Source: an uncultured Bacilli bacterium
GTDB lineage: Bacteria; Bacillota_I; Bacilli_A; RFN20; CAG-449
Length of the DNA stretch: 61,585 nucleotides
Direction: 5' to 3'
NCBI GenBank assembly: GCA_944332525.1
Contig: CALVKD010000001.1
Coordinates: forward strand, 113,841-175,425
Below, piece after piece: positions 1-61,585 of this stretch. Numbering within the stretch: position 1 is the stretch's first letter; each line of letters begins with the position of its first letter. Position numbers and translations under genes: made by a program. The notes under the pieces are model-generated. The model did not search any database. It saw only the letters and a list, made by a program, of their open reading frames with translations, and was not told the origin of the DNA.

Positions 1-2425
1 TAATAGCAAAAATTTTTTCATCAAATTTCTTTTTCAAAAGTTCTTTATCGAGGTCTTCTTCAATATAGAGTTCACCGATATAGTAAATCGACGAAAAATC
101 TTTTTTGCTTTCATCATCAATAATAACTTCATTAGCAAAGGTGAAACGTTTAAGATATGGCAAGATTGTTTGGAAATCAAAGTTACCGACGTGATTAAGA
201 TATAGACGAACTTTGCTATTTGGCGCTAAAGAATTATCAACCTTGAACGAACGAACATCCTTAATCATAGAAATTAAAGATGAAACGATTTTTTCACTTT
301 CTTCAGAAACATATTTTTCTTCATATTCTGGATACTTTTCAAGGCAAATTGATTCTCCGTGATAAGGTAAATTAAGATAAATTTCTTCAGCGATAAAAGG
401 AGTATATGGATAAATCATTAAAATAATTGATTTTAAAACCTTCAAAAGAACTTTTTTCGTCTCATGATTCATTGTAACTTTACTAAGTTCAAGATACCAT
501 GAGGTGAAATCATCATAGACGAAATTATAAAGGTGAGTTGACGCATTAGCAAAATCATATTTTTCCATGTTAATGGTTACGTTGGTAATCGTCTTCTCTA
601 AACGGGTCAAAATATATTTGTCGATTAATGAAAGCTTTGATAGATCAATTTCTTCATCTAATTTTTCTTCTCCTTCTAGATTAGATAAAACGAAACGTGA
701 GGCATTCCAAATTTTATTAAGATACGCTTCACTAGATTTAACCTTCTCATCGCTATAGCGAGTATCGAGTCCAGGCGAAGTTGATGTCGTTAAGAAATAT
801 CTTAAAGCATCGACACCATATTTTTTAATAACGTCGAAAGGATCAATTCCGTTACCTAAGGATTTTGACATCTTTCTTCCTTGCTCATCTCTAATTAATC
901 CATGGATTAAACATTTCTTGAATGGAGCTTTATCAGTAAATTCTAAAGCTTGGAAAATCATTCTTGAAACCCAGAAGAAAATAATATCATAGGCGGTAAC
1001 CATTATATCTAAAGGATAATAACGCTTTAAGTCAGCTGTCTCATTAGGCCAGCCCAAAGTTGAAAACGGCCAAAGTCCAGACGAGAACCAAGTATCAAGA
1101 ACGTCTTCATCCTGAACATAGTTTTCCATATCAGCAGGTGGTTCTTCACTAACAAGGATTGAACCATCCTTTTTACTATAATAAGCTGGAATTCTATGAC
1201 CCCACCAAAGCTGACGAGAAATGCACCAATCGTCGCAATCGCTCATCCAATTTTCAAAAATCTTATTGAATCTCTCTGGAATAAATTCAACTTTATCGTC
1301 AGTATTTTGATTCTCTAATGCTCTTTTAGCAAGCGGACCCATTTTAACAAACCATTGTTTTTTTAGCATTGGTTCAACAACGGCATGGCTTCTTTCCGAG
1401 TGTCCAACTTGATGGACGATATCCTCAATTTTGACCAAATATCCATCTTGTTTTAATTTTTCAACTAATTTTTCACGGCAGACATAGCGGTCTAAGCCAA
1501 CATATTCAGCTGGGCAGTTTCCATTCATCGTCGCATCATCGTTCATAATGATTGGATGAGCAAGATGATGTCTTTCACCAATTAAGAAATCGTTAGGATC
1601 GTGTGCCGGTGTGCATTTCATAACACCCGTACCAAAATTTAAATCAACATATTCATCAGCGATAACCGGAATTTTTTCGCCATTAGCTGGGTTAATAACT
1701 TCTTTTCCAATAATATCGAGATAGCGCTCATCTTTAGGATTGACAACTAAGCAAACATCGCCAAACATCGTCTCAGGACGAGTTGTCGCAATTAAAAGAT
1801 TCTTGCTGTCATCGACTAATGGATAATTAAAATAATAAAATTTACCTTTATCGTCTTGGTGAATAACTTCAATATTCGATAAAGCTGTTTTAAAGACTGG
1901 ATCCCAGTTAATAATTCTCTCGCCGCGATAAATTAAGCCTTTATTATACAAGGTCACAAAAACATGGCGGACCGCCTTGTTTAAACCATCATCAAGAGTA
2001 AAACGCTCACGAGAATAATCAAGAGATAACCCCATAACCGACCATTGTGAGTGAATGGTTTCAGCGTATTCTTTTTTCCATTCCCAAGCCTTTTCCAAAA
2101 ATTTTTCTCTTCCTAAATCATAACGGGAAATCCCTTGTTCGCGAAGTCTGGCCTCAACCTTAGCTTGCGTGGCAATTCCCGCGTGATCCATTCCTGGTAA
2201 CCAAAGAACGTCATAGCCTTTTGCTCTCTTATAACGCGCGATAATATCTTGAACTGTAGTATTCCAAGCATGTCCAAGATGCAACATACCTGTTACATTT
2301 GGAGGTGGAATTAACATTGAAAATTTTGTTTTTGTTTCGTCGCCAGCTAAAAAATATCCCTTGTCCTTCCAAGTTTGATATTTGCCCTGTTCAACTTCAT
2401 TATGGTCGTAATGAGTTTTTAGCAT
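1..2425 (-). CDS. valS: valyl-tRNA synthetase, C-terminal end cut by window edge
   Basis: Charges tRNA-Val with valine in the cytosol; a class Ia synthetase. The reading frame starts at ATG 2425, seven bases after a strong GGGAGG ribosome site, and stays open to base 1, about 808 codons. The family is usually near 880, so about 70 codons of the C-terminal coiled coil are missing beyond the window. Seen in translation: PPPNVTGMLHLGH (the HIGH motif) near residue 40, LPGMDHAGIATQ after it, and MSKSLGNGIDP (the KMSKS loop) in the middle of the protein. A T-box leader directly upstream supports the identity. The frame is uninterrupted as far as it can be seen. Confidence 0.96.
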   Translation of the reverse strand, partial: MLKTHYDHNEVEQGKYQTWKDKGYFLAGDETKTKFSMLIPPPNVTGMLHLGHAWNTTVQDIIARYKRAKGYDVLWLPGMDHAGIATQAKVEARLREQGISRYDLGREKFLEKAWEWKKEYAETIHSQWSVMGLSLDYSRERFTLDDGLNKAVRHVFVTLYNKGLIYRGERIINWDPVFKTALSNIEVIHQDDKGKFYYFNYPLVDDSKNLLIATTRPETMFGDVCLVVNPKDERYLDIIGKEVINPANGEKIPVIADEYVDLNFGTGVMKCTPAHDPNDFLIGERHHLAHPIIMNDDATMNGNCPAEYVGLDRYVCREKLVEKLKQDGYLVKIEDIVHQVGHSERSHAVVEPMLKKQWFVKMGPLAKRALENQNTDDKVEFIPERFNKIFENWMSDCDDWCISRQLWWGHRIPAYYSKKDGSILVSEEPPADMENYVQDEDVLDTWFSSGLWPFSTLGWPNETADLKRYYPLDIMVTAYDIIFFWVSRMIFQALEFTDKAPFKKCLIHGLIRDEQGRKMSKSLGNGIDPFDVIKKYGVDALRYFLTTSTSPGLDTRYSDEKVKSSEAYLNKIWNASRFVLSNLEGEEKLDEEIDLSKLSLIDKYILTRLEKTITNVTINMEKYDFANASTHLYNFVYDDFTSWYLELSKVTMNHETKKVLLKVLKSIILMIYPYTPFIAEEIYLNLPYHGESICLEKYPEYEEKYVSEESEKIVSSLISMIKDVRSFKVDNSLAPNSKVRLYLNHVGNFDFQTILPYLKRFTFANEVIIDDESKKDFSSIYYIGELYIEEDLDKELLKKKFDEKIFAI

Positions 2426-2440
2426 AATTTCCTCCCAAAA

Positions 2441-2645
2441 ATAAAAAAACATCCTCTAAAAGGACGTCGTTAACGCGGTACCACCTTTTTTCGGCCATCG
2501 GCCGCTCTTAATTAATAACTTTAACGCAGTTAGCGAAGATTCCTCTTAGTCTCGATAGCGACATCCGCTAACCGCCTTATCTGCTTCCACCATCCAGACT
2601 CTCTAGAAATTTTAGTTTCGCGGCCTCTATCTCATCGACGCTATA
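2441..2645 (-). promoter_or_regulatory. T-box riboswitch of valS
   Basis: The leader RNA binds uncharged tRNA-Val and switches between antitermination and termination. The conserved T-box TGGTACCGCG lies at about 2474-2488 (minus strand). It is followed by a terminator with GTCCT and AGGAT arms at 2451-2465 and a run of seven T at 2443-2449. Upstream, the AGAGAG and GGTGGAAGC elements of stem I are visible. A GUC codon at 2562-2560 sits where the specifier is expected and is followed by a purine; that assignment is inference. Confidence 0.92.
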
Positions 2646-2674
2646 ATGATACTTGGTTTTCTTTTGCCTATCAA
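2646..2674 (-). promoter_or_regulatory. promoter of the valS T-box transcript
   Basis: TTGATA at 2674-2669 and TATCAT at 2651-2646 are 17 bases apart, just before the T-box leader and just after the engB terminator. Confidence 0.6.
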
Positions 2675-2679
2675 GACAA

Positions 2680-2710
2680 AAAAGAAAAGTAGCCAAAGTT
2701 TGGCTACTTT
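2680..2710 (-). terminator. intrinsic terminator after engB
   Basis: A near-perfect stem AAAGTAGCCAAA/TTTGGCTACTTT at 2686-2710 is followed on the minus strand by TTTTCTTTTTT. The engB stop codon lies inside the hairpin. It ends the tig-lon-engB unit. Confidence 0.85.
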
Positions 2711-3276
2711 AAGATATATTCATTTAATCTCTCTTGTAAAGAGTTAATTTGTTTTCGATTATTAACCGAAAAAAGTAAATAATCATTAATTTGATTTTTC
2801 TCCGCCTCTTTCTTAATTTTGGCTAATTCGCTCTGCTTAAGTTTATCGCTTTTAGTAAAGATAATTAAATAAGGATAAGGAAGAGATTGAAGAAAATTAA
2901 TTGTTTCTAGCTCATCACTAGCAATATCGCGACGCGAATCGATGAGGTAGCAAATTAAGCGCAATTCTTTATGATTAGTTAAATAACGCTGCATCATCAT
3001 TTCAAAATCATCTTGAGAATAGGCAATTCTCCGATATCCAAAACCCGGAGCATCAACCAAATAGAAGGTCTTATCGATAAGATAGTAATTGATTAACGTC
3101 GTATGACCAGGTGTTTGAGAAACATAGGCGAGATTTTTACGGTTAGTCAAAGCGTTGATTAAAGAAGATTTTCCAACATTAGACTTACCGATAAATAAAA
3201 CCTGCGGATAATCATAGAGATGTTCGCTAGTCGAAGACGATGAGATAATAAATTCAGCATTATTGAAATTAATCAT
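2704..3276 (-). CDS. engB: ribosome biogenesis GTPase EngB/YsxC
   Basis: Small TrmE-Era-like GTPase needed for late assembly of the large ribosomal subunit. At 190 residues it has the usual family length. Motifs in order: G1 GKSNVGKSS at residues 30-38, G2 TPGHT, G3 DAPGFG, G4 TKSDK near residue 142, and a G5-like SVN. The start overlaps the end of lon by eight bases, so it is translated in the tig-lon-engB unit. A terminator overlaps its stop codon. Confidence 0.96.
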   Translation of the reverse strand: MINFNNAEFIISSSSTSEHLYDYPQVLFIGKSNVGKSSLINALTNRKNLAYVSQTPGHTTLINYYLIDKTFYLVDAPGFGYRRIAYSQDDFEMMMQRYLTNHKELRLICYLIDSRRDIASDELETINFLQSLPYPYLIIFTKSDKLKQSELAKIKKEAEKNQINDYLLFSVNNRKQINSLQERLNEYILK

Positions 3277-5620
3277 TTTCGAGAGCCTCTTTCAATGCAT
3301 CATCAACTGAAGAAATTAATACAAATTTTAAATTCTTTAAAACGACCGGAGCTAAATCAGCTAAATTACGTTCATTTTCTTGAGGAATTAAAATTTTTGT
3401 AATTCCCGAGCGATAAGCCGCTAAGGTCTTTTCTTTTAATCCGCCAATTGCTAAAGCTTTACCTCTAAGAGTAACTTCACCTGTCATTGCTACATTTGAA
3501 AGAACCTTCTTATGCGAGCAAGCTGACACAATTGCAACTGTCATAGCAATACCTGCCGAAGGGCCATCTTTTGGAACAGCGCCTTCTGGAACATGGATAT
3601 GGATATCATTTTCCAAGAAAAGTTTTGGATCGATATTATAACGAGCTGCATTGGCTTTGACATAGTCAAGAGCAATAGTTGCCGATTCTTTCATAACATT
3701 GCCTAAATTACCGGTTAAAACTAAACCGCCTTTTCCAGCAAAATAATTAACTTCAATCGGTAAAATATCACCGCCAACTTGAGTATAAGCTAAACCTGTT
3801 ACGACACCGACTTGGTTTTCTTTTTCTTTTAGTGATACATCGAATATTTCTGTTCCGAGATATTCTTTTACCTTTGGAATATCGACTATAACAATCTTAT
3901 CCAAAGAATTATTCTTTAACATATCGACTAATGCCTTACGGATGATTGTTCCGATTTTTCTTTCAAGTTCACGAACACCAGATTCTCTAGTGTAGTAATC
4001 CATGATGTAGTAAAGAGCTTCATCAGTAAAGATAATATGGCTTGGATCAATACCGTTTTGAGCGCATTCTTTCTTAATCAAATGTTCGACGGCAATATGA
4101 TACTTCTCTTCATTTGTATAGGTATTTAACTCAATTAATTCAAGTCTGTCGCGTAATGCGGCTGGAATATTATCGAGATAATTTGCGGTAGCAATAAAGA
4201 GAACTTTGCTTAAATCATATGGTTCTTCAAGATAATTATCTTGGAAGAATGAATTTTGCTCAGGATCGAGAACTTCAAGCATTGCCGAAGCAGGATCGCC
4301 GTGGATATTGCTTGTCATCTTATCGATTTCATCAAGTAAGAAAACTGGATTAACCACACCGGCTTTTTGCATACCTTTAATAATCTTACCAGGCATTGAA
4401 GCAACATAAGTTCTACGATGGCCGCGTATCTCAGCTTCATCGCTTGTTCCACCTAATGATGCCTTAACAAATTTTCTATTTAAAGCACGGGCTACAGATT
4501 TAGCTAAAGAAGTTTTACCAGTTCCTGGAGGTCCATAAAGGCAAAGAATTGGAGCTTTTAAGGAATTAGTTACGTTCTTAACAGCTAAATATTCCAAAAT
4601 TCTTTCTTTAACTTTTTCAAGGCCATAATGATCTTCATTTAAAACATCCTCAGCATGTTTAATGTCATTATTATCAATGCTTTCCTCATACCAAGGTACG
4701 CTCATCATCGTATCAATATATCCCTTGGCCATTGAATATTCCGCTGACGAAGTAGGTAATTGATTCAAGCGTTTAATTTCACTTTTTATTTTAGCCTTGA
4801 TATTTTCTGGATAAGGATTACTATCAAGTTTCTTTAGATAAGCTTCAACTGAATCACTATCTTCACTAGGATCTAGTTTATCTAGTTCATCTTCAATAGC
4901 TTTTAATTTTTCGCGAAGAATATATTCGCGTTGTTGCTTTTCGCTTTTAGTACGAATCGTATTATTGATGGATGCATTAATCTCATCTTCAATTTGACCT
5001 TTGCTTAATTCGTTAGAAATTGTAAGAAATCTTTGATTAAGCGAAGTCTCCTCAAGAAGAGCTTGTTTCATCTCAATCGGCAATTCGAGATAAAAACAAA
5101 TTTGGTTAGAAGCCTCTTCCATTCCAATTCCTTTTTGAAGTCGATAAATAACTGGGCGTGGAAGAAGGTTTGGGATTTGCGAATTACTAACGAGGTTTAA
5201 AACATTGAGATAGTTATTTTCAAGCGATTGATAATCTTCACCATTTTCTAATGGATAATCACTATATTCACAATCAAAGCAAGGTTTGTTTTGATATATA
5301 GAAGTGGATATTTCAGTACACTTTACCCTTTTTAAACCGGTAACGCGCATCCGATATGTTCCGTTAATATCTTTAGCTGATTCAATATGGCAGAGAGTAC
5401 CAACACGATAGATGTCATCAATTGTTGGCTCATTAATTGCAATATCCTTTTGAGTTACAACGACAATATCTCCATCAAATAAATCAAGGGCTTTATTCAT
5501 TGCAGCTAAAGAGAAAAGACGGCCGACATCTATTGATGCAATCGGCCCTGGGAACATTACTAATCCCCGCGTTATTAATAACGGGGATGATTTAACTGCA
5601 GTATTTTCTAAGTTAGGCAT
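3269..5620 (-). CDS. lon: ATP-dependent protease Lon
   Basis: Cytosolic AAA+ serine protease that degrades misfolded and regulatory proteins. 783 residues, usual for bacterial LonA. Order: N-terminal substrate domain (about 10-200), coiled coil rich in K and E (about 215-270), AAA+ module with Walker A GPPGTGKT near 362 and Walker B VFLLDEID, then the protease domain. The catalytic serine is S688 in PKDGPSAG, with the partner lysine in the GGLKEK segment near 730. AAGGAGG lies just upstream of the ATG. It lies between tig and engB on the same strand. No CIRCE-type site was seen upstream. Confidence 0.97.
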   Translation of the reverse strand: MPNLENTAVKSSPLLITRGLVMFPGPIASIDVGRLFSLAAMNKALDLFDGDIVVVTQKDIAINEPTIDDIYRVGTLCHIESAKDINGTYRMRVTGLKRVKCTEISTSIYQNKPCFDCEYSDYPLENGEDYQSLENNYLNVLNLVSNSQIPNLLPRPVIYRLQKGIGMEEASNQICFYLELPIEMKQALLEETSLNQRFLTISNELSKGQIEDEINASINNTIRTKSEKQQREYILREKLKAIEDELDKLDPSEDSDSVEAYLKKLDSNPYPENIKAKIKSEIKRLNQLPTSSAEYSMAKGYIDTMMSVPWYEESIDNNDIKHAEDVLNEDHYGLEKVKERILEYLAVKNVTNSLKAPILCLYGPPGTGKTSLAKSVARALNRKFVKASLGGTSDEAEIRGHRRTYVASMPGKIIKGMQKAGVVNPVFLLDEIDKMTSNIHGDPASAMLEVLDPEQNSFFQDNYLEEPYDLSKVLFIATANYLDNIPAALRDRLELIELNTYTNEEKYHIAVEHLIKKECAQNGIDPSHIIFTDEALYYIMDYYTRESGVRELERKIGTIIRKALVDMLKNNSLDKIVIVDIPKVKEYLGTEIFDVSLKEKENQVGVVTGLAYTQVGGDILPIEVNYFAGKGGLVLTGNLGNVMKESATIALDYVKANAARYNIDPKLFLENDIHIHVPEGAVPKDGPSAGIAMTVAIVSACSHKKVLSNVAMTGEVTLRGKALAIGGLKEKTLAAYRSGITKILIPQENERNLADLAPVVLKNLKFVLISSVDDALKEALEND

Positions 5621-5667
5621 AGGGTTTTTCCTCCTTCCGACGAAAAGGAATAATACCTGCTATTATC

Positions 5668-6942
5668 CTAATCGTTGTTATTTGCAAGAATGAATTTAGT
5701 AAATAATTCTTGTCTAATTTGTCTTAATAATTCGTTTTGTTGAGGTTCAAGAGCTTTTCTGATATCTTCAACTTTCATTGAATATGTCTTAGCGAATTCC
5801 TCATATTTATCATTAAGTGCTTTGCTATCGACAATAATATTTTCTTTACGGCAAATTTCATCGATAACTAAAGAAGTTTTAATGCTCTTTAAAGCTTCAG
5901 CCTTAATTTGGTCGTGATACTTTTCAAAGGTAAGGCCGCTGACATTTAAGAAGTCTTCAAATTTGAGTCCATTGGATTCAACTTGTTTTCTGACTCTGTC
6001 AATTTGAGCAGCTGTTTCATCTTCAACGATTGAATCAGAAATTTCAATAACTGCGTTTTCAACGCACTTATCAAGAATTTCATTAAGGCGAGCTTGTTCA
6101 TTGCTTTGAGTTTTTCTGTTCTTTAAATCTTCTTTAACATGAGCTCTTAATTCGTCAATTGTATTAACATCTTTATAGTTAAGTTCTTTGATAAAATCTT
6201 CATTTAATTCTGGAAGAACAACTTGCTTGACATCGTGACATTTGACGACAAATTTTGCATCCTTACCAGCTAATGATTCAACATAGTTAGCAGGGAAAGT
6301 AACATTGATAGTTCTTTCTTCACCAGCTTTAATACCAATTAAAGCATCTTCAAAGCCAGGGATAAAAGAATTAGAACCTAATTTAAGTTCATAGTTCTTA
6401 GCTTCTCCACCATCAAAAGGAATATCATTTACATAGCCTTTGAAATCAATAATTACAGTGTCACCAGACGCAGCTTCACCATCTTTGATTTCCATAGTAG
6501 CTTGTTGATTTCTTAATTTTTCGATTTCTTCATCGATTTCTTTTTCTGTTACTCTAATAGCTTTCTTAGCAACTTTAATTCCCTTATATTCACCTAAAGT
6601 GACGACTGGAGCTAAAGCAACTGTTACAAATGCTTCTAATTCGCTATCAGTGAGCTTTGTGATGCTTAATGCAGGTTGCGCGATTGGATTAAACTTTTCT
6701 TGCTCCATAACTTCGCGATATGCGGCATTAATTAAATTCATCAAAGCTTCATGCTTGACATCGCTTGGATTAATATGTCTCTTAGCGATATTTTCTGGTA
6801 CATTACCAACGCGGAATCCATCAACTTTAAGTTTAGCTTTCAATTTGTTGAATTCTTTATTTTGAGCTTTAGTCCATTCATCTTTGTCTGCAACAAAAGT
6901 GATAATGGCTTCAGCTGGTTTTCTTTCAATTTTCTTTTCCAT
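5668..6942 (-). CDS. tig: trigger factor
   Basis: Ribosome-bound chaperone and peptidyl-prolyl isomerase that receives nascent chains. ATG 6942 is chosen because AAGGAG lies 12 bases upstream and the protein then begins MEKKIERKPAE; an in-frame start at 6990 would add 16 residues without a ribosome site. About 424 residues. Order: ribosome-binding N-domain with FRVGNVPENIAKRH (related to the GFRxGxxP signature), FKBP domain (GDTVIIDFKGYVND), then a helical C-domain. First gene of tig-lon-engB. Confidence 0.95.
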   Translation of the reverse strand: MEKKIERKPAEAIITFVADKDEWTKAQNKEFNKLKAKLKVDGFRVGNVPENIAKRHINPSDVKHEALMNLINAAYREVMEQEKFNPIAQPALSITKLTDSELEAFVTVALAPVVTLGEYKGIKVAKKAIRVTEKEIDEEIEKLRNQQATMEIKDGEAASGDTVIIDFKGYVNDIPFDGGEAKNYELKLGSNSFIPGFEDALIGIKAGEERTINVTFPANYVESLAGKDAKFVVKCHDVKQVVLPELNEDFIKELNYKDVNTIDELRAHVKEDLKNRKTQSNEQARLNEILDKCVENAVIEISDSIVEDETAAQIDRVRKQVESNGLKFEDFLNVSGLTFEKYHDQIKAEALKSIKTSLVIDEICRKENIIVDSKALNDKYEEFAKTYSMKVEDIRKALEPQQNELLRQIRQELFTKFILANNND

Positions 6943-6976
6943 TTTAAAAATATACTCCTTCTTTAAAGCATAAACT

Positions 6977-7005
6977 ATTTTACATAACAATGCTAACTAT
7001 AACAA
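6977..7005 (-). promoter_or_regulatory. candidate promoter of tig
   Basis: TTGTTA at 7005-7000 and TAAAAT at 6982-6977 with a 17-base spacer, in the short gap between glf and tig. Confidence 0.45.
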
Positions 7006-7051
7006 CAAAATCTTATAAAATTTTCTCTTTACATAGTAAAGTTACCTTCTC

Positions 7052-8152
7052 TCAGAGAGAGAAAGTTTTTAAAAAATTCCAAGCCGACAGGATAACATCA
7101 TCCATATCAAAATATTTATATTGCCCTAATCTGCCACCAAAGAATACTTTTTTCTCGGCTGCAGCAAGTTCTTTATATTTGTTAAATAACTGTGAATTTT
7201 TTTCATCATTAACCGGATAATATGGTTCGTCGCCCATTTCAAATTTTTTAGAATACTCTCTTGTTACAACTGTTTTTGGAGAAGTGCTATCGAATTCAAA
7301 ATGTTTGTGTTCTATAACTCTTGTATATGGAACATCATAATCGGTGTAATTAACAACCGCATTTCCTTGATAATTGGCACAGTCGAGAATTTCTGTTTGG
7401 AAATAGACAGTTCGATATTCTAGATGGCCTAATGAATAATTGAAATATTCGTCAATTGCGCCTGTATAGATGACATAATCATATTCTTCAAGATACTCTT
7501 TTTTTCTATTGAAGAAATTAGTTGATGTATGCACTTCAATTCCCGCTAGCATTTTTTCAATAATCTGTGTGTATCCACCAACAGGAATGCCTTGGTAACG
7601 ATCATTAAAATAATTATTATCAAAAGTAAATCTAACCGGAAGTCTCTTAATGATAAATGATGGTAATTCAGCACATGGTTTTCCCCATTGTTTAGCTGTG
7701 TAACCCTTAATTAGCTTTTCATAAATCGTCTTACCGACGAGATTAATCGCCTGCTCTTCAAGATTGGTGACTTGTTCTAAATGATAATTTTTCTTTTCTT
7801 CTTCAATTCTTTCTTTAGCTTCTTTCGGTGTTTTAACATTAAAAAGCTTTGAAAAAGTATTCATGTTAAAAGGCAAATTATATAGTTCATCTTTATAGAT
7901 AGCAATCGGTGAATTAATATAATTATTAAACTCAGCAAACTGATTTACATAATTCCAAACAGCTTTGTCAGAAGTATGGAAAATATGAGCGCCATAACGA
8001 TGGACATTAATATTTTCAATCTTCTCAGTATAAATGTTTCCACCGATATGATCTCTTTTTTCAATAATGGTTATTTGATATCCCTTCTTATTAAGTTCAT
8101 ACGCGCAAACCGCTCCAAATAAACCACTTCCGACTATTAATATTTTTTTCAT
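7052..8152 (-). CDS. glf: UDP-galactopyranose mutase
   Basis: FAD enzyme that converts UDP-galactopyranose to UDP-galactofuranose for surface glycans. Start ATG 8152 follows the upstream stop codon by one base and gives the canonical MKKILIVGSGLFGA beginning; the frame also opens at 8182, inside the previous gene. About 366 residues, usual length. Seen: Rossmann GSGLFG near residue 9, IEKRDHIGGN, VHRYGAHIFHT, and the C-terminal GGRLGQYKYFDMD that closes the flavin site. Downstream of, and probably cotranslated with, a family 2 glycosyltransferase. The stop is TGA, which shows that UGA terminates here. Confidence 0.95.
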   Translation of the reverse strand: MKKILIVGSGLFGAVCAYELNKKGYQITIIEKRDHIGGNIYTEKIENINVHRYGAHIFHTSDKAVWNYVNQFAEFNNYINSPIAIYKDELYNLPFNMNTFSKLFNVKTPKEAKERIEEEKKNYHLEQVTNLEEQAINLVGKTIYEKLIKGYTAKQWGKPCAELPSFIIKRLPVRFTFDNNYFNDRYQGIPVGGYTQIIEKMLAGIEVHTSTNFFNRKKEYLEEYDYVIYTGAIDEYFNYSLGHLEYRTVYFQTEILDCANYQGNAVVNYTDYDVPYTRVIEHKHFEFDSTSPKTVVTREYSKKFEMGDEPYYPVNDEKNSQLFNKYKELAAAEKKVFFGGRLGQYKYFDMDDVILSAWNFLKTFSL

Positions 8153-8153
8153 A

Positions 8154-9182
8154 TTATCCCCATTTCGTAATTTTACAAACAATTTTGTAACCAGTCATTA
8201 CAGCAAAGCGTCTCAATGGCGGTATCAAAAGCATTGGGAAAGCGACTTGTGAACGATGGTATATTCTATTATACAATTTTTTGTTCTTGGTTTTAAACTC
8301 TTTTAAAAAAGCACTGTATGCCAATTTCTTTTCATTATTATATTCAGCATAGACAAAGCACATTGTTAAAAAAGAATATATTCCGAGCATATGGAGAAGA
8401 TATTTTCTCTGCTTTTTTTGCATTTTCTTGAAATCATCAAGTGTAAACATATTAATGCATAATTCACGCATAACCCGAAGTTGCTGATCATAGCGCGATG
8501 CCATGTTATGAAGATTGACAGATTGATCTGATCTACCGATAAAATAGCGATACAATGGCAATTTCATAAAGTACATTTTGCTTACGAATGCTAATGGTTT
8601 GAAAGCTAAGATGTTATCGACATAGAAGGTTTTTTCTAATAAACGAATTTTGCTTTTTCTCAATAAGTTTAAAGAATATGTCATAGCATGCATTAAAACA
8701 TATTGACCTGTCTTGAAGTGATGGACTTCATTCCATGAGAAAACTTTATTCACTGGGAAACGATGCGAATAATCCATTTCATATTGTTCGTTTAATGTTA
8801 CGTTCTCATAGACAAAATTAGTGAAATAAACATCGACATCAATATGCTTTTCGTAATTTTCTTTAATTTTGCTTAGATACGTTTGATAACTTGAAACATC
8901 GAGCCAATCATCAGAATCAACTACTTTAAAGTATAATCCTGTAGCATTATCTAAACCGGCATTAATTCCTGAACCATGTCCGCCATTTTCCTTATGAATT
9001 ACCTTCACAATGGAAGGGTATTTTTCTTTGTATTCATCGGCAATTTTTCCCGTATCATCAGTTGATCCGTCGTCAACAATAATGATTTCAACATCATCTC
9101 CGCCATGAAGAAGCGTATCAATACACTTTTTCATGTAAGCTTGTGAGTTATAGCACGGGACTACAAGTGTTAAATATTTCAT
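8154..9182 (-). CDS. family 2 glycosyltransferase
   Basis: Inverting GT-A glycosyltransferase of 342 residues. The N-terminal domain shows LTLVVPCYNSQAYMKKC, VEIIIVDDGSTDDTG, and the metal-binding DSDDW near residue 92. The C-terminal half is basic with no clear membrane helix. It precedes glf by one base, so transfer of a galactosyl or galactofuranosyl residue to a surface glycan is plausible, but the acceptor cannot be told from sequence. A weak catabolite-operator-like sequence lies at 9263-9276 upstream. Confidence 0.88.
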   Translation of the reverse strand: MKYLTLVVPCYNSQAYMKKCIDTLLHGGDDVEIIIVDDGSTDDTGKIADEYKEKYPSIVKVIHKENGGHGSGINAGLDNATGLYFKVVDSDDWLDVSSYQTYLSKIKENYEKHIDVDVYFTNFVYENVTLNEQYEMDYSHRFPVNKVFSWNEVHHFKTGQYVLMHAMTYSLNLLRKSKIRLLEKTFYVDNILAFKPLAFVSKMYFMKLPLYRYFIGRSDQSVNLHNMASRYDQQLRVMRELCINMFTLDDFKKMQKKQRKYLLHMLGIYSFLTMCFVYAEYNNEKKLAYSAFLKEFKTKNKKLYNRIYHRSQVAFPMLLIPPLRRFAVMTGYKIVCKITKWG

Positions 9183-9318
9183 AGTATGACCTCACTATAT
9201 TTTGCTTATCATGGTAATAATACATATTTTTTTGATTAATACAATCAAAAAGCTTAGAAAAAAGAAAACGCTTTCTTAATTTATGCATTATTTAATACAA
9301 ACTAAGTTTTTAGACCAT

Positions 9319-11070
9319 TTATTTTATTTTTTTCTTCTTTGAACACTTTTCTAAATATTTTTGCTTTTCTTCCTCATACGAAAGACCTTTTTTTTCGCAA
9401 CGAATTTTCAATTGCTTTAAATAGTCTTCCTCCTCTTCTCTTTCAATGCGTTCTTGATCGAGACGAGCCCTAGTATCCGGATCAATCCAAACTTGGCCTC
9501 GACTTTCAACAAGCAATTTTTTTCTTAATAAAATTTCTTCATTTTCCTTTTTTATATTTTTTTCGACTGTCAAAAAGAAAAGAACGATGATGATTAAAGT
9601 AGATGTTATAATTTCAATACCTATCATTGTAAAATTAAAGAAATTGACAATGCCTTCACTTTGATTTAATGCAATGGTAAAAGTGCCATCAGCATTTTCT
9701 TTGATTGTTTGAATTTGTCCTTGATAAGCATTTTCAATTGCCGCTAGATCTTCAAGACTTCCAGCCGATAAAGGAACTTTATAGCCAATAGCCGTTATTC
9801 CCATATTTAAAACCGCATTGGAAATCATCGGGAAGATAGTAAAGATTATAGTGTATAACGACATAGAAAAACCATCACAGCGGAATCCACTTCTCCATTC
9901 GACATGGTCGAGGACATCACTAAATAACGCTAATATTATATATACGCATGGAACTGAGCCAATATTCTTTATAAATTGTCCAATCAGCACTACTGTTAAC
10001 CTAATAACGTACTGATTTTGCTGTTCTTTCCAAATATAGGGAACACAAAAAGTAATAACTGAGCCAATCGCATATAAAATGAAACCAGATAAAATCAATG
10101 TTCTTTTACTCATTTTTTTCTGTAATGGACCAATAAATAAGAGTCCTACAGCCATTGGAATACCTCCGATTATATTTAGTAAAGTCATGGTAATTCCATC
10201 AGAATACTCTTTTCCGATGACCCAATTGCAGTAATAGTTCATTGAAGCATTTCTTAGGCAACTTCCAAGATAGAACAGAATAAAATACGCCATCATCAAA
10301 AGCCAATACCGATCCTTAAATACTGCCTTTATCTGTTTTTTTAGGGGAATTCTATCTTCCACTAGTCCGAGTAAAATATTTTCTTCAGTGATTCTTTCTT
10401 TTGTAAAATAATACTCTAACATCGTAAAAGGAAACGCTAAAATAGAGCAAATAGAAAATACTAAAATCCATAAATTTTGACTGACGCCGATATTACTCAT
10501 AATAAGCGAAGGAAATACAAATCCACCAATGACACCGGTCGTAAACATGCTTGACATATTGGTAAACGTTGATAAAGTCGCGCGTTTTTGTGAGTTTCTC
10601 GTTGAAAGGGGAATCATTAAATTATGAGCATTTGAATATATTGCAAACCCAAAGGCATAATATAAATTATATGATATAGCTATCCAAATTAATTTAGCTA
10701 CTTCAGGTATATTGCTCGGGATAAAAACTAAGCAAATTCCTGTTATAGCGAGGAGAATCGCACCTAATAATAAATACGGACGACCTTTCCCGCGACTTGT
10801 TCTCGTTCTTTCAATAATTATACCGAAAAGGAAATTGGTAATCGCTACAACGATTGCCGAGAAAAGCGGCATCAAATAAAGAAAAGTACCACTTATTCCT
10901 AACACATCAGTATAATATGTGTTCAAGTAAGACGAAAAGATTGCATTAAGCAAAAACGCTCCAGCTGGTCCTAAAAAATAACCAATTATCATCTCCTTTA
11001 ATCCAACCCTCGGAGATTTGATTTGTGAATTAAAGATTTTGTTAACAAGAAATTTCTTTTTATTATTCAT
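9319..11070 (-). CDS. GPH-type sugar:cation symporter (MFS)
   Basis: Membrane transporter of the glycoside-pentoside-hexuronide:cation family, 583 residues with about 12 hydrophobic segments. Seen: IGYFLGPAGAFLLNAIFSSYLNTYYTD at the N-terminus, typical of GPH carriers, and RTRTSRGKGRPYLL in the first cytoplasmic loop. An insertion of about 60 residues before the last membrane helix and a charged cytoplasmic tail of about 75 residues make it longer than the usual 450-500. Last gene of the GH2-GH78-hydrolase unit; its start overlaps the preceding gene by eight bases. Probably imports the oligosaccharide that those enzymes cut. Substrate and coupling ion (Na+ or H+) are not visible. Confidence 0.88.
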   Translation of the reverse strand: MNNKKKFLVNKIFNSQIKSPRVGLKEMIIGYFLGPAGAFLLNAIFSSYLNTYYTDVLGISGTFLYLMPLFSAIVVAITNFLFGIIIERTRTSRGKGRPYLLLGAILLAITGICLVFIPSNIPEVAKLIWIAISYNLYYAFGFAIYSNAHNLMIPLSTRNSQKRATLSTFTNMSSMFTTGVIGGFVFPSLIMSNIGVSQNLWILVFSICSILAFPFTMLEYYFTKERITEENILLGLVEDRIPLKKQIKAVFKDRYWLLMMAYFILFYLGSCLRNASMNYYCNWVIGKEYSDGITMTLLNIIGGIPMAVGLLFIGPLQKKMSKRTLILSGFILYAIGSVITFCVPYIWKEQQNQYVIRLTVVLIGQFIKNIGSVPCVYIILALFSDVLDHVEWRSGFRCDGFSMSLYTIIFTIFPMISNAVLNMGITAIGYKVPLSAGSLEDLAAIENAYQGQIQTIKENADGTFTIALNQSEGIVNFFNFTMIGIEIITSTLIIIVLFFLTVEKNIKKENEEILLRKKLLVESRGQVWIDPDTRARLDQERIEREEEEDYLKQLKIRCEKKGLSYEEEKQKYLEKCSKKKKIK

Positions 11071-11947
11071 CTTCTTGTTCTCCTAAAATAAACTTAGCAA
11101 ACTCTTCACTCATTTCTAAAGCAGCTTTTTGATGTGAATTTTTAGGTTTGATAAAATCATAAGAACGCAAATAAATTTCAACAAAGCCATGAATTTGGTT
11201 TATTTCTTTAACGATATTAAAAACATGATGCGAATTTAACCTTTTGGAGAATTTATAAACATCACATTTTAGAAGATCCTTTTCACAAGCAACCAAAAAG
11301 GTCGGAGGAAATTTAGATAATGTTTCATCAGATACATATAGAGGTGAGCATAACGGATTTCTCATCATTTCTCTGCTTCCACCAGCATATTTATACGAAT
11401 ACTGTTTCATTACCGCATAAGAAAAATTGTGATATTGTGATTCTCTTTTTTCTGGAGAGATGTAATTATCTAAGCATGGATAATCAAGAATTAATTTATT
11501 AATATGAAAAGAACATTTCTTCTCCAATGTAAAAATGGTTACAGCCGCTGAAAGATTAGCTCCAGCCGAGTGTCCCATTATAATAATTTTATTTCTATCA
11601 ATTTCCGGGTATTTATTTATTATATATTCAACTTGATCGATTATCTCATAAATTTGCGATGGGCAACTAGCTTTATACGAAAGCGAATAGTCTGCAGAGA
11701 TAACATGCATTTTGGTTAATTTATTAAGCAAGACAATGTAATGATCTTCATCAAGTGATGTTCCATAAGCAAATCCACCACCATGAATGTTGATTATAAG
11801 TCCACCTTCACCTTTTTGATAAAGAAGATTTAATCCGGATTTTTTATAGTAATCCTCTTCAAAATGCGATAATAAGTTTTTGCGCTTTTTTCTTTTAAAA
11901 CATTCGCTGTCTTTAAATTTAGCATCAAACAAACGATAGCATATCAT
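11063..11947 (-). CDS. alpha/beta hydrolase, acetyl-esterase-like (HSL type)
   Basis: Predicted carbohydrate or acyl esterase in the cytosol, 294 residues, no signal peptide. Oxyanion-hole motif HGGGFAYG near residue 55, nucleophile elbow GHSAGAN near 124, and a late histidine in NQIHGF as the probable charge-relay base; the acid is likely in the ACEKDLLKCD segment. Its start overlaps the previous hydrolase gene by four bases (ATGA). Two adjacent hydrolases of this type inside a glycosidase operon suggest removal of acetyl or other acyl groups from an imported oligosaccharide; that role is inference. Confidence 0.85.
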   Translation of the reverse strand: MICYRLFDAKFKDSECFKRKKRKNLLSHFEEDYYKKSGLNLLYQKGEGGLIINIHGGGFAYGTSLDEDHYIVLLNKLTKMHVISADYSLSYKASCPSQIYEIIDQVEYIINKYPEIDRNKIIIMGHSAGANLSAAVTIFTLEKKCSFHINKLILDYPCLDNYISPEKRESQYHNFSYAVMKQYSYKYAGGSREMMRNPLCSPLYVSDETLSKFPPTFLVACEKDLLKCDVYKFSKRLNSHHVFNIVKEINQIHGFVEIYLRSYDFIKPKNSHQKAALEMSEEFAKFILGEQEDE

Positions 11948-12834
11948 TGATTTATTATCTCCTTTAAAAACATATCTTCGCGATTATTAAGTTTTCTCGC
12001 ATTTTCTTCAATAATATTTAGATGGAAAACATGAGGGAGTTTCTTTTTCTTATCTTTGCAATATATGTACGTGTAATCGACATTTTTCTCATCAAAAACA
12101 TGCAAATCTTTTTCAATAGAAGAACGTAAAAAGTCTTTTTCAGCTGTCATTATTAAACAGTGCGGAAAGTGTTCATTCAAATATTTTAACGGATATAATC
12201 TCCCATCATTAGAATTTATACGTCCATAGTAATCCTTACTAATGCCATGCATCATCGAAAAAGGATTTTTGCCGTTATAAAATAAAGAAAAAGCTGGGCA
12301 ATTCATTATTATTGCTTTGATTTTTATTGCCATTTCTAATCTATCAAATAATTTACGATATTCTTCAGAAGATTGGCAAACACCATAAATGAAAGAAAGA
12401 TTTCCCCCAGCTGAATCTCCAACTAAAAAAGTATTATCTACGTCAAAATGATATTTATCGGCGTTTTCTTTAGCAAAAGAAACGACTTTGTCTAATTCAA
12501 TTAACGGAGTAGGAAACTTATATTTTGGAGCTAGATGATAAGAAAATGATATAACCGCATAACCAAAAGATGCTAGGAGCATAGCGTATCGCTGATAGAG
12601 ATTTTTATCGCCATAGACATAACCTCCCCCATGAACGTTAATAATCAACGGAATTTTTTTATTATTAATGACTTTCTTACCAATAAAAATATCTAACAAA
12701 TTATATTTATCACCATCTTTTACATAAGAAATATCGCGAAATGCTTCAACATCATCAGGTAATGGTATCTTTTTATCTCTCTTAGTATCACCGATATTCC
12801 AAGTAAAATTAATAAATTTTGACCAAAAAGACAT
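11944..12834 (-). CDS. alpha/beta hydrolase, acetyl-esterase-like (HSL type)
   Basis: A relative of the next gene, 296 residues, no signal peptide. Seen: HGGGYVYG near residue 69, nucleophile elbow GDSAGGN near 142, TAEKDFLR as the acid segment, and a late HVFHLN with the candidate catalytic histidine. AAAGGGG precedes the ATG. It sits 41 bases after the GH78 gene. The pair may be an old duplication that has diverged in substrate, judged by shared motifs and equal length; no alignment was run. Confidence 0.85.
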   Translation of the reverse strand: MSFWSKFINFTWNIGDTKRDKKIPLPDDVEAFRDISYVKDGDKYNLLDIFIGKKVINNKKIPLIINVHGGGYVYGDKNLYQRYAMLLASFGYAVISFSYHLAPKYKFPTPLIELDKVVSFAKENADKYHFDVDNTFLVGDSAGGNLSFIYGVCQSSEEYRKLFDRLEMAIKIKAIIMNCPAFSLFYNGKNPFSMMHGISKDYYGRINSNDGRLYPLKYLNEHFPHCLIMTAEKDFLRSSIEKDLHVFDEKNVDYTYIYCKDKKKKLPHVFHLNIIEENARKLNNREDMFLKEIINQ

Positions 12835-12875
12835 AATTATCCCCTTTTATAATTATTATTTATAGTTTTTTGCTT

Positions 12876-15428
12876 TTATAACAAACAAGTAAAATGATAT
12901 TTTCCGTATTCAACTTGATATTTTTTATTATCAGGCATCACTATCTCGCAATGAGTCATAAAAGGAACATCTACATCGATAGAGAATTCTTTGTCCACGA
13001 TTTTCCATTCAACAGAAATATTGCCGTATGGTGAAAGATGTTCACCTTTGCAAGATACAATATCTCCACCGAGAAGAGGTTTCACGCGAAAGCTTTTATA
13101 TCCTGGTTCTATCATCTCTAAGCCGAGTAAACGCTTATATAAGAAATCACCAACAGCTCCCGACGCATAATGGTTAAAAGAAATCATTCCACCGGTTCCA
13201 TCATCGGTAATAGTACACTCACCATTTTCATTTAGAGCATCCCATCTTTCCCAAATCGTAGTTCCTCCAGCAACGACTTCGTGAAGCCAAGAAGGACATT
13301 TTTTATTAAGAAGCATCTTAAACGCTGTCTCTACCTGTCCATGATCGGCTAATGCAAAAAGAATATATGGCGTACCCGGGAAGCCGGTGCCAATTTTGTA
13401 ATCATTCTTTTTAACGAGATTTGAAAGATTTTCTGCAGCTTTTAATTCTGTCTTATGATCAAACATTTCTAAATACAATGGCAGAACATAGGCTGTTTGA
13501 AACTCCTCAAGCATTTTACCATTGCCATCGGTTAATTTGCTTACATAGGCATCGGCAACTTTATTAGACAAACTTCCATAATATTTTTCATCATCTTTAT
13601 AACCGAGAATACTAGCAATCTTGCTCAAAAGCAGCGAGGTATTTCGCAATGATGCTGTCGCAGTCCATTTAGATCTTTTTTGCCATTCGCTCATTTTCTC
13701 TACATCTGGAGCAACCCAGTCACCGAAATGTAATAAGTGGAGAGTATTCCAAATATAGCGGTTTTTTCCAAATGAAAATAATCTGGCCCACCAAGCACAA
13801 GCATCTACATATTTTTTAATAACAGGATACATTATTTTCAAAAGTTTGATATTTCCTGTTGAAAGGTAATTATTATATGGGACTAAAACACAAGCATCAC
13901 CCCAAAAATCGGTCGCTATAACCGGCATTGTCAAAGGAAAACCAAATCCTGCAGAAGGAATAGTATTTGGTAATCCCCCACCCTTTCCTTGTTCAACTTT
14001 CATGTCATTTAACCATTTCTCAAAGAAATTGGTCATCTCAAAATTATAACAAGCAACAGGAGAAAAGACTGCGATATCGCCTGTCCATCCCATTCTTTCA
14101 TCGCGCTGCGGGCAATCGGTTGGAATATCCATCAAATTTGATCTAGCTGACCAAAGAATATTTTGATTTAATCTATTTAATAATTTATCAGAGCATTCAA
14201 ACGAACCAATTTCTTTTAAATTTGAATATAACACCAAAGCAGATACTTCAACATCATAAGCAGGAATTCCTTCAATGGATACATAACGAAAACCCATATA
14301 TGTTAGAGTTGGTGAATAAATTTGCTCACCATCATGGCAAATATAGGTCGCAGCTGCTTTTGCCGAGCGTAAAAATGCTAAATTTAGTTCACCATCGCGA
14401 TTTAAAATTTCTGCGTGGCGAACAATAATTTTCTGCCCGCTTTTGGCATTTTTAATTTTTAAGCGAACAACACCGGCAAAATTTTGTCCAAAATCATAAA
14501 TTTGGGTTCCATTTTTTGAAACAAAAAATTTTTCAGGTACTTTTTCGCCGTGAGAAATTATTCCAACACCATAATCGCCAATTAATTTTGGACTATAACG
14601 CGGTGAAAAAAACTCAGCCTTATGATAACTCAAGCTACCAAATGATTTTCTACCATCAAAAGTTTCACCATCATAGATATCAGCCATCGTCATCATTCCG
14701 TCCATAGTTACATCAAATGTATTATCAGACGGAATTAACTCTTTACTACCATCATCGTACTCAATATATAATTCAAACAATAAAGCTTGCTTATCACTTG
14801 CTAGGCGATTTGAACGCGACATAACAAATGATCCAACAGCCCAGCCACCAGACACGATAATGTTAATCATATCATTACCAGTCAAGAATTTAGTTACATC
14901 ATATGTTTGGTATTGTAAATACGTTTTATATGATGTGTATCCCGGAGCTAAGTAACGATTTCCAACTTTGTTATTATTGATATATAGATTATAAGCACCC
15001 CAAGCTGTCATATAAATTCTCGCACGCTCAATTTTCTTTTCGCTATTAAAGAATTTTCTAAAAGTCATTGGACGTGGAGAAACTTTTTTTTCACTAAAAA
15101 CATATGTTCCATCGCTAATCCATTTGGCTATGAAAGGTGTATCTAATTTCGTAGTTTCAAAAACTATTGATGATGAAGCAGTATCGCCATCAGATAATTT
15201 AACTATTATTTCTGCAGTATATTCTTTGCAAGGCTGTAATTTTTCTCCAGTATAAGTAATGGAGATAGGACTAGTTGATATATCAATATGATTATTTAAT
15301 TTTAATGTAACTTCTTTTATTTTTAAATCTAGTTTTTCAACATCAAGATTAAATGTAAACGTCGGGTTTGCTTTATCGATAAAACTATGTTGTTCTCTAC
15401 CTTCGACTAAAAGATTTCGAATTTGCAT
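12876..15428 (-). CDS. alpha-L-rhamnosidase, GH78
   Basis: Releases terminal alpha-L-rhamnose by inversion. 850 residues without signal peptide, so cytosolic. Order: N-terminal beta domain, a carbohydrate-binding-like beta domain (about 95-260, including the AWGAYNLYINNNKVGNRYLAPG region), the Bac_rhamnosid segment, and an (alpha/alpha)6 barrel from about 420. The catalytic region DCPQRDERMGWTGD near residue 440 is diagnostic; its glutamate is the general acid. The C-terminus is a beta-sandwich. AGGTGGAGGG lies before the ATG. It starts two bases after GH2, so the two are cotranscribed. Confidence 0.93.
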   Translation of the reverse strand: MQIRNLLVEGREQHSFIDKANPTFTFNLDVEKLDLKIKEVTLKLNNHIDISTSPISITYTGEKLQPCKEYTAEIIVKLSDGDTASSSIVFETTKLDTPFIAKWISDGTYVFSEKKVSPRPMTFRKFFNSEKKIERARIYMTAWGAYNLYINNNKVGNRYLAPGYTSYKTYLQYQTYDVTKFLTGNDMINIIVSGGWAVGSFVMSRSNRLASDKQALLFELYIEYDDGSKELIPSDNTFDVTMDGMMTMADIYDGETFDGRKSFGSLSYHKAEFFSPRYSPKLIGDYGVGIISHGEKVPEKFFVSKNGTQIYDFGQNFAGVVRLKIKNAKSGQKIIVRHAEILNRDGELNLAFLRSAKAAATYICHDGEQIYSPTLTYMGFRYVSIEGIPAYDVEVSALVLYSNLKEIGSFECSDKLLNRLNQNILWSARSNLMDIPTDCPQRDERMGWTGDIAVFSPVACYNFEMTNFFEKWLNDMKVEQGKGGGLPNTIPSAGFGFPLTMPVIATDFWGDACVLVPYNNYLSTGNIKLLKIMYPVIKKYVDACAWWARLFSFGKNRYIWNTLHLLHFGDWVAPDVEKMSEWQKRSKWTATASLRNTSLLLSKIASILGYKDDEKYYGSLSNKVADAYVSKLTDGNGKMLEEFQTAYVLPLYLEMFDHKTELKAAENLSNLVKKNDYKIGTGFPGTPYILFALADHGQVETAFKMLLNKKCPSWLHEVVAGGTTIWERWDALNENGECTITDDGTGGMISFNHYASGAVGDFLYKRLLGLEMIEPGYKSFRVKPLLGGDIVSCKGEHLSPYGNISVEWKIVDKEFSIDVDVPFMTHCEIVMPDNKKYQVEYGKYHFTCLL

Positions 15429-15430
15429 AT

Positions 15431-17809
15431 TTATCCCTCCACCTTAATAATTACATCAATTGTTCCATATTTGTTGGAGCTAGCTGTAAACGAAATATCA
15501 CCTTTTCCATCAGGTCTAAATATAGCAATTGCTTCACCGAGATAAGTATCAGTTTTAGTATCTTTATAACCGATAGGATTATATGAACATGCATTAGCTA
15601 ATCCTTCTAACGTAGCATTTTTTACATTAGATATTTCAATAATATCTCTTGCTAATGGGTTATAAATACCATCACTATCGGCATATTTAAATCTTACATA
15701 AGCTAATCCATCTTTACGTATCGTTTCAAGCTCCGGATATGCTCTTAATTTAATATCACTATCCGCGGTTTTTAATGTAGTTTCACCTAATTTTCTATTA
15801 TCTTTATCATATGCGATAGCTTTTAACGTACCTTTTTGATAATTTACTGTAAATTGAACAATACAGTTTTTCTTATTTCTCTTCTTTCTTTGTAAAAGTT
15901 TATCATTGAGATATAATTCAGCGTATTCACCATTGGTATAGACTTCAACAACTGTCTTTTTTCCCTCATATCCCGGGAATGTCCAAGAATCAATTGTTTC
16001 ATTCATTTTCCAAGAAGATGGTGAGTGCTTGTCTTTAAAGTAATGGACAGGTATTACGGCTATTTCAATTGGCGATAAATTAAAAGCAACCTTGGTGTAT
16101 AACGCTTCTCCTAATTCTTTACCGGTTATATCAACTCTACCTGAGCCAGCTGTTAACCAGCCAACATTATGTTCAAATTCTTTACAATGGTCTTTATGTG
16201 TCCATGAACCAATACCGACTTCACCAATATAATCCATACCAGCCCAAACAAAATCACCGATGAGACGAGGATTCTTTTCAGCTAACTTCATGAAATGGTA
16301 GGCATCGCTACAAAATGTTTCGGATCCTAAAATTAAGCGATGAGGATATTTTTTGAGGTCATGTTTATATCTTTTGATTCCATAATTATAACCAGCGATA
16401 TCCATGTTAGCAAACGCTCCACGAGTTTTATAGTCGCAAAGGAAAAGCCAAGCACCGGTTTTCATCGCTTCTGCTCCCAATAACCCGGCGAGATTATTAA
16501 AGAATTCCGATCCAACCTTCTTTCTCTTCTTTTCCGTTGCAGTCTTATTTTTTTCTGCTTTTTTATCAGAATATACTCCAAATCCCATTGAGAAAAGTAA
16601 ATTAAAGAAAATATTAATTCCACAAGTAACTGGTCGGGTATCATCTAGTGAATGGATATATTCTGTCATCTCTTTAGTTAAAGCGATACCTTTTTTTTGA
16701 CCCGTTTCTGCTACTTCATTACCGGTTGAATACATAACAACACTTGGGTGATTATAATCTTTTTCGACCATATCATAAATATCTTTTTCATGCCATTCCT
16801 CAAAGTAGTCGACATAATCGTGGGCTGTTTTATGAATATACCAGCAATCAACTAATTCGTCTAGCATCATCATACCTAGTTCATCACAAGCGTTTAATAA
16901 AGACTTTGAACAAGGGTTATGAGCTGACCGTAACGCATTATATCCTACGTCTTTTAATATTTTCACTCTTCTGCGATCAGCGGATTCATCACTTATAGCA
17001 CCGAGAGGTCCATTATCATGATGGATACATGCGCCTCTAATTAAAACGTTTTTACCATTAATTTTGAAACCTTCATCATTCCACGAAACTTGACGAATAC
17101 CAAATTTCTCATATACGATATCTTTATTAAATTCAACTTTGCAAGTATATAATTTTGGATTATCAACATCCCATAATTTTGCATCTTCAAGTTTCAAAGC
17201 AATTGCTGTTTCGTCAGTTGCTTTTTTTGATTTTATGGCAATTTTTTTATCACCATCAAGAATAGTCACTGTTAACGATCCCGTTCCAATAGTTTTGACT
17301 TTGACTTCAATTTCAGGAGGATTAATTCCTAATGTTTTTATTTTAACTCCATTGACTTCAATATGATTAGCAATATCAAAACTATATAGGTAAACTGGAC
17401 GATATATTCCAGAACCAGAATACCAACGAGAATTCGGCTGATCTGCATTATGCGCGATGACTTTTATCTCATTTGTTTGACCATATTTGACATGTTTTGT
17501 AATATCGACAAAGAAATCTGTATACCCGTATGGTCTAAAATAAACTTTTTCACCATTAATATATATTTCTGCATTATGATAGATACCTTCAAATTCTAAA
17601 ACATATCCTTTGCTCGTATCAGAAGAGATAGCAATCTCTTTTTTATATTCATAATCATACCCCTCAAAGTAACCAGTATTAATTCCTCCAAGTGATGATT
17701 GAACTCTTTTTTCATAAATCATTGCATCATGAGGTATATTAATGAGCCTTTCTTCACTATCGTTAACGCGTTTGAAAAGCCAGCCCTTATTTAAGCAAAT
17801 TTTCTCCAT
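15431..17809 (-). CDS. GH2 beta-glycosidase (beta-galactosidase/glucuronidase type)
   Basis: Retaining exo-beta-glycosidase, 792 residues, cytosolic (no signal peptide). Order: jelly-roll sugar-binding domain (1-160, with SGIYRPVYLYS), immunoglobulin-like domain (160-265), TIM barrel (265-560), then further beta domains to the end. The acid/base glutamate lies in STGNEVAETG near residue 362 and the nucleophile glutamate in ILGSETF near 497. GACIHHDNGPLG and DFVWAGMDYIGE are typical of the family. The exact glycone is not settled by sequence. First gene of the five-gene unit, divergent from the DeoR-type regulator. TAGGAG precedes the ATG. Confidence 0.92.
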   Translation of the reverse strand: MEKICLNKGWLFKRVNDSEERLINIPHDAMIYEKRVQSSLGGINTGYFEGYDYEYKKEIAISSDTSKGYVLEFEGIYHNAEIYINGEKVYFRPYGYTDFFVDITKHVKYGQTNEIKVIAHNADQPNSRWYSGSGIYRPVYLYSFDIANHIEVNGVKIKTLGINPPEIEVKVKTIGTGSLTVTILDGDKKIAIKSKKATDETAIALKLEDAKLWDVDNPKLYTCKVEFNKDIVYEKFGIRQVSWNDEGFKINGKNVLIRGACIHHDNGPLGAISDESADRRRVKILKDVGYNALRSAHNPCSKSLLNACDELGMMMLDELVDCWYIHKTAHDYVDYFEEWHEKDIYDMVEKDYNHPSVVMYSTGNEVAETGQKKGIALTKEMTEYIHSLDDTRPVTCGINIFFNLLFSMGFGVYSDKKAEKNKTATEKKRKKVGSEFFNNLAGLLGAEAMKTGAWLFLCDYKTRGAFANMDIAGYNYGIKRYKHDLKKYPHRLILGSETFCSDAYHFMKLAEKNPRLIGDFVWAGMDYIGEVGIGSWTHKDHCKEFEHNVGWLTAGSGRVDITGKELGEALYTKVAFNLSPIEIAVIPVHYFKDKHSPSSWKMNETIDSWTFPGYEGKKTVVEVYTNGEYAELYLNDKLLQRKKRNKKNCIVQFTVNYQKGTLKAIAYDKDNRKLGETTLKTADSDIKLRAYPELETIRKDGLAYVRFKYADSDGIYNPLARDIIEISNVKNATLEGLANACSYNPIGYKDTKTDTYLGEAIAIFRPDGKGDISFTASSNKYGTIDVIIKVEG

Positions 17810-17955
17810 AATTTCTCCTAAGTAATCAAATTCTATTCATTATTATCCATAATGATTATATCATGAAAACTCTTACATCGCCAAATGATATGCGGAAGTT
17901 GAATAATGCATTAAATTTTGTTATTATTTTTGCATAAATAAGCAGGTTTAAGCAT
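17810..17955. promoter_or_regulatory. divergent control region between GH2 operon and DeoR-type gene
   Basis: This 146-base gap must hold both promoters. Two symmetric elements stand out: CATTAT/ATAATG arms around five bases at 17838-17854, and the palindrome TAATGCATTA at 17904-17913. Either could bind the adjacent DeoR-type regulator. The assignment is inference from position and symmetry only. Confidence 0.4.
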
Positions 17956-18720
17956 ATGTACTCAATTGAAAGGCAAAATAAAATATTAGAAATATTAAAA
18001 GAAAAGAAGACGGTTTCAATCGAAAAACTATCTTCTATTCTTTACACATCATCATCAACAGTTAGAAGAGACTTAAACAAATTAGAGCAACGTGGTCTCG
18101 TTGTTAGAACTTTTGGAGGGGTTATTTTAAACTCTAATCCAAGTAATAAAGAAGTCCCTCTTTTATTAAGAGAATCACAAAATATTATTACAAAACGTTC
18201 TCTATGTCAAAGAGCAACAAGATTATTGAAGGACAACTGCACAATTTATTTTGATTCTTCTTCAACAACTTTGCAAATCGCTCAGTTTCTCAATGATTTT
18301 GAAAATTTAGTAATAGTTACTAACGGATTGAGCATTGCTAACGAAATTATTTCTACGACTAAGCATGAAGTATATTTGCCATGTGGGAAAATTGATTCTT
18401 CAACCACATCAATTTTAGGTCCACTTGCTTTTGAAGACATTTCATCATTTCACTTTTCATACACCATCATTTCTTGTGCTGCTATCGATTTAAATTTTGG
18501 AATATCCGAAACTTCTTTAGAGCAAGCAGAAATAAAAAGAATTGCTTGTCAAAACGCTGATAAAGTTATTTTATTGGTTGATTCATCAAAATTTAATAAA
18601 AAATCTAATTTTAAAAATAATATCTTAAGTCAAATTGATTATGTCGTAACAAACGGTGATATAGATTCAGCATATGATAATTTTTTTCAAAAACATGATA
18701 TAAAAGTTTTTAAAGTCTAA
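17956..18720 (+). CDS. DeoR-family transcriptional regulator
   Basis: Sugar-phosphate-responsive regulator, usually a repressor, 254 residues (normal length). N-terminal winged helix with KTVSIEKLSSILYTSSSTVRRDLNKLEQRGLV (residues about 18-50), then a DeoRC effector domain (about 75-235) of isomerase fold, including IYFDSSSTTLQIAQFL and VTNGLSIANEI. It is divergent from the GH2-GH78-hydrolase-transporter unit, so it most likely controls that unit in response to a phosphorylated breakdown product. The ribosome site is weak (AGG at about -13). A strong bidirectional terminator follows. Confidence 0.92.
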   Translation: MYSIERQNKILEILKEKKTVSIEKLSSILYTSSSTVRRDLNKLEQRGLVVRTFGGVILNSNPSNKEVPLLLRESQNIITKRSLCQRATRLLKDNCTIYFDSSSTTLQIAQFLNDFENLVIVTNGLSIANEIISTTKHEVYLPCGKIDSSTTSILGPLAFEDISSFHFSYTIISCAAIDLNFGISETSLEQAEIKRIACQNADKVILLVDSSKFNKKSNFKNNILSQIDYVVTNGDIDSAYDNFFQKHDIKVFKV

Positions 18721-18748
18721 TATTCATTTTAATTTATTGCATAAAAAA

Positions 18749-18780
18749 AGAGGATTGAAGTTCAATCCTCTAATTTTTTT
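18749..18780. terminator. bidirectional terminator
   Basis: Near-perfect inverted repeat AGAGGATTGAA/TTCAATCCTCT at 18749-18771 with T7 on the plus side and A7 on the other. It sits between the converging DeoR-type gene and the GH3-linked membrane gene. Confidence 0.85.
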
Positions 18781-18781
18781 A

Positions 18782-19180
18782 TTACTTTTGTAAATCAAAC
18801 CAAGGAGCAACAATATTTGCGATTGCTGCGACACCACCGAATCCTAACGAAAGGAAGAATGGAGTCATGATGCTCATTGGATCAAGACCTGCAATACACC
18901 ATCCAATTTGATCAATTTGTCCGCCAAATAAACTAGTAAGAACATTGCATATCGACCAAACAGCAACGATAATTGGAAGGTAATTCATATATTTGTTATG
19001 AATAAACAAACCGGCAACAATGATGATTGCTTGAACGATAATTAACAATACTCCGGAAGCAGTGACGCTTGAGACAGCATATTGTGTTCCTGAATAGATA
19101 GAAACCCAAATTATACTTAAAATCAAGGTAACTAATAAGATGTAGGTTGAAACACCAATTCTTTTAAAATCTAACTTCAT
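18782..19180 (-). CDS. small four-helix membrane protein after GH3
   Basis: Not recognised. 132 residues with four hydrophobic segments (about 11-30, 38-60, 66-85 and 100-125), so an integral membrane protein with short loops. No catalytic motif is seen. It begins five bases after the GH3 stop, so the two are cotranscribed and probably cotranslated. Because the GH3 protein ends in a membrane helix, this protein could be its partner or a fragment of its membrane assembly; that is inference. It could also be an unrelated small membrane protein. Confidence 0.7.
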   Translation of the reverse strand: MKLDFKRIGVSTYILLVTLILSIIWVSIYSGTQYAVSSVTASGVLLIIVQAIIIVAGLFIHNKYMNYLPIIVAVWSICNVLTSLFGGQIDQIGWCIAGLDPMSIMTPFFLSLGFGGVAAIANIVAPWFDLQK

Positions 19181-19185
19181 TTTAC

Positions 19186-22100
19186 TTAAGCCTCCACTTC
19201 TGTATTTTCTTCTTTATTTTCTTTAACAACTGTTAAGACGGTGATAACAGCTAAAGCAGCAGTAAGGACGCCTAATCCAATATCAACACCGAGTAAGGTA
19301 TTTTGCCACCAAGTTGTGCTGTATACCATATAGGAATTAGGTGTTAAACCATTCATAACATTTCCTTGAGCAAAATTATAAAGGAAATATTTAATAGCAA
19401 CTTGCATCTTGTATTGGAAAGTTGAATCGCCTTCAATTTCTTTCTTATTTTGCGACATACTACCAATATTTGATGACTGATACGTAGCTGTACTACCTAA
19501 GCAGGTTCCGCCGCCGCCAAGAATGACAACTCTCCAGTTCATGTAATCGCCGCCATTAATCATATCAGTGTTAATCCAGCCTGTATATCCCCATTCATTA
19601 CGAAGTATCTGTTCTTGTAACCCAAAATGTCCGCCAACGAATACGGTGCCAGCTCTGTTGAATGCAGTCATAACACCCATAGCTGAGTTAGATTGCATGC
19701 AACCTTGGAAAGCTCTTAATTCATTTTCACGAGCTGATTGCTCAGTGAAGAATGTCGCTAAGCCTGAACGGTTAGATTCTTGTGAGTTAAATGCTAAGTG
19801 TTTTGGTTCCATATTAATACCTTTAGACTTACCACCTTCGCAGACAGCATTGCCTAAGATTGAGGTAAGAACCGCATCTTCAGAATAATATTCGAAGTTA
19901 CGAGCACAATATGGAGTTCTATGTAAGTTGAGACCTGGAGCGAATTGTCCTTGAATATTCATCCAAATGCCGTCATTACCGAACATAACACCTTCTTCAT
20001 AAAGTAATTCTTCATTGAATGTCGCTGCAACTAATGGTTCAGTAGGCATTTGAGCAGCTGACCAAGTTCCGCAAGGATCAGAGGTAGTTGTGTAGTATGG
20101 GCTCCAAGATTTGTCTTCGGTCCATCTAGCTGCATAGTTTGCAACTTGGTCTTGGACGATACCGATAGGGCCATCTTGGTTATATAAGATAGGCAAGTTA
20201 ATGGATGGTAAAGGTTCAAAACCATTACCGCCATTTTCAATAAATGTCATAGCATCTTCAAGTGTAATTTGCTCAACCATTTCTTGCCAAACAGGATCTG
20301 ATAAATCTTTAACTCCGAGATATTCATCATCGTCGCTTAATTCAAGACCAGATGCGATAGTAACTCCACTATCTTTTCCCCAAGTGACATCATATGTATC
20401 ATTATTAGTTAATGGATGAATTGTATTTTCAAGCCCAGCTGCCATTGATTCAGAAGGTACTAAATCAGTAACAGTGTCCCATCCTAATGACCAGTCATAA
20501 CGTGTTGTATAAGTAACAACATCTTCTTCATAGAAATCGTTAACATCCGATGCTTCCTCACCGACAAAAGCATTCTTAACATTAACATTCAATAAAGCTT
20601 CAAGTGATTCTTGAGCTGATGTTGAAACTGCATATGCCTTTGCATTTGTCGCAACAATTTCTTGTGAAGGATCATCTGAAACTTTTACAAGTCCTTGAGT
20701 ATGTCCTTGTGCAGCAAGAACGTTATTTAAGGCAGCATGAGCACCATTACCAATTGCGAAATAGTAATTTCCTGCATCAACTCTCCAGCCACCATTACCA
20801 TTTTTATAGCCAGTATCGTATGTTGCGAAATTCTTAACATCAAATTCAACTGTGACTTCTTCTGTAGCATTAGGTTGTAATACTTGAGTTTTACCAAATC
20901 CAACTAATTGGATACCAACTTTTTCAACGCCTTCTTCAACATATGGAGCTTGAACATATAATTGAACAGTATTCTTTCCAGGAACAGAACCAGTATTTTG
21001 AACAGTAACTTTTGCGGTTCCGAGTCCGGTTTTTGCATCAATAGTAATATCACCAAGTGTTTGAGTGAAAGTAGAATAGCTTAATCCATAACCAAATGGG
21101 AAAGTTACTTCATCTTCATATTTCCAAGCAGCACCTGTAGAAGAACCTTCAGTAGAGTCAGCATTATTTCTATCTAATACCAAATCATTGTAACGTGTTT
21201 CATAGTATTTATATCCTTTATAGATACCCTCGTTTTCAATGATATACCAGTCATTCTTATTTCCATCAGCATTTTCATCTTGTCCTTCGAATGTAATAAC
21301 ACCAAAATGCTGCATTGCTGGTGACGATTCTGATTGAACAGCGTATGTATCAACAAGTGATCCAGAAGGAGAAACTTCACCATTGAGGACTTGAGCTAAA
21401 CCTCTAAATCCGTTAATGCCTGGAGTTCCAACCCACATGATGGCGTCAATACCATCATCATTGACGAGTTCTTCAATTTCCATTGGGTTTGAAGCATTAA
21501 TTAAGACAACAACTTTGCCATTACTATGTTCCTTCGCAGCAGCAATAACGGCTTTTTCATTTGTAGATAAGCTTAATGGTCCAGATGTAAATGAATCACC
21601 TGGAGTCGAGCAAGTTTGTTCAGGATAGTAATCGGCAGCTTCAGAAGAGTCACGAGAAATGACAACTACTGCTGTAGTATTATCAGCACTAGATAAAACA
21701 TTAGATGGATAGACGCTCATCGGAGCTTCACCAGATGGTGTTGATTCAGTATTTGAATAGATTGTTCCAAAAGCAGGTGATAAACCATGTCCGGTCTGGC
21801 CAAATCCTCTTCTTAAATATTGACCTAAAGTATCTGCTTTATCAGAATCAGTAAATGAAGCATAGAAGTCAATCATGTCTTCGTTTAAAGTAAATCCACC
21901 AACGTCCGTCAATGCTTTTTCTAAAGTCCAATTGGTTTGAGATCCATCAGGAGCAACTGTCGCCTGAGAACCAATCATACCACCTTGAGTAGGATAATGA
22001 GAATTCAATCCCCAAAGTGTAATTGTTTCAGATTTTGCTAAAGGAAGAGCAGCACTAGCATCAATTAAATTATTTTTTAATAAAGTAACACCTTCACTAG

Positions 22101-22344
22101 CAATTTCTGTTGCCAAATCAACTTTTGCAGAAGTTAAATCTTCTAACTTAGAATAATCTGATTTCCAATAAATGTAATCCTCTGGATCTTCACCTGCAGG
22201 TGTAACAACTTGCCAGTTCGTCACGCTGAGTTGAGTGTTAATCCAAGAATTGTACGTGGACGCAATTTGCGTACCGACCATCAAGGCACCAAATAAAGCG
22301 CCTGATGTAGCTAAAAGTCCACGCATTAGCTTTGATTTTCTCAT
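19186..22344 (-). CDS. membrane-anchored GH3 glycosidase with inverted domain order
   Basis: Beta-glucosidase/xylosidase family enzyme, 1052 residues. Order: N-terminal hydrophobic segment (about 9-30; signal anchor or signal peptide), GH3 C-terminal-type domain (about 80-400; EIASEGVTLLKNN, MWVGTPGINGFRG), FnIII-like domain (about 410-560; FPFGYGLSYSTF), a linker, then the GH3 N-terminal-type catalytic barrel (about 675-960; KHLAFNSQE, GWINTDM) with nucleophile D927. A membrane helix at about 1015-1038 and an acidic tail end it. So the two GH3 domains are swapped relative to the common order; such enzymes are known in some Firmicutes. GGAGGG precedes the ATG. A perfect cre overlaps its promoter. 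Confidence 0.9.
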   Translation of the reverse strand: MRKSKLMRGLLATSGALFGALMVGTQIASTYNSWINTQLSVTNWQVVTPAGEDPEDYIYWKSDYSKLEDLTSAKVDLATEIASEGVTLLKNNLIDASAALPLAKSETITLWGLNSHYPTQGGMIGSQATVAPDGSQTNWTLEKALTDVGGFTLNEDMIDFYASFTDSDKADTLGQYLRRGFGQTGHGLSPAFGTIYSNTESTPSGEAPMSVYPSNVLSSADNTTAVVVISRDSSEAADYYPEQTCSTPGDSFTSGPLSLSTNEKAVIAAAKEHSNGKVVVLINASNPMEIEELVNDDGIDAIMWVGTPGINGFRGLAQVLNGEVSPSGSLVDTYAVQSESSPAMQHFGVITFEGQDENADGNKNDWYIIENEGIYKGYKYYETRYNDLVLDRNNADSTEGSSTGAAWKYEDEVTFPFGYGLSYSTFTQTLGDITIDAKTGLGTAKVTVQNTGSVPGKNTVQLYVQAPYVEEGVEKVGIQLVGFGKTQVLQPNATEEVTVEFDVKNFATYDTGYKNGNGGWRVDAGNYYFAIGNGAHAALNNVLAAQGHTQGLVKVSDDPSQEIVATNAKAYAVSTSAQESLEALLNVNVKNAFVGEEASDVNDFYEEDVVTYTTRYDWSLGWDTVTDLVPSESMAAGLENTIHPLTNNDTYDVTWGKDSGVTIASGLELSDDDEYLGVKDLSDPVWQEMVEQITLEDAMTFIENGGNGFEPLPSINLPILYNQDGPIGIVQDQVANYAARWTEDKSWSPYYTTTSDPCGTWSAAQMPTEPLVAATFNEELLYEEGVMFGNDGIWMNIQGQFAPGLNLHRTPYCARNFEYYSEDAVLTSILGNAVCEGGKSKGINMEPKHLAFNSQESNRSGLATFFTEQSARENELRAFQGCMQSNSAMGVMTAFNRAGTVFVGGHFGLQEQILRNEWGYTGWINTDMINGGDYMNWRVVILGGGGTCLGSTATYQSSNIGSMSQNKKEIEGDSTFQYKMQVAIKYFLYNFAQGNVMNGLTPNSYMVYSTTWWQNTLLGVDIGLGVLTAALAVITVLTVVKENKEENTEVEA

Positions 22345-22685
22345 TTTTCACCCTCCAATATTCTGTGAGAAAACACAGATACTAATCACCAAAGAAGAAA
22401 AATTATACCTACCATTAATTTTCCTTTGGTTATTAATACATTCGAATTATAGCATGTAATCGCTTTCAAACAAAACTTTTTGATAAATTAATGAAAAAGT
22501 TATCCAATTTGAGCATACTTAATCAATATATTGTGGAAGATTTTGAAATATTTTTTTAAATTTAAAGACACATGTTAATAAATATTTTAACAAAAATTAG
22601 CAATTGCCTATTATTTTATTGTGCGTTATAGCATAACTTGTCGTTTTTTTGTCATATTTTGCATTTTACTAGATAATCTCTAAGT
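22345..22685. other. intergenic region upstream of GH3
   Basis: 341 bases without a gene. On the GH3 side it holds a TATAAT at 22451-22446, a cre at 22455-22468, and an inverted repeat ACCAAAG/CTTTGGT at 22388-22394 and 22424-22430 in the leader. From 22470 to 22685 it is AT-rich with a small hairpin (GTTAT/ATAAC near 22623-22635). I see no RNA gene in it. Confidence 0.6.
22455..22468. promoter_or_regulatory. CcpA operator (cre) at the GH3 promoter
   Basis: TGTAATCGCTTTCA matches the consensus TGWAANCGNTNWCA at all 14 positions on both strands. It lies three bases upstream of the -10 TATAAT, between the -10 and the -35 region, where a bound CcpA would repress GH3 transcription. The CcpA gene is not in this window. 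Confidence 0.8.
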
Positions 22686-24116
22686 CTAGGGCTTTAATGA
22701 AAAGCTAATAAAATCAAAATGTCCTCTGCCACAAAATGTAAAATATAAGGATTTAACTCCAAAAACATTTTCAGCTTCTCCCTTAAATACATTAGTGGAT
22801 TGATCATTGATGATTAAAATTTTTGAAATTATTTTTCCGTTTAAATTATCTTTGACAATCATCTCGCCTACTGCTTTACCCTTTATTGTGACATATATAT
22901 TTTTTAGTGAAATAAAACTAAAATAACGGAAACCAGCAGTATCTCCATCTGTAAAATTTGCTATCACTTGTTTTATTTCATACCCGATTTTTTTTAAAAC
23001 AAGGCGAGGATGTTTCTTTTTTTTCAATGCCGAATAAAAGTAAGTACCTTTTCTTGAAAAAAGATGGCAAGCTATATTTGTACTATACGTTCCTTCACCG
23101 CGAAGAGGATAAACATTAATGCTTGATGAAGTCATTTCAGATTGTATAAATCTTCCATAATCATCTATTAAAAGTTTTTCTGCACAAACTTGACGGGAAA
23201 AACTATTTCCATTTGTTTGACGATGATAAAAAATATAATGGTTATCACCTATTGTCAGTATACTGCCATGATTATTTCCAGGATAATTTAAAGCATTTTT
23301 ATGATCGATACCACCTAAACCAATATCACCATTTGAAATAAGTATGCCTCCAAATTCAAACCCGTGATCAGGATAATCAGAAATCGCATAGCATAATTCA
23401 TCGTTATTGATAGATGAATAAACAAAATAATACTTATTATTAATTTTTCGCATTGAAGATGCTTCAAAAAATTCATGGCCAACGAAGGAAGTTCCTTCAC
23501 TATTGAAAATTGTAGGTATACCTAAAAATTTTACATTTTTAACAGTCACCATGTCGTCATTGAGCTCAGCTACGATTGGACCAAGTTTGGAAAATGGAGC
23601 ACCATGCGTTAATATTTTTGGAAATGATTTGGGACAAAAACCTGAATATAAATATATTTTATCATCAACAAAAATTGCCGGATCAAATTGAAAAATATCA
23701 TCTTTTTTCTTACCAAGCAATTTTCCGTCATCATGTTTAATATATCCAATAAATTCATATTTTCCTGCTGGCTTATCACAAGAAGCTACCGATATAAGTC
23801 CATTTCCACCACAAAAATAGTATAAATAATATCTATTATCTTTTCCTTTTGCTACATCCGGTGCACCTAATCCGCAAAAAAGCGAAAACCTTTTACCATT
23901 AGGATCTTGTTTTCTCTTATAGATTATCCCCTCATACTTCCAAGACGATAAATCATTAACATCTGCACTATAACAAACATAGTCACCTAAGCAAAAAGTG
24001 CGGCCATTATAGATATCATGGCTACCATACATATATATTCTGCCATCAAATATATGAACTTCTGGATCTGGCAAAAATTCAGTTTGCGGTAAAATTGGAT
24101 TGCTAATCTGATTCAT
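22686..24116 (-). CDS. GH43-family glycosidase with C-terminal CBM6-like domain
   Basis: Arabinofuranosidase/xylosidase-type five-bladed beta-propeller, 476 residues, no signal peptide. Seen: PDPEVHIFDGRIYMYGSHD near residue 17 (base aspartate), FDPAIFVDDKIYLYSG near 145, and FFEASSMRKINNKYYFVYSS near 218 (acid glutamate). From about 365 the sequence looks like a CBM6-type beta-sandwich (FTDGDTAGFRYFSF). The ATG lies inside the end of the preceding gene (14-base overlap) with GAGG six bases upstream, so it is translationally coupled to the cps unit. Precise substrate unknown. Confidence 0.87.
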   Translation of the reverse strand: MNQISNPILPQTEFLPDPEVHIFDGRIYMYGSHDIYNGRTFCLGDYVCYSADVNDLSSWKYEGIIYKRKQDPNGKRFSLFCGLGAPDVAKGKDNRYYLYYFCGGNGLISVASCDKPAGKYEFIGYIKHDDGKLLGKKKDDIFQFDPAIFVDDKIYLYSGFCPKSFPKILTHGAPFSKLGPIVAELNDDMVTVKNVKFLGIPTIFNSEGTSFVGHEFFEASSMRKINNKYYFVYSSINNDELCYAISDYPDHGFEFGGILISNGDIGLGGIDHKNALNYPGNNHGSILTIGDNHYIFYHRQTNGNSFSRQVCAEKLLIDDYGRFIQSEMTSSSINVYPLRGEGTYSTNIACHLFSRKGTYFYSALKKKKHPRLVLKKIGYEIKQVIANFTDGDTAGFRYFSFISLKNIYVTIKGKAVGEMIVKDNLNGKIISKILIINDQSTNVFKGEAENVFGVKSLYFTFCGRGHFDFISFSLKP

Positions 24117-24987
24117 TTAGTACCTCAAGAAATTTTTCAATAAGTTGTTCGAGTTCTGAATAATCGCTTTCACTTATGCCAATTTTTTCAATGCTCTCAG
24201 GAATTTGATAATAACATTTCTTCACATAATGAAGCAAAACTTCAGCTATTACTTCAGATGTAAAACCATTATCAAATAATGAAAAAGGGTAATTAACTGT
24301 TTCTAACTGAGATAAAAGCTCTTTAGTATTATTAATAAGAGAAATATCTTCAGTCAAAGAATCTAAATATTTTATTGCAGCAATGTACCCTTTTTTATCA
24401 AAGGGGAGTTTTTGATTTGCTGGATTAAAAACAAAATTTTTATTATCCTTTACAACATTAAATTTTTGCGAAATCTGTTGTTCTACGAGAATTATTAATA
24501 ATAAAACCTTAATTTGATAAGAATGATTCTCAATTAAAAATTTTTTAATATACGGCAAATAATTACGGGCATTGAGGGATGAAAGATATTTAATTGCAGC
24601 TAGGTTTGCAACCTTATCTGAACTTTGTAAATCATTAATCATCTCTTCTTCACTATATTCGCGATGTTTCTTTAGGCGAGAATTAATCTCATCATAAAGA
24701 TCTTTTAAATAAAAATAGGTATTTGCATCACCATAATCGCTATTAAGATATTGTTCACAGAGTTGTTTTGCTCTTTGATAGTCATCGCGATAAAGATAAT
24801 AATTTAGATGATGATGAATAAACTTATCTGCAGAATAAGATAATAATTTATCTTTATTCAATTTAAAAAAATCATCTAAATCTTTAGAATCTCCATACTT
24901 GACTATTAAATCAAAATAAGAAAAAAGCACCTCTGGATCATCAGAGTGTGCTAATTGTTTTTTTTCATCTAAAATTTTATTTTTCAT
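24103..24987 (-). CDS. uncharacterised helical protein in cps unit
   Basis: Not recognised with confidence. 294 residues, predicted almost wholly helical, with TPR/HEAT-like helix pairs (about 15-110 and 125-170), no signal peptide, no membrane segment and no enzyme motif. It is rich in K, E, Y and N. A protein-protein scaffold is plausible. Its ATG overlaps the stop of the CpsB-type phosphatase by four bases and its end overlaps the GH43 start by 14, so it is made together with both. Possibly related to helical DUF families of Mollicutes and Bacilli, but I cannot confirm this by eye. Confidence 0.7.
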   Translation of the reverse strand: MKNKILDEKKQLAHSDDPEVLFSYFDLIVKYGDSKDLDDFFKLNKDKLLSYSADKFIHHHLNYYLYRDDYQRAKQLCEQYLNSDYGDANTYFYLKDLYDEINSRLKKHREYSEEEMINDLQSSDKVANLAAIKYLSSLNARNYLPYIKKFLIENHSYQIKVLLLIILVEQQISQKFNVVKDNKNFVFNPANQKLPFDKKGYIAAIKYLDSLTEDISLINNTKELLSQLETVNYPFSLFDNGFTSEVIAEVLLHYVKKCYYQIPESIEKIGISESDYSELEQLIEKFLEVLNESD

Positions 24988-25649
24988 AAATCTATTTTGT
25001 TAGAAATATGATATTTTTTCAACAACTTTTGGACTAGTTTTAGGTTTGGTTTACGAATTGATAAATCATGGCAGTCAGAAGCTACAAAATCAACGAACCC
25101 ATTTTGCATCATTGTAATCGCTCTTTTATAAACTTCTTTTCCAAAATCTTTTAGAAGAGATGATGTATTAATTTGCACTAATATACCACAAGATTTAATT
25201 TCATTAATGTCATCGATAGTTAAATATAAATATCTTTCTGGATGGGCTAATATAACATTATATCCTTTAGTAACCATCATATATAATTTATCAACAATTC
25301 TATAATGTGGAGAATGAAACGGAAATTCTACTAGCAGATACTTTGAATTAGCCAAAGTGAAAACATCATTTCCATTTAAAATTCTTTGATACAAATTTTC
25401 ATTATACAAGATTTCAGCTCCTAAATATGTTTTCAAAGGCAAATCAGGACAATTAGAAATCAACAAATGGTATTGCGCTTTTATTTTTTCTTTTTTTTCT
25501 TCAAATTTTGAGTCGTACAAAAAATGAGGTGTGAACATTACCTGTTCAACGCCATTTTGAACTTCTAGTTCTAACATTTTAATCGACATCTCTAACGATT
25601 TAGAGCCATCGTCGACTTGTGGAATTATGTGCGTATGTAAATCAATCAT
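24984..25649 (-). CDS. cpsB: CpsB/YwqE-type tyrosine-protein phosphatase (PHP)
   Basis: Metal-dependent phosphatase that removes phosphate from tyrosines of the partner kinase CpsD. 221 residues, slightly shorter than the usual 240-255. PHP motifs: DLHTHIIPQVDDGSKS at the N-terminus, LGAEILY, ILAHPERY near 139, and DFVASDCHDL near 189, with metal-binding H, D and E residues in place. The start overlaps cpsD by four bases and the end overlaps the next gene by four. Confidence 0.9.
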   Translation of the reverse strand: MIDLHTHIIPQVDDGSKSLEMSIKMLELEVQNGVEQVMFTPHFLYDSKFEEKKEKIKAQYHLLISNCPDLPLKTYLGAEILYNENLYQRILNGNDVFTLANSKYLLVEFPFHSPHYRIVDKLYMMVTKGYNVILAHPERYLYLTIDDINEIKSCGILVQINTSSLLKDFGKEVYKRAITMMQNGFVDFVASDCHDLSIRKPNLKLVQKLLKKYHISNKIDL

Positions 25650-26365
25650 TTGCTTTTGCCGTAGCCATAAGAATAGTAATTATATCCATAAGCCTTCTTA
25701 TCATGTTTTTTAACATGCGTAAGGACAACACCGGCAATATCCACATCGGCATTTCTTAAACGGCTTATAGTCTCATTAAATTCATTCTTTTTTGTGACTC
25801 CAGAATAGCAAACTACAATATATTGATCGATAGTTCCAGAAACAGACACCATATCAGATGCCGCTAAAACTGGAGGAGTATCAACAAAAATATAATCATA
25901 TTTGTTTTTAACAATTTCAAAAAGAGAATTTAACTTTTGAGATTGCAAAACCTTATTAGGATAAGGCGTATGAGTTCCCGCGGTAATTATGTCAAGATTG
26001 TTAATTTTTGTATGATGAATAGCTGTTTCCAAATCACATTTTTCGAAGCAATAGTCAGTAATACCGTTCGAATTCGGAATCTTGAAAAAATAATGAATAG
26101 TAGGTCTTCTTAAATCCAAATCGATAATTAAAACTTTATTATCAGAATTTGCATATACCTGTGCCAAATTGACACATGTTGATGATTTTCCTTCTCCAGG
26201 AGCAGTTGAAGTCACTGCAAAAAATTTTTTCTTTTGGTCGACTGAAGCAAAATCAAGATTAATTTGAATATCTGCGTAATTTTGATAAGCATGCGTATCA
26301 GGAGATACTAAAACTTCTCTACGATTCATTTTTGCTTTTTTCTTTTTAAATAAATTACTTAGCAT
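25646..26365 (-). CDS. cpsD: CpsD/YwqD-type tyrosine autokinase
   Basis: Bacterial BY-kinase that autophosphorylates a tyrosine tail and, with CpsC, regulates polysaccharide assembly. ATG 26365 is chosen because GGAGG lies eight bases upstream; an in-frame start at 26395 lacks one and would overlap cpsC by 41 bases. About 239 residues. Walker A in STAPGEGKSST, Walker A' IIDLDLRRP, Walker B YIFVDTPP, and a tyrosine cluster at the end (YGYNYYSYGYG). No membrane segment, so it depends on CpsC for activation. Confidence 0.92.
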   Translation of the reverse strand: MLSNLFKKKKAKMNRREVLVSPDTHAYQNYADIQINLDFASVDQKKKFFAVTSTAPGEGKSSTCVNLAQVYANSDNKVLIIDLDLRRPTIHYFFKIPNSNGITDYCFEKCDLETAIHHTKINNLDIITAGTHTPYPNKVLQSQKLNSLFEIVKNKYDYIFVDTPPVLAASDMVSVSGTIDQYIVVCYSGVTKKNEFNETISRLRNADVDIAGVVLTHVKKHDKKAYGYNYYSYGYGKSK

Positions 26366-27140
26366 GCTTTTCACCTCCGATATCTTCTTTTTCATCTAAT
26401 AAATCAGGGATGATTCCAATGACCTTTAGCTTATATTTGTCTTCAATATATTTTGGCGAATTAACAGTATTATCCAATGCCTCTCTAACAAAGGCATAAA
26501 TAACTCCAATAACAAGTCCACCAACTATACCAACTAAGCCAAATAATGTTTTACTCGCGCTTACTTCTTCACATTCACAGGTTGTTCCGTCCCCAAAGGT
26601 AGGTCCCTGTGAAGCAATAGTAATCATGTCTTTAAACATTGTGAATCTAGAATCGCTTGAGGAAATATCTTGGGCAGCAATAATTAAATTTTCTAAAACA
26701 ATTCTTGAAACATTTTCCGCACCAGATGTATAAGAAATAACAATACAGACAGTAGTATCAGTTGAGGTTGAAGTACCAATATTTTTAATAATCTCAAGAT
26801 AATCTAATTCCGTACCTGGTAATAGATTTTTTTCTTCAATCAAGCTAACAGTTTCTTTAGCAACAGCAGAATCAGTGATGAAATCTTTAAAAGTATCAAT
26901 AATTCGTAAAGATTCAACAATCTGATCTGATGGATCAGTAGAATCACCACCGATATTATTTAAGAGATAAACTCTTTGTGTAGCCTCATACGAAGGCTTC
27001 AAAATGAACGTTGTTCCGATGCCAACAGCAAAACCAGCGACAATAAATATTATTAAAGCAATCAAATGTACCCTTAAAATATGAAAGATATCCATTAACG
27101 ATAATCCTTCTTCTTGGGTTTGGATGTTTTCGTTTTCCAT
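26355..27140 (-). CDS. cpsC: CpsC/Wzz-type polysaccharide co-polymerase (kinase activator)
   Basis: Membrane protein that sets glycan chain length and activates the tyrosine kinase. 261 residues with two membrane helices (about 22-45 and 195-217) flanking an extracytoplasmic helical loop, and a cytoplasmic tail that contacts CpsD. The loop has an unusual CEC pair near residue 185. AAAGGAGC precedes the ATG. First gene of cpsC-cpsD-cpsB-unknown-GH43. No flippase, polymerase or glycosyltransferase gene follows. Confidence 0.88.
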   Translation of the reverse strand: MENENIQTQEEGLSLMDIFHILRVHLIALIIFIVAGFAVGIGTTFILKPSYEATQRVYLLNNIGGDSTDPSDQIVESLRIIDTFKDFITDSAVAKETVSLIEEKNLLPGTELDYLEIIKNIGTSTSTDTTVCIVISYTSGAENVSRIVLENLIIAAQDISSSDSRFTMFKDMITIASQGPTFGDGTTCECEEVSASKTLFGLVGIVGGLVIGVIYAFVREALDNTVNSPKYIEDKYKLKVIGIIPDLLDEKEDIGGEKHAK

Positions 27141-27164
27141 ATTGCTCCTTTCCTTTTCTATTTT

Positions 27165-27193
27165 AGTATAACCATATCACTAGATACTTGCAA
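27165..27193 (-). promoter_or_regulatory. promoter of the cps unit
   Basis: TTGCAA at 27193-27188 and TATACT at 27170-27165 are 17 bases apart, 25 bases before the cpsC start. Confidence 0.65.
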
Positions 27194-27382
27194 GAACGCA
27201 ATATCGTATTAAAAAAATAATTTTACCTGATTTTTATATCGTTTTTGTTGTTTGCATTGCACTAATATTTTGATAATATGGCATTATCACCAAATTTGTT
27301 AAATTATTTAATATATATTTTGCCAAGGTAAGCTATTATTAAATATTAGTTTTCTTTTTACCGCCTTTAATCAATAAAACAA

Positions 27383-28633
27383 TCACATAGCATAATTATT
27401 AAATTTGAGCAATCCGTATTTCTTCTTTCCTCTTCTAAAAACAAGATAAATTCCATCAATAGCGTCTTCTTTGGTTAAAGTTTTATCAAGCGAAGTAATT
27501 TTATCGCCATTTACTGTAATAGCCCCACCTTGAATAAATTCCCTTGCTTCACGTTTACTAGAAGCGAGTTTAGAAGTGATTAACGCATCAACAATATTAG
27601 TATTTTCCTCTATCGTTCCTTGCATGAGATCTTTAAATCCCATTTCAATTTCTTCACCTTTCAAGGTTTTGATGTCACCATTGAATAAAGCATTGGTAAT
27701 TTTTACTGCCTGTTGATATTTTTCTTCCCCATGAACATACTTAGTAACTTCTTCCGCCAAACGCTTTTGAGCTAAACGTAAATGCGGTGCTGATAAAAAT
27801 TCTTTTTCAATCTCAGCAATTTCTTCTAATGAAAGAAAAGTAAATTGTTTTAAGCGCATAATGACTTCGTTATCAGGTGTATTAATCCAAAATTGATAAA
27901 ATTCATATGGTGAAGTTTTTTTACTATCGAGCCAGACTGATTTACCATCCTCGCTCTTTCCAAATTTAGTTCCATCACTCTTTAAGATAAGCGGTATTGT
28001 TAATCCATACGCTTTTGCTTGGAAACCATGTTTTTTTCTAATTAACTCAAGACCTGAAGTGATATTTCCCCATTGATCTTGTCCACCGATTTGCATTTGG
28101 CAGTTACATGCATCATAAAGATGATTCCAGTCAAGCGCTTGTAAAATTTGATAAGAAAATTCAGTATAAGATATGCCGCTTTCTAATCTAGATTTAACAG
28201 TGTCTTTATTAATCATATAATTAACATTGAATTCTTTACCATAATCGCGTAAGAACGAAATTAAATCGATTTTACTAATCCAGTCAAAATTATTAACGAC
28301 TGTATCAAAATGAAAAATATCTTTAACTTGTCTTGCTAAAGCTTCAGCATTGTGAAGAGTTGTTTCAAGTGTTAACATTTTTCTTTCACCTTGCATTTTA
28401 GGATCGCCAATTAATCCAGTTGCACCTCCGATAAGTAAAACCGGGTGATGGCCATGCTCAAGCAACCTCTTAGCAACTAAAAAAGTACAAAGGTGTCCGA
28501 CATGTAAACTATCGCCGGTCGGATCGGCACCTAAATAAAATGTTACTTTATTATTTTCTAAAAAATCACCAATATCTTCATCAGTCGCTTGGAAAAATAA
28601 ATTTCTGCTTTTTAATTCATCGAGTATTCTCAT
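27383..28633 (-). CDS. tyrS: tyrosyl-tRNA synthetase
   Basis: Class Ic synthetase that charges tRNA-Tyr. 416 residues, usual length. Seen: GADPTGDSLHVGHL near residue 35 (HIGH motif), YQILQALDWNHLYD, QIGGQDQWGN near 180, KFGKS near 225 (KMSKS motif), and a C-terminal S4 RNA-binding domain (SSKREAREFIQGGAITVNG). GAGGAA precedes the ATG. No T-box motif is seen in the 170 bases upstream, unlike valS and ileS here. Confidence 0.96.
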   Translation of the reverse strand: MRILDELKSRNLFFQATDEDIGDFLENNKVTFYLGADPTGDSLHVGHLCTFLVAKRLLEHGHHPVLLIGGATGLIGDPKMQGERKMLTLETTLHNAEALARQVKDIFHFDTVVNNFDWISKIDLISFLRDYGKEFNVNYMINKDTVKSRLESGISYTEFSYQILQALDWNHLYDACNCQMQIGGQDQWGNITSGLELIRKKHGFQAKAYGLTIPLILKSDGTKFGKSEDGKSVWLDSKKTSPYEFYQFWINTPDNEVIMRLKQFTFLSLEEIAEIEKEFLSAPHLRLAQKRLAEEVTKYVHGEEKYQQAVKITNALFNGDIKTLKGEEIEMGFKDLMQGTIEENTNIVDALITSKLASSKREAREFIQGGAITVNGDKITSLDKTLTKEDAIDGIYLVFRRGKKKYGLLKFNNYAM

Positions 28634-28757
28634 AATTAATTCCTCATTCTAACTATCATTTAAAAATATACTATATAACTATTTTTCATTCAACTTTTAA
28701 AGCGCTCATTACCAATTCATTATTTGTTTTTATTTGTGATTTAAGCGAAGAAAATCA

Positions 28758-28786
28758 TTGTATAAATATTTAATAATCATTAATAT
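28758..28786 (+). promoter_or_regulatory. promoter of the M18 aminopeptidase gene
   Basis: TTGTAT at 28758-28763 and TAATAT at 28781-28786 with a 17-base spacer, 19 bases before the ATG. Confidence 0.6.
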
Positions 28787-28805
28787 TATTTAGAGGTGAT
28801 AAATT

Positions 28806-30188
28806 ATGTATGCAAAAAACATTTTATTAGATGCTTCTGATAAGAAGTTAAAAGAGATTTCTGCTTTTGCTGAAGATTACAAATCTTTTATTAGTACAGC
28901 AAAAACCGAAAGAGAATGCGTCAAAGAAGCTGAAATTCTTGCTTTAAAGCATGGTTTCAAAAATCTTGACGATGTAATTAAATTTCAACAAGGTTTAAAA
29001 CCAGGCGATAAAGTTTATCAAATTAACCGCCATAAAAATATTGTTCTTTATCACATCGGCAAGAAAGATCTTACTGATGGCATTAGAATCTTAGGAGCTC
29101 ATATCGACTCTCCTAGACTTGATATCAAGCAAAACCCACTTTATCAAAAAGATGATTTTGCTCTTCTTGATACCCATTACTATGGTGGAGTCAAAAAATA
29201 TCAATGGGTTACCATTCCACTTGCTTTACATGGTGTATTTTGCAAGAAGGATGGTTCAACTGTTAGTTTCGCTATTGGTGAAAAAGAAGATGATCCAGTC
29301 TTCGGTATTTCTGATTTATTAATTCACTTAGCAGCTGATCAAATGAAGAAAACTGCAGCGACAGTTATCGAAGGAGAAAAGCTCGATGTCACGCTCGGAT
29401 CAACACCTTTAAAAGGCGAAAGTGAAAACGCTGTTAAAGCAAACATTTTAAAGCTTCTTAAAGATGCTTATCAAGTTGAAGAAGAAGATTTCCTTTCAGC
29501 AGAAATTGAAGTAGTTCCTGCTGGTAAAGCTAGAGACTATGGTCTAGATAGAAGTATGATTGCTGGATATGGACATGATGACCGCGTCTGCGCATATACT
29601 TCATTAAGAGCTATTCTTGATGAAAAAGAAATTCCTGAAGAAACAACCTGCTGCATTCTTGTTGATAAAGAAGAAATCGGATCAGTCGGGGCAACCGGAG
29701 CTCAATCTAAATTCTTTGAAGATTCCATTGCCGAATTACTCACAATTACCGATCATCCTTCCTATGTTGATTTAAAGAGAACATTAACTAATTCTAAGAT
29801 GTTATCAAGCGATGTCTCAGCTGGATTTGATCCATTATTCCCAGAAGTCAATGAACCAAAGAACTCTGCTTACTTCAATCATGGTATCGTATTTAACAAA
29901 TACACCGGTTCCCGTGGAAAATCTGGTTCAAACGATGCTTCAGGTGAATACTTTGCTTATATTAGAAAAGTAATGGATGAAAACAATATCTATTTCCAAA
30001 CCGCCGAACTCGGAAAAGTTGATCAAGGCGGCGGAGGAACTATTGCTTATATCTTAGGCAATTACAATATGAATGTTGTTGATGCCGGAATTGCTGTCTT
30101 CAACATGCACGCGCCTATGGAAATTGTTTCAAAAGCTGATGTATATGAAACATATTTAGCTTATAAGGCCTTCTTATCAAGTAAGTAA
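28806..30188 (+). CDS. M18 family zinc aminopeptidase
   Basis: Cytosolic di-zinc aminopeptidase that removes acidic or neutral N-terminal residues. 460 residues, usual length. Zinc and catalytic motifs: GAHIDSPRLDIKQNPLY near residue 98, GHDDRVCAYTSL near 256, DKEEIGSVGATGA near 286, SSDVSAGFDP, and a late histidine in FNMHAPMEIVSKAD. AGAGGTG precedes the ATG and a strong terminator follows, so it is a single-gene unit. Confidence 0.95.
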   Translation: MYAKNILLDASDKKLKEISAFAEDYKSFISTAKTERECVKEAEILALKHGFKNLDDVIKFQQGLKPGDKVYQINRHKNIVLYHIGKKDLTDGIRILGAHIDSPRLDIKQNPLYQKDDFALLDTHYYGGVKKYQWVTIPLALHGVFCKKDGSTVSFAIGEKEDDPVFGISDLLIHLAADQMKKTAATVIEGEKLDVTLGSTPLKGESENAVKANILKLLKDAYQVEEEDFLSAEIEVVPAGKARDYGLDRSMIAGYGHDDRVCAYTSLRAILDEKEIPEETTCCILVDKEEIGSVGATGAQSKFFEDSIAELLTITDHPSYVDLKRTLTNSKMLSSDVSAGFDPLFPEVNEPKNSAYFNHGIVFNKYTGSRGKSGSNDASGEYFAYIRKVMDENNIYFQTAELGKVDQGGGGTIAYILGNYNMNVVDAGIAVFNMHAPMEIVSKADVYETYLAYKAFLSSK

Positions 30189-30197
30189 AATTTATTT

Positions 30198-30222
30198 AAT
30201 CCCGGATAATCCGGGATTTTTT
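30198..30222 (+). terminator. intrinsic terminator after the M18 gene
   Basis: AATCCCGGA/TCCGGGATT hairpin followed by T6. Confidence 0.9.
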
Positions 30223-30246
30223 ATACTCATTTTTCATGAAATTATT

Positions 30247-30252
30247 TATAAT
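30247..30252 (+). promoter_or_regulatory. -10 box directly before yaaA (leaderless candidate)
   Basis: TATAAT ends six bases before the yaaA ATG, so transcription would start at or next to the A of the start codon. No Shine-Dalgarno sequence lies upstream. The -35 region (TACTCA at 30224-30229) is weak. Confidence 0.55.
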
Positions 30253-30258
30253 TAATCT

Positions 30259-30996
30259 ATGAATTTTATTATTTATATTTCTCCGGCAAAAAAGATGAAA
30301 GATTATGATTATTACCCTTATGACAATCATTTATTTTTCAATAGAGAAAAGATCTCGCTTGAAAAATATCTTTTAAGTTTAAATACTTCTGAGCTAAAAA
30401 TTATATATAAGGCATCCGATAAGATTGTTGATGAAAATTATCAATTACTGCATCAAGGTGTAAAGATTCTTTCACCGGCTATTTTTGCATATGATGGAAT
30501 TCAATTTCAAAGTTTATCACCAAATGCTTTAAGCCAAGATGAACTTAATTATTTGCAAAAGCATCTTTTTATTATCTCAGGATACTATGGACTGTTAAAA
30601 CCTTTAGATGGTGTCTCTCCGTATAGATTAGAAATGCAAAGCAAAATAAATTATCTTTCATATAAAAATCTTTATGATTTTTGGAGTAATAAACTTTTTA
30701 ATCTTCTTAAAACTGAAAGCCATATTTTTATAAATCTTGCCTCTGATGAATATAATAAAGCTATTTCGCTTCATAAAACTAGTGATGTTAACATTATTAA
30801 TATTCGATTTTACCAAAGAAAAAACGATAAGTTAGTCATGCAGTCGACAGAGATAAAGGCTTCTCGCGGAGATTTTTTACGATTTCTTGCAGAAAATAGA
30901 ATTGAAAATATTGAAGATATGCAAAAATACAATCGCCGAAACTATAAATATTCTAAAGAATTATCAGATACAAATAACCTTGTCTTTGTAAAATAA
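30259..30996 (+). CDS. yaaA: YaaA-family peroxide-stress protein
   Basis: YaaA proteins are DNA-binding and limit free iron during peroxide stress (known for E. coli). 245 residues, normal length. Family signatures: IYISPAKKM at the N-terminus, HQGVKILSPAIFAYDGIQFQ, GYYGLLKPLDGVSPYRLEM near 115, FINLASDEYNKAI and a late KASRGDFLRFLAENRI. It has no ribosome site but a TATAAT six bases before the ATG. Terminated by a bidirectional hairpin shared with uraA. Confidence 0.92.
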   Translation: MNFIIYISPAKKMKDYDYYPYDNHLFFNREKISLEKYLLSLNTSELKIIYKASDKIVDENYQLLHQGVKILSPAIFAYDGIQFQSLSPNALSQDELNYLQKHLFIISGYYGLLKPLDGVSPYRLEMQSKINYLSYKNLYDFWSNKLFNLLKTESHIFINLASDEYNKAISLHKTSDVNIINIRFYQRKNDKLVMQSTEIKASRGDFLRFLAENRIENIEDMQKYNRRNYKYSKELSDTNNLVFVK

Positions 30997-30997
30997 A

Positions 30998-31028
30998 AAG
31001 ATGCATCTAATTTAGATGCATCTTGTTC
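30998..31028. terminator. bidirectional terminator between yaaA and uraA
   Basis: AAGATGCATCT/AGATGCATCTT stem at 31000-31024, with T-rich sequence on the plus side and TTTTATTTT on the minus side. Confidence 0.8.
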
Positions 31029-31047
31029 TTTAATTATTTGTTTTTGA

Positions 31048-32496
31048 TTAGAGACGTTTCTTTTGTTCTTCAATCATTCTATCAATTTCTTCTTCAGAGA
31101 GATTATCTTCTTTCTTATCTCTTAAGATAGCATTAAGGATAATACCGAGAATCATTGATAATGCTGTCGAAGTGAATGTTGCAGTTGAATCGCCGAGAGT
31201 GAAGGAAATAGTTAATCCACCAATACCTACAACAAGAATGACAGAAGCGATAATTATATTGTTAGTGCGGTCGAAGTTAATTTTTTCATTGATTAACATC
31301 TTAACACCAGATGAAGCGATGAAGCCATAAAGAATTAAGCTAACACCACCAGTAATGCACTTAGGCATTGTTTCAAGAACAGCGGTTAACGGACCGACAA
31401 AGCCGAATAAAATTGTTAAGATACATGCTAAGAAGATAACGCCAACTGAAGCGATTCTAGTAACACCGACGACTGCGACATTTTCACCATAAGTTGTATT
31501 TGCAGCACCGCATAAGACACCAGAAACTGCTGTTGCAACACCATCACCGATTAAGGTTCTAGTGATACCTGGTTCGCCATTGAGTAAATCTCTTCCGATG
31601 ATATTACCGACGTTTTTGTGGTCACCGATATGTTCGCAAATTGTAACGAGTGATACTGGAGCAAAGATGATGAAGACTGATCCGAGCATCATTGGAGTAA
31701 ATTGAACTTCTTGATTGATAGCGTTAAGGAACATAAAGTCGACATTGATATATGATTTCCAGCTTGTCCAATCCAGAGAAGTTAATGGAGTAAGGTCAAC
31801 GATTTGAAGTGCTGAAACACCAGCTGCTCTACCGATTAAAGTAAGAATTAATGAGAGTACGTAAGCTGAACCCATACCGATAACAAACGGGATTAAAGAA
31901 ACCATTTTCTTACCGAAGTGAGAGCAGATAGCAGTGATAAACATTGCTACTAAACCCATTAATAATGACATATATTGTGAGCCACCAGCGACATCGACTG
32001 TATTCATATTAGCAACTGCTGATGTAGCTAAACCTAAGCCGATAACCATGATGACTGGTCCGATAACTACTGGAGGTAATAACTTATTAAGCCATTTTGT
32101 ACCGAACTTTTTAATTAATAATGCGACGACGACATAGATAATTCCTACAAGAATCATACCTAAGATGACTGCGAGGAAGTTTCTGTTCATATTACCAGGT
32201 GTGGTAATAAACTGTAAACCTTCTTGGCTGACGCCAATACCGAGTGCCGCTATCATTGCTGAAATATATGCAAATGATGATGCCAAGAAAACCGGGCTCT
32301 TACCTTTTGTTGCGATAATGTAAATGATAGTACCAACACCAGCACTGATCAAGGTAGGTCCGATAGCCAATCCGGTCTGCCATGCAACAGTGATACATGC
32401 GACAAGCATCGCAAAGATGTGTTGGAATGCGAATAAAATCCAGCTTCTAATCTTCTTAGGATTTTCATTCACGTCAAGAATTAATTTCTGTGCCAT
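31048..32496 (-). CDS. uraA: uracil permease (NCS2 family)
   Basis: Membrane symporter that imports uracil for pyrimidine salvage. 482 residues with about 14 hydrophobic segments. The signature NTTYGENVAVVGVTRIAS near residue 330 fits uracil permeases better than xanthine permeases, and QYMSLLMGLVAMF and VSLVTICEHIGDH are also typical. A charged tail ends it. AAAGGGAG lies before the ATG. The 150-base leader holds a small peptide gene and an intrinsic terminator, so expression is probably attenuated by a pyrimidine signal. Confidence 0.93.
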   Translation of the reverse strand: MAQKLILDVNENPKKIRSWILFAFQHIFAMLVACITVAWQTGLAIGPTLISAGVGTIIYIIATKGKSPVFLASSFAYISAMIAALGIGVSQEGLQFITTPGNMNRNFLAVILGMILVGIIYVVVALLIKKFGTKWLNKLLPPVVIGPVIMVIGLGLATSAVANMNTVDVAGGSQYMSLLMGLVAMFITAICSHFGKKMVSLIPFVIGMGSAYVLSLILTLIGRAAGVSALQIVDLTPLTSLDWTSWKSYINVDFMFLNAINQEVQFTPMMLGSVFIIFAPVSLVTICEHIGDHKNVGNIIGRDLLNGEPGITRTLIGDGVATAVSGVLCGAANTTYGENVAVVGVTRIASVGVIFLACILTILFGFVGPLTAVLETMPKCITGGVSLILYGFIASSGVKMLINEKINFDRTNNIIIASVILVVGIGGLTISFTLGDSTATFTSTALSMILGIILNAILRDKKEDNLSEEEIDRMIEEQKKRL

Positions 32497-32521
32497 GTTT
32501 TTTTCTCCCTTTCAAATTCTC

Positions 32522-32549
32522 AAAAAAAAACTTGTCCCTAAAGACAAGT
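32522..32549 (-). terminator. attenuator hairpin in the uraA leader
   Basis: ACTTGTC/GACAAGT stem with a six-base loop (32549-32530) followed by nine T. It lies between the leader peptide and uraA, so read-through is required for uraA expression. Confidence 0.85.
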
Positions 32550-32552
32550 ATT

Positions 32553-32624
32553 TCATGAGATAACAAATAATAAAAACTTTGAGCGTAAGATAAATTTGGC
32601 TGTGTTCGTCGCTAAATGCTTCAT
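32553..32624 (-). CDS. uraA leader peptide (23 residues)
   Basis: ATG 32624 preceded by GAGGGA with six bases between; 23 codons ending in TGA at 32555-32553. The peptide is basic, then hydrophobic (ends KFLLFVIS). Its codons for FLLFV form a U-rich tract at 32576-32560, and the stop codon is three bases before the attenuator hairpin. A ribosome finishing this peptide would cover the 5' arm of the hairpin. This is the arrangement of pyrimidine-sensing pyrBI and pyrE leaders in enterobacteria, where RNA polymerase pauses at U-runs when UTP is low. Function is inferred from layout. No PyrR-binding sequence is visible. Confidence 0.65.
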   Translation of the reverse strand: MKHLATNTAKFILRSKFLLFVIS

Positions 32625-32654
32625 AAATCTTCCCTCGAAATTTCTATCTTGCTT

Positions 32655-32682
32655 ATTATAGCATGCCAAAGTTTCTTGTAAA
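32655..32682 (-). promoter_or_regulatory. promoter of the uraA transcript
   Basis: TTTACA at 32682-32677 and TATAAT at 32660-32655 with a 16-base spacer. The start site is predicted near 32648, which gives a leader of about 150 bases. Confidence 0.75.
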
Positions 32683-32724
32683 GAAGATTTTTAATTTTTT
32701 TATTTATTATAGATTAGTATAAAT

Positions 32725-34359
32725 TTAGTAATTACCCGAATCTACTAAAGAATGGGTAGCGTAATTTAAATGGTCACCGCAACGCTCAAGATTAGCAATT
32801 AATGAAATAAAAACGCTATTACTCTTCGGTGAACACTTTCCTTCTTCAAGGCGTTTAATATGATCATTAATCAAAGTTCTCCGGAACTTATCAATTACTT
32901 CCTCACGTTTATCAACCTCTTCAATCAGTGAAGGATCACGATTTTCATAAATTGAACGATAACTAGAAAATTGTTTATTTAGCAAATCAGAAAATTCATC
33001 AAGTGATTGATAAACTTTTTCCGAGAATGCCAAATCTTCATTAACTTCCTTATCAGTGTATTTATAAATATTGTCGGCAATATCAGCAATTCTTGTGAAG
33101 TCTATTAATATATGGTGTAGTTTAGAAACAGAAGCCTCATCAGTAGAGGAAACGTCCTGTGATGATATCTTTATTAAGTAATTTAAAATTTCATCATTAA
33201 GTCGATAAATATATTCTAAACTCTTACGTTTATTCTGCGTATCATCACTATCGCGGTTTTTAAACGTTACAAGAGCATCAGTAATTTTATCCATCGCTAC
33301 AGACCCAAGTTTTAGTGTTTCTTTATACGCTTGATCAATAGCAATTGCCGGTGTATGAAGAAAGCGTTCATCAAGATATGTAACAATTTTTTCTTCTTTC
33401 TTATCAGGTATGATAATAGTTGATAGTTTAACGAAAAGATTAATGATTGGTAAGAAAAGCAATGTACATACTAAATTAAAGAATGTGTGGAACATCGCAA
33501 TTTGCGTCGTTGCCTGCGGGAATAACCTAACAAAGACATATTCATTAAAATTAGGTATACAAATAAGAATTATAAAGAAAATAATTGATCCAAAAACGTT
33601 GAACATCAAGTGAATAATTGATGCTCTTTTAGCATTATTATTCGCACCAATAGAACTTAATAACGCTGTTACACAAGTACCGATATTAGTTCCTAAAATA
33701 ACATAAAGAACCGAATTTCCGCCATTTCCAATCATGATTCCTGCAGCAGCCATTGAAATAATAATCGTGGTAACAGCAGAAGAAGATTGCAAAACAGCAG
33801 TTAAAGCTAAACCGATAAGCAAAAGCAAAAACGGATTAGAAATAGATGTCAAAGCATTCATAAACACAGCCGACTCTTTAAATTGGTTCATCGATCCCGA
33901 CATTAAATCCAGAGAAACGAATATCAATCCAAGTCCGGCTAAAGCTAAGCAAATTTGTTTGCTTTTTTCCTTTTTAGCTAGCATATTGCCAAATACGCCA
34001 ATAAATGCAAGCAAATAGAACCAAATTGAGATATTAAATGAATTCAAAGCAACGATTTGAGCAGTAATAGTCGTTCCAATATTTGCTCCCATAATTAAAG
34101 CTGTCGCTTGGAAAAGAGTCATGACACCAGCATTAACGAATCCAACAATCATAACCGTAGTTGCTGAAGAAGACTGAATCAACATTGTGACTAAACAGCC
34201 GATACCAACTCCAACAAAACGGTTTTTGCCAGTTTTATTAAATAATTTTTTTAAGCCTGTATTAGCTAATTTTTCTATGCTTTCTGAGAGAATTTTAAAG
34301 GCTATCAGTAAGGCACCTAACCCTCCTAATAACTGCAAGATAGCGGTAATATAGTCCAT
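32725..34359 (-). CDS. Na/Pi cotransporter with PhoU-like tail (NptA type)
   Basis: Sodium-dependent phosphate transporter of the PNaS family, 544 residues. Two inverted Na/Pi-cotransporter repeats carry the hallmark QSSSATTVMIVGFVNAG (near residue 62) and QSSSAVTTIIISMAAAG (near 190). From about 340 a cytosolic four-helix PhoU-like domain follows, with conserved E and D patches. AAGGAG precedes the ATG. A 31-base tandem repeat lies upstream. Confidence 0.92.
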   Translation of the reverse strand: MDYITAILQLLGGLGALLIAFKILSESIEKLANTGLKKLFNKTGKNRFVGVGIGCLVTMLIQSSSATTVMIVGFVNAGVMTLFQATALIMGANIGTTITAQIVALNSFNISIWFYLLAFIGVFGNMLAKKEKSKQICLALAGLGLIFVSLDLMSGSMNQFKESAVFMNALTSISNPFLLLLIGLALTAVLQSSSAVTTIIISMAAAGIMIGNGGNSVLYVILGTNIGTCVTALLSSIGANNNAKRASIIHLMFNVFGSIIFFIILICIPNFNEYVFVRLFPQATTQIAMFHTFFNLVCTLLFLPIINLFVKLSTIIIPDKKEEKIVTYLDERFLHTPAIAIDQAYKETLKLGSVAMDKITDALVTFKNRDSDDTQNKRKSLEYIYRLNDEILNYLIKISSQDVSSTDEASVSKLHHILIDFTRIADIADNIYKYTDKEVNEDLAFSEKVYQSLDEFSDLLNKQFSSYRSIYENRDPSLIEEVDKREEVIDKFRRTLINDHIKRLEEGKCSPKSNSVFISLIANLERCGDHLNYATHSLVDSGNY

Positions 34360-34400
34360 ATAAAACTCCTTATAGATGTTTTTACATGGATTATTTTACA

Positions 34401-34462
34401 TTTTTTTATGAATAAATCAAAGGCTAGAGTTTTTTTTTATGAATAAATCAAAGGCTAGAGTT
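34401..34462. repeat. 31-base tandem duplication
   Basis: Two identical 31-base copies, 34401-34431 and 34432-34462, each T7 followed by a unit containing AATCAAAGGCTAGAG. They fill the gap between the M6 protease gene and the Na/Pi gene. No hairpin forms within a unit. A recent slippage duplication is the simplest reading. Confidence 0.85.
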
Positions 34463-34465
34463 TTA

Positions 34466-36022
34466 TTAAGATATTTTATTTATGGTAATCTCTACTCCAT
34501 TTTCATCCATCGCACCAATTTCAATTGTGTATGGAATATCTGTTCCATCATTAAATGCGTCTTGATTCATAAAATAATTTCTTAAAGAAATTTCATTTTC
34601 AGCAGAAACGTAATCAAATGTAAGTATGTCACCAGTTTGGAATAATGTATCATCAGGATTAACAGAAGCTTGACCGCGCATACCTTTAGATAAAGTATTA
34701 TTTCCTCCGCGGTCAATTAAAGATAGATAACGAATTTGATTTTTTTGACCGATTGGTAAATATGAATATGAAGGAGTATTGCTAGCACCAATTGTAGTAA
34801 CTACCAATGGATCTGTCGAGAATGAATCAGTATAACCAGCATATCTAACATAAGACCCAGAAACTTCTAAATTAATTAATCTGGCATCAACATGATAAAC
34901 TCTCACGCCGCTTTGGCTATAGCATTGATATCCATCATAAGCATGCTGACTATCAACTTCATTTAATCCAGTAGGTGTATAATATTCTAAGAGAAGATAT
35001 TCATCAAAAATTGAATTTGAATAATTATCTTTTATCAATATACATTCAGGTGAGCTACTTGATGGCTTCAAAGTAATTTTAGCATCACCAGTTACGACAT
35101 ATGGTTCAGCCCATCCAAATGCAAGTTTAGAATAAATATTATGATCACCAACATTTGCACCTTGCATTTCTAATAATCCGGCACAGTCCCATGTATACGA
35201 ATAATCATAATAATCATCTAAACCCATTAAGTGTCCAGATTCATGGATTGGTGTATGAGCGTCAATATACTCACTGCGATATCCATCATTATAGCCATTG
35301 AGTAAGAAATCATAACTAATCCACATATAGTTATTAATTTTTAAACTGCTTGTTTGTTCATAGGAATAACATGAACACCAAGCCCAAAAGGCTTGACCGT
35401 CATACTTGTTAGAGTAAATGAAGATAATATTATCGATATAGCCATCGCCATCTACATCATAATCAGTAAGATTACTGACATCATTATTGCTAATATATTC
35501 ACTAATCAAGGTATCAGAAGAATTATCGCCCTGACGAGAAATATAGTTTATTGTCGAAGAAGATTTATAAACTTCGCCAACTTCTCCAGTAATATGTAAT
35601 TTTCCATAACTAGCTTTCTCAAAATAAGAACTTACTGACTCATACTTAGTCTCTTCCGCCGCCCCAAAGAAAGCTGTATCAATATTATCTAACATAGTTT
35701 GAGTGAATTCTGGGCCATCTGCTAACTGAACTGGAACAATATAAAATTTATTGGTTCCGATGGAAGAAGAAGTTTTCCAATTACCATAAATAGCTGTATC
35801 GACATTTTGACGTAATGTACCAGTAATGTTATCAGCCAAATAATAATTATCATATGAGTTCTCTGATGTTTGGCTATTTTCCGAAGTAACTTCTGAACTA
35901 ATAGATGATTGGGAACTTGAATTAGATGATATATTAGAAGAACTATTTGCTACGCTAGAAGTTCCTCCGCAAGCAGTTAATAATAAAATAGTTGCTATAA
36001 TTAATAATGATCCTTTTTTCAT
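34466..36022 (-). CDS. secreted M6-family metalloprotease lipoprotein
   Basis: Surface zinc protease. 518 residues. Lipoprotein signal with lipobox LTAC at residues 15-18 and a serine/asparagine-rich linker (about 20-60). The M6 (immune-inhibitor-A-like) catalytic site is HESGHLMGLDDYYD near residues 259-272, an HExxH motif. A calcium-site-like DVDGDGYIDN lies near 190. A beta-rich C-terminal part follows. AGGAGG precedes the ATG. Eight bases separate it from cls, so the two are probably cotranscribed. Substrate unknown. Confidence 0.88.
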   Translation of the reverse strand: MKKGSLLIIATILLLTACGGTSSVANSSSNISSNSSSQSSISSEVTSENSQTSENSYDNYYLADNITGTLRQNVDTAIYGNWKTSSSIGTNKFYIVPVQLADGPEFTQTMLDNIDTAFFGAAEETKYESVSSYFEKASYGKLHITGEVGEVYKSSSTINYISRQGDNSSDTLISEYISNNDVSNLTDYDVDGDGYIDNIIFIYSNKYDGQAFWAWCSCYSYEQTSSLKINNYMWISYDFLLNGYNDGYRSEYIDAHTPIHESGHLMGLDDYYDYSYTWDCAGLLEMQGANVGDHNIYSKLAFGWAEPYVVTGDAKITLKPSSSSPECILIKDNYSNSIFDEYLLLEYYTPTGLNEVDSQHAYDGYQCYSQSGVRVYHVDARLINLEVSGSYVRYAGYTDSFSTDPLVVTTIGASNTPSYSYLPIGQKNQIRYLSLIDRGGNNTLSKGMRGQASVNPDDTLFQTGDILTFDYVSAENEISLRNYFMNQDAFNDGTDIPYTIEIGAMDENGVEITINKIS

Positions 36023-36030
36023 AAAACCTC

Positions 36031-37566
36031 CTACATCATTGGAGCAATAATACTCAATATATCTTTTATTAGTCTATTAAACAAAGGTTGATGAGCTTTT
36101 TCAAGAGAAATCTGTTCACTCTCTGTTTTAACAATTGTTAAGAAGTCATTTCGCATATCAAGTATGCATTTTTCTTTATAAAGCCAGACTCCGCACTCAA
36201 AATGATGGACAAACGAACGATAGTCAAGATTGATTGTTCCAATCGCAGCAATATCATCATCAGCAACAACCATCTTTGCATGAACAAATCCCGGAGTATA
36301 TTCATATATTCCCACACCATTAGCGATTAAATCCTCATAATTAGACTTTGTAAGTATATTAATTAATTTTTTATCTGGAATATGCGGTAATAATATTTTA
36401 ACATCGACTCCACGTTTAACCGCATTTTTTAAAGCCGCTAAAAAATCATAGTCAACAATCAAATAAGGAGTAATTATATAAACGTATTTCTTGGCTTGAT
36501 TTATGATAGTAGAGTAAACGGTTTGACCGATATAATCATCATATGCTGGACGCGGACCATCACCGTATGGAGCAACAAAACCAGAACTTTCATATTTAGG
36601 ATGATTATAGAGAAGATAATCTGAAATTTTTAGTTTTTTTAAAGAATTAGGATTATATAGCTGAATAAACATCCAAATCAATGAATCGACGCATTGACCA
36701 CGCATAATAACCGCATTATCTTTCCATTTTCCATATGGATGCGTCACATTAATGTATTCGTCAGCGAGATTAATTCCGCCAATATATCCAACATCACCAT
36801 CAATTACACATATTTTACGGTGATCGCGATTATTATGAATAGGACTTACAAATGCCTTGAAAGGTGAAAATTTGCAGGCATTAATACCATCATTACGCAT
36901 TTTATAAAAGTAATCATTGCTAACTTTCCCAATAGACCCGACATCATCATACATAAAATGTACTTCGACACCTTCCTTAGCTTTTTGTTTAAGAATATCA
37001 TAAATGGTATTCCACATTTTTCCTTCTTCAATAATAAAATATTCCATTAAAATATATCTTTTGGCTTTCTTTAACTCTTCGACAAGCGATGCAAAAAAGT
37101 CTTCACCCATTGGTAAATATTTAACCGAGCAATTTTCATATGTAGGTAAATATGATGTTTGTTCAATATACATAGCTTGACCATATGCTTGAGGTGAAAT
37201 TTGATATAACTTGGTCATTGTTTCGCTTTCCTGCTGGCAAAACATTCTTAACTCAGCATGAACTTCGTCTAATTTTTTTCTATTTTTCTTTGATAATCCC
37301 ACATTTCCAAAAATTCCATAAACTGTTACGCCCACGATCGGCGCTAAACAGACAATAATCAAATATGGAAGTTTAAAAGACGCAGGTAAATTACGATTAA
37401 CGATAGCAAAAAAAGTAACGACTCCAAGTGCAATAACTAACAGATTAATCCAGGGAAATTCATACACCAGGTAGTAATTTATCACAACTAACAATGCTAC
37501 TTGTAAAATGATTGCTAATGCTACAATAGCAAAACGTGAAAAGAATAATTTAAAAAACTTTTTCAT
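36031..37566 (-). CDS. cls: cardiolipin synthase
   Basis: Membrane enzyme that joins two phosphatidylglycerols into cardiolipin. 511 residues. Two N-terminal membrane helices (about 10-60, with a third hydrophobic stretch to about 90), then two phospholipase-D domains with HKD-type motifs: HNNRDHRKICVIDGDVGYIGG near 245 and FVHAKMVVADDDIAAIGTIN near 425. GAGGT precedes the ATG. The 130-base leader contains a terminator-like hairpin, so expression may be attenuated. Confidence 0.94.
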   Translation of the reverse strand: MKKFFKLFFSRFAIVALAIILQVALLVVINYYLVYEFPWINLLVIALGVVTFFAIVNRNLPASFKLPYLIIVCLAPIVGVTVYGIFGNVGLSKKNRKKLDEVHAELRMFCQQESETMTKLYQISPQAYGQAMYIEQTSYLPTYENCSVKYLPMGEDFFASLVEELKKAKRYILMEYFIIEEGKMWNTIYDILKQKAKEGVEVHFMYDDVGSIGKVSNDYFYKMRNDGINACKFSPFKAFVSPIHNNRDHRKICVIDGDVGYIGGINLADEYINVTHPYGKWKDNAVIMRGQCVDSLIWMFIQLYNPNSLKKLKISDYLLYNHPKYESSGFVAPYGDGPRPAYDDYIGQTVYSTIINQAKKYVYIITPYLIVDYDFLAALKNAVKRGVDVKILLPHIPDKKLINILTKSNYEDLIANGVGIYEYTPGFVHAKMVVADDDIAAIGTINLDYRSFVHHFECGVWLYKEKCILDMRNDFLTIVKTESEQISLEKAHQPLFNRLIKDILSIIAPMM

Positions 37567-37621
37567 AGTACCTCTTTACTAATCATTATATAAAATTAGA
37601 TGAAAAAAAATAAATACAAAG

Positions 37622-37681
37622 AAAAAAAATCAAGGCAATTATACTCCTTGATATTTTTCTGCTAAGAAATAGCTACATCAA
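37622..37681 (-). promoter_or_regulatory. attenuator-like leader of cls
   Basis: A terminator-like hairpin ATCAAGG/CCTTGAT (37652-37629) followed by eight T lies between promoter and cls. Upstream, TTGATGT (37681-37675) can pair instead with ATATCAA (37654-37648), enclosing a small hairpin GCTA/TAGC (37673-37661). This pairing removes the 5' arm of the terminator, so the two states exclude each other. Signal unknown. Confidence 0.5.
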
Positions 37682-37702
37682 TATAACCCTTCACTTGCTT
37701 TT

Positions 37703-37731
37703 AGGATAATGTAAAAGCCTAGTATTGTCAA
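37703..37731 (-). promoter_or_regulatory. promoter of the cls leader transcript
   Basis: Consensus TTGACA at 37731-37726 and TATCCT at 37708-37703, 17 bases apart. Confidence 0.6.
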
Positions 37732-38001
37732 TACAAGTTGTCTCTTGAATAGTCTGTTTTGGAACAATTATGCCAAAATTGTCGCTTTTTTTATTAAAAA
37801 TATAATTATTAACTATATTAGATAATTTATCCTTTATGCCAATTATATGTTTATCAAAGTTTTCTAAAAAATAGTTTGTAGTAAAATAAGATTTTTATAT
37901 TTTGATTATTTTTCAATATATAAAATTCAAATTTTACATAAAATTATGGACTATAGATTATTAATATGATAACGCGAAAAGTCAAAAGCAATGAGAATTT
38001 A

Positions 38002-38292
38002 ATGACTTATAAACATTTATTAACACTTATTCCATTGTCATTGGCGGTGATATCTGGAGTTCAAGTTCAAAACGATACTCAGTCTGAACTTAAAATAACA
38101 TTTACTGATGGAAGTGATGCATCTAGCCACTATGAGCAAAACTCAATTAGCAATTCAATAATTGAAACAAATATTATCGACTCAGGAGATTATTTAATTG
38201 AAGGAACTGGATCCTTTGTTAGAGAAAAAATTAATATTGGTCCTAATTTTAATGGTTCTGTCTTTAATCCATATTTCCTTTCTATCTCTTGA
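38002..38292 (+). pseudogene. truncated secreted-protein gene ended by an IS remnant
   Basis: The frame opens at 37966, but ATG 38002 is preferred because the promoter -10 ends at 37961 and the protein then starts with a signal peptide (MTYKHLLTLIPLSLAVISG). About 85 native residues follow, rich in S, N and I, without a recognised domain. From about 38262 the sequence is the reverse complement of a transposase N-terminus, so the last ten residues are foreign and the frame stops at 38292. The original gene was probably longer and lost its 3' part when the IS arrived or decayed. It could still make a short secreted peptide. Confidence 0.6.
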
Positions 38293-38357
38293 AGTGGTAC
38301 ATTTTCTTCTAAATGCATCTTTACGTACCGCAGCTTTTCTTTTAATGTATATTTCAT
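38262..38357 (-). pseudogene. IS transposase remnant (OrfA N-terminus)
   Basis: 32 residues starting at ATG 38357 look like the helix-turn-helix start of an IS3-type OrfA (MKYTLKEKLRYVKM, then QEIERKYGLK). After residue 32 the frame runs into the unrelated truncated gene. No other part of the element is present nearby. It is not the same element as the IS3 copy at the right end of the window, whose OrfA has a different sequence. Confidence 0.65.
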
Positions 38358-38360
38358 AAC

Positions 38361-38406
38361 AAAAACCCCCATTTCTATCATACCCTAATGGGCAAAGAAA
38401 TGGGGG
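38361..38406 (-). terminator. strong hairpin after tRNA-Arg (terminator or IS end)
   Basis: Perfect 11-base stem CCCCCATTTCT/AGAAATGGGGG (38366-38376 with 38396-38406), with an inner CCC/GGG pair in the loop and T5 on the minus strand. It follows the tRNA by 15 bases, so it can act as its terminator. Equally it could be the left end of the IS whose remnant starts four bases later. Confidence 0.65.
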
Positions 38407-38421
38407 AAGTTTCATTCTTTA

Positions 38422-38497
38422 TGGTGACCCGAGAGGGATTCGAACCCCCGGCCTACGGCTTAGAAGGCAGTTGCTCTATCCACTGAGCTATCGGGCC
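38422..38497 (-). tRNA. tRNA-Arg (UCU anticodon)
   Basis: 76 bases including encoded CCA. Acceptor GGCCCGA pairs with TCGGGTC (one G-U), D arm GCTC/GAGC, anticodon loop CTTCTAA with anticodon TCT, T arm GGGGG/CCCTC with loop TTCGAAT. The anticodon stem ACTGC/GCCGT has one mismatch, T29 against C41. It reads AGA, a frequent arginine codon in AT-rich genomes. Confidence 0.93.
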
Positions 38498-38508
38498 AAG
38501 CGCATATA

Positions 38509-38536
38509 ATAATATCATTTATACGATAAAATGCAA
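38509..38536 (-). promoter_or_regulatory. promoter of tRNA-Arg
   Basis: TTGCAT at 38536-38531 and TATTAT at 38514-38509 with a 16-base spacer; start predicted about five bases before the tRNA 5' end. Confidence 0.55.
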
Positions 38537-38601
38537 GAGGTTTTATTAAAATATTTTAATATTTTTTATTTTCTTATTTATACAAATTAATTGATTATAA
38601 A

Positions 38602-40380
38602 TTACTTTTCCGAGTCATCTAACTGCTCTCTATTAAGTTTATCTTTAATAGCTTTTGCCATGGTTAAAGGAACGATTTGATTTAATTCCTCTAAGGATGC
38701 TTCTTCCAGCTGTTCAAGTGATGGGTAGGCTTTATTTAACATTTCTTTTCTTCTTTCACCAATTCCGGCAATATCATCAAAGAAAGATTTGGTAACCTGC
38801 TTTCCGCGTTTAAAACGGTGGAACGTAATCGCGTAACGGTGAACTTCGTCTTGCATTCTAACCAATAACAAAAAGAGTTTATCTTGGCTAGATAGAGGAA
38901 TAGCTTTATTTTCTGTTAAAAGCATAGAAGTATGGTGATGGTTATCTTTAGCTAAACCTGCTAAAGGAATCTCGACATTAGCATCGCTAAGAGCTTGTTT
39001 AGCTACGTTTATTTGATTATGCCCTCCATCGACAATAATTAAATCTGGTAATTTGGCATTTTCTTTTTTTAAACGAGAATATCTTCTTAATATTACTTCA
39101 TACATGCTTTTAAGATCATCTTTACCATCAGAAAAGGAAATATTGTATTTTCGATACATTGAAGGGCATTTCTCACCATTTATAAAAACAACCATTGCTC
39201 CGATTGGTTCACTGCCTTGGAGATGAGAATTATCAAACAATTCAATCCTTAAAGGCGTTTTAATTTCTAATAACTGCCCTAATCTTTCTAATAAAGCGAG
39301 ATTATCATCTTCTAAGCGCGCGGATAAGAAATGCTCATCTAATCCGTTTTTAGCGTTTTCTAAAGCAATTAATAAAAAATCTTTTTTCTTACCCCGAGAA
39401 GGAAAGACAACCTTCTTATCTAAAGCTTCGGATAAGCTAGCGACAAGTTCGTCATTACCGACAATTATTTCTTTTGGTAAATCATGTTTTTGATAATATT
39501 GGAAGATTAATGATTCCGTTTGCTCAAGATTATCATCTTCTTCTTTTTCTAAAACGAAAACATTTTTACCTAATAATAATCCGTTGCGGTATGTCATAAC
39601 GCATAAAGAAAAATATCCTTCACGCGAAGAAGTAGCGATTACATCATAAGATTCTTTATTATTTAAAGTGATAGCCTGTTTTTCTTGAACATGTTTAATA
39701 GCTTCTAAAGTTTCCTTGTATTCTTGAGCTTTTTCAAAATTAAGTTCTTCCGCGGCCTTTTTCATATCATTTTCAACTTTTAGGCGTAAAGAGTTATCTT
39801 CACCCGTCATAAAGCTACGTATTTCTTCAACCATTTTATGATATTCATCACCGAGATTTTTATTAACGCATGGGCCTAGGCATTGATGAAGATGATAGTA
39901 TAAGCATGGCGAAGAAGGAATATGATTACATTTTCTTAACGGAAAAACTTTATTTAACAAATCGATAATTTTATAAGCTGCCGATGTTGTTGTATACGGT
40001 CCAAAATAATAATGATCTTTATCATTTGGTTTATAGGCGATTTTCAAAAGAGGTTCTTTTTCTTTGGAAAGAGAAATATATGGATAAGTCTTTCCGTCTT
40101 TTAACAAGATATTATATTTAGGATAGTATTTTCTAATTAAGTTTAATTCTAACAATAAAGCTTCTTTCTCTGAATTAATTTGAATGGTATCAAAATCGAT
40201 AATTTCATTAACCATTCTTCTGACTTTGCCAATTTGCGGACGATAAAAATATTGTTTAACGCGTTTAATTAACGATTTAGCTTTGCCAACATAAATAACA
40301 TCGTTAGCGGCATTTTTCATTATATAAACGCCTGGAACATCTTTTAATAATTCAATTTTTACTTTGAGCAGATCATTCAT
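38602..40380 (-). CDS. uvrC: excinuclease ABC subunit C
   Basis: Makes both incisions in nucleotide excision repair with UvrB. 592 residues, usual length. Order: GIY-YIG nuclease (VPGVYIMKNAANDVIYVGKAKSL near 15-38), cysteine cluster (RKCNHIPSSPCLYYHLHQCLGPC), UVR domain near 205-240, RNase-H-like endonuclease (IELFDNSHLQGSEPIGAMVVF and LIIVDGGHNQI), and a C-terminal HhH segment. It overlaps the mutS2 end by four bases, with GGTGG before the ATG. Confidence 0.96.
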   Translation of the reverse strand: MNDLLKVKIELLKDVPGVYIMKNAANDVIYVGKAKSLIKRVKQYFYRPQIGKVRRMVNEIIDFDTIQINSEKEALLLELNLIRKYYPKYNILLKDGKTYPYISLSKEKEPLLKIAYKPNDKDHYYFGPYTTTSAAYKIIDLLNKVFPLRKCNHIPSSPCLYYHLHQCLGPCVNKNLGDEYHKMVEEIRSFMTGEDNSLRLKVENDMKKAAEELNFEKAQEYKETLEAIKHVQEKQAITLNNKESYDVIATSSREGYFSLCVMTYRNGLLLGKNVFVLEKEEDDNLEQTESLIFQYYQKHDLPKEIIVGNDELVASLSEALDKKVVFPSRGKKKDFLLIALENAKNGLDEHFLSARLEDDNLALLERLGQLLEIKTPLRIELFDNSHLQGSEPIGAMVVFINGEKCPSMYRKYNISFSDGKDDLKSMYEVILRRYSRLKKENAKLPDLIIVDGGHNQINVAKQALSDANVEIPLAGLAKDNHHHTSMLLTENKAIPLSSQDKLFLLLVRMQDEVHRYAITFHRFKRGKQVTKSFFDDIAGIGERRKEMLNKAYPSLEQLEEASLEELNQIVPLTMAKAIKDKLNREQLDDSEK

Positions 40381-42686
40381 TTCAGCGTCACCACCGTCGC
40401 GCCGACGCCGCCTTCACCCATCCCGCCGAGCCTAAAAGAAGCGACATACGGACTCTTTTTAAGATATTCGTGGATTCCTTGACGCAGTTTTCCGGTCCCA
40501 GCTCCGTGAATAATTCTTACTTCGTGATAATGGACTGAAACAGCATCATCAAGATATTTGCTAACAATTGGCAAAGCTTCTCTAACTGTTAATCCGATAA
40601 CATTGCATTCAGTTGAGACTTGTTTCATATGCGCGACATAATCATATGTCTTAACCACGTTCTTAGGCTTTTTCGGTTTTAAAACTTTTCTAACTTTATT
40701 TTTATTTATTTCGACATTCATGCCCATTTCAGTCAAAATAGTAGCTTTATCGCGTTTTAAAGATATTACTTTACCCCTTACCTTGGAATCGATTAATTCA
40801 ACTTCATCACCAATATTAACTTCACCATCAGCGATATCTTCATCTTCCTCATCGGTTGCTAATTTATCACTAATTTTCTTTTTAGCAGAAATTACTTGAT
40901 GAAGTTTAACATCATTCATCTTTTTAAATTCATTAAAAATATCATCAATTTCGTCTTGAGCTTTTGCAACAATCTTTTGCTTTTCTTCTTCAGCCTGATC
41001 AAGTATCTGCTGATGGAGATGTTTATTTTTTTCAATCTCTTGCGTTAAAACTTTTTCTTGTTCTTTTAATTTATTTGATTGCTCTTTTAATTGAGCTTTG
41101 ATTAATTCATTTTCGCGAATTTTAGCGTTCAAGTCTTCAAGCATCAATTCTTCAGAAGTTGATTTCTTTTCTTTAATATATTCTTTTGCACGACAAATAA
41201 CTTCATTAGGCAATCCTAAACGCGAAGCGACTTCAACGCCGAAAGATGATGATGCAGCATGAAGTAAAAGCTTATAGGTCGGTGAAAGATTATCTTCATC
41301 AAAAACCATCGATGCGCATAAGATTTGATTATTTTCTAAAGCGTAATTTTTAACTCCTTCATAGTGAGATGAAATAAAGGAAAAGCAATTGACTTTCAAA
41401 AGATAATCAATGGCACCTAAAGCTAATGCTTCTCCGTCAAGAGGCGAAGTGCCCGAGCCTAATTCATCAATAATAACTAACGAAGTATCATCGGCATGTT
41501 CAAGAATATCTCGCAAATTAACCATGTGCGATGAGAAAGTTGAAAGGTTATCAATCAAAGATTGATTATCGCCAATATCACCATATATATAATCAAAATA
41601 TGGTAAGTAAGCATCCTCTTCGCATGGTAAAGCTAATCCCGATTGATGCATAATTACCAGTAATCCAAGTAATTTTAAAGCAACAGTTTTACCTCCGGCA
41701 TTTGGTCCTGTAATAATCATCATTCTTTCTTTGTCCATAACAAAATCGTTTCTGACGACCTTGCTTAAATCAATTAATGGATGAGCTGCATTCATTAAGC
41801 GAATTTTCCTTTCTGAAGAAATATTAGCTACATTTCCGTGATAAGAAATAGCATAACTAGCCTTGGCAAAATTAAAATCGAGTAATGAAACAAGTGAATT
41901 ATCTTTTCTTAAAGCATCAAGATTACTTTTAGCATCGCTTGATAAGTCTTTTAAAATATTTTCTATTTCAATGCGTTCTTCTTCTCTTAAAGTTGATAAG
42001 TTATTGTAAACCTCAAGCAGTTCCTGAGGTTCGATGAAGAAAGTATTTCCGCTATCAGAGGAAGCTAAAACGATTCCGTTAATCCGGTTTTTAAACGTCG
42101 ATTTAACCATTAAAGTATAAACACCATTTTTTAAAGACGGCCGATAATCGCTTAAGTAAAGGCGATATTTTTCAATTAATGAGTTCATCAAAGAAGAGAT
42201 TCCATTTTCTAATCTCTCTTTTTTGCTTCTAATTTGCATTAACTTACTCGAAGCCGTTGATAAAATTTCTTGTTCCGGTGAAACTACTCGGTCAATTTTA
42301 GCTTTTAGTGAAGTTAATGAATCCAAAGAAGAAATTAATTCATCGAGATGCGGATAAGAATCTCTTTCCTTAAATTCCGCTTTTAACAGTTTAATATTTT
42401 CAAGCAAATAACTAATTGAAGCAAAAAAACTAATATTACCTATTCCGCCTTTATGGATATTAATTAACGAAGGCAATAAATTTGGATGATTATAAATTAC
42501 AAGTCTAGAATATTTATAGTTATAAGCAAGTGACTCCCTTAACAAAACTAGATTATCTTGTAATTCATCTTGATCTTCAATAATCGATAAGTTATCGACA
42601 TAAGAACGCGCAAGTTCACAATTAGCGTATTTTTTTAAACGTTCTTTAATAAGATTAAATTCAAAAGTTTGATAAATGTCTTTCAT
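40377..42686 (-). CDS. mutS2: endonuclease MutS2
   Basis: MutS-like ATPase with a Smr nuclease tail; in Bacilli it acts on recombination intermediates and in rescue of collided ribosomes. ATG 42686 is preferred: it gives the family-like beginning MKDIYQTFEFNLIKERL. A promoter (-10 at 42701-42696) lies inside the frame that opens at 42764, so that start is not transcribed from it. About 769 residues. Order: core and clamp domains, ABC ATPase with ITGPNAGGKT near 310 and VIIDELGSGT, coiled coil (about 490-590), KOW-like segment, and Smr domain with IIHGAGTGKLRQGI near the end. No ribosome site precedes ATG 42686. Confidence 0.92.
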   Translation of the reverse strand: MKDIYQTFEFNLIKERLKKYANCELARSYVDNLSIIEDQDELQDNLVLLRESLAYNYKYSRLVIYNHPNLLPSLINIHKGGIGNISFFASISYLLENIKLLKAEFKERDSYPHLDELISSLDSLTSLKAKIDRVVSPEQEILSTASSKLMQIRSKKERLENGISSLMNSLIEKYRLYLSDYRPSLKNGVYTLMVKSTFKNRINGIVLASSDSGNTFFIEPQELLEVYNNLSTLREEERIEIENILKDLSSDAKSNLDALRKDNSLVSLLDFNFAKASYAISYHGNVANISSERKIRLMNAAHPLIDLSKVVRNDFVMDKERMMIITGPNAGGKTVALKLLGLLVIMHQSGLALPCEEDAYLPYFDYIYGDIGDNQSLIDNLSTFSSHMVNLRDILEHADDTSLVIIDELGSGTSPLDGEALALGAIDYLLKVNCFSFISSHYEGVKNYALENNQILCASMVFDEDNLSPTYKLLLHAASSSFGVEVASRLGLPNEVICRAKEYIKEKKSTSEELMLEDLNAKIRENELIKAQLKEQSNKLKEQEKVLTQEIEKNKHLHQQILDQAEEEKQKIVAKAQDEIDDIFNEFKKMNDVKLHQVISAKKKISDKLATDEEDEDIADGEVNIGDEVELIDSKVRGKVISLKRDKATILTEMGMNVEINKNKVRKVLKPKKPKNVVKTYDYVAHMKQVSTECNVIGLTVREALPIVSKYLDDAVSVHYHEVRIIHGAGTGKLRQGIHEYLKKSPYVASFRLGGMGEGGVGATVVTLK

Positions 42687-42695
42687 ACAACTGAA

Positions 42696-42724
42696 ATTAT
42701 AAATTCTTTCTATTTTTTTGTAAA
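42696..42724 (-). promoter_or_regulatory. mutS2 promoter adjoining the start codon
   Basis: TTTACA at 42724-42719 and TATAAT at 42701-42696, 17 bases apart. Nine bases separate the -10 from ATG 42686, so the mRNA would have a leader of only zero to three bases. Confidence 0.65.
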
Positions 42725-42757
42725 TTGTTAAAATCTGATTTTCAATTTGATAAAAAA

Positions 42758-42779
42758 ATATCAATTTATTTGATATAAT
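42758..42779 (+). promoter_or_regulatory. fucO promoter with overlapping palindrome
   Basis: Inverted repeat ATATCAA/TTGATAT around five bases (42758-42776) overlaps an extended -10 TGATATAAT (42771-42779). A bound regulator would block the promoter. No clear -35 is seen. Confidence 0.45.
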
Positions 42780-42808
42780 AATATCGTAAAAGCACAGGAG
42801 GGTATTTT

Positions 42809-43960
42809 ATGGCTTTTCGTTTTATTTTAAATGAAACATCTTACCATGGACACGGAGCAATCGAAAATATTGCTAGCGAAATCATTAATCGCGGATTAAA
42901 AAAGGCATTTGTTTGTTCCGATCCAGATCTCGTCAAATTTGGCGTTAGTAAAAAGGTTGCAGACATATTAGAGAAAAATAATATTCCTTATACTCTATAT
43001 ACCGAAATCAAACCTAATCCAACTATTGAAAACGTTCAACACGGCGTTGACTCATTCCGCGAGAGCAAAGCAGACTGCATCGTTGCAATTGGCGGAGGTT
43101 CATCAATGGATACTGCTAAAGGTATTGGTATCATCGCCAATAACCCAGAATATTATGATGTCGTATCTTTAGAAGGTGTTGCACCAACAAAGAATAAATC
43201 AGTTCCTATTATCGCTGTTCCAACAACTGCTGGTACCGCTGCAGAAGTTACTATTAATTACGTTATCACCGATACCAAAAAAGAAAGAAAAATGGTTTGC
43301 GTCGACCCACATGATATTCCGGTTGTCGCCGTTGTCGATCCAGATATGATGTCGACAATGCCAAAGGGATTAACTGCTGCAACAGGCATGGATGCTCTTA
43401 CTCATGCAATTGAAGGCTATATCACTAAAGGCGCATGGGAACTTTCTGATATGTTCCACTTAAAAGCTATTGAAATCATTTCTCGCTCGTTAAGAGGTGC
43501 CGTTAAAAATGAACCTGCTGGCAGAGAAGACATGGCTTTAGGACAATATATCGCCGGTATGGGATTCTCAAATGTCGGTTTAGGTATCGTCCACTCAATG
43601 GCTCATCCACTAGGTGCCCTTTATGACACACCTCACGGCATTGCTAACGCCATCATTCTTCCAACAGTTATGGAATACAATGCTCCAGCAACTGGTGAAA
43701 AATACCGCGAAATCGCTAGAGCTATGGGCGTGAAGGATGTCGATAAAATGTCACAAGCAGAATATCGCAAAGCAGCTATTGATGCTGTTAGACAATTAGC
43801 TAAAGATGTCGGAATTCCTGCTGACTTAAAAGCAATCGTCAAAGAGGAAGATATTCCTTTCTTAAGTGAATCTGCTTATGCCGATGCTTGCCGTCCAGGT
43901 AACCCACGTGATACATCAGTAGCAGAAATCGCTGAATTATATCGTTCCTTAATTAAATAA
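42809..43960 (+). CDS. fucO: lactaldehyde reductase (iron-dependent alcohol dehydrogenase)
   Basis: Reduces L-lactaldehyde, the product of fucose or rhamnose breakdown, to 1,2-propanediol with NADH. 383 residues. It closely resembles E. coli FucO as I recall it along its full length: GGGSSMDTAKGIGII near residue 96, TTAGTAAEVTINYVITD, CVDPHDIP, ATGMDALTHAIEGYIT, and GMGFSNVGLGIVHSMAHPLG with TPHGIANAI. The iron ligands D and three H are in place. CAGGAGG precedes the ATG. A single gene between divergent mutS2 and converging atpC; a GH78 rhamnosidase elsewhere in the window gives it a likely substrate source. Confidence 0.9.
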   Translation: MAFRFILNETSYHGHGAIENIASEIINRGLKKAFVCSDPDLVKFGVSKKVADILEKNNIPYTLYTEIKPNPTIENVQHGVDSFRESKADCIVAIGGGSSMDTAKGIGIIANNPEYYDVVSLEGVAPTKNKSVPIIAVPTTAGTAAEVTINYVITDTKKERKMVCVDPHDIPVVAVVDPDMMSTMPKGLTAATGMDALTHAIEGYITKGAWELSDMFHLKAIEIISRSLRGAVKNEPAGREDMALGQYIAGMGFSNVGLGIVHSMAHPLGALYDTPHGIANAIILPTVMEYNAPATGEKYREIARAMGVKDVDKMSQAEYRKAAIDAVRQLAKDVGIPADLKAIVKEEDIPFLSESAYADACRPGNPRDTSVAEIAELYRSLIK

Positions 43961-43989
43961 ATATTAAGAACATCATTAAAAAAGGATGC

Positions 43990-46506
<2,517 letters not shown>

Positions 46507-46517
<11 letters not shown>

Positions 46518-48021
46518 AGTGATAATCTCTCTTGAAGGTAGTGACCACTTCCATTAAATCGTGGATGAATTTATCGTCGATAGCCTTTTTCTCGGTTAAT
46601 TGATTGATAAACTCTTTATGAAGAGAAGAAATTGATGTATAGAGGTCATCAAGAAATTTTCTAATTTCTTCTAATGGTAAATCATCAAGATACCCGTGTT
46701 GGGCTACGAGTAATTCTATAACCATTTGCTGATAAGATTTAGGTGCATATTGATTTTGTTTTAACATTTCCATCAAAGCTTTACCGTGGGAAATGGTTTT
46801 CTTTGTTTGAGCATCGAGATCAGTACCAAATTGAGCAAAAGATTGAACTTCGCGGAAGTTAGCTAATTCGATTTTCAATGATTTTGATGCTTGTTTCATG
46901 CATTTATATTGGGCAGATGATCCAACACGCGAAACTGAGAACCCAGTATCAATAGCTGGACGGAATCCAGAATTAAATAAGTCACTAACTAAGAAAATTT
47001 GTCCATCGGTAATGGAAATAACGTTAGTCGGAATATAACTAGAAATATCTCCGGCTTGAGTTTCAATGATTGGTAAGGCAGTTAATGATCCTCCGCCGTG
47101 TTTAGCATCGAGATTACAGGCTCTTTCAAGTAATCTTGAATGCAGATAGAAGACGTCACCAGGATAAGCTTCTCTGCCCGGAGCTCTTTTAAGTAAAAGC
47201 GAAAGTGTACGATAGGCGATAGCATGTTTAGATAAATCGTCATAAACGATTAAGACATCTTTGCCTTCTTCCATCCATTCCTCACCCATGGCGCATCCAG
47301 CGTATGGAGCAATATATTTTAAGGGATCGAGTTCACTAGCAGTAGCTGCAACAATAACAGTATATGCAATAGCATCATGGTCTTTTAATTTTTGGTAGAC
47401 TTTTTTAACCGATGAAGTCTTTTGACCGATTGCAACATAGATGCATAGACAGTTTTTGCCTTTTTGATTAATAATCGTATCAACGGCAATTGAGGTTTTT
47501 CCTGTCTGACGGTCACCGATAATTAATTCTCTTTGTCCGCGTCCGATAGGAATCATGCTGTCAATTGCTTCAATTCCTGTTTCTAATGGATGGGAAACCG
47601 ATTTTCTAGTCATTACGCCTGGGGCAATTCTTTCAATTGGACGATGTTTATCAGTTTTTATTTCACCAAGTCCATCAAGAGGTTGTCCAAGAGCATTAAC
47701 AACTCTTCCGAGAAGTGCATCGCCAACTGGGACTTCAATAACCTTTCTCGTTCTTTTAACGATATCGCCTTCCTCGATTTCTTTATCGCCGGCAAACAAG
47801 ACACCGCCAATCGAGTCTTCGTTAAGATTCATTACTAATCCATAAATATCGTCTTTGAAAGAAAGTAATTCACCGAGCATCGCTTTTTCTAAGCCGTAAA
47901 TTTTGACAATGCCATCACCGACAGAAACGACCTTGCCAATATCATCCTGAGTTACTTTTTCATGATAATGCTCGATTTGTTTTTTAATAATCGCGCTGAT
48001 TTCATTAAGATTCTGAGCCAT
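46507..48021 (-). CDS. atpA: ATP synthase alpha subunit
   Basis: Non-catalytic nucleotide-binding F1 subunit, 504 residues. P-loop GDRQTGKTS near 169, the arginine-finger region [14 protein letters not shown], and RELIIGDRQ are all present. Its ATG overlaps the atpH stop by one base (TAATG). Confidence 0.98.
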
Positions 48022-48554
48022 TATTCTGTCTCTCCTTTCAAAGATTGCTTTAAAGTAGTAAATTTCTTTAGAAGCGAGTAATCTAATTCTTGATTATTCA
48101 CAACAATTTTTATTCCGCCCAATAACGATTTATCAATAATATTTTTCAAATGAACTTGATAATGATATTTTAAAGTTAGTTGTTTTTCCAATTTAGAAAT
48201 TTCATTTTCGCTCAAGGTATCATAAGAATATACGACGCCATGAGAAACGTTAATGTAATCATTAGCAAGAGTATCTAATCTTTTAATAATTTTTGGTAAA
48301 TATTTCATGCAATGATAATCATTGATTACAAATAAGAAATTCAAATAATCTTCACTAAAAAAAGGAAAAATTTTTTTAAGTAATTTTTCTTTTTCTTCCT
48401 TGTTTATAAACTCGCTCTCTAATGTTTTTTGCAACTCATCATCGCTTAATAGTTCTAGAAGCATCTTATTGCTAGACACTACTTCGTCAATATTATTTTT
48501 CTCAATAGCTAAAGATAGATATGCATTAGCGAATTTACTTTCGATCGTTTCCAT
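48021..48554 (-). CDS. atpH: ATP synthase delta subunit
   Basis: Connects F1 to the peripheral stalk, 177 residues from ATG 48554. That start has AGGTG six bases upstream; a GTG three codons earlier is the alternative. It starts with the family-typical [12 protein letters not shown] and ends with a [20 protein letters not shown] segment. Overlaps atpF by about 20 bases. Confidence 0.94.
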
Positions 48555-49080
48555 CTTTTTCACCTAGCGACTTGATAACATCATAAACAATTTTACGGTT
48601 ATCTTCGTTATCGACATTTTTCTCTAAAATAGCTTTACTAGCCGTCATAGCAATTTCAACAATTTCATCTTTAGCGGAAGCGAGCATCTTATCGTGATCT
48701 CTTTTTAAGATCTCCTCTTGCTCGGCCCGTTTTCTTAACATTTCTTCATTCAACGCGGATAAAGCTTTTTTCTTTTCTTCTTCGGCTTCTTTTTTTGCCG
48801 CGGTAACTAAAGATATCGCTTCTTGATTAGCCTTAGCTAAGATTTCCTGGCTAGCTTTTTTATCATTCTCCGTTTGCTGTTGATTTTTAGAGATATCATC
48901 GAGATGTTTACGCTCATATTCTTCGCGTTTAACGATATAATTATGAACAGGTTTATAAGCAAATTTAATAACGATAATTACCATCACAATAAAAGCAATT
49001 AGCTGAGCTAAAAAAGCCCAAACATTTGGGATAAGCTTATCGGCGATTGGTATTTCTAAATCTGCTAAAAATCTCAACAT
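48535..49080 (-). CDS. atpF: ATP synthase b subunit
   Basis: Peripheral stalk, 181 residues. One membrane helix (about 22-42) and a long charged coiled coil (about 50-160) rich in K, E and A. Usual length and position between c and delta. Confidence 0.95.
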   Translation of the reverse strand: MLRFLADLEIPIADKLIPNVWAFLAQLIAFIVMVIIVIKFAYKPVHNYIVKREEYERKHLDDISKNQQQTENDKKASQEILAKANQEAISLVTAAKKEAEEEKKKALSALNEEMLRKRAEQEEILKRDHDKMLASAKDEIVEIAMTASKAILEKNVDNEDNRKIVYDVIKSLGEKDGNDRK

Positions 49081-49083
49081 TTT

Positions 49084-49302
49084 TTATAATACCAAACAAA
49101 GAATTGCGATAACCAAACCATAAATACCTGTGGTTTCGTCAAGCGCACAACCAACAATCATTGATGTTCTTAATTTTGAATACATTTGAGGATTTCTTGC
49201 CATACCATCAATTGCATGAGCACAAATCATACCCTCACCAATACCGGAACCAAAACCGGTTAAAACAGCGAGAGCTGCACCAATATATTTTAATCCATCC
49301 AT
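49084..49302 (-). CDS. atpE: ATP synthase c subunit with two-carboxylate Na+ motif
   Basis: Rotor-ring proteolipid, 72 residues, two membrane helices (about 6-31 and 46-70) joined by the polar loop RNP (36-38). The ion-binding carboxylate is E56. It is followed by T57 and, five residues on, Y61, equivalent to E65, S/T66 and Y70 of Na+-binding c rings. Helix 1 has E23 (GIGEG) at the place of Q32. Thus both helices carry a carboxylate at the site, as described for Na+-driven rotors of Fusobacterium and Clostridium paradoxum. Na+ coupling is inferred. Confidence 0.95.
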   Translation of the reverse strand: MDGLKYIGAALAVLTGFGSGIGEGMICAHAIDGMARNPQMYSKLRTSMIVGCALDETTGIYGLVIAILCLVL

Positions 49303-49320
49303 AGATATTATCCTCCTTTT

Positions 49321-50079
49321 CTATGCTAATAGATTAGCTTGAGCTTCTAACTCGTCTATCTCATCTTCCGGATCTTCTTGAGCAATCCAAATCATCGTCA
49401 ATATGCAGAACACCATTGTTTGAATAGCGCCGGAGAAGAGGTCAAAGTACATATGTAGCGGCGGTGCGATAATCCAGGATAAGAAAATCTGATTAGCGCC
49501 CGAAGGAATAAATGAAAAAATCATTGATGATAATAATTCAGTAAAATAATAAACGATACTCATCAAGCAATACCCGGCTAAAGCATTACCGAAAAGACGT
49601 AACGATAACGATAAAAGCGGAGCCCACATCGATAATAAGTTAATCGGTAACAAAACCGGAATTGGGTCGATATATCTTTTGAAATAACGAAGTCTATTAG
49701 CTCTAGCAGCAGTAAAGTGAATCAACACAAAAGTGCATAATCCTAGAGATAAAGGGAAAGTTAAATTGACTAACGGATTAGGTAAACCTGTGATACCGAT
49801 TATAAAGCATAAAATGATGTAGAGAGCAACGCCTAAAACATATCCAGCGAAACTTTTCCATTTTTTACCCATATTATCAACAGTAAAGTTTTCTAGTCCC
49901 CTAATAGCTTCAAAAACGATTAAATTAAATCCTTTTTGAGGTTTATCCGGTGAAAGATTACGGAATCTAAAATAAATCACAAAAGCTAATGCGATAATTA
50001 AAATCATCACAGCAAAAGAAATTATTAATTCACCAGTTATAATTGAACCATCAAATCTTAATGCTTGTGACCAATCCAT
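49321..50079 (-). CDS. atpB: ATP synthase a subunit
   Basis: Stator channel of Fo, 252 residues, about six membrane helices. The essential arginine is in SLSLRLFGNALAG, and the C-terminal helix ends in FCILTMIWIAQEDPED. Located directly before atpE. Confidence 0.96.
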   Translation of the reverse strand: MDWSQALRFDGSIITGELIISFAVMILIIALAFVIYFRFRNLSPDKPQKGFNLIVFEAIRGLENFTVDNMGKKWKSFAGYVLGVALYIILCFIIGITGLPNPLVNLTFPLSLGLCTFVLIHFTAARANRLRYFKRYIDPIPVLLPINLLSMWAPLLSLSLRLFGNALAGYCLMSIVYYFTELLSSMIFSFIPSGANQIFLSWIIAPPLHMYFDLFSGAIQTMVFCILTMIWIAQEDPEDEIDELEAQANLLA

Positions 50080-50083
50080 CTAA

Positions 50084-50497
50084 TTAATTTCCTTTCTCTT
50101 CATCAGGGCGGACTATTGCCGTCACCATAGCCATAATCAAGAATGGAGCACCAGATCCAAGAATGCTTAAATAGAGCATTTTATTATCATTCTCTCCAAT
50201 TGTTAAATAAATTATTAAGGCTGATAAACCAATTGCTATAAAGGCGATTAAAGTTCTTAAAACATTTGCAAATAAAAAGAAAACTTGCCCACCTTTATTT
50301 TGGTTAGCAGGATTTAAACTATCTGCAGATTTTACAAGTAAAAACAAATTTACACCTGCGCAGATAAATCCAATTGCAAAAGAAGTTGTTATATAATAAT
50401 TTCCAAAAATCAACCCTATTAATGAAAGTAGCAATAAAATTGTACAAATAATTCCAAAAAGTAAGAAAACTCGTTTCGTATAAGTTAAATTTTTCAT
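50084..50497 (-). CDS. ATP synthase subunit I-like membrane protein
   Basis: First gene of the atp operon, 137 residues with four hydrophobic segments (about 10-30, 35-55, 70-95 and 108-130). Position and topology fit the AtpI/UncI family, which aids c-ring assembly and cation handling in some bacteria. Sequence similarity is weak by eye, so the name rests largely on position. Five bases separate it from atpB. Confidence 0.72.
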   Translation of the reverse strand: MKNLTYTKRVFLLFGIICTILLLLSLIGLIFGNYYITTSFAIGFICAGVNLFLLVKSADSLNPANQNKGGQVFFLFANVLRTLIAFIAIGLSALIIYLTIGENDNKMLYLSILGSGAPFLIMAMVTAIVRPDEEKGN

Positions 50498-50553
50498 AAA
50501 ACACCTTTTCTAGAATATTATATAATATATTTTCAATAATTACTAGATATTTA

Positions 50554-50567
50554 TGTAAGCGCTTGCA
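50554..50567. promoter_or_regulatory. CcpA-operator-like site between atp operon and rnhC
   Basis: TGTAAGCGCTTGCA matches the cre consensus TGWAANCGNTNWCA at 13 of 14 positions and is itself a near palindrome. It lies 57 bases before the first atp gene and 68 before rnhC. From this place it could act on either. Confidence 0.6.
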
Positions 50568-50634
50568 TAAATAAGTGTGATGATAAAGTTTATTTTTTTT
50601 GCTTAACAGCCTAATATTTTGCTAGGATAAAGAT

Positions 50635-51534
50635 ATGAAATATTTAAGTTTTAAAATCAATGACGAAATAAAAGATAAAATCATTAATTTTTATCAAAAT
50701 CAACAAAAAGAAAATTCAAATCAATATATTATTTTTTTCGCGGAAGGCGAAGATTTTACTGTTGCTATATATCAAGGTAAAAAAGGATATAAAGTTGTCT
50801 TTGGAGGTGTTAATGCTGCTTATGAAGCTAGTCTTTTTTCATTAACTGACTTTTCTCCCAAGAAAGAAATGAATTCTCAAAGAGACAGATATGTTAATCT
50901 ATCTAGTCAAATTGGTTCAGATGAAGTCGGCTGGGGAGATTTTTTTGGTCCTTTAGTTGTCGCCGCTTGTTACTTTGATGAAAAATACCTTTCAATAATC
51001 GATAAAATTAAAGATTCTAAAAAATTGACCGACAATTTTATATTGTCTTTTATTCCAACCATTAAAGATAAACTGATTTACTCATTGCTAGTTGTCGACA
51101 ATGATAAATTGAATCAGTTAATCGCTCAAGGCTTCAATATGAATAAAATTAAAGCCTATCTCCATAATCAAGTTCAATATAATCTTTCGCAAAAGATAAA
51201 AGCTAAAAGTCATTATATCGACCAATTTTGCGAAGAAAGAACCTATTATAATTATCTTAAAGACGTTAAAAATATTGTTAGAAATATTACCTTCCATACA
51301 AAAGGCGAATCATATTATCCATCAGTAGCTCTCGCATCAATGCTCGCACGCTATCAATTTCTTCAAAAGATGCAAACTCTTTCTGAAAAGTATGAAATGG
51401 ATATTCCTTTTGGGGCTAGTGAAAAAGTTGATGATTTTGCCAAAACATTTATAGAGCGTTACTCGCTAGAAGAACTTTCGCATGTTGCAAAAACAAACTT
51501 TGCTAATTACGAAAAAATAAAAGGAAGCAAATAA
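50635..51534 (+). CDS. rnhC: ribonuclease HIII
   Basis: Cuts RNA in RNA-DNA hybrids, 299 residues. N-terminal TBP-like substrate domain (1-85), then the RNase H fold with SQIGSDEVGWGDFFGPLVVAA near 95-113 (first catalytic D and E), DKIKDSKKLTD and SVALASMLARY. The W in GSDEVGWGD replaces the more common T. The sequence GCTAGGATAAAGAT before the ATG can be read as an extended -10 or as an AGGA ribosome site. Its stop lies inside the opposing rluD terminator. Confidence 0.94.
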   Translation: MKYLSFKINDEIKDKIINFYQNQQKENSNQYIIFFAEGEDFTVAIYQGKKGYKVVFGGVNAAYEASLFSLTDFSPKKEMNSQRDRYVNLSSQIGSDEVGWGDFFGPLVVAACYFDEKYLSIIDKIKDSKKLTDNFILSFIPTIKDKLIYSLLVVDNDKLNQLIAQGFNMNKIKAYLHNQVQYNLSQKIKAKSHYIDQFCEERTYYNYLKDVKNIVRNITFHTKGESYYPSVALASMLARYQFLQKMQTLSEKYEMDIPFGASEKVDDFAKTFIERYSLEELSHVAKTNFANYEKIKGSK

Positions 51535-51540
51535 GCTTCC
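51512..51540 (-). terminator. terminator of ileS-lspA-rluD
   Basis: GGAAGC/GCTTCC stem (51523-51540) followed on the minus strand by TTTTATTTTTT. It overlaps the rnhC stop codon and ends at the rluD stop codon. Confidence 0.8.
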
Positions 51541-52445
51541 TACAATTTATTCTCTTCAATATAGGCTAAGATGCGTTTAAATTCTGCATCTTCATCACAA
51601 GTGAAAGTCATTCTTTCTTTTGTCGAAGGATGGATAAATGATAACTTAACCGCGCAGAGCATCTGTCCTTCTTTAGTCAGAGTCTGCTTTCTCTTTCCAT
51701 AAACAGTATCACCAACAATTGGAAAATTAATATGGCTAAGATGTACACGAATTTGATGGGTCCGACCTGTCTCTAACAGACAAGACACATAAGTATAATT
51801 AATAAATCTCTTTAAAACTTTTACGTGCGTTACTGCATCTTTTCCGTCATAGATATCAACAGCCATTTTCAAGCGGTCATTTTTATCTTTTCCAATCGGC
51901 GCGACAATTTTTAATTCTTCATGAGGAATTCTGCCTTCACAAATAGCATGATATTCTCTAAACATCGTCTTATCTTTCAGCTGGCTCTGTAAAAAGAGAT
52001 GAGCCTGATCATTTTTCGCGACGACAAGTAATCCCGCGGTATCCTTATCAATTCTATGAACGATACCAGGACGAATAACTCCGTTAATCGACGAAAGATC
52101 TTTGCAGTGATAAAGTAAAGCGTTAACAAGTGTTCCGCTATAATGACCATTAGATGGATGGACAACCATTCCGCGAGGCTTATTTATAACTAATAAATCG
52201 CTATCTTCATAAAGAATATCTAACGGAATGTTTTCTTTTTCTAACGTCAACTCTTTTTCTTCAAATTCTTCGACATCAACAACGTCACCGATATCAACTT
52301 TAAACGAAGGCTTTACCGTTTTTCCGTTTACTAAGACCTTTCCGTCTTCAATTAACTTTTGGTAATACGAACGAGAATGTGATGAATCCATCTTAACCAA
52401 AAAACTATCTAAACGTTCTTTTTCTTCAGTTACTTGATACTTCAT
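51540..52445 (-). CDS. rluD: RluD-family pseudouridine synthase
   Basis: Modifies uridines in 23S rRNA, 301 residues. N-terminal S4 domain (ERLDSFLVKMDSSHSRSYYQKLIEDGKVLVNGK), then the catalytic domain with VHRIDKDTAGLLVVAK near residue 135 carrying the catalytic aspartate, and TGRTHQIRVHLSHINFPIVGD. Overlaps the lspA end by 20 bases; classical lspA-rluD order of Bacilli. Which uridine it modifies cannot be told. Confidence 0.94.
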   Translation of the reverse strand: MKYQVTEEKERLDSFLVKMDSSHSRSYYQKLIEDGKVLVNGKTVKPSFKVDIGDVVDVEEFEEKELTLEKENIPLDILYEDSDLLVINKPRGMVVHPSNGHYSGTLVNALLYHCKDLSSINGVIRPGIVHRIDKDTAGLLVVAKNDQAHLFLQSQLKDKTMFREYHAICEGRIPHEELKIVAPIGKDKNDRLKMAVDIYDGKDAVTHVKVLKRFINYTYVSCLLETGRTHQIRVHLSHINFPIVGDTVYGKRKQTLTKEGQMLCAVKLSFIHPSTKERMTFTCDEDAEFKRILAYIEENKL

Positions 52446-53025
52446 TTTCTTTCTCTTTCTGTTTTAAAATGTCTTCTTCAACTTCGTTCGTCACTTGCTC
52501 TTTTTCTTTATCTTTTGTGAAAATAATAGCTATTGCAAACATAACGATTGAGCAAGTTAGGCACATATCGGCAAAGTTAAAAACCGGAAAATCATAGAAT
52601 CCAAATAGTCTAAACCTTAAGAAATCAATAACGCCTGGCGTTCCGTAAATTCCGACGCGGTCAATTAAATTGCCTGTGCACCCCGGGATAAATAAATAAA
52701 GAGCGATGCGGTATAAGATAGGTAATTTATTAAACTTTTTAATTAAGAAATATGTTGAGACGATTGTTCCGATAACGGAAATAATTGCTAATAATACTCT
52801 ACCAAATGAAGTATCGGCTAAAAAGCCAGCTAATGCTCCACGGTTAAACGTTAAATAAATCCAAAAGAAATCTTTTATTACTACGATATTCGCTCCTTCT
52901 TTTCCGTCAAAATGATAATAAACCACTAATTTAGTGATAATATCAATAGCTAAAAGACCGACAATAGTAACAATGCAAACAATTAAATTGATAACAAAAC
53001 GTCTATCTTTCAAGGAGTTTTTCAT
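52426..53025 (-). CDS. lspA: lipoprotein signal peptidase II
   Basis: Membrane aspartic protease that cleaves lipoprotein signal peptides; it serves the lipoproteins in this window. 199 residues, with four membrane helices. Motifs: TFNRGALAGFLAD near 58, the first catalytic aspartate in TGNLIDRVG near 117, and the second in FNFADMCLT near 150. A charged cytoplasmic tail of about 25 residues makes it longer than the usual 150-170. It overlaps ileS by 23 bases. Confidence 0.95.
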   Translation of the reverse strand: MKNSLKDRRFVINLIVCIVTIVGLLAIDIITKLVVYYHFDGKEGANIVVIKDFFWIYLTFNRGALAGFLADTSFGRVLLAIISVIGTIVSTYFLIKKFNKLPILYRIALYLFIPGCTGNLIDRVGIYGTPGVIDFLRFRLFGFYDFPVFNFADMCLTCSIVMFAIAIIFTKDKEKEQVTNEVEEDILKQKEKENEVSSN

Positions 53026-55750
53026 CTTCTAAAACCTTTTTGCATCTCGCGCAAAGAGCTAAATCATTAACAAAGAAGACATCATCGTGATATGACCAGC
53101 AACGCGCGCATTTCGTGCCGGTATGCCGTGAAACGACAATTTCATTTGCTTCACTGTTTTCAATAACAACTTTGCTAACGATGAAGATATCTTTTAATTC
53201 TTCATTTGTGAAATTAGCTAATAATTCTTTAACTTTTTCATCGTTAACTTTTAATGTGACAACAGCTTCTAACCCAGATCCGATTAAGCTTTCAGAACGA
53301 GCCTTTTCTAACTCTCTCATAACTTTATCACGGAAATCATGGAATAAAGCATATTCTTCAAGTAATGATTCATCAAAATTATGACTCTCTTTAACCATGT
53401 CTTCTAAAGCGACATGGGAATATTTATGATATGGAATATTTTGATAAACTTCATCCATTGTGAAAACTAAAACTGGAGCTAAGAGAATATTAATGGTTGT
53501 AACAATTTGATAGATAACTGATTGATATTCTTTTCTTCTTGGTGAGTTAGCCTCATCGCAATATAAAGAATCTTTTGCAACGCTGGCGTAGAAAGCCGAA
53601 ACGTCTTGAACGAGGAAAGAAAGAATTTCTTGAGTTGCCGAAGCAAAGTCATAATTATTGTAATCAGTTAAAACATCGTTTTTAACTTTTTCTAAAGTAG
53701 CTAAGAGATATTGGCCAAGTTTAGAATATTTCTTGACCATATCAGTTTCAGGGTTGAAAGATTTATTCTCGCCATCGCTTAAATTAGCTAATAAGAACTT
53801 AAATGTATTTCTAATTTTTCTATATGTATCGGCAACAGTATTGATAATACTTTGTGAAATTCTAACATCGGCTTGATAATCAATAGAAGCTGTCCACAGA
53901 CGTAAAATATCGGCACCTGATTGACTGATAACCTTATTTGGATCCAGTCCGTTCCCTAAAGACTTACTCATCTTCATACCGTTTCCGTCCATAACAAATC
54001 CGTGGGAAACAACGGTCTTATACGGAGCATGTCCGGTGACTGCAACTGAGATAATTAATGAAGAGTTAAACCATCCCCGGTATTGATCAGCACCTTCTAA
54101 ATAGAGATCTGCCGGGAATTTATTTCCGCGAGCTCTTAAAACTCCGTTAAATGATGATCCGGAATCAAACCAGACATCCATAATATCTTTTTCTTTTCTA
54201 AATGGAGCTAATTCTGGATGTTTTTCTTTATAACCAGCAGGCAATAAATCATCGACATCACTTTCAGCCCAAATTCCCGAACCATATTGTCCAACTAAGT
54301 CAGCAATATGATCAAAGATTTCCTTCTCCATTAAAGCATTTCCGTTTTTATCATAGATAATTGGAAGAGGAACACCCCAAGCTCTTTGGCGAGAAATACA
54401 CCAGTCCTCCCGATCTTTAATCATATTATGCATACGGATTTTGCCCCATGAAGGAATCCAATTGACCTTTTCGATTTCATCGAGCAATTTTTCGCGGATT
54501 TTATCAATTGAGCAGAACCATTGCGGTGTCGCTCTAAAGATAACCGGCTTTTTAGTTCTCCAGTCATGTGGATAGCTATGGGTGATTTCATTTAATCCAA
54601 GCAATGCGCCTGTTTCAGTTAACATTTTGATGACTTCTTCATTAGCGTCTTCGTAGAAAAGTCCTTTTAAGCGGTCGCCGACAGTATCATCCATCTTACC
54701 GTGTTCATCAACTGGGCAGTATGGAGGAATATGATATTTTTTACAGACATTGTAGTCATCCTCACCATGGCCCGGTGCGATATGGACGCAGCCAGTACCG
54801 GCATCACTGGTAACATAAGCACCTTGAATAACTATAGATTCGCGGTCATATAAAGGATGTTTGACAGTAATATATTCAGTTTCTCTGCCTTTAAAGGTCT
54901 TAATCAAGGTACATTCGCTCAAGCCTAAATCAGCTTTCATTTTTTCTTCTAACTCAGTGAGGAAAACAAAGTTTCCCTTATCGGTTTTAAATAAACCATA
55001 TTCAAGATCTGGGTTTAAAGCGATAGCTAAGTTAGCCGGAATTGTCCAAGGTGTTGTCGTCCAAATAACGAAATAATCACCTTTATTTAATAATCCCTTG
55101 CCGTCTATGACCTCAAAGCGAACATAAATTGTCTTAGCTTTAATATCGTGATATTCAATTTCAGCTTCAGCTAAAGCAGATTCAGACGAAGGTGACCAAT
55201 AAACCGGTTTTAATCCTTTAAAAATTAATCCTTGTAAAGCCATTGAAGCAAAAACTTCAATTTGTGATTTTTCAAATTCTTTATCGAGTGTTAAATAACG
55301 TTTATCAAAATCAGCAAGGATGCCTAAGCGTTCAATTTGGCTTTTTTGACGCGCTACTTGCTGCAAAGCGAATTCTGTGCATTTTTCTCTAAATTCTTTA
55401 ATCGGTGTCGTCTTTCTATTTACACCTTTTTTAGTTACCGCATTTTCAATTGGTAACCCGTGGGTATCCCAACCTGGGAAAAATGGTGCATAGTAACCAT
55501 CCATATTCTTAAAACGGATAATTATATCCTTAAGAATTCTGTTTAACATATGCCCGCAGTGCATATCACCATTTGCATATGGAGGTCCATCATGAAGCAT
55601 AAAGCAAGGCTGTTTTTCATTTTTCTTTAAAATTTGTTGATACAAATGTTCTTCATTCCAGATTTTTAACATTGCCGGTTCTTTATTAGCTAAATTGCCG
55701 CGCATCTCAAATCCAGTTTTACCCATCAAGAGAGTTTTGTTAATTTCCAT
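53003..55750 (-). CDS. ileS: isoleucyl-tRNA synthetase
   Basis: Class Ia synthetase, 915 residues, usual for the bacterial type. Seen: HDGPPYANGDMHCGH near 53 (HIGH motif), editing domain (CVHIAPGHGEDDY), the WISRQRAWGVPLP-like CISRQRAWGVPLP, KMSKSLGNG near 595, and a C-terminal zinc finger CARCWSY...CARCKK. AAAGGA precedes the ATG. Controlled by a T-box. Confidence 0.97.
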   Translation of the reverse strand: MEINKTLLMGKTGFEMRGNLANKEPAMLKIWNEEHLYQQILKKNEKQPCFMLHDGPPYANGDMHCGHMLNRILKDIIIRFKNMDGYYAPFFPGWDTHGLPIENAVTKKGVNRKTTPIKEFREKCTEFALQQVARQKSQIERLGILADFDKRYLTLDKEFEKSQIEVFASMALQGLIFKGLKPVYWSPSSESALAEAEIEYHDIKAKTIYVRFEVIDGKGLLNKGDYFVIWTTTPWTIPANLAIALNPDLEYGLFKTDKGNFVFLTELEEKMKADLGLSECTLIKTFKGRETEYITVKHPLYDRESIVIQGAYVTSDAGTGCVHIAPGHGEDDYNVCKKYHIPPYCPVDEHGKMDDTVGDRLKGLFYEDANEEVIKMLTETGALLGLNEITHSYPHDWRTKKPVIFRATPQWFCSIDKIREKLLDEIEKVNWIPSWGKIRMHNMIKDREDWCISRQRAWGVPLPIIYDKNGNALMEKEIFDHIADLVGQYGSGIWAESDVDDLLPAGYKEKHPELAPFRKEKDIMDVWFDSGSSFNGVLRARGNKFPADLYLEGADQYRGWFNSSLIISVAVTGHAPYKTVVSHGFVMDGNGMKMSKSLGNGLDPNKVISQSGADILRLWTASIDYQADVRISQSIINTVADTYRKIRNTFKFLLANLSDGENKSFNPETDMVKKYSKLGQYLLATLEKVKNDVLTDYNNYDFASATQEILSFLVQDVSAFYASVAKDSLYCDEANSPRRKEYQSVIYQIVTTINILLAPVLVFTMDEVYQNIPYHKYSHVALEDMVKESHNFDESLLEEYALFHDFRDKVMRELEKARSESLIGSGLEAVVTLKVNDEKVKELLANFTNEELKDIFIVSKVVIENSEANEIVVSRHTGTKCARCWSYHDDVFFVNDLALCARCKKVLEDEKLLER

Positions 55751-55766
55751 AACTATCCTTTCTAAT

Positions 55767-55985
55767 AAAAAAAACGTCCTATCTAAGGACGCTATTAACG
55801 TGGTACCACCTTAGTTCCTGAATTACAGGCACTCATTTGCTCGGTAACGACGAGATACGAATAAACTTACTAATTTCAGCTTACTAGCTCAGAAGTGATA
55901 AGTTTCTAGTCAAATCAATCATTTTCCACCAACCAATGACTCTCTATTTAACTCTACCTAGGCTTTTGTCTTCATCATAGCCGCT
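55767..55985 (-). promoter_or_regulatory. T-box riboswitch of ileS
   Basis: T-box TGGTACCACG at about 55810-55799; terminator CGTCCT/AGGACG at 55791-55775 with T8 after it; stem I elements AGAGAG and TTGGTGGAAAATG upstream. An AUC isoleucine codon at 55899-55897, followed by a purine, sits where the specifier is expected and agrees with the gene downstream. Confidence 0.94.
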
Positions 55986-55991
55986 AGATAT

Positions 55992-56020
55992 ATTATGCGA
56001 AATCTTCTATTTTTTCACAA
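55992..56020 (-). promoter_or_regulatory. promoter of the ileS T-box transcript
   Basis: TTGTGA at 56020-56015 and CATAAT at 55997-55992 with a 17-base spacer. Confidence 0.55.
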
Positions 56021-56032
56021 GTAAAAAATTAC

Positions 56033-57097
56033 TTAGTCATAATCTTCAAGGGAAAATTCGTCAATATTATATAAATGCACTTGGTCATTTTCAAAAATTA
56101 TAGGAAACATTTTAAACGACGATGACTTAGTATTATCATTATGTAAATAAAATTTAGAGTTAGGAAGTTTGTCATCAGTAACCTTACGTTCATCGATTTG
56201 ATAATTTTTAAATGCTTTTGCAATTTTTTCGCGAGATTTGATACTATACGCCAAACTATCTCCATTTATTCTCCAAACATCTCCAAGAGCGATATATAAA
56301 TCTTTCTTTCCGTGAACTTTGATAACATCAGATACTTGCATATTAAAGCTATTTTCATTTTTATCATTAAGGCAGAGAATCCCTAAATCCTGATATTCAC
56401 CATGGTAATCATCAAAACTTGCTACCCAAGAAACATTTGGATCATATCCAGTTGTTCCAGAGGTAATCAAATAATGTTTTCCGTTTCTAACAAAGTGGGT
56501 TACACCTTCTCTAGTCAAAGGAGGAATTAAACCTTTATAATGCTTTGAAAACACTCCATTACATGCTAAATAATCATCTGTAAGCTCCGCGGTAATTAAT
56601 TCAAAATGCGGTCTTTCAAAAAAGATATAGCCTTTATTAGTTTTCTCATCGACATATAAATCAAAATCACCGCAGTTCATATCTAATGGATGGTAACAGT
56701 TTTTAGCGATTTGATAAGGTCCGAGAAGTTTATCACTAGTAAGAATAACCATCGCTTGTGAAATTAAACTAACCATGATTTTAATCCACATAACATATTT
56801 TTTTGTTTTTTGGTTATAGATGATATGCGGTCGATCAAGGCAGCGTCCTGGCTCAAGAGGTGAACGAGGATCCTTGCTTGGAGGAATAATTAATCCTAAA
56901 TCCTCAAAAGTACAAAGATCTTTGCTGCGATAAGCTCTAATTCCATATGTCCAGCTATGCGATAAGCGCGTGCTTTTTTCTTTATTTTCACCGATCCAAT
57001 AATAATAGCCGCCTTCATAAATAATCTGCGCGCCATGAGCATAGATAGGCTTGTTATTAGTATCGACAAAGAAGCTTTTACTATTAATTATTTTCAT
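56033..57097 (-). CDS. GH43-like beta-propeller glycosidase
   Basis: 354 residues, no signal peptide. The N-terminal signature YAHGAQIIYEGGYYYWIGENKE and the later FEDLGLIIPP, RPHIIYNQKTKKYVMWI and DFDLYVDEKTNKGYIFF fit the five-bladed propeller family related to GH43 (galactan- or galactoside-acting members are known). Internal repeats are consistent with blades. Substrate not determined. It overlaps the lipoprotein gene upstream by 14 bases. Confidence 0.75.
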   Translation of the reverse strand: MKIINSKSFFVDTNNKPIYAHGAQIIYEGGYYYWIGENKEKSTRLSHSWTYGIRAYRSKDLCTFEDLGLIIPPSKDPRSPLEPGRCLDRPHIIYNQKTKKYVMWIKIMVSLISQAMVILTSDKLLGPYQIAKNCYHPLDMNCGDFDLYVDEKTNKGYIFFERPHFELITAELTDDYLACNGVFSKHYKGLIPPLTREGVTHFVRNGKHYLITSGTTGYDPNVSWVASFDDYHGEYQDLGILCLNDKNENSFNMQVSDVIKVHGKKDLYIALGDVWRINGDSLAYSIKSREKIAKAFKNYQIDERKVTDDKLPNSKFYLHNDNTKSSSFKMFPIIFENDQVHLYNIDEFSLEDYD

Positions 57098-58280
57098 TTC
57101 TTATCACCACATTAATACCTTTATCAAAAGAATTGCTCTCAAAAGAACACTTTTCTGATAAAGAGACTTCTTGAAATTTATTATTTTGGAAAGCATAAGC
57201 ATAGATATATTCTAATGAATCAGGCAAATTAAGATTTCCCGCAATTTGGTTATTATAAAACGCTTTACGAGAAATTAATCTCAAAGACGATTCTTCTTCA
57301 AAAGAAATAGATAATATCTGATTATTTTCAAAAGCTGATGAACGAATTTCTTCTAGTGAAGAATCAAAACTCAGAGAAGAAATTTTATCGTTCATAAAAG
57401 CTTGTGAGCCAATTATTTTTACATTAGAAACTGAAAGCGAAGAAAGATTATTGCAGTCTTTAAAAGATCCTAAGCCTATTTCAGAAACATTTGAAAGAGA
57501 TAATGTTTCCAATTTTTTATTACTATTAAAAGCGTGGCTAGATATCTCTTTTCCAAACAATGATAACGAAGTAAAACCGCAGTTTTCAAAAGCATAAGAA
57601 GCAATATTTGTAATATAGTCAAAATTTAATTCACTTAAATTCTCACAGTTTTTAAAAGCATAGGAATCAACCGCGGTGACACTTGATCCCAAAGTCACCT
57701 TTTTAAGCGAGGTACATTTTTCAAATGCTGAACCGGAAATATTAGTAAGTGATCCAGAAATATTCACTTCTTCTAAATGCTGATTATTCCAAAAACAATC
57801 AATGCCCATCGACTGTAAATTAGTGAAATTAAATGATTTGATTGCAGTTCCTTCAAAAACACCAGTTAATAAAGTTTTAACCTCTTCCCCACCGGTATAC
57901 GAAACTAAATTTTGGCAGTTAGAAAAGCAGTGATCTGGAAGAACTTCAATACTATCAGACATAATGACTGATTCTAATTTTTTGCAGTCGCGAAAAGCAT
58001 CATATCCGATAATAGTAACTGTATCAGGTATCGTAACTTCTTTTAAATAATTATTTCCTTTAAAAGCATTTTCCTGAATCGATACAACGGTGTAAACATT
58101 GTTATCAACGGTTATAGTTTCTGGAATATTTAAAACTGGGTAGTTATACCCTGAAGAAACGACCATCGCTGTCATATCGCCGTTATTTAACACATAATTG
58201 ATCGTGTTGTTATTTTGTCCGCATCCCATTAAAGACAAAGACAAAACGCAAACTGAAAACTTAACAATTTTTGAATTCAT
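57084..58280 (-). CDS. leucine-rich-repeat lipoprotein (BspA/LRR_5 type)
   Basis: Surface lipoprotein of 398 residues. Lipobox LMGC at residues 17-20, then about 13 repeats of roughly 23 residues of the LRR_5 type (examples: IQENAFKGNNYLKEVTIPDT, IGYDAFRDCKKLESVIMSDS). Known BspA-type proteins bind host or surface ligands; here the ligand is unknown. It starts inside the end of the methyltransferase gene (20-base overlap). Confidence 0.9.
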   Translation of the reverse strand: MNSKIVKFSVCVLSLSLMGCGQNNNTINYVLNNGDMTAMVVSSGYNYPVLNIPETITVDNNVYTVVSIQENAFKGNNYLKEVTIPDTVTIIGYDAFRDCKKLESVIMSDSIEVLPDHCFSNCQNLVSYTGGEEVKTLLTGVFEGTAIKSFNFTNLQSMGIDCFWNNQHLEEVNISGSLTNISGSAFEKCTSLKKVTLGSSVTAVDSYAFKNCENLSELNFDYITNIASYAFENCGFTSLSLFGKEISSHAFNSNKKLETLSLSNVSEIGLGSFKDCNNLSSLSVSNVKIIGSQAFMNDKISSLSFDSSLEEIRSSAFENNQILSISFEEESSLRLISRKAFYNNQIAGNLNLPDSLEYIYAYAFQNNKFQEVSLSEKCSFESNSFDKGINVVIRNENN

Positions 58281-58980
58281 AGAGCATAATACCTCCGGCT
58301 ATCGCGACATTTAACGAATCAATATTACTCATATCAATTTTTGTTACAACATCGCATAAAGATAGATTTTCTTGACTAATTCCTTGGCCTTCATTTCCTA
58401 AGACTATGATAAATGGTGAGGAAATATTAACTTGTTCGATATATTGTTCACTCTGCAGAGATGTTCCGAGCAAGGTGAATTTGTTTTTAAATTCTTTTAA
58501 TTCCCTATCTTGATAAATTGGAATTGTGAAAATAGCACCTTTGCTTGCAGAAATTACTTTATCGTTATAGAGTGATGCAGAATCAGAAGAAAGAATTACT
58601 CCGTCATAAGAAAAAGCTAAAGCCGTCCTAATGATGGTTCCAACATTTCCAGGATCTTGCACTTTATCTAAATAGACATATTTTTTCCCGTTGAGAGGTC
58701 TTTCACCCATGTAAGAACAGACACCGATTACATTAGAAGTTGAAACATTGCAAGAAAGTTTTTCGATAATCTCATCAGTCACTAAAACTTTTTCAACATC
58801 ATACTCTGAATAATCACCTCTAGAAAATAAAATCTCTTTTAGTGAATTATGCTTATAAGCCTCTTTAATAAAATCTTCGCCGTCGACTAAAAACATCTGC
58901 TTTTCTTTTTTGACTTTATTCTTTTTAAGAAGAGCTAAATCTTTAATATGCGGATTGCTAAGAGAAGTAATTTCTTTCAT
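58261..58980 (-). CDS. TrmH/SpoU-family RNA 2'-O-methyltransferase
   Basis: 239 residues. N-terminal substrate-binding domain (SNPHIKDLALLKKNKVKKEKQMFLVDG), then the trefoil-knot SPOUT domain with VQDPGNVGTIIRTALAF near 110, IIVLGNEGQGIS near 190 and DSLNVAIAGGIMLYEF at the end (motifs 1 to 3). rRNA 2'-O-ribose methylation is the usual role in this subgroup; the target site is not known. It starts where the metallopeptidase gene stops. Confidence 0.92.
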   Translation of the reverse strand: MKEITSLSNPHIKDLALLKKNKVKKEKQMFLVDGEDFIKEAYKHNSLKEILFSRGDYSEYDVEKVLVTDEIIEKLSCNVSTSNVIGVCSYMGERPLNGKKYVYLDKVQDPGNVGTIIRTALAFSYDGVILSSDSASLYNDKVISASKGAIFTIPIYQDRELKEFKNKFTLLGTSLQSEQYIEQVNISSPFIIVLGNEGQGISQENLSLCDVVTKIDMSNIDSLNVAIAGGIMLYEFKNC

Positions 58981-59616
58981 CTAATTAACCTTTCCATAAA
59001 TTAACTTTTGTGTTTTTTCTTTATAGTTTTGGCAATATTGCTCGACTAAATTATAAAACTTTTGCGAATGGTTTGCGACTTTATCATGGCAAAGCTCATG
59101 AATGATTACTGAATCGATTAATTCTTTAGAAAAGTGAACTAATTTAATTCCAAAAGTAATCTCATGACTTCTTAAATGATTGACGCCTAAGCAGGTTACC
59201 ATATTTCTAATTTTAATTTGATGATGACTTAATCTCATAATTTTTTCTAATTCTTCTAACCTATTAACGATATAGGAATACAATATTTCTTTAATTGAGA
59301 GAAAACCACTCCCGAGATTAACATAACAATGTTCATAATCAAATGATGACTTTCCGCGATTAATAAAATGATAGACGCTTCCAAAAATATAAACATAGCT
59401 ATCAGTATAAAGAGGTGTCAGATTGATTTTAGCTAATTTTTCATACGGAAAAATTTTTTCTAATCTTTCGCGAAGTGAAGATAAAGACGAATTTTCGCTA
59501 ATAGTCGTCGAAATAATCCCGTAGCAGAGATAAAAGGTTCTCCGATTTCGCGTTCCATACGTCACTTCAACTGGAATATTTAAGTTATGGAGATTAAGAT
59601 GCAAAGTTTTCTTCAT
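58981..59616 (-). CDS. YgjP/SprT-like metallopeptidase (DUF45)
   Basis: About 211 residues from ATG 59616. Zinc-site signature HELCHDKVANHSQKFY near 175-190. The frame opens eight codons earlier at 59640, but the -10 box at 59629-59624 lies inside that stretch, so 59616 is preferred. No ribosome site precedes it. First gene of a unit with the TrmH-type gene, the lipoprotein and the GH43-like gene. Confidence 0.87.
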   Translation of the reverse strand: MKKTLHLNLHNLNIPVEVTYGTRNRRTFYLCYGIISTTISENSSLSSLRERLEKIFPYEKLAKINLTPLYTDSYVYIFGSVYHFINRGKSSFDYEHCYVNLGSGFLSIKEILYSYIVNRLEELEKIMRLSHHQIKIRNMVTCLGVNHLRSHEITFGIKLVHFSKELIDSVIIHELCHDKVANHSQKFYNLVEQYCQNYKEKTQKLIYGKVN

Positions 59617-59623
59617 ATAAAAC

Positions 59624-59632
59624 ATTATAACA
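59624..59632 (-). promoter_or_regulatory. extended -10 directly before the YgjP-like gene
   Basis: TGTTATAAT (extended -10) ends seven bases before ATG 59616, so the transcript should begin at or next to the start codon. Confidence 0.5.
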
Positions 59633-59713
59633 ACTATCATTTTTTAGAAGAAGATTTTATTAAAAGATGTAATAACTTGTATCTTTCATCAAAAAATGAA
59701 AAAATAACTGCGT

Positions 59714-60169
59714 ATGGAAAAAATATTAGTAAGTGCCTGTCTCGTCGGCGATAACTGTAAATATGACGGAAAAAATAATCTTAATAAAGAGGTTTTATCA
59801 TTAACTGAATATTTTGATTTAATTTTAATTTGCCCTGAAACTTTTGGAGGATTAAAAACTCCACGTGTGCCTAGTGAGAGAAATGGAAAAAAAGTAATTA
59901 ATCAAAAAGGAAAAGATGTCACTCAAAATTATCTTGATGGAGCTTATCTCTCATTAGCTATCGCAAAAGAAAATCGTGTCCGTTACGCGGTGATGAAAGA
60001 AAAATCTCCTTCTTGCGGCGTCCATCAAATCTATGACGGAAGTTTCTCGCATAAAGCTATCAACGGAACGGGAATCACTAGTGAAATCCTTAAAGAAAAC
60101 GGAATCGAAGTTTTCTCTGAAAATGAAATACCATTGCTTCTTGCGAAAATAAAAAGGAACGGCTTGTAA
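59714..60169 (+). CDS. DUF523 family protein
   Basis: 151 residues, whole family length. Signatures: VSACLVGDNCKYDGKNN with two cysteines near 8-15, CPETFGGLKTPRVPSER near 42, KEKSPSCGVHQIYDG near 97 and INGTGITSEILKENGI near the end. Function unknown; the conserved cysteines suggest metal or redox chemistry. No clear ribosome site. An IS3-type element begins within about ten bases of its stop codon. Confidence 0.9.
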   Translation: MEKILVSACLVGDNCKYDGKNNLNKEVLSLTEYFDLILICPETFGGLKTPRVPSERNGKKVINQKGKDVTQNYLDGAYLSLAIAKENRVRYAVMKEKSPSCGVHQIYDGSFSHKAINGTGITSEILKENGIEVFSENEIPLLLAKIKRNGL

Positions 60170-60215
60170 TTAATCCCAAAAGTTGGACTACGGGTAAAAT
60201 CTAATTTTATATTAA

Positions 60216-61090
60216 TTATAAATAGGATTGTTGTCTATATTGTATAGGTGATAATCCTTTTAATTTTGTTGTAATTCTACTTTTATTATAGTATTCAATA
60301 TAGTTAATCATTTCCTTTTCAAGTTCATTTAATGATTTAAATTCGTATTCATGTCCATAGAACATCTCTTTTTTCATAATCCCAAAGAAATTTTCCATCA
60401 CAGAATTATCTAAGCAATTGCCTTTTCTTGACATGCTTTGGATAATTCCTTTTCTCTTTAACATTGATTGATAATGATTCATTTGGTATTGCCATCCTTG
60501 ATCACTATGGAAAATTAATCCCGATAAATCATTATATTGGTTAAAAGCTTTATTAAGCATATCCACTACTTGATTATAATTAGGTCTTGTTGATATGTTA
60601 TAAGAAATAATTTCTCTGTTATGCATATCTAAAATAGGCGATAAATATAACTTGCCTGACGGAATACTAAATTCTGAAATGTCCGTTGTCCATTTTTGAT
60701 TAATTCTTGTTGTTTCAAAATGCCTTATTCCAGTTGCTTTATCTAATAATACGTTGTCGCATGTCCTACCAATTTCACCCCTATATGATTTATATTTTGA
60801 TCGTCGATTGATAGCTTTTAATCCCAATAATTTCATAATTCTTTGAACCTTCTTATGATTTATAATTATACCTCTATTTCTTAATTCTAAAGTGATTCGT
60901 GGATATCCATATCTTGCTTTGTTCTCATTGAATATTTCAACAATAATATCTTTAACCAATTTATCTTTATCTTCTCGTTTATATGTGTTTATTTCGTAGA
61001 AATAAGATGATTTAGAGATTTTCGATAATTTTAGAAGCGAGACTAATTTATACTTATGCCTTAATTCATTAACGATTTGTATTATTTCTT
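60216..61090 (-). CDS. IS3-family transposase OrfB (made by -1 frameshift)
   Basis: DDE integrase-type transposase. HTH_21 region NKARYGYPRITLELRNRG, then the rve core with TTDISEF (D), FHSDQGWQYQ (D) and NSVMENFFG (E), and a C-terminal YIEYYNKSRITTKLKGLSPIQYR. The frame has no good start and is open upstream to the slippery site at 61094-61088, so it is probably made as an OrfAB fusion; an internal TTG at 60959 is the alternative. All three catalytic residues are present, so it may be active. Confidence 0.93.
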
Positions 61091-61585
61091 TTTTTCTCGC
61101 TTTAGTCTCTTCTGAACCAAGGCATCTAATTTTTTTAAAAATTCATTCTCCATATCTGTCATTTCTTTTTCTCTTTTGAGAACTTCGTATTGTCTTTTTA
61201 ATTCCTCAAACTCTTCCCGTTCTGAAGTAGTTAATGGAGAAGATTTAATTTTATTAATCTTTTCTTCTTTTGACTTCATAATCTTTTTAGGTCTCCCTTT
61301 TGGCTTTGATACTAATCCATTATATCCATTTTCTTCATATCTATTCATCCATGTAAAAATTGTTGATGCCCCTCCAGGAATATTATATTCCGCGGCTAAT
61401 GATGCTTTTGATCTACCTTCGTATACTAATTGCACTAACATCATTTTAAACTTTGCTGAATATTTTTGATTTTTACTTGGATGCTCAAGAGATTTTAACC
61501 CATGTAGTTTATAACGGTCAACTATTCTTTCTATTGTACAATAACCAACATTAAACTTTTTTGCTATTGTTTTTAATCCTAATCC
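61082..61585 (-). CDS. IS3-family transposase OrfA, N-terminal end cut by window edge
   Basis: The frame is open to the window end. Two helix-turn-helix segments: one in the part starting GLGLKTIAKKFNVGYCTIER and another with SKASLAAEYNIPGGASTIFTWM. A C-terminal leucine-zipper-like coil (EREEFEELKRQYEVLKREKEM) follows. The end of the frame carries the heptamer A AAA AAG two codons before the stop, in register for a -1 shift into OrfB. Confidence 0.92.
   Translation of the reverse strand, partial: GLGLKTIAKKFNVGYCTIERIVDRYKLHGLKSLEHPSKNQKYSAKFKMMLVQLVYEGRSKASLAAEYNIPGGASTIFTWMNRYEENGYNGLVSKPKGRPKKIMKSKEEKINKIKSSPLTTSEREEFEELKRQYEVLKREKEMTDMENEFLKKLDALVQKRLKREKKK

Follow-up and report, generated by a model that had tools for sequence, protein, structure and literature searches.

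The uracil permease gene (uraA) of a 61,585-nt stretch of DNA from an uncultured Bacilli bacterium (hereafter the window) is preceded by a leader that probably serves as a ribosome-coupled, UTP-sensing transcription attenuator for uracil uptake, working like that of the E. coli pyrBI operon. The leader carries a short, presumably translated frame that ends beside an intrinsic terminator; this anatomy is conserved at uraA in relatives, where it replaces control by PyrR. From it we infer that UTP is the signal, that RNA polymerase pauses at a U-rich tract in the distal part of the frame, and that a ribosome occludes the terminator hairpin.

Anatomy of the uraA leader

All parts of the leader lie on the minus strand, upstream of uraA. 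The ribosome sites, leader frame and U-tract are as read from the sequence:

32655..32682, minus strand: promoter, with −35 TTTACA at 32682-32677, a 16 nt spacer and −10 TATAAT at 32660-32655; 11/12 consensus matches, TG ahead of the −10 (extended −10)
32636-32631, minus strand: leader ribosome site, GAGGGA; a ribosome site is also present in most relatives
32553..32624, minus strand: leader ORF of 23 codons plus TGA, ATG at 32624-32622 and TGA at 32555-32553; peptide MKHLATNTAKFILRSKFLLFVIS
32576-32560, minus strand: U-tract TTTTTATTATTTGTTAT within the last leader codons, proposed UTP-sensitive pause region
32549-32530 and 32530-32522, minus strand: intrinsic terminator (attenuator), hairpin ACTTGTC-TTTAGG-GACAAGT followed by T9; 7 perfect pairs, 8 with G-U, −8.1 kcal/mol
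32505..32510, minus strand: uraA ribosome site, AGGGAG
31048..32496, minus strand: uraA-like uracil permease of the NCS2 family, 482 aa, ATG at 32496; PF00860 3.3e-66, PRK10720 2e-77

A sequence-only reading of this locus had described the promoter, the 23-codon ORF with its GAGGGA site, the U-rich tract, the spacing from TGA to hairpin, the 7-bp hairpin with its T9 and the uraA gene; every detail was right, base for base. The leader TGA is separated from the hairpin by the three bases AAT, and the T content of the last 45 nt of the leader ORF ranks in the top 3% among same-length segments of uraA. The terminator exceeds chance occurrence (1 found, 0.1 expected in shuffled sequence), the promoter match by itself does not (1 found, 1.6 expected), and ~7.5% of shuffles produce an ORF that stops at the hairpin when the window locus is taken alone. 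The best model for the uraA product is the PRK10720 uracil permease, with a score under the equivalog cut-off of that model.

The uraA gene starts 33 nt past the hairpin stem. With the T-run and the uraA ribosome site lying in this interval, uraA can be transcribed only by polymerase that has passed the terminator. This crossing speaks against an unregulated locus, in which the ORF would be a small gene like any other, equipped with a terminator, or the hairpin a constitutive partial terminator. Such a reading draws on the ordinary genes of the window, whose terminators lie a median of 19 nt from the stop codon (n = 9); closeness of stop and hairpin is in itself unremarkable. Since the same layout recurs at uraA across the class and swaps with PyrR elements there, as described below, the unregulated reading is very improbable.

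Conservation of the layout among relatives

The upstream regions of uraA were sampled from the genus, family, order and class of the window genome. A leader ORF was scored where an ATG-initiated ORF of 18-60 codons ended within −14 to +18 nt of a hairpin. In the order, 71 uraA upstream regions bear a terminator, and an ORF, 20-45 codons long, ends at the hairpin in 57 of these (a count that includes three, L092, L114 and L118, resembling the ends of upstream genes), where shuffles of the upstream sequence give an expectation of 9.1; the layout is thus not due to chance. The ORFs of 47 distinct leaders have a median length of 31 codons, and their stops end a median of +2 nt relative to the start of the hairpin (range −8 to +15), the initial bases of the terminator stem being in many cases those of the stop codon. 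The median gap from stem to uraA is 32 nt, which in most leaders leaves no room for a second promoter and ribosome site. In one leader (L041, genome G038), the sole clear case here, the ORF extends through the terminator, like E. coli pyrL. A conserved −10 box could not be separated from the AT-rich background across the leaders (31/47, with 29.7 in shuffles).

Leader ORFs were found in about 11 families of the class (f1, f2, f3, f4, f8, f11, f12, f13, f17, f23 and f26, in the labels of this analysis). Genomes of f11 read UGA as Trp, as indicated by in-frame TGA codons in their uraA genes, and this code was applied in reading their leader ORFs. The comparison with related leaders that the sequence-only reading had proposed bore it out: relatives retain the leader ORF, its distance from stop to hairpin and the U-rich tract, while the peptide varies. 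Hairpins lacking the ORF, which it had named as contrary evidence, occur mainly in genomes with PyrR or as the terminators of other genes. The reach of the device far past the lineage of the window genome is one of three points absent from that reading, the others being a GGG-U-CCC element in relatives and a pairing of the leader ribosome site with the U-tract.

Replacement of PyrR control

The window genome measures 1.7 Mb and is 98.95% complete. PyrR was absent, at the cut-off of its model, from this genome and from all 18 genomes of its family, and is present in 9 of the 279 genomes of the order; the PyrR-binding RNA element (RF00515) was not found in the window leader. Both the suggestion to look for pyrR in the genome and the remark that no PyrR-binding sequence is visible were answered in the same direction by these searches. 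What would recommend PyrR or a PyrR-like protein as the controller of this terminator is that Gram-positive bacteria usually rely on attenuation by PyrR (PMC13328217) and that other families of the class use it at uraA. Given the lack of both protein and site, such control is barely conceivable here and is refuted as far as the available genomes permit.

At the level of the class, the two kinds of leader follow the presence of pyrR. PyrR-type leaders were recognized by a regular expression (TTTAA...CNGNGAG...AAGG); 19 of these occur in genomes with pyrR and one in a genome without it, this one (L192) being a false match that actually carries a leader ORF. Genomes with pyrR hold 26 uraA leaders, 19 of which are PyrR-type and three of which carry a leader ORF; in two of these three genomes pyrR adjoins a second permease, and in one it sits with a pyr operon. 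Genomes without pyrR account for 80 leader ORFs, or some 72-75 once about eight automatic calls that are likely ends of upstream genes (L092, L114, L118, L204, L205, L207, L209 and L213) are not counted. This distribution, PyrR-type leaders where pyrR is present and leader ORFs where it is absent, indicates that each device takes the place of the other. Although the counts lack phylogenetic independence, the single family f4 contains leaders of both kinds. Counting against a simple exchange, two mostly PyrR-less lineages (f27 and f20) have neither device at uraA.

Five of the PyrR-type uraA leaders (L111, L113 and L221-L223) adjoin pyrR itself. The element in L111 and L113, TTTAAAGCGTGCCTGTGAGCATACTAAG, scores 26.7 bits, so far under the Rfam gathering score of 54 that the Rfam model misses this variant of the element. 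At four further loci (L204, L205, L209 and L213; family f28 and one f16 genome), what looks like a second permease gene is followed by a terminator and then by uraA, possibly an attenuator at the stop of a full-length gene, as at rph-pyrE.

Probable selection on the RNA rather than the peptide

The leader peptides are unalike between genera, and it is the frame and the position of the stop that are conserved. In pairs of close leaders, differences at codon positions 1, 2 and 3 number 32, 16 and 46, a moderate bias to position 3 with the frame kept (the pairs overlap). The distal 45 nt of the relatives' leaders are 46% T and 68% pyrimidine, as compared with 32% and 55% in segments of uraA. Perfect T5 and Y8 runs in the leaders do not exceed those in shuffles at the given composition, and long perfect T-runs were accordingly rejected as the signal; the enrichment is one of U and pyrimidine content. 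Synonymous codon use in the leaders also departs from that of their own uraA genes, with TTT at 0.69 (0.34 in uraA), GGG at 0.33 (0.06) and CCC at 0.20 (0.04). Because the genomes are AT-rich, drift does not explain the GGG and CCC excess, and these synonymous choices point to selection on the RNA. The excess of both codons is largely due to a GGG-U-rich-CCC element found in 11 of the 47 leaders (0.26 expected), ~28-41 nt ahead of the hairpin except for one at 72. The window leader lacks the G and C runs but does have the U-tract.

These codon data also bear on a ribosome-coupled attenuator that senses another cue, such as the supply of Phe, Leu or Ile, the general speed of translation, or a translation inhibitor. 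Codons for Phe, Leu, Ile and Ser abound in the distal halves of the ORFs (F 0.129, as against 0.052 proximally), and antibiotic-sensing leader peptides do occur in Bacillota (PMC6851288, PMC9226507). However, tandem repeats of any one residue or codon are missing, and the peptide is unconserved. An antiterminator hairpin, which amino-acid attenuators need, is likewise missing: potential partners for the 5' arm of the terminator in the leaders were no better than in shuffles (mean z +0.22). Amino-acid attenuation was rejected for the lack of tandem codons and of an antiterminator. In addition, a stall ahead of the U-tract would favour termination and not read-through, and the device governs a gene for uracil uptake, at which it replaces PyrR. 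Sensing of another cue is therefore unlikely, and UTP is the preferred signal.

RNA folding and a possible ribosome site-U-tract stem

The window leader, including its terminator, folds better than its shuffles (z −3.1). The fold contains one candidate element in addition to the attenuator:

32560..32650, minus strand: possible long-range stem pairing the 5' end of the transcript, including the leader ribosome site, with the U-tract; from the fold, duplex z −3.8

Comparable duplexes are found in G002 (z −3.7) and G011 (z −4.8), the three sequences being different. Over the 47 leaders the pairing is weak (mean z −0.35; pairing probability 0.53, as compared with 0.41), and it was rejected as a general feature, being strong only in the genus of the window and G011, with lesser cases elsewhere. 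As a guess, the stem may be an extra gate on leader translation in the window's genus.

The favourable fold and the retention of the stem in two relatives could instead be taken to mean that an RNA switch (this stem, or else a cryptic aptamer or protein site) governs termination and that the ORF is incidental. There is no overlap between stem and terminator, though, and the stem is lacking in most of the 47 leaders; the leaders share no conserved sequence, while the ORF is kept throughout. Rfam covariance models, riboswitches and T-boxes among them, gave nothing over the gathering score at the leader, and a T-box or known riboswitch was rejected for this lack of a match. An RNA switch of this sort is improbable beside an attenuator coupled to translation of the ORF.

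Proposed mechanism

Because the layout is kept in so many relatives without PyrR, low UTP is probably sensed by a ribosome catching up with RNA polymerase. Transcription would begin about 30 bases ahead of the 23-codon ORF. With ample UTP, the polymerase would cross the U-rich end of the ORF quickly, the first ribosome would lag behind, and the hairpin would fold and leave uraA off. With low UTP, the polymerase would dwell in the U-tract long enough for the ribosome to reach the stop codon beside the hairpin, where it would cover the 5' arm and allow read-through into uraA. The default state would thus be the folded terminator, and the U-tract would make the pause UTP-dependent. In the window's genus the proposed gate would act earlier, fast transcription shutting the leader ORF through the stem and pausing letting a ribosome load.

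Work on E. coli is consistent with such a geometry. A stop codon a few bases ahead of a terminator represses that terminator, and a distance of >27 nt abolishes the effect (PMC4824070); in pyrBI, coupling across pyrL prevents termination (PMC5021804). Counting against the mechanism, the Bacillota are classed as bacteria with runaway transcription, in which the polymerase outpaces the ribosomes (PMC13323073); coupling would therefore have to arise locally, by way of a pause, with termination as the default. The earlier proposal of translation-coupled control of pyrimidine salvage is supported by the conservation of the layout and the absence of PyrR, with UTP as the presumed signal. A broader extension, that pyrimidine uptake in many PyrR-less Bacilli lineages, Mycoplasma-type genomes included, is under conditional coupling, the ribosome catching up at this leader alone because of a UTP-starved pause, with the stem gate added in the window's genus, is offered tentatively as a conceivable generalization.

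Comparison with known systems

UTP-sensing, ribosome-coupled attenuation is an enterobacterial textbook device, and Bacillota are taught to use PyrR. With E. coli pyrBI the leader shares an ORF with a ribosome site (pyrL), a distal U-rich tract, an intrinsic terminator before a pyrimidine gene and the lack of an antiterminator; the pyrL of E. coli K-12, as read from its record, also has GCCGTTTTTCTTCCC, which resembles the GGG-U-CCC element of the relatives. The two differ in that there is no sequence homology, that the controlled gene is a salvage transporter rather than aspartate transcarbamylase, and that pyrL runs through the hairpin whereas the frame here stops at it. The E. coli device is UTP-sensitive and belongs to the Enterobacteria, and the leader in Bacilli is likened to it through anatomy; it may work like pyrBI by analogy, while descent from pyrBI cannot be claimed.

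The attenuator of E. coli pyrE in rph-pyrE is governed by ribosome-coupled read-through of a terminator just past a stop codon. It has the same placement of the terminator right after the stop of a translated frame, but that frame is the full gene rph and not a dedicated short ORF. PyrR-RNA attenuation of the pyr, pyrP and uraA genes of Bacillota also places a terminator in the leader, at the same gene and within the same class, but requires PyrR and its RNA site, both of which are absent here. The leader-peptide attenuators of the Bacillota antibiotic resistance genes tlrB and vmlR combine a short translated ORF, a terminator and polymerase pausing; unlike the leader described here, they sense antibiotic-stalled ribosomes through alternative hairpins and do not serve pyrimidine genes.

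No report of such a device was found in the literature searched (open-licence papers only). If the proposed mechanism is true, the wide occurrence of coupled attenuation among Bacilli without PyrR would mean that one regulator has repeatedly replaced another at the same gene, and would offer a natural reporter for local coupling within a phylum regarded as uncoupled. The gate formed by the ribosome site and U-tract would be a new kinetic step, absent from pyrBI. The leader further suggests a way in which uncultured Bacilli auxotrophic for pyrimidines, and Mycoplasma-type genomes, could regulate uracil uptake without a dedicated protein.

Pyrimidine genes and other leaders

The phosphoribosyltransferases of the window genome, named by eye from their sequences, are hpt, prs, apt, upp and a comF-type protein; pyrE was under its cut-off and pyrB was absent. 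Without pyrE and pyrB the organism should depend on pyrimidine uptake, and uracil uptake should therefore matter to it. The upp gene of this genome has no leader of the kind found at uraA. In PyrR-less relatives of one genus (g42, L160-L163), neither a leader ORF nor a terminator stands at the start of the de novo pyr operons, a point against the attenuator reading; close to the start codon there is a short inverted repeat, for example GGGTTCCAAAGGAATCCC in L161. A Rho RNA-binding domain was not found in the window genome, and the coding strands of the window genes are 52.5% purine.

Two further leaders were observed. An ordinary T-box leader in the window (55782-55987, minus strand) lies ahead of an isoleucyl-tRNA synthetase-like gene (53003-55750, minus strand). 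On another contig of the same genome (C70), at L004 1038-1084 (minus strand), a candidate PreQ1 riboswitch with a sub-threshold score of 27.5 bits (gathering score 39) precedes a QueT-like transporter gene that is divergent from upp.
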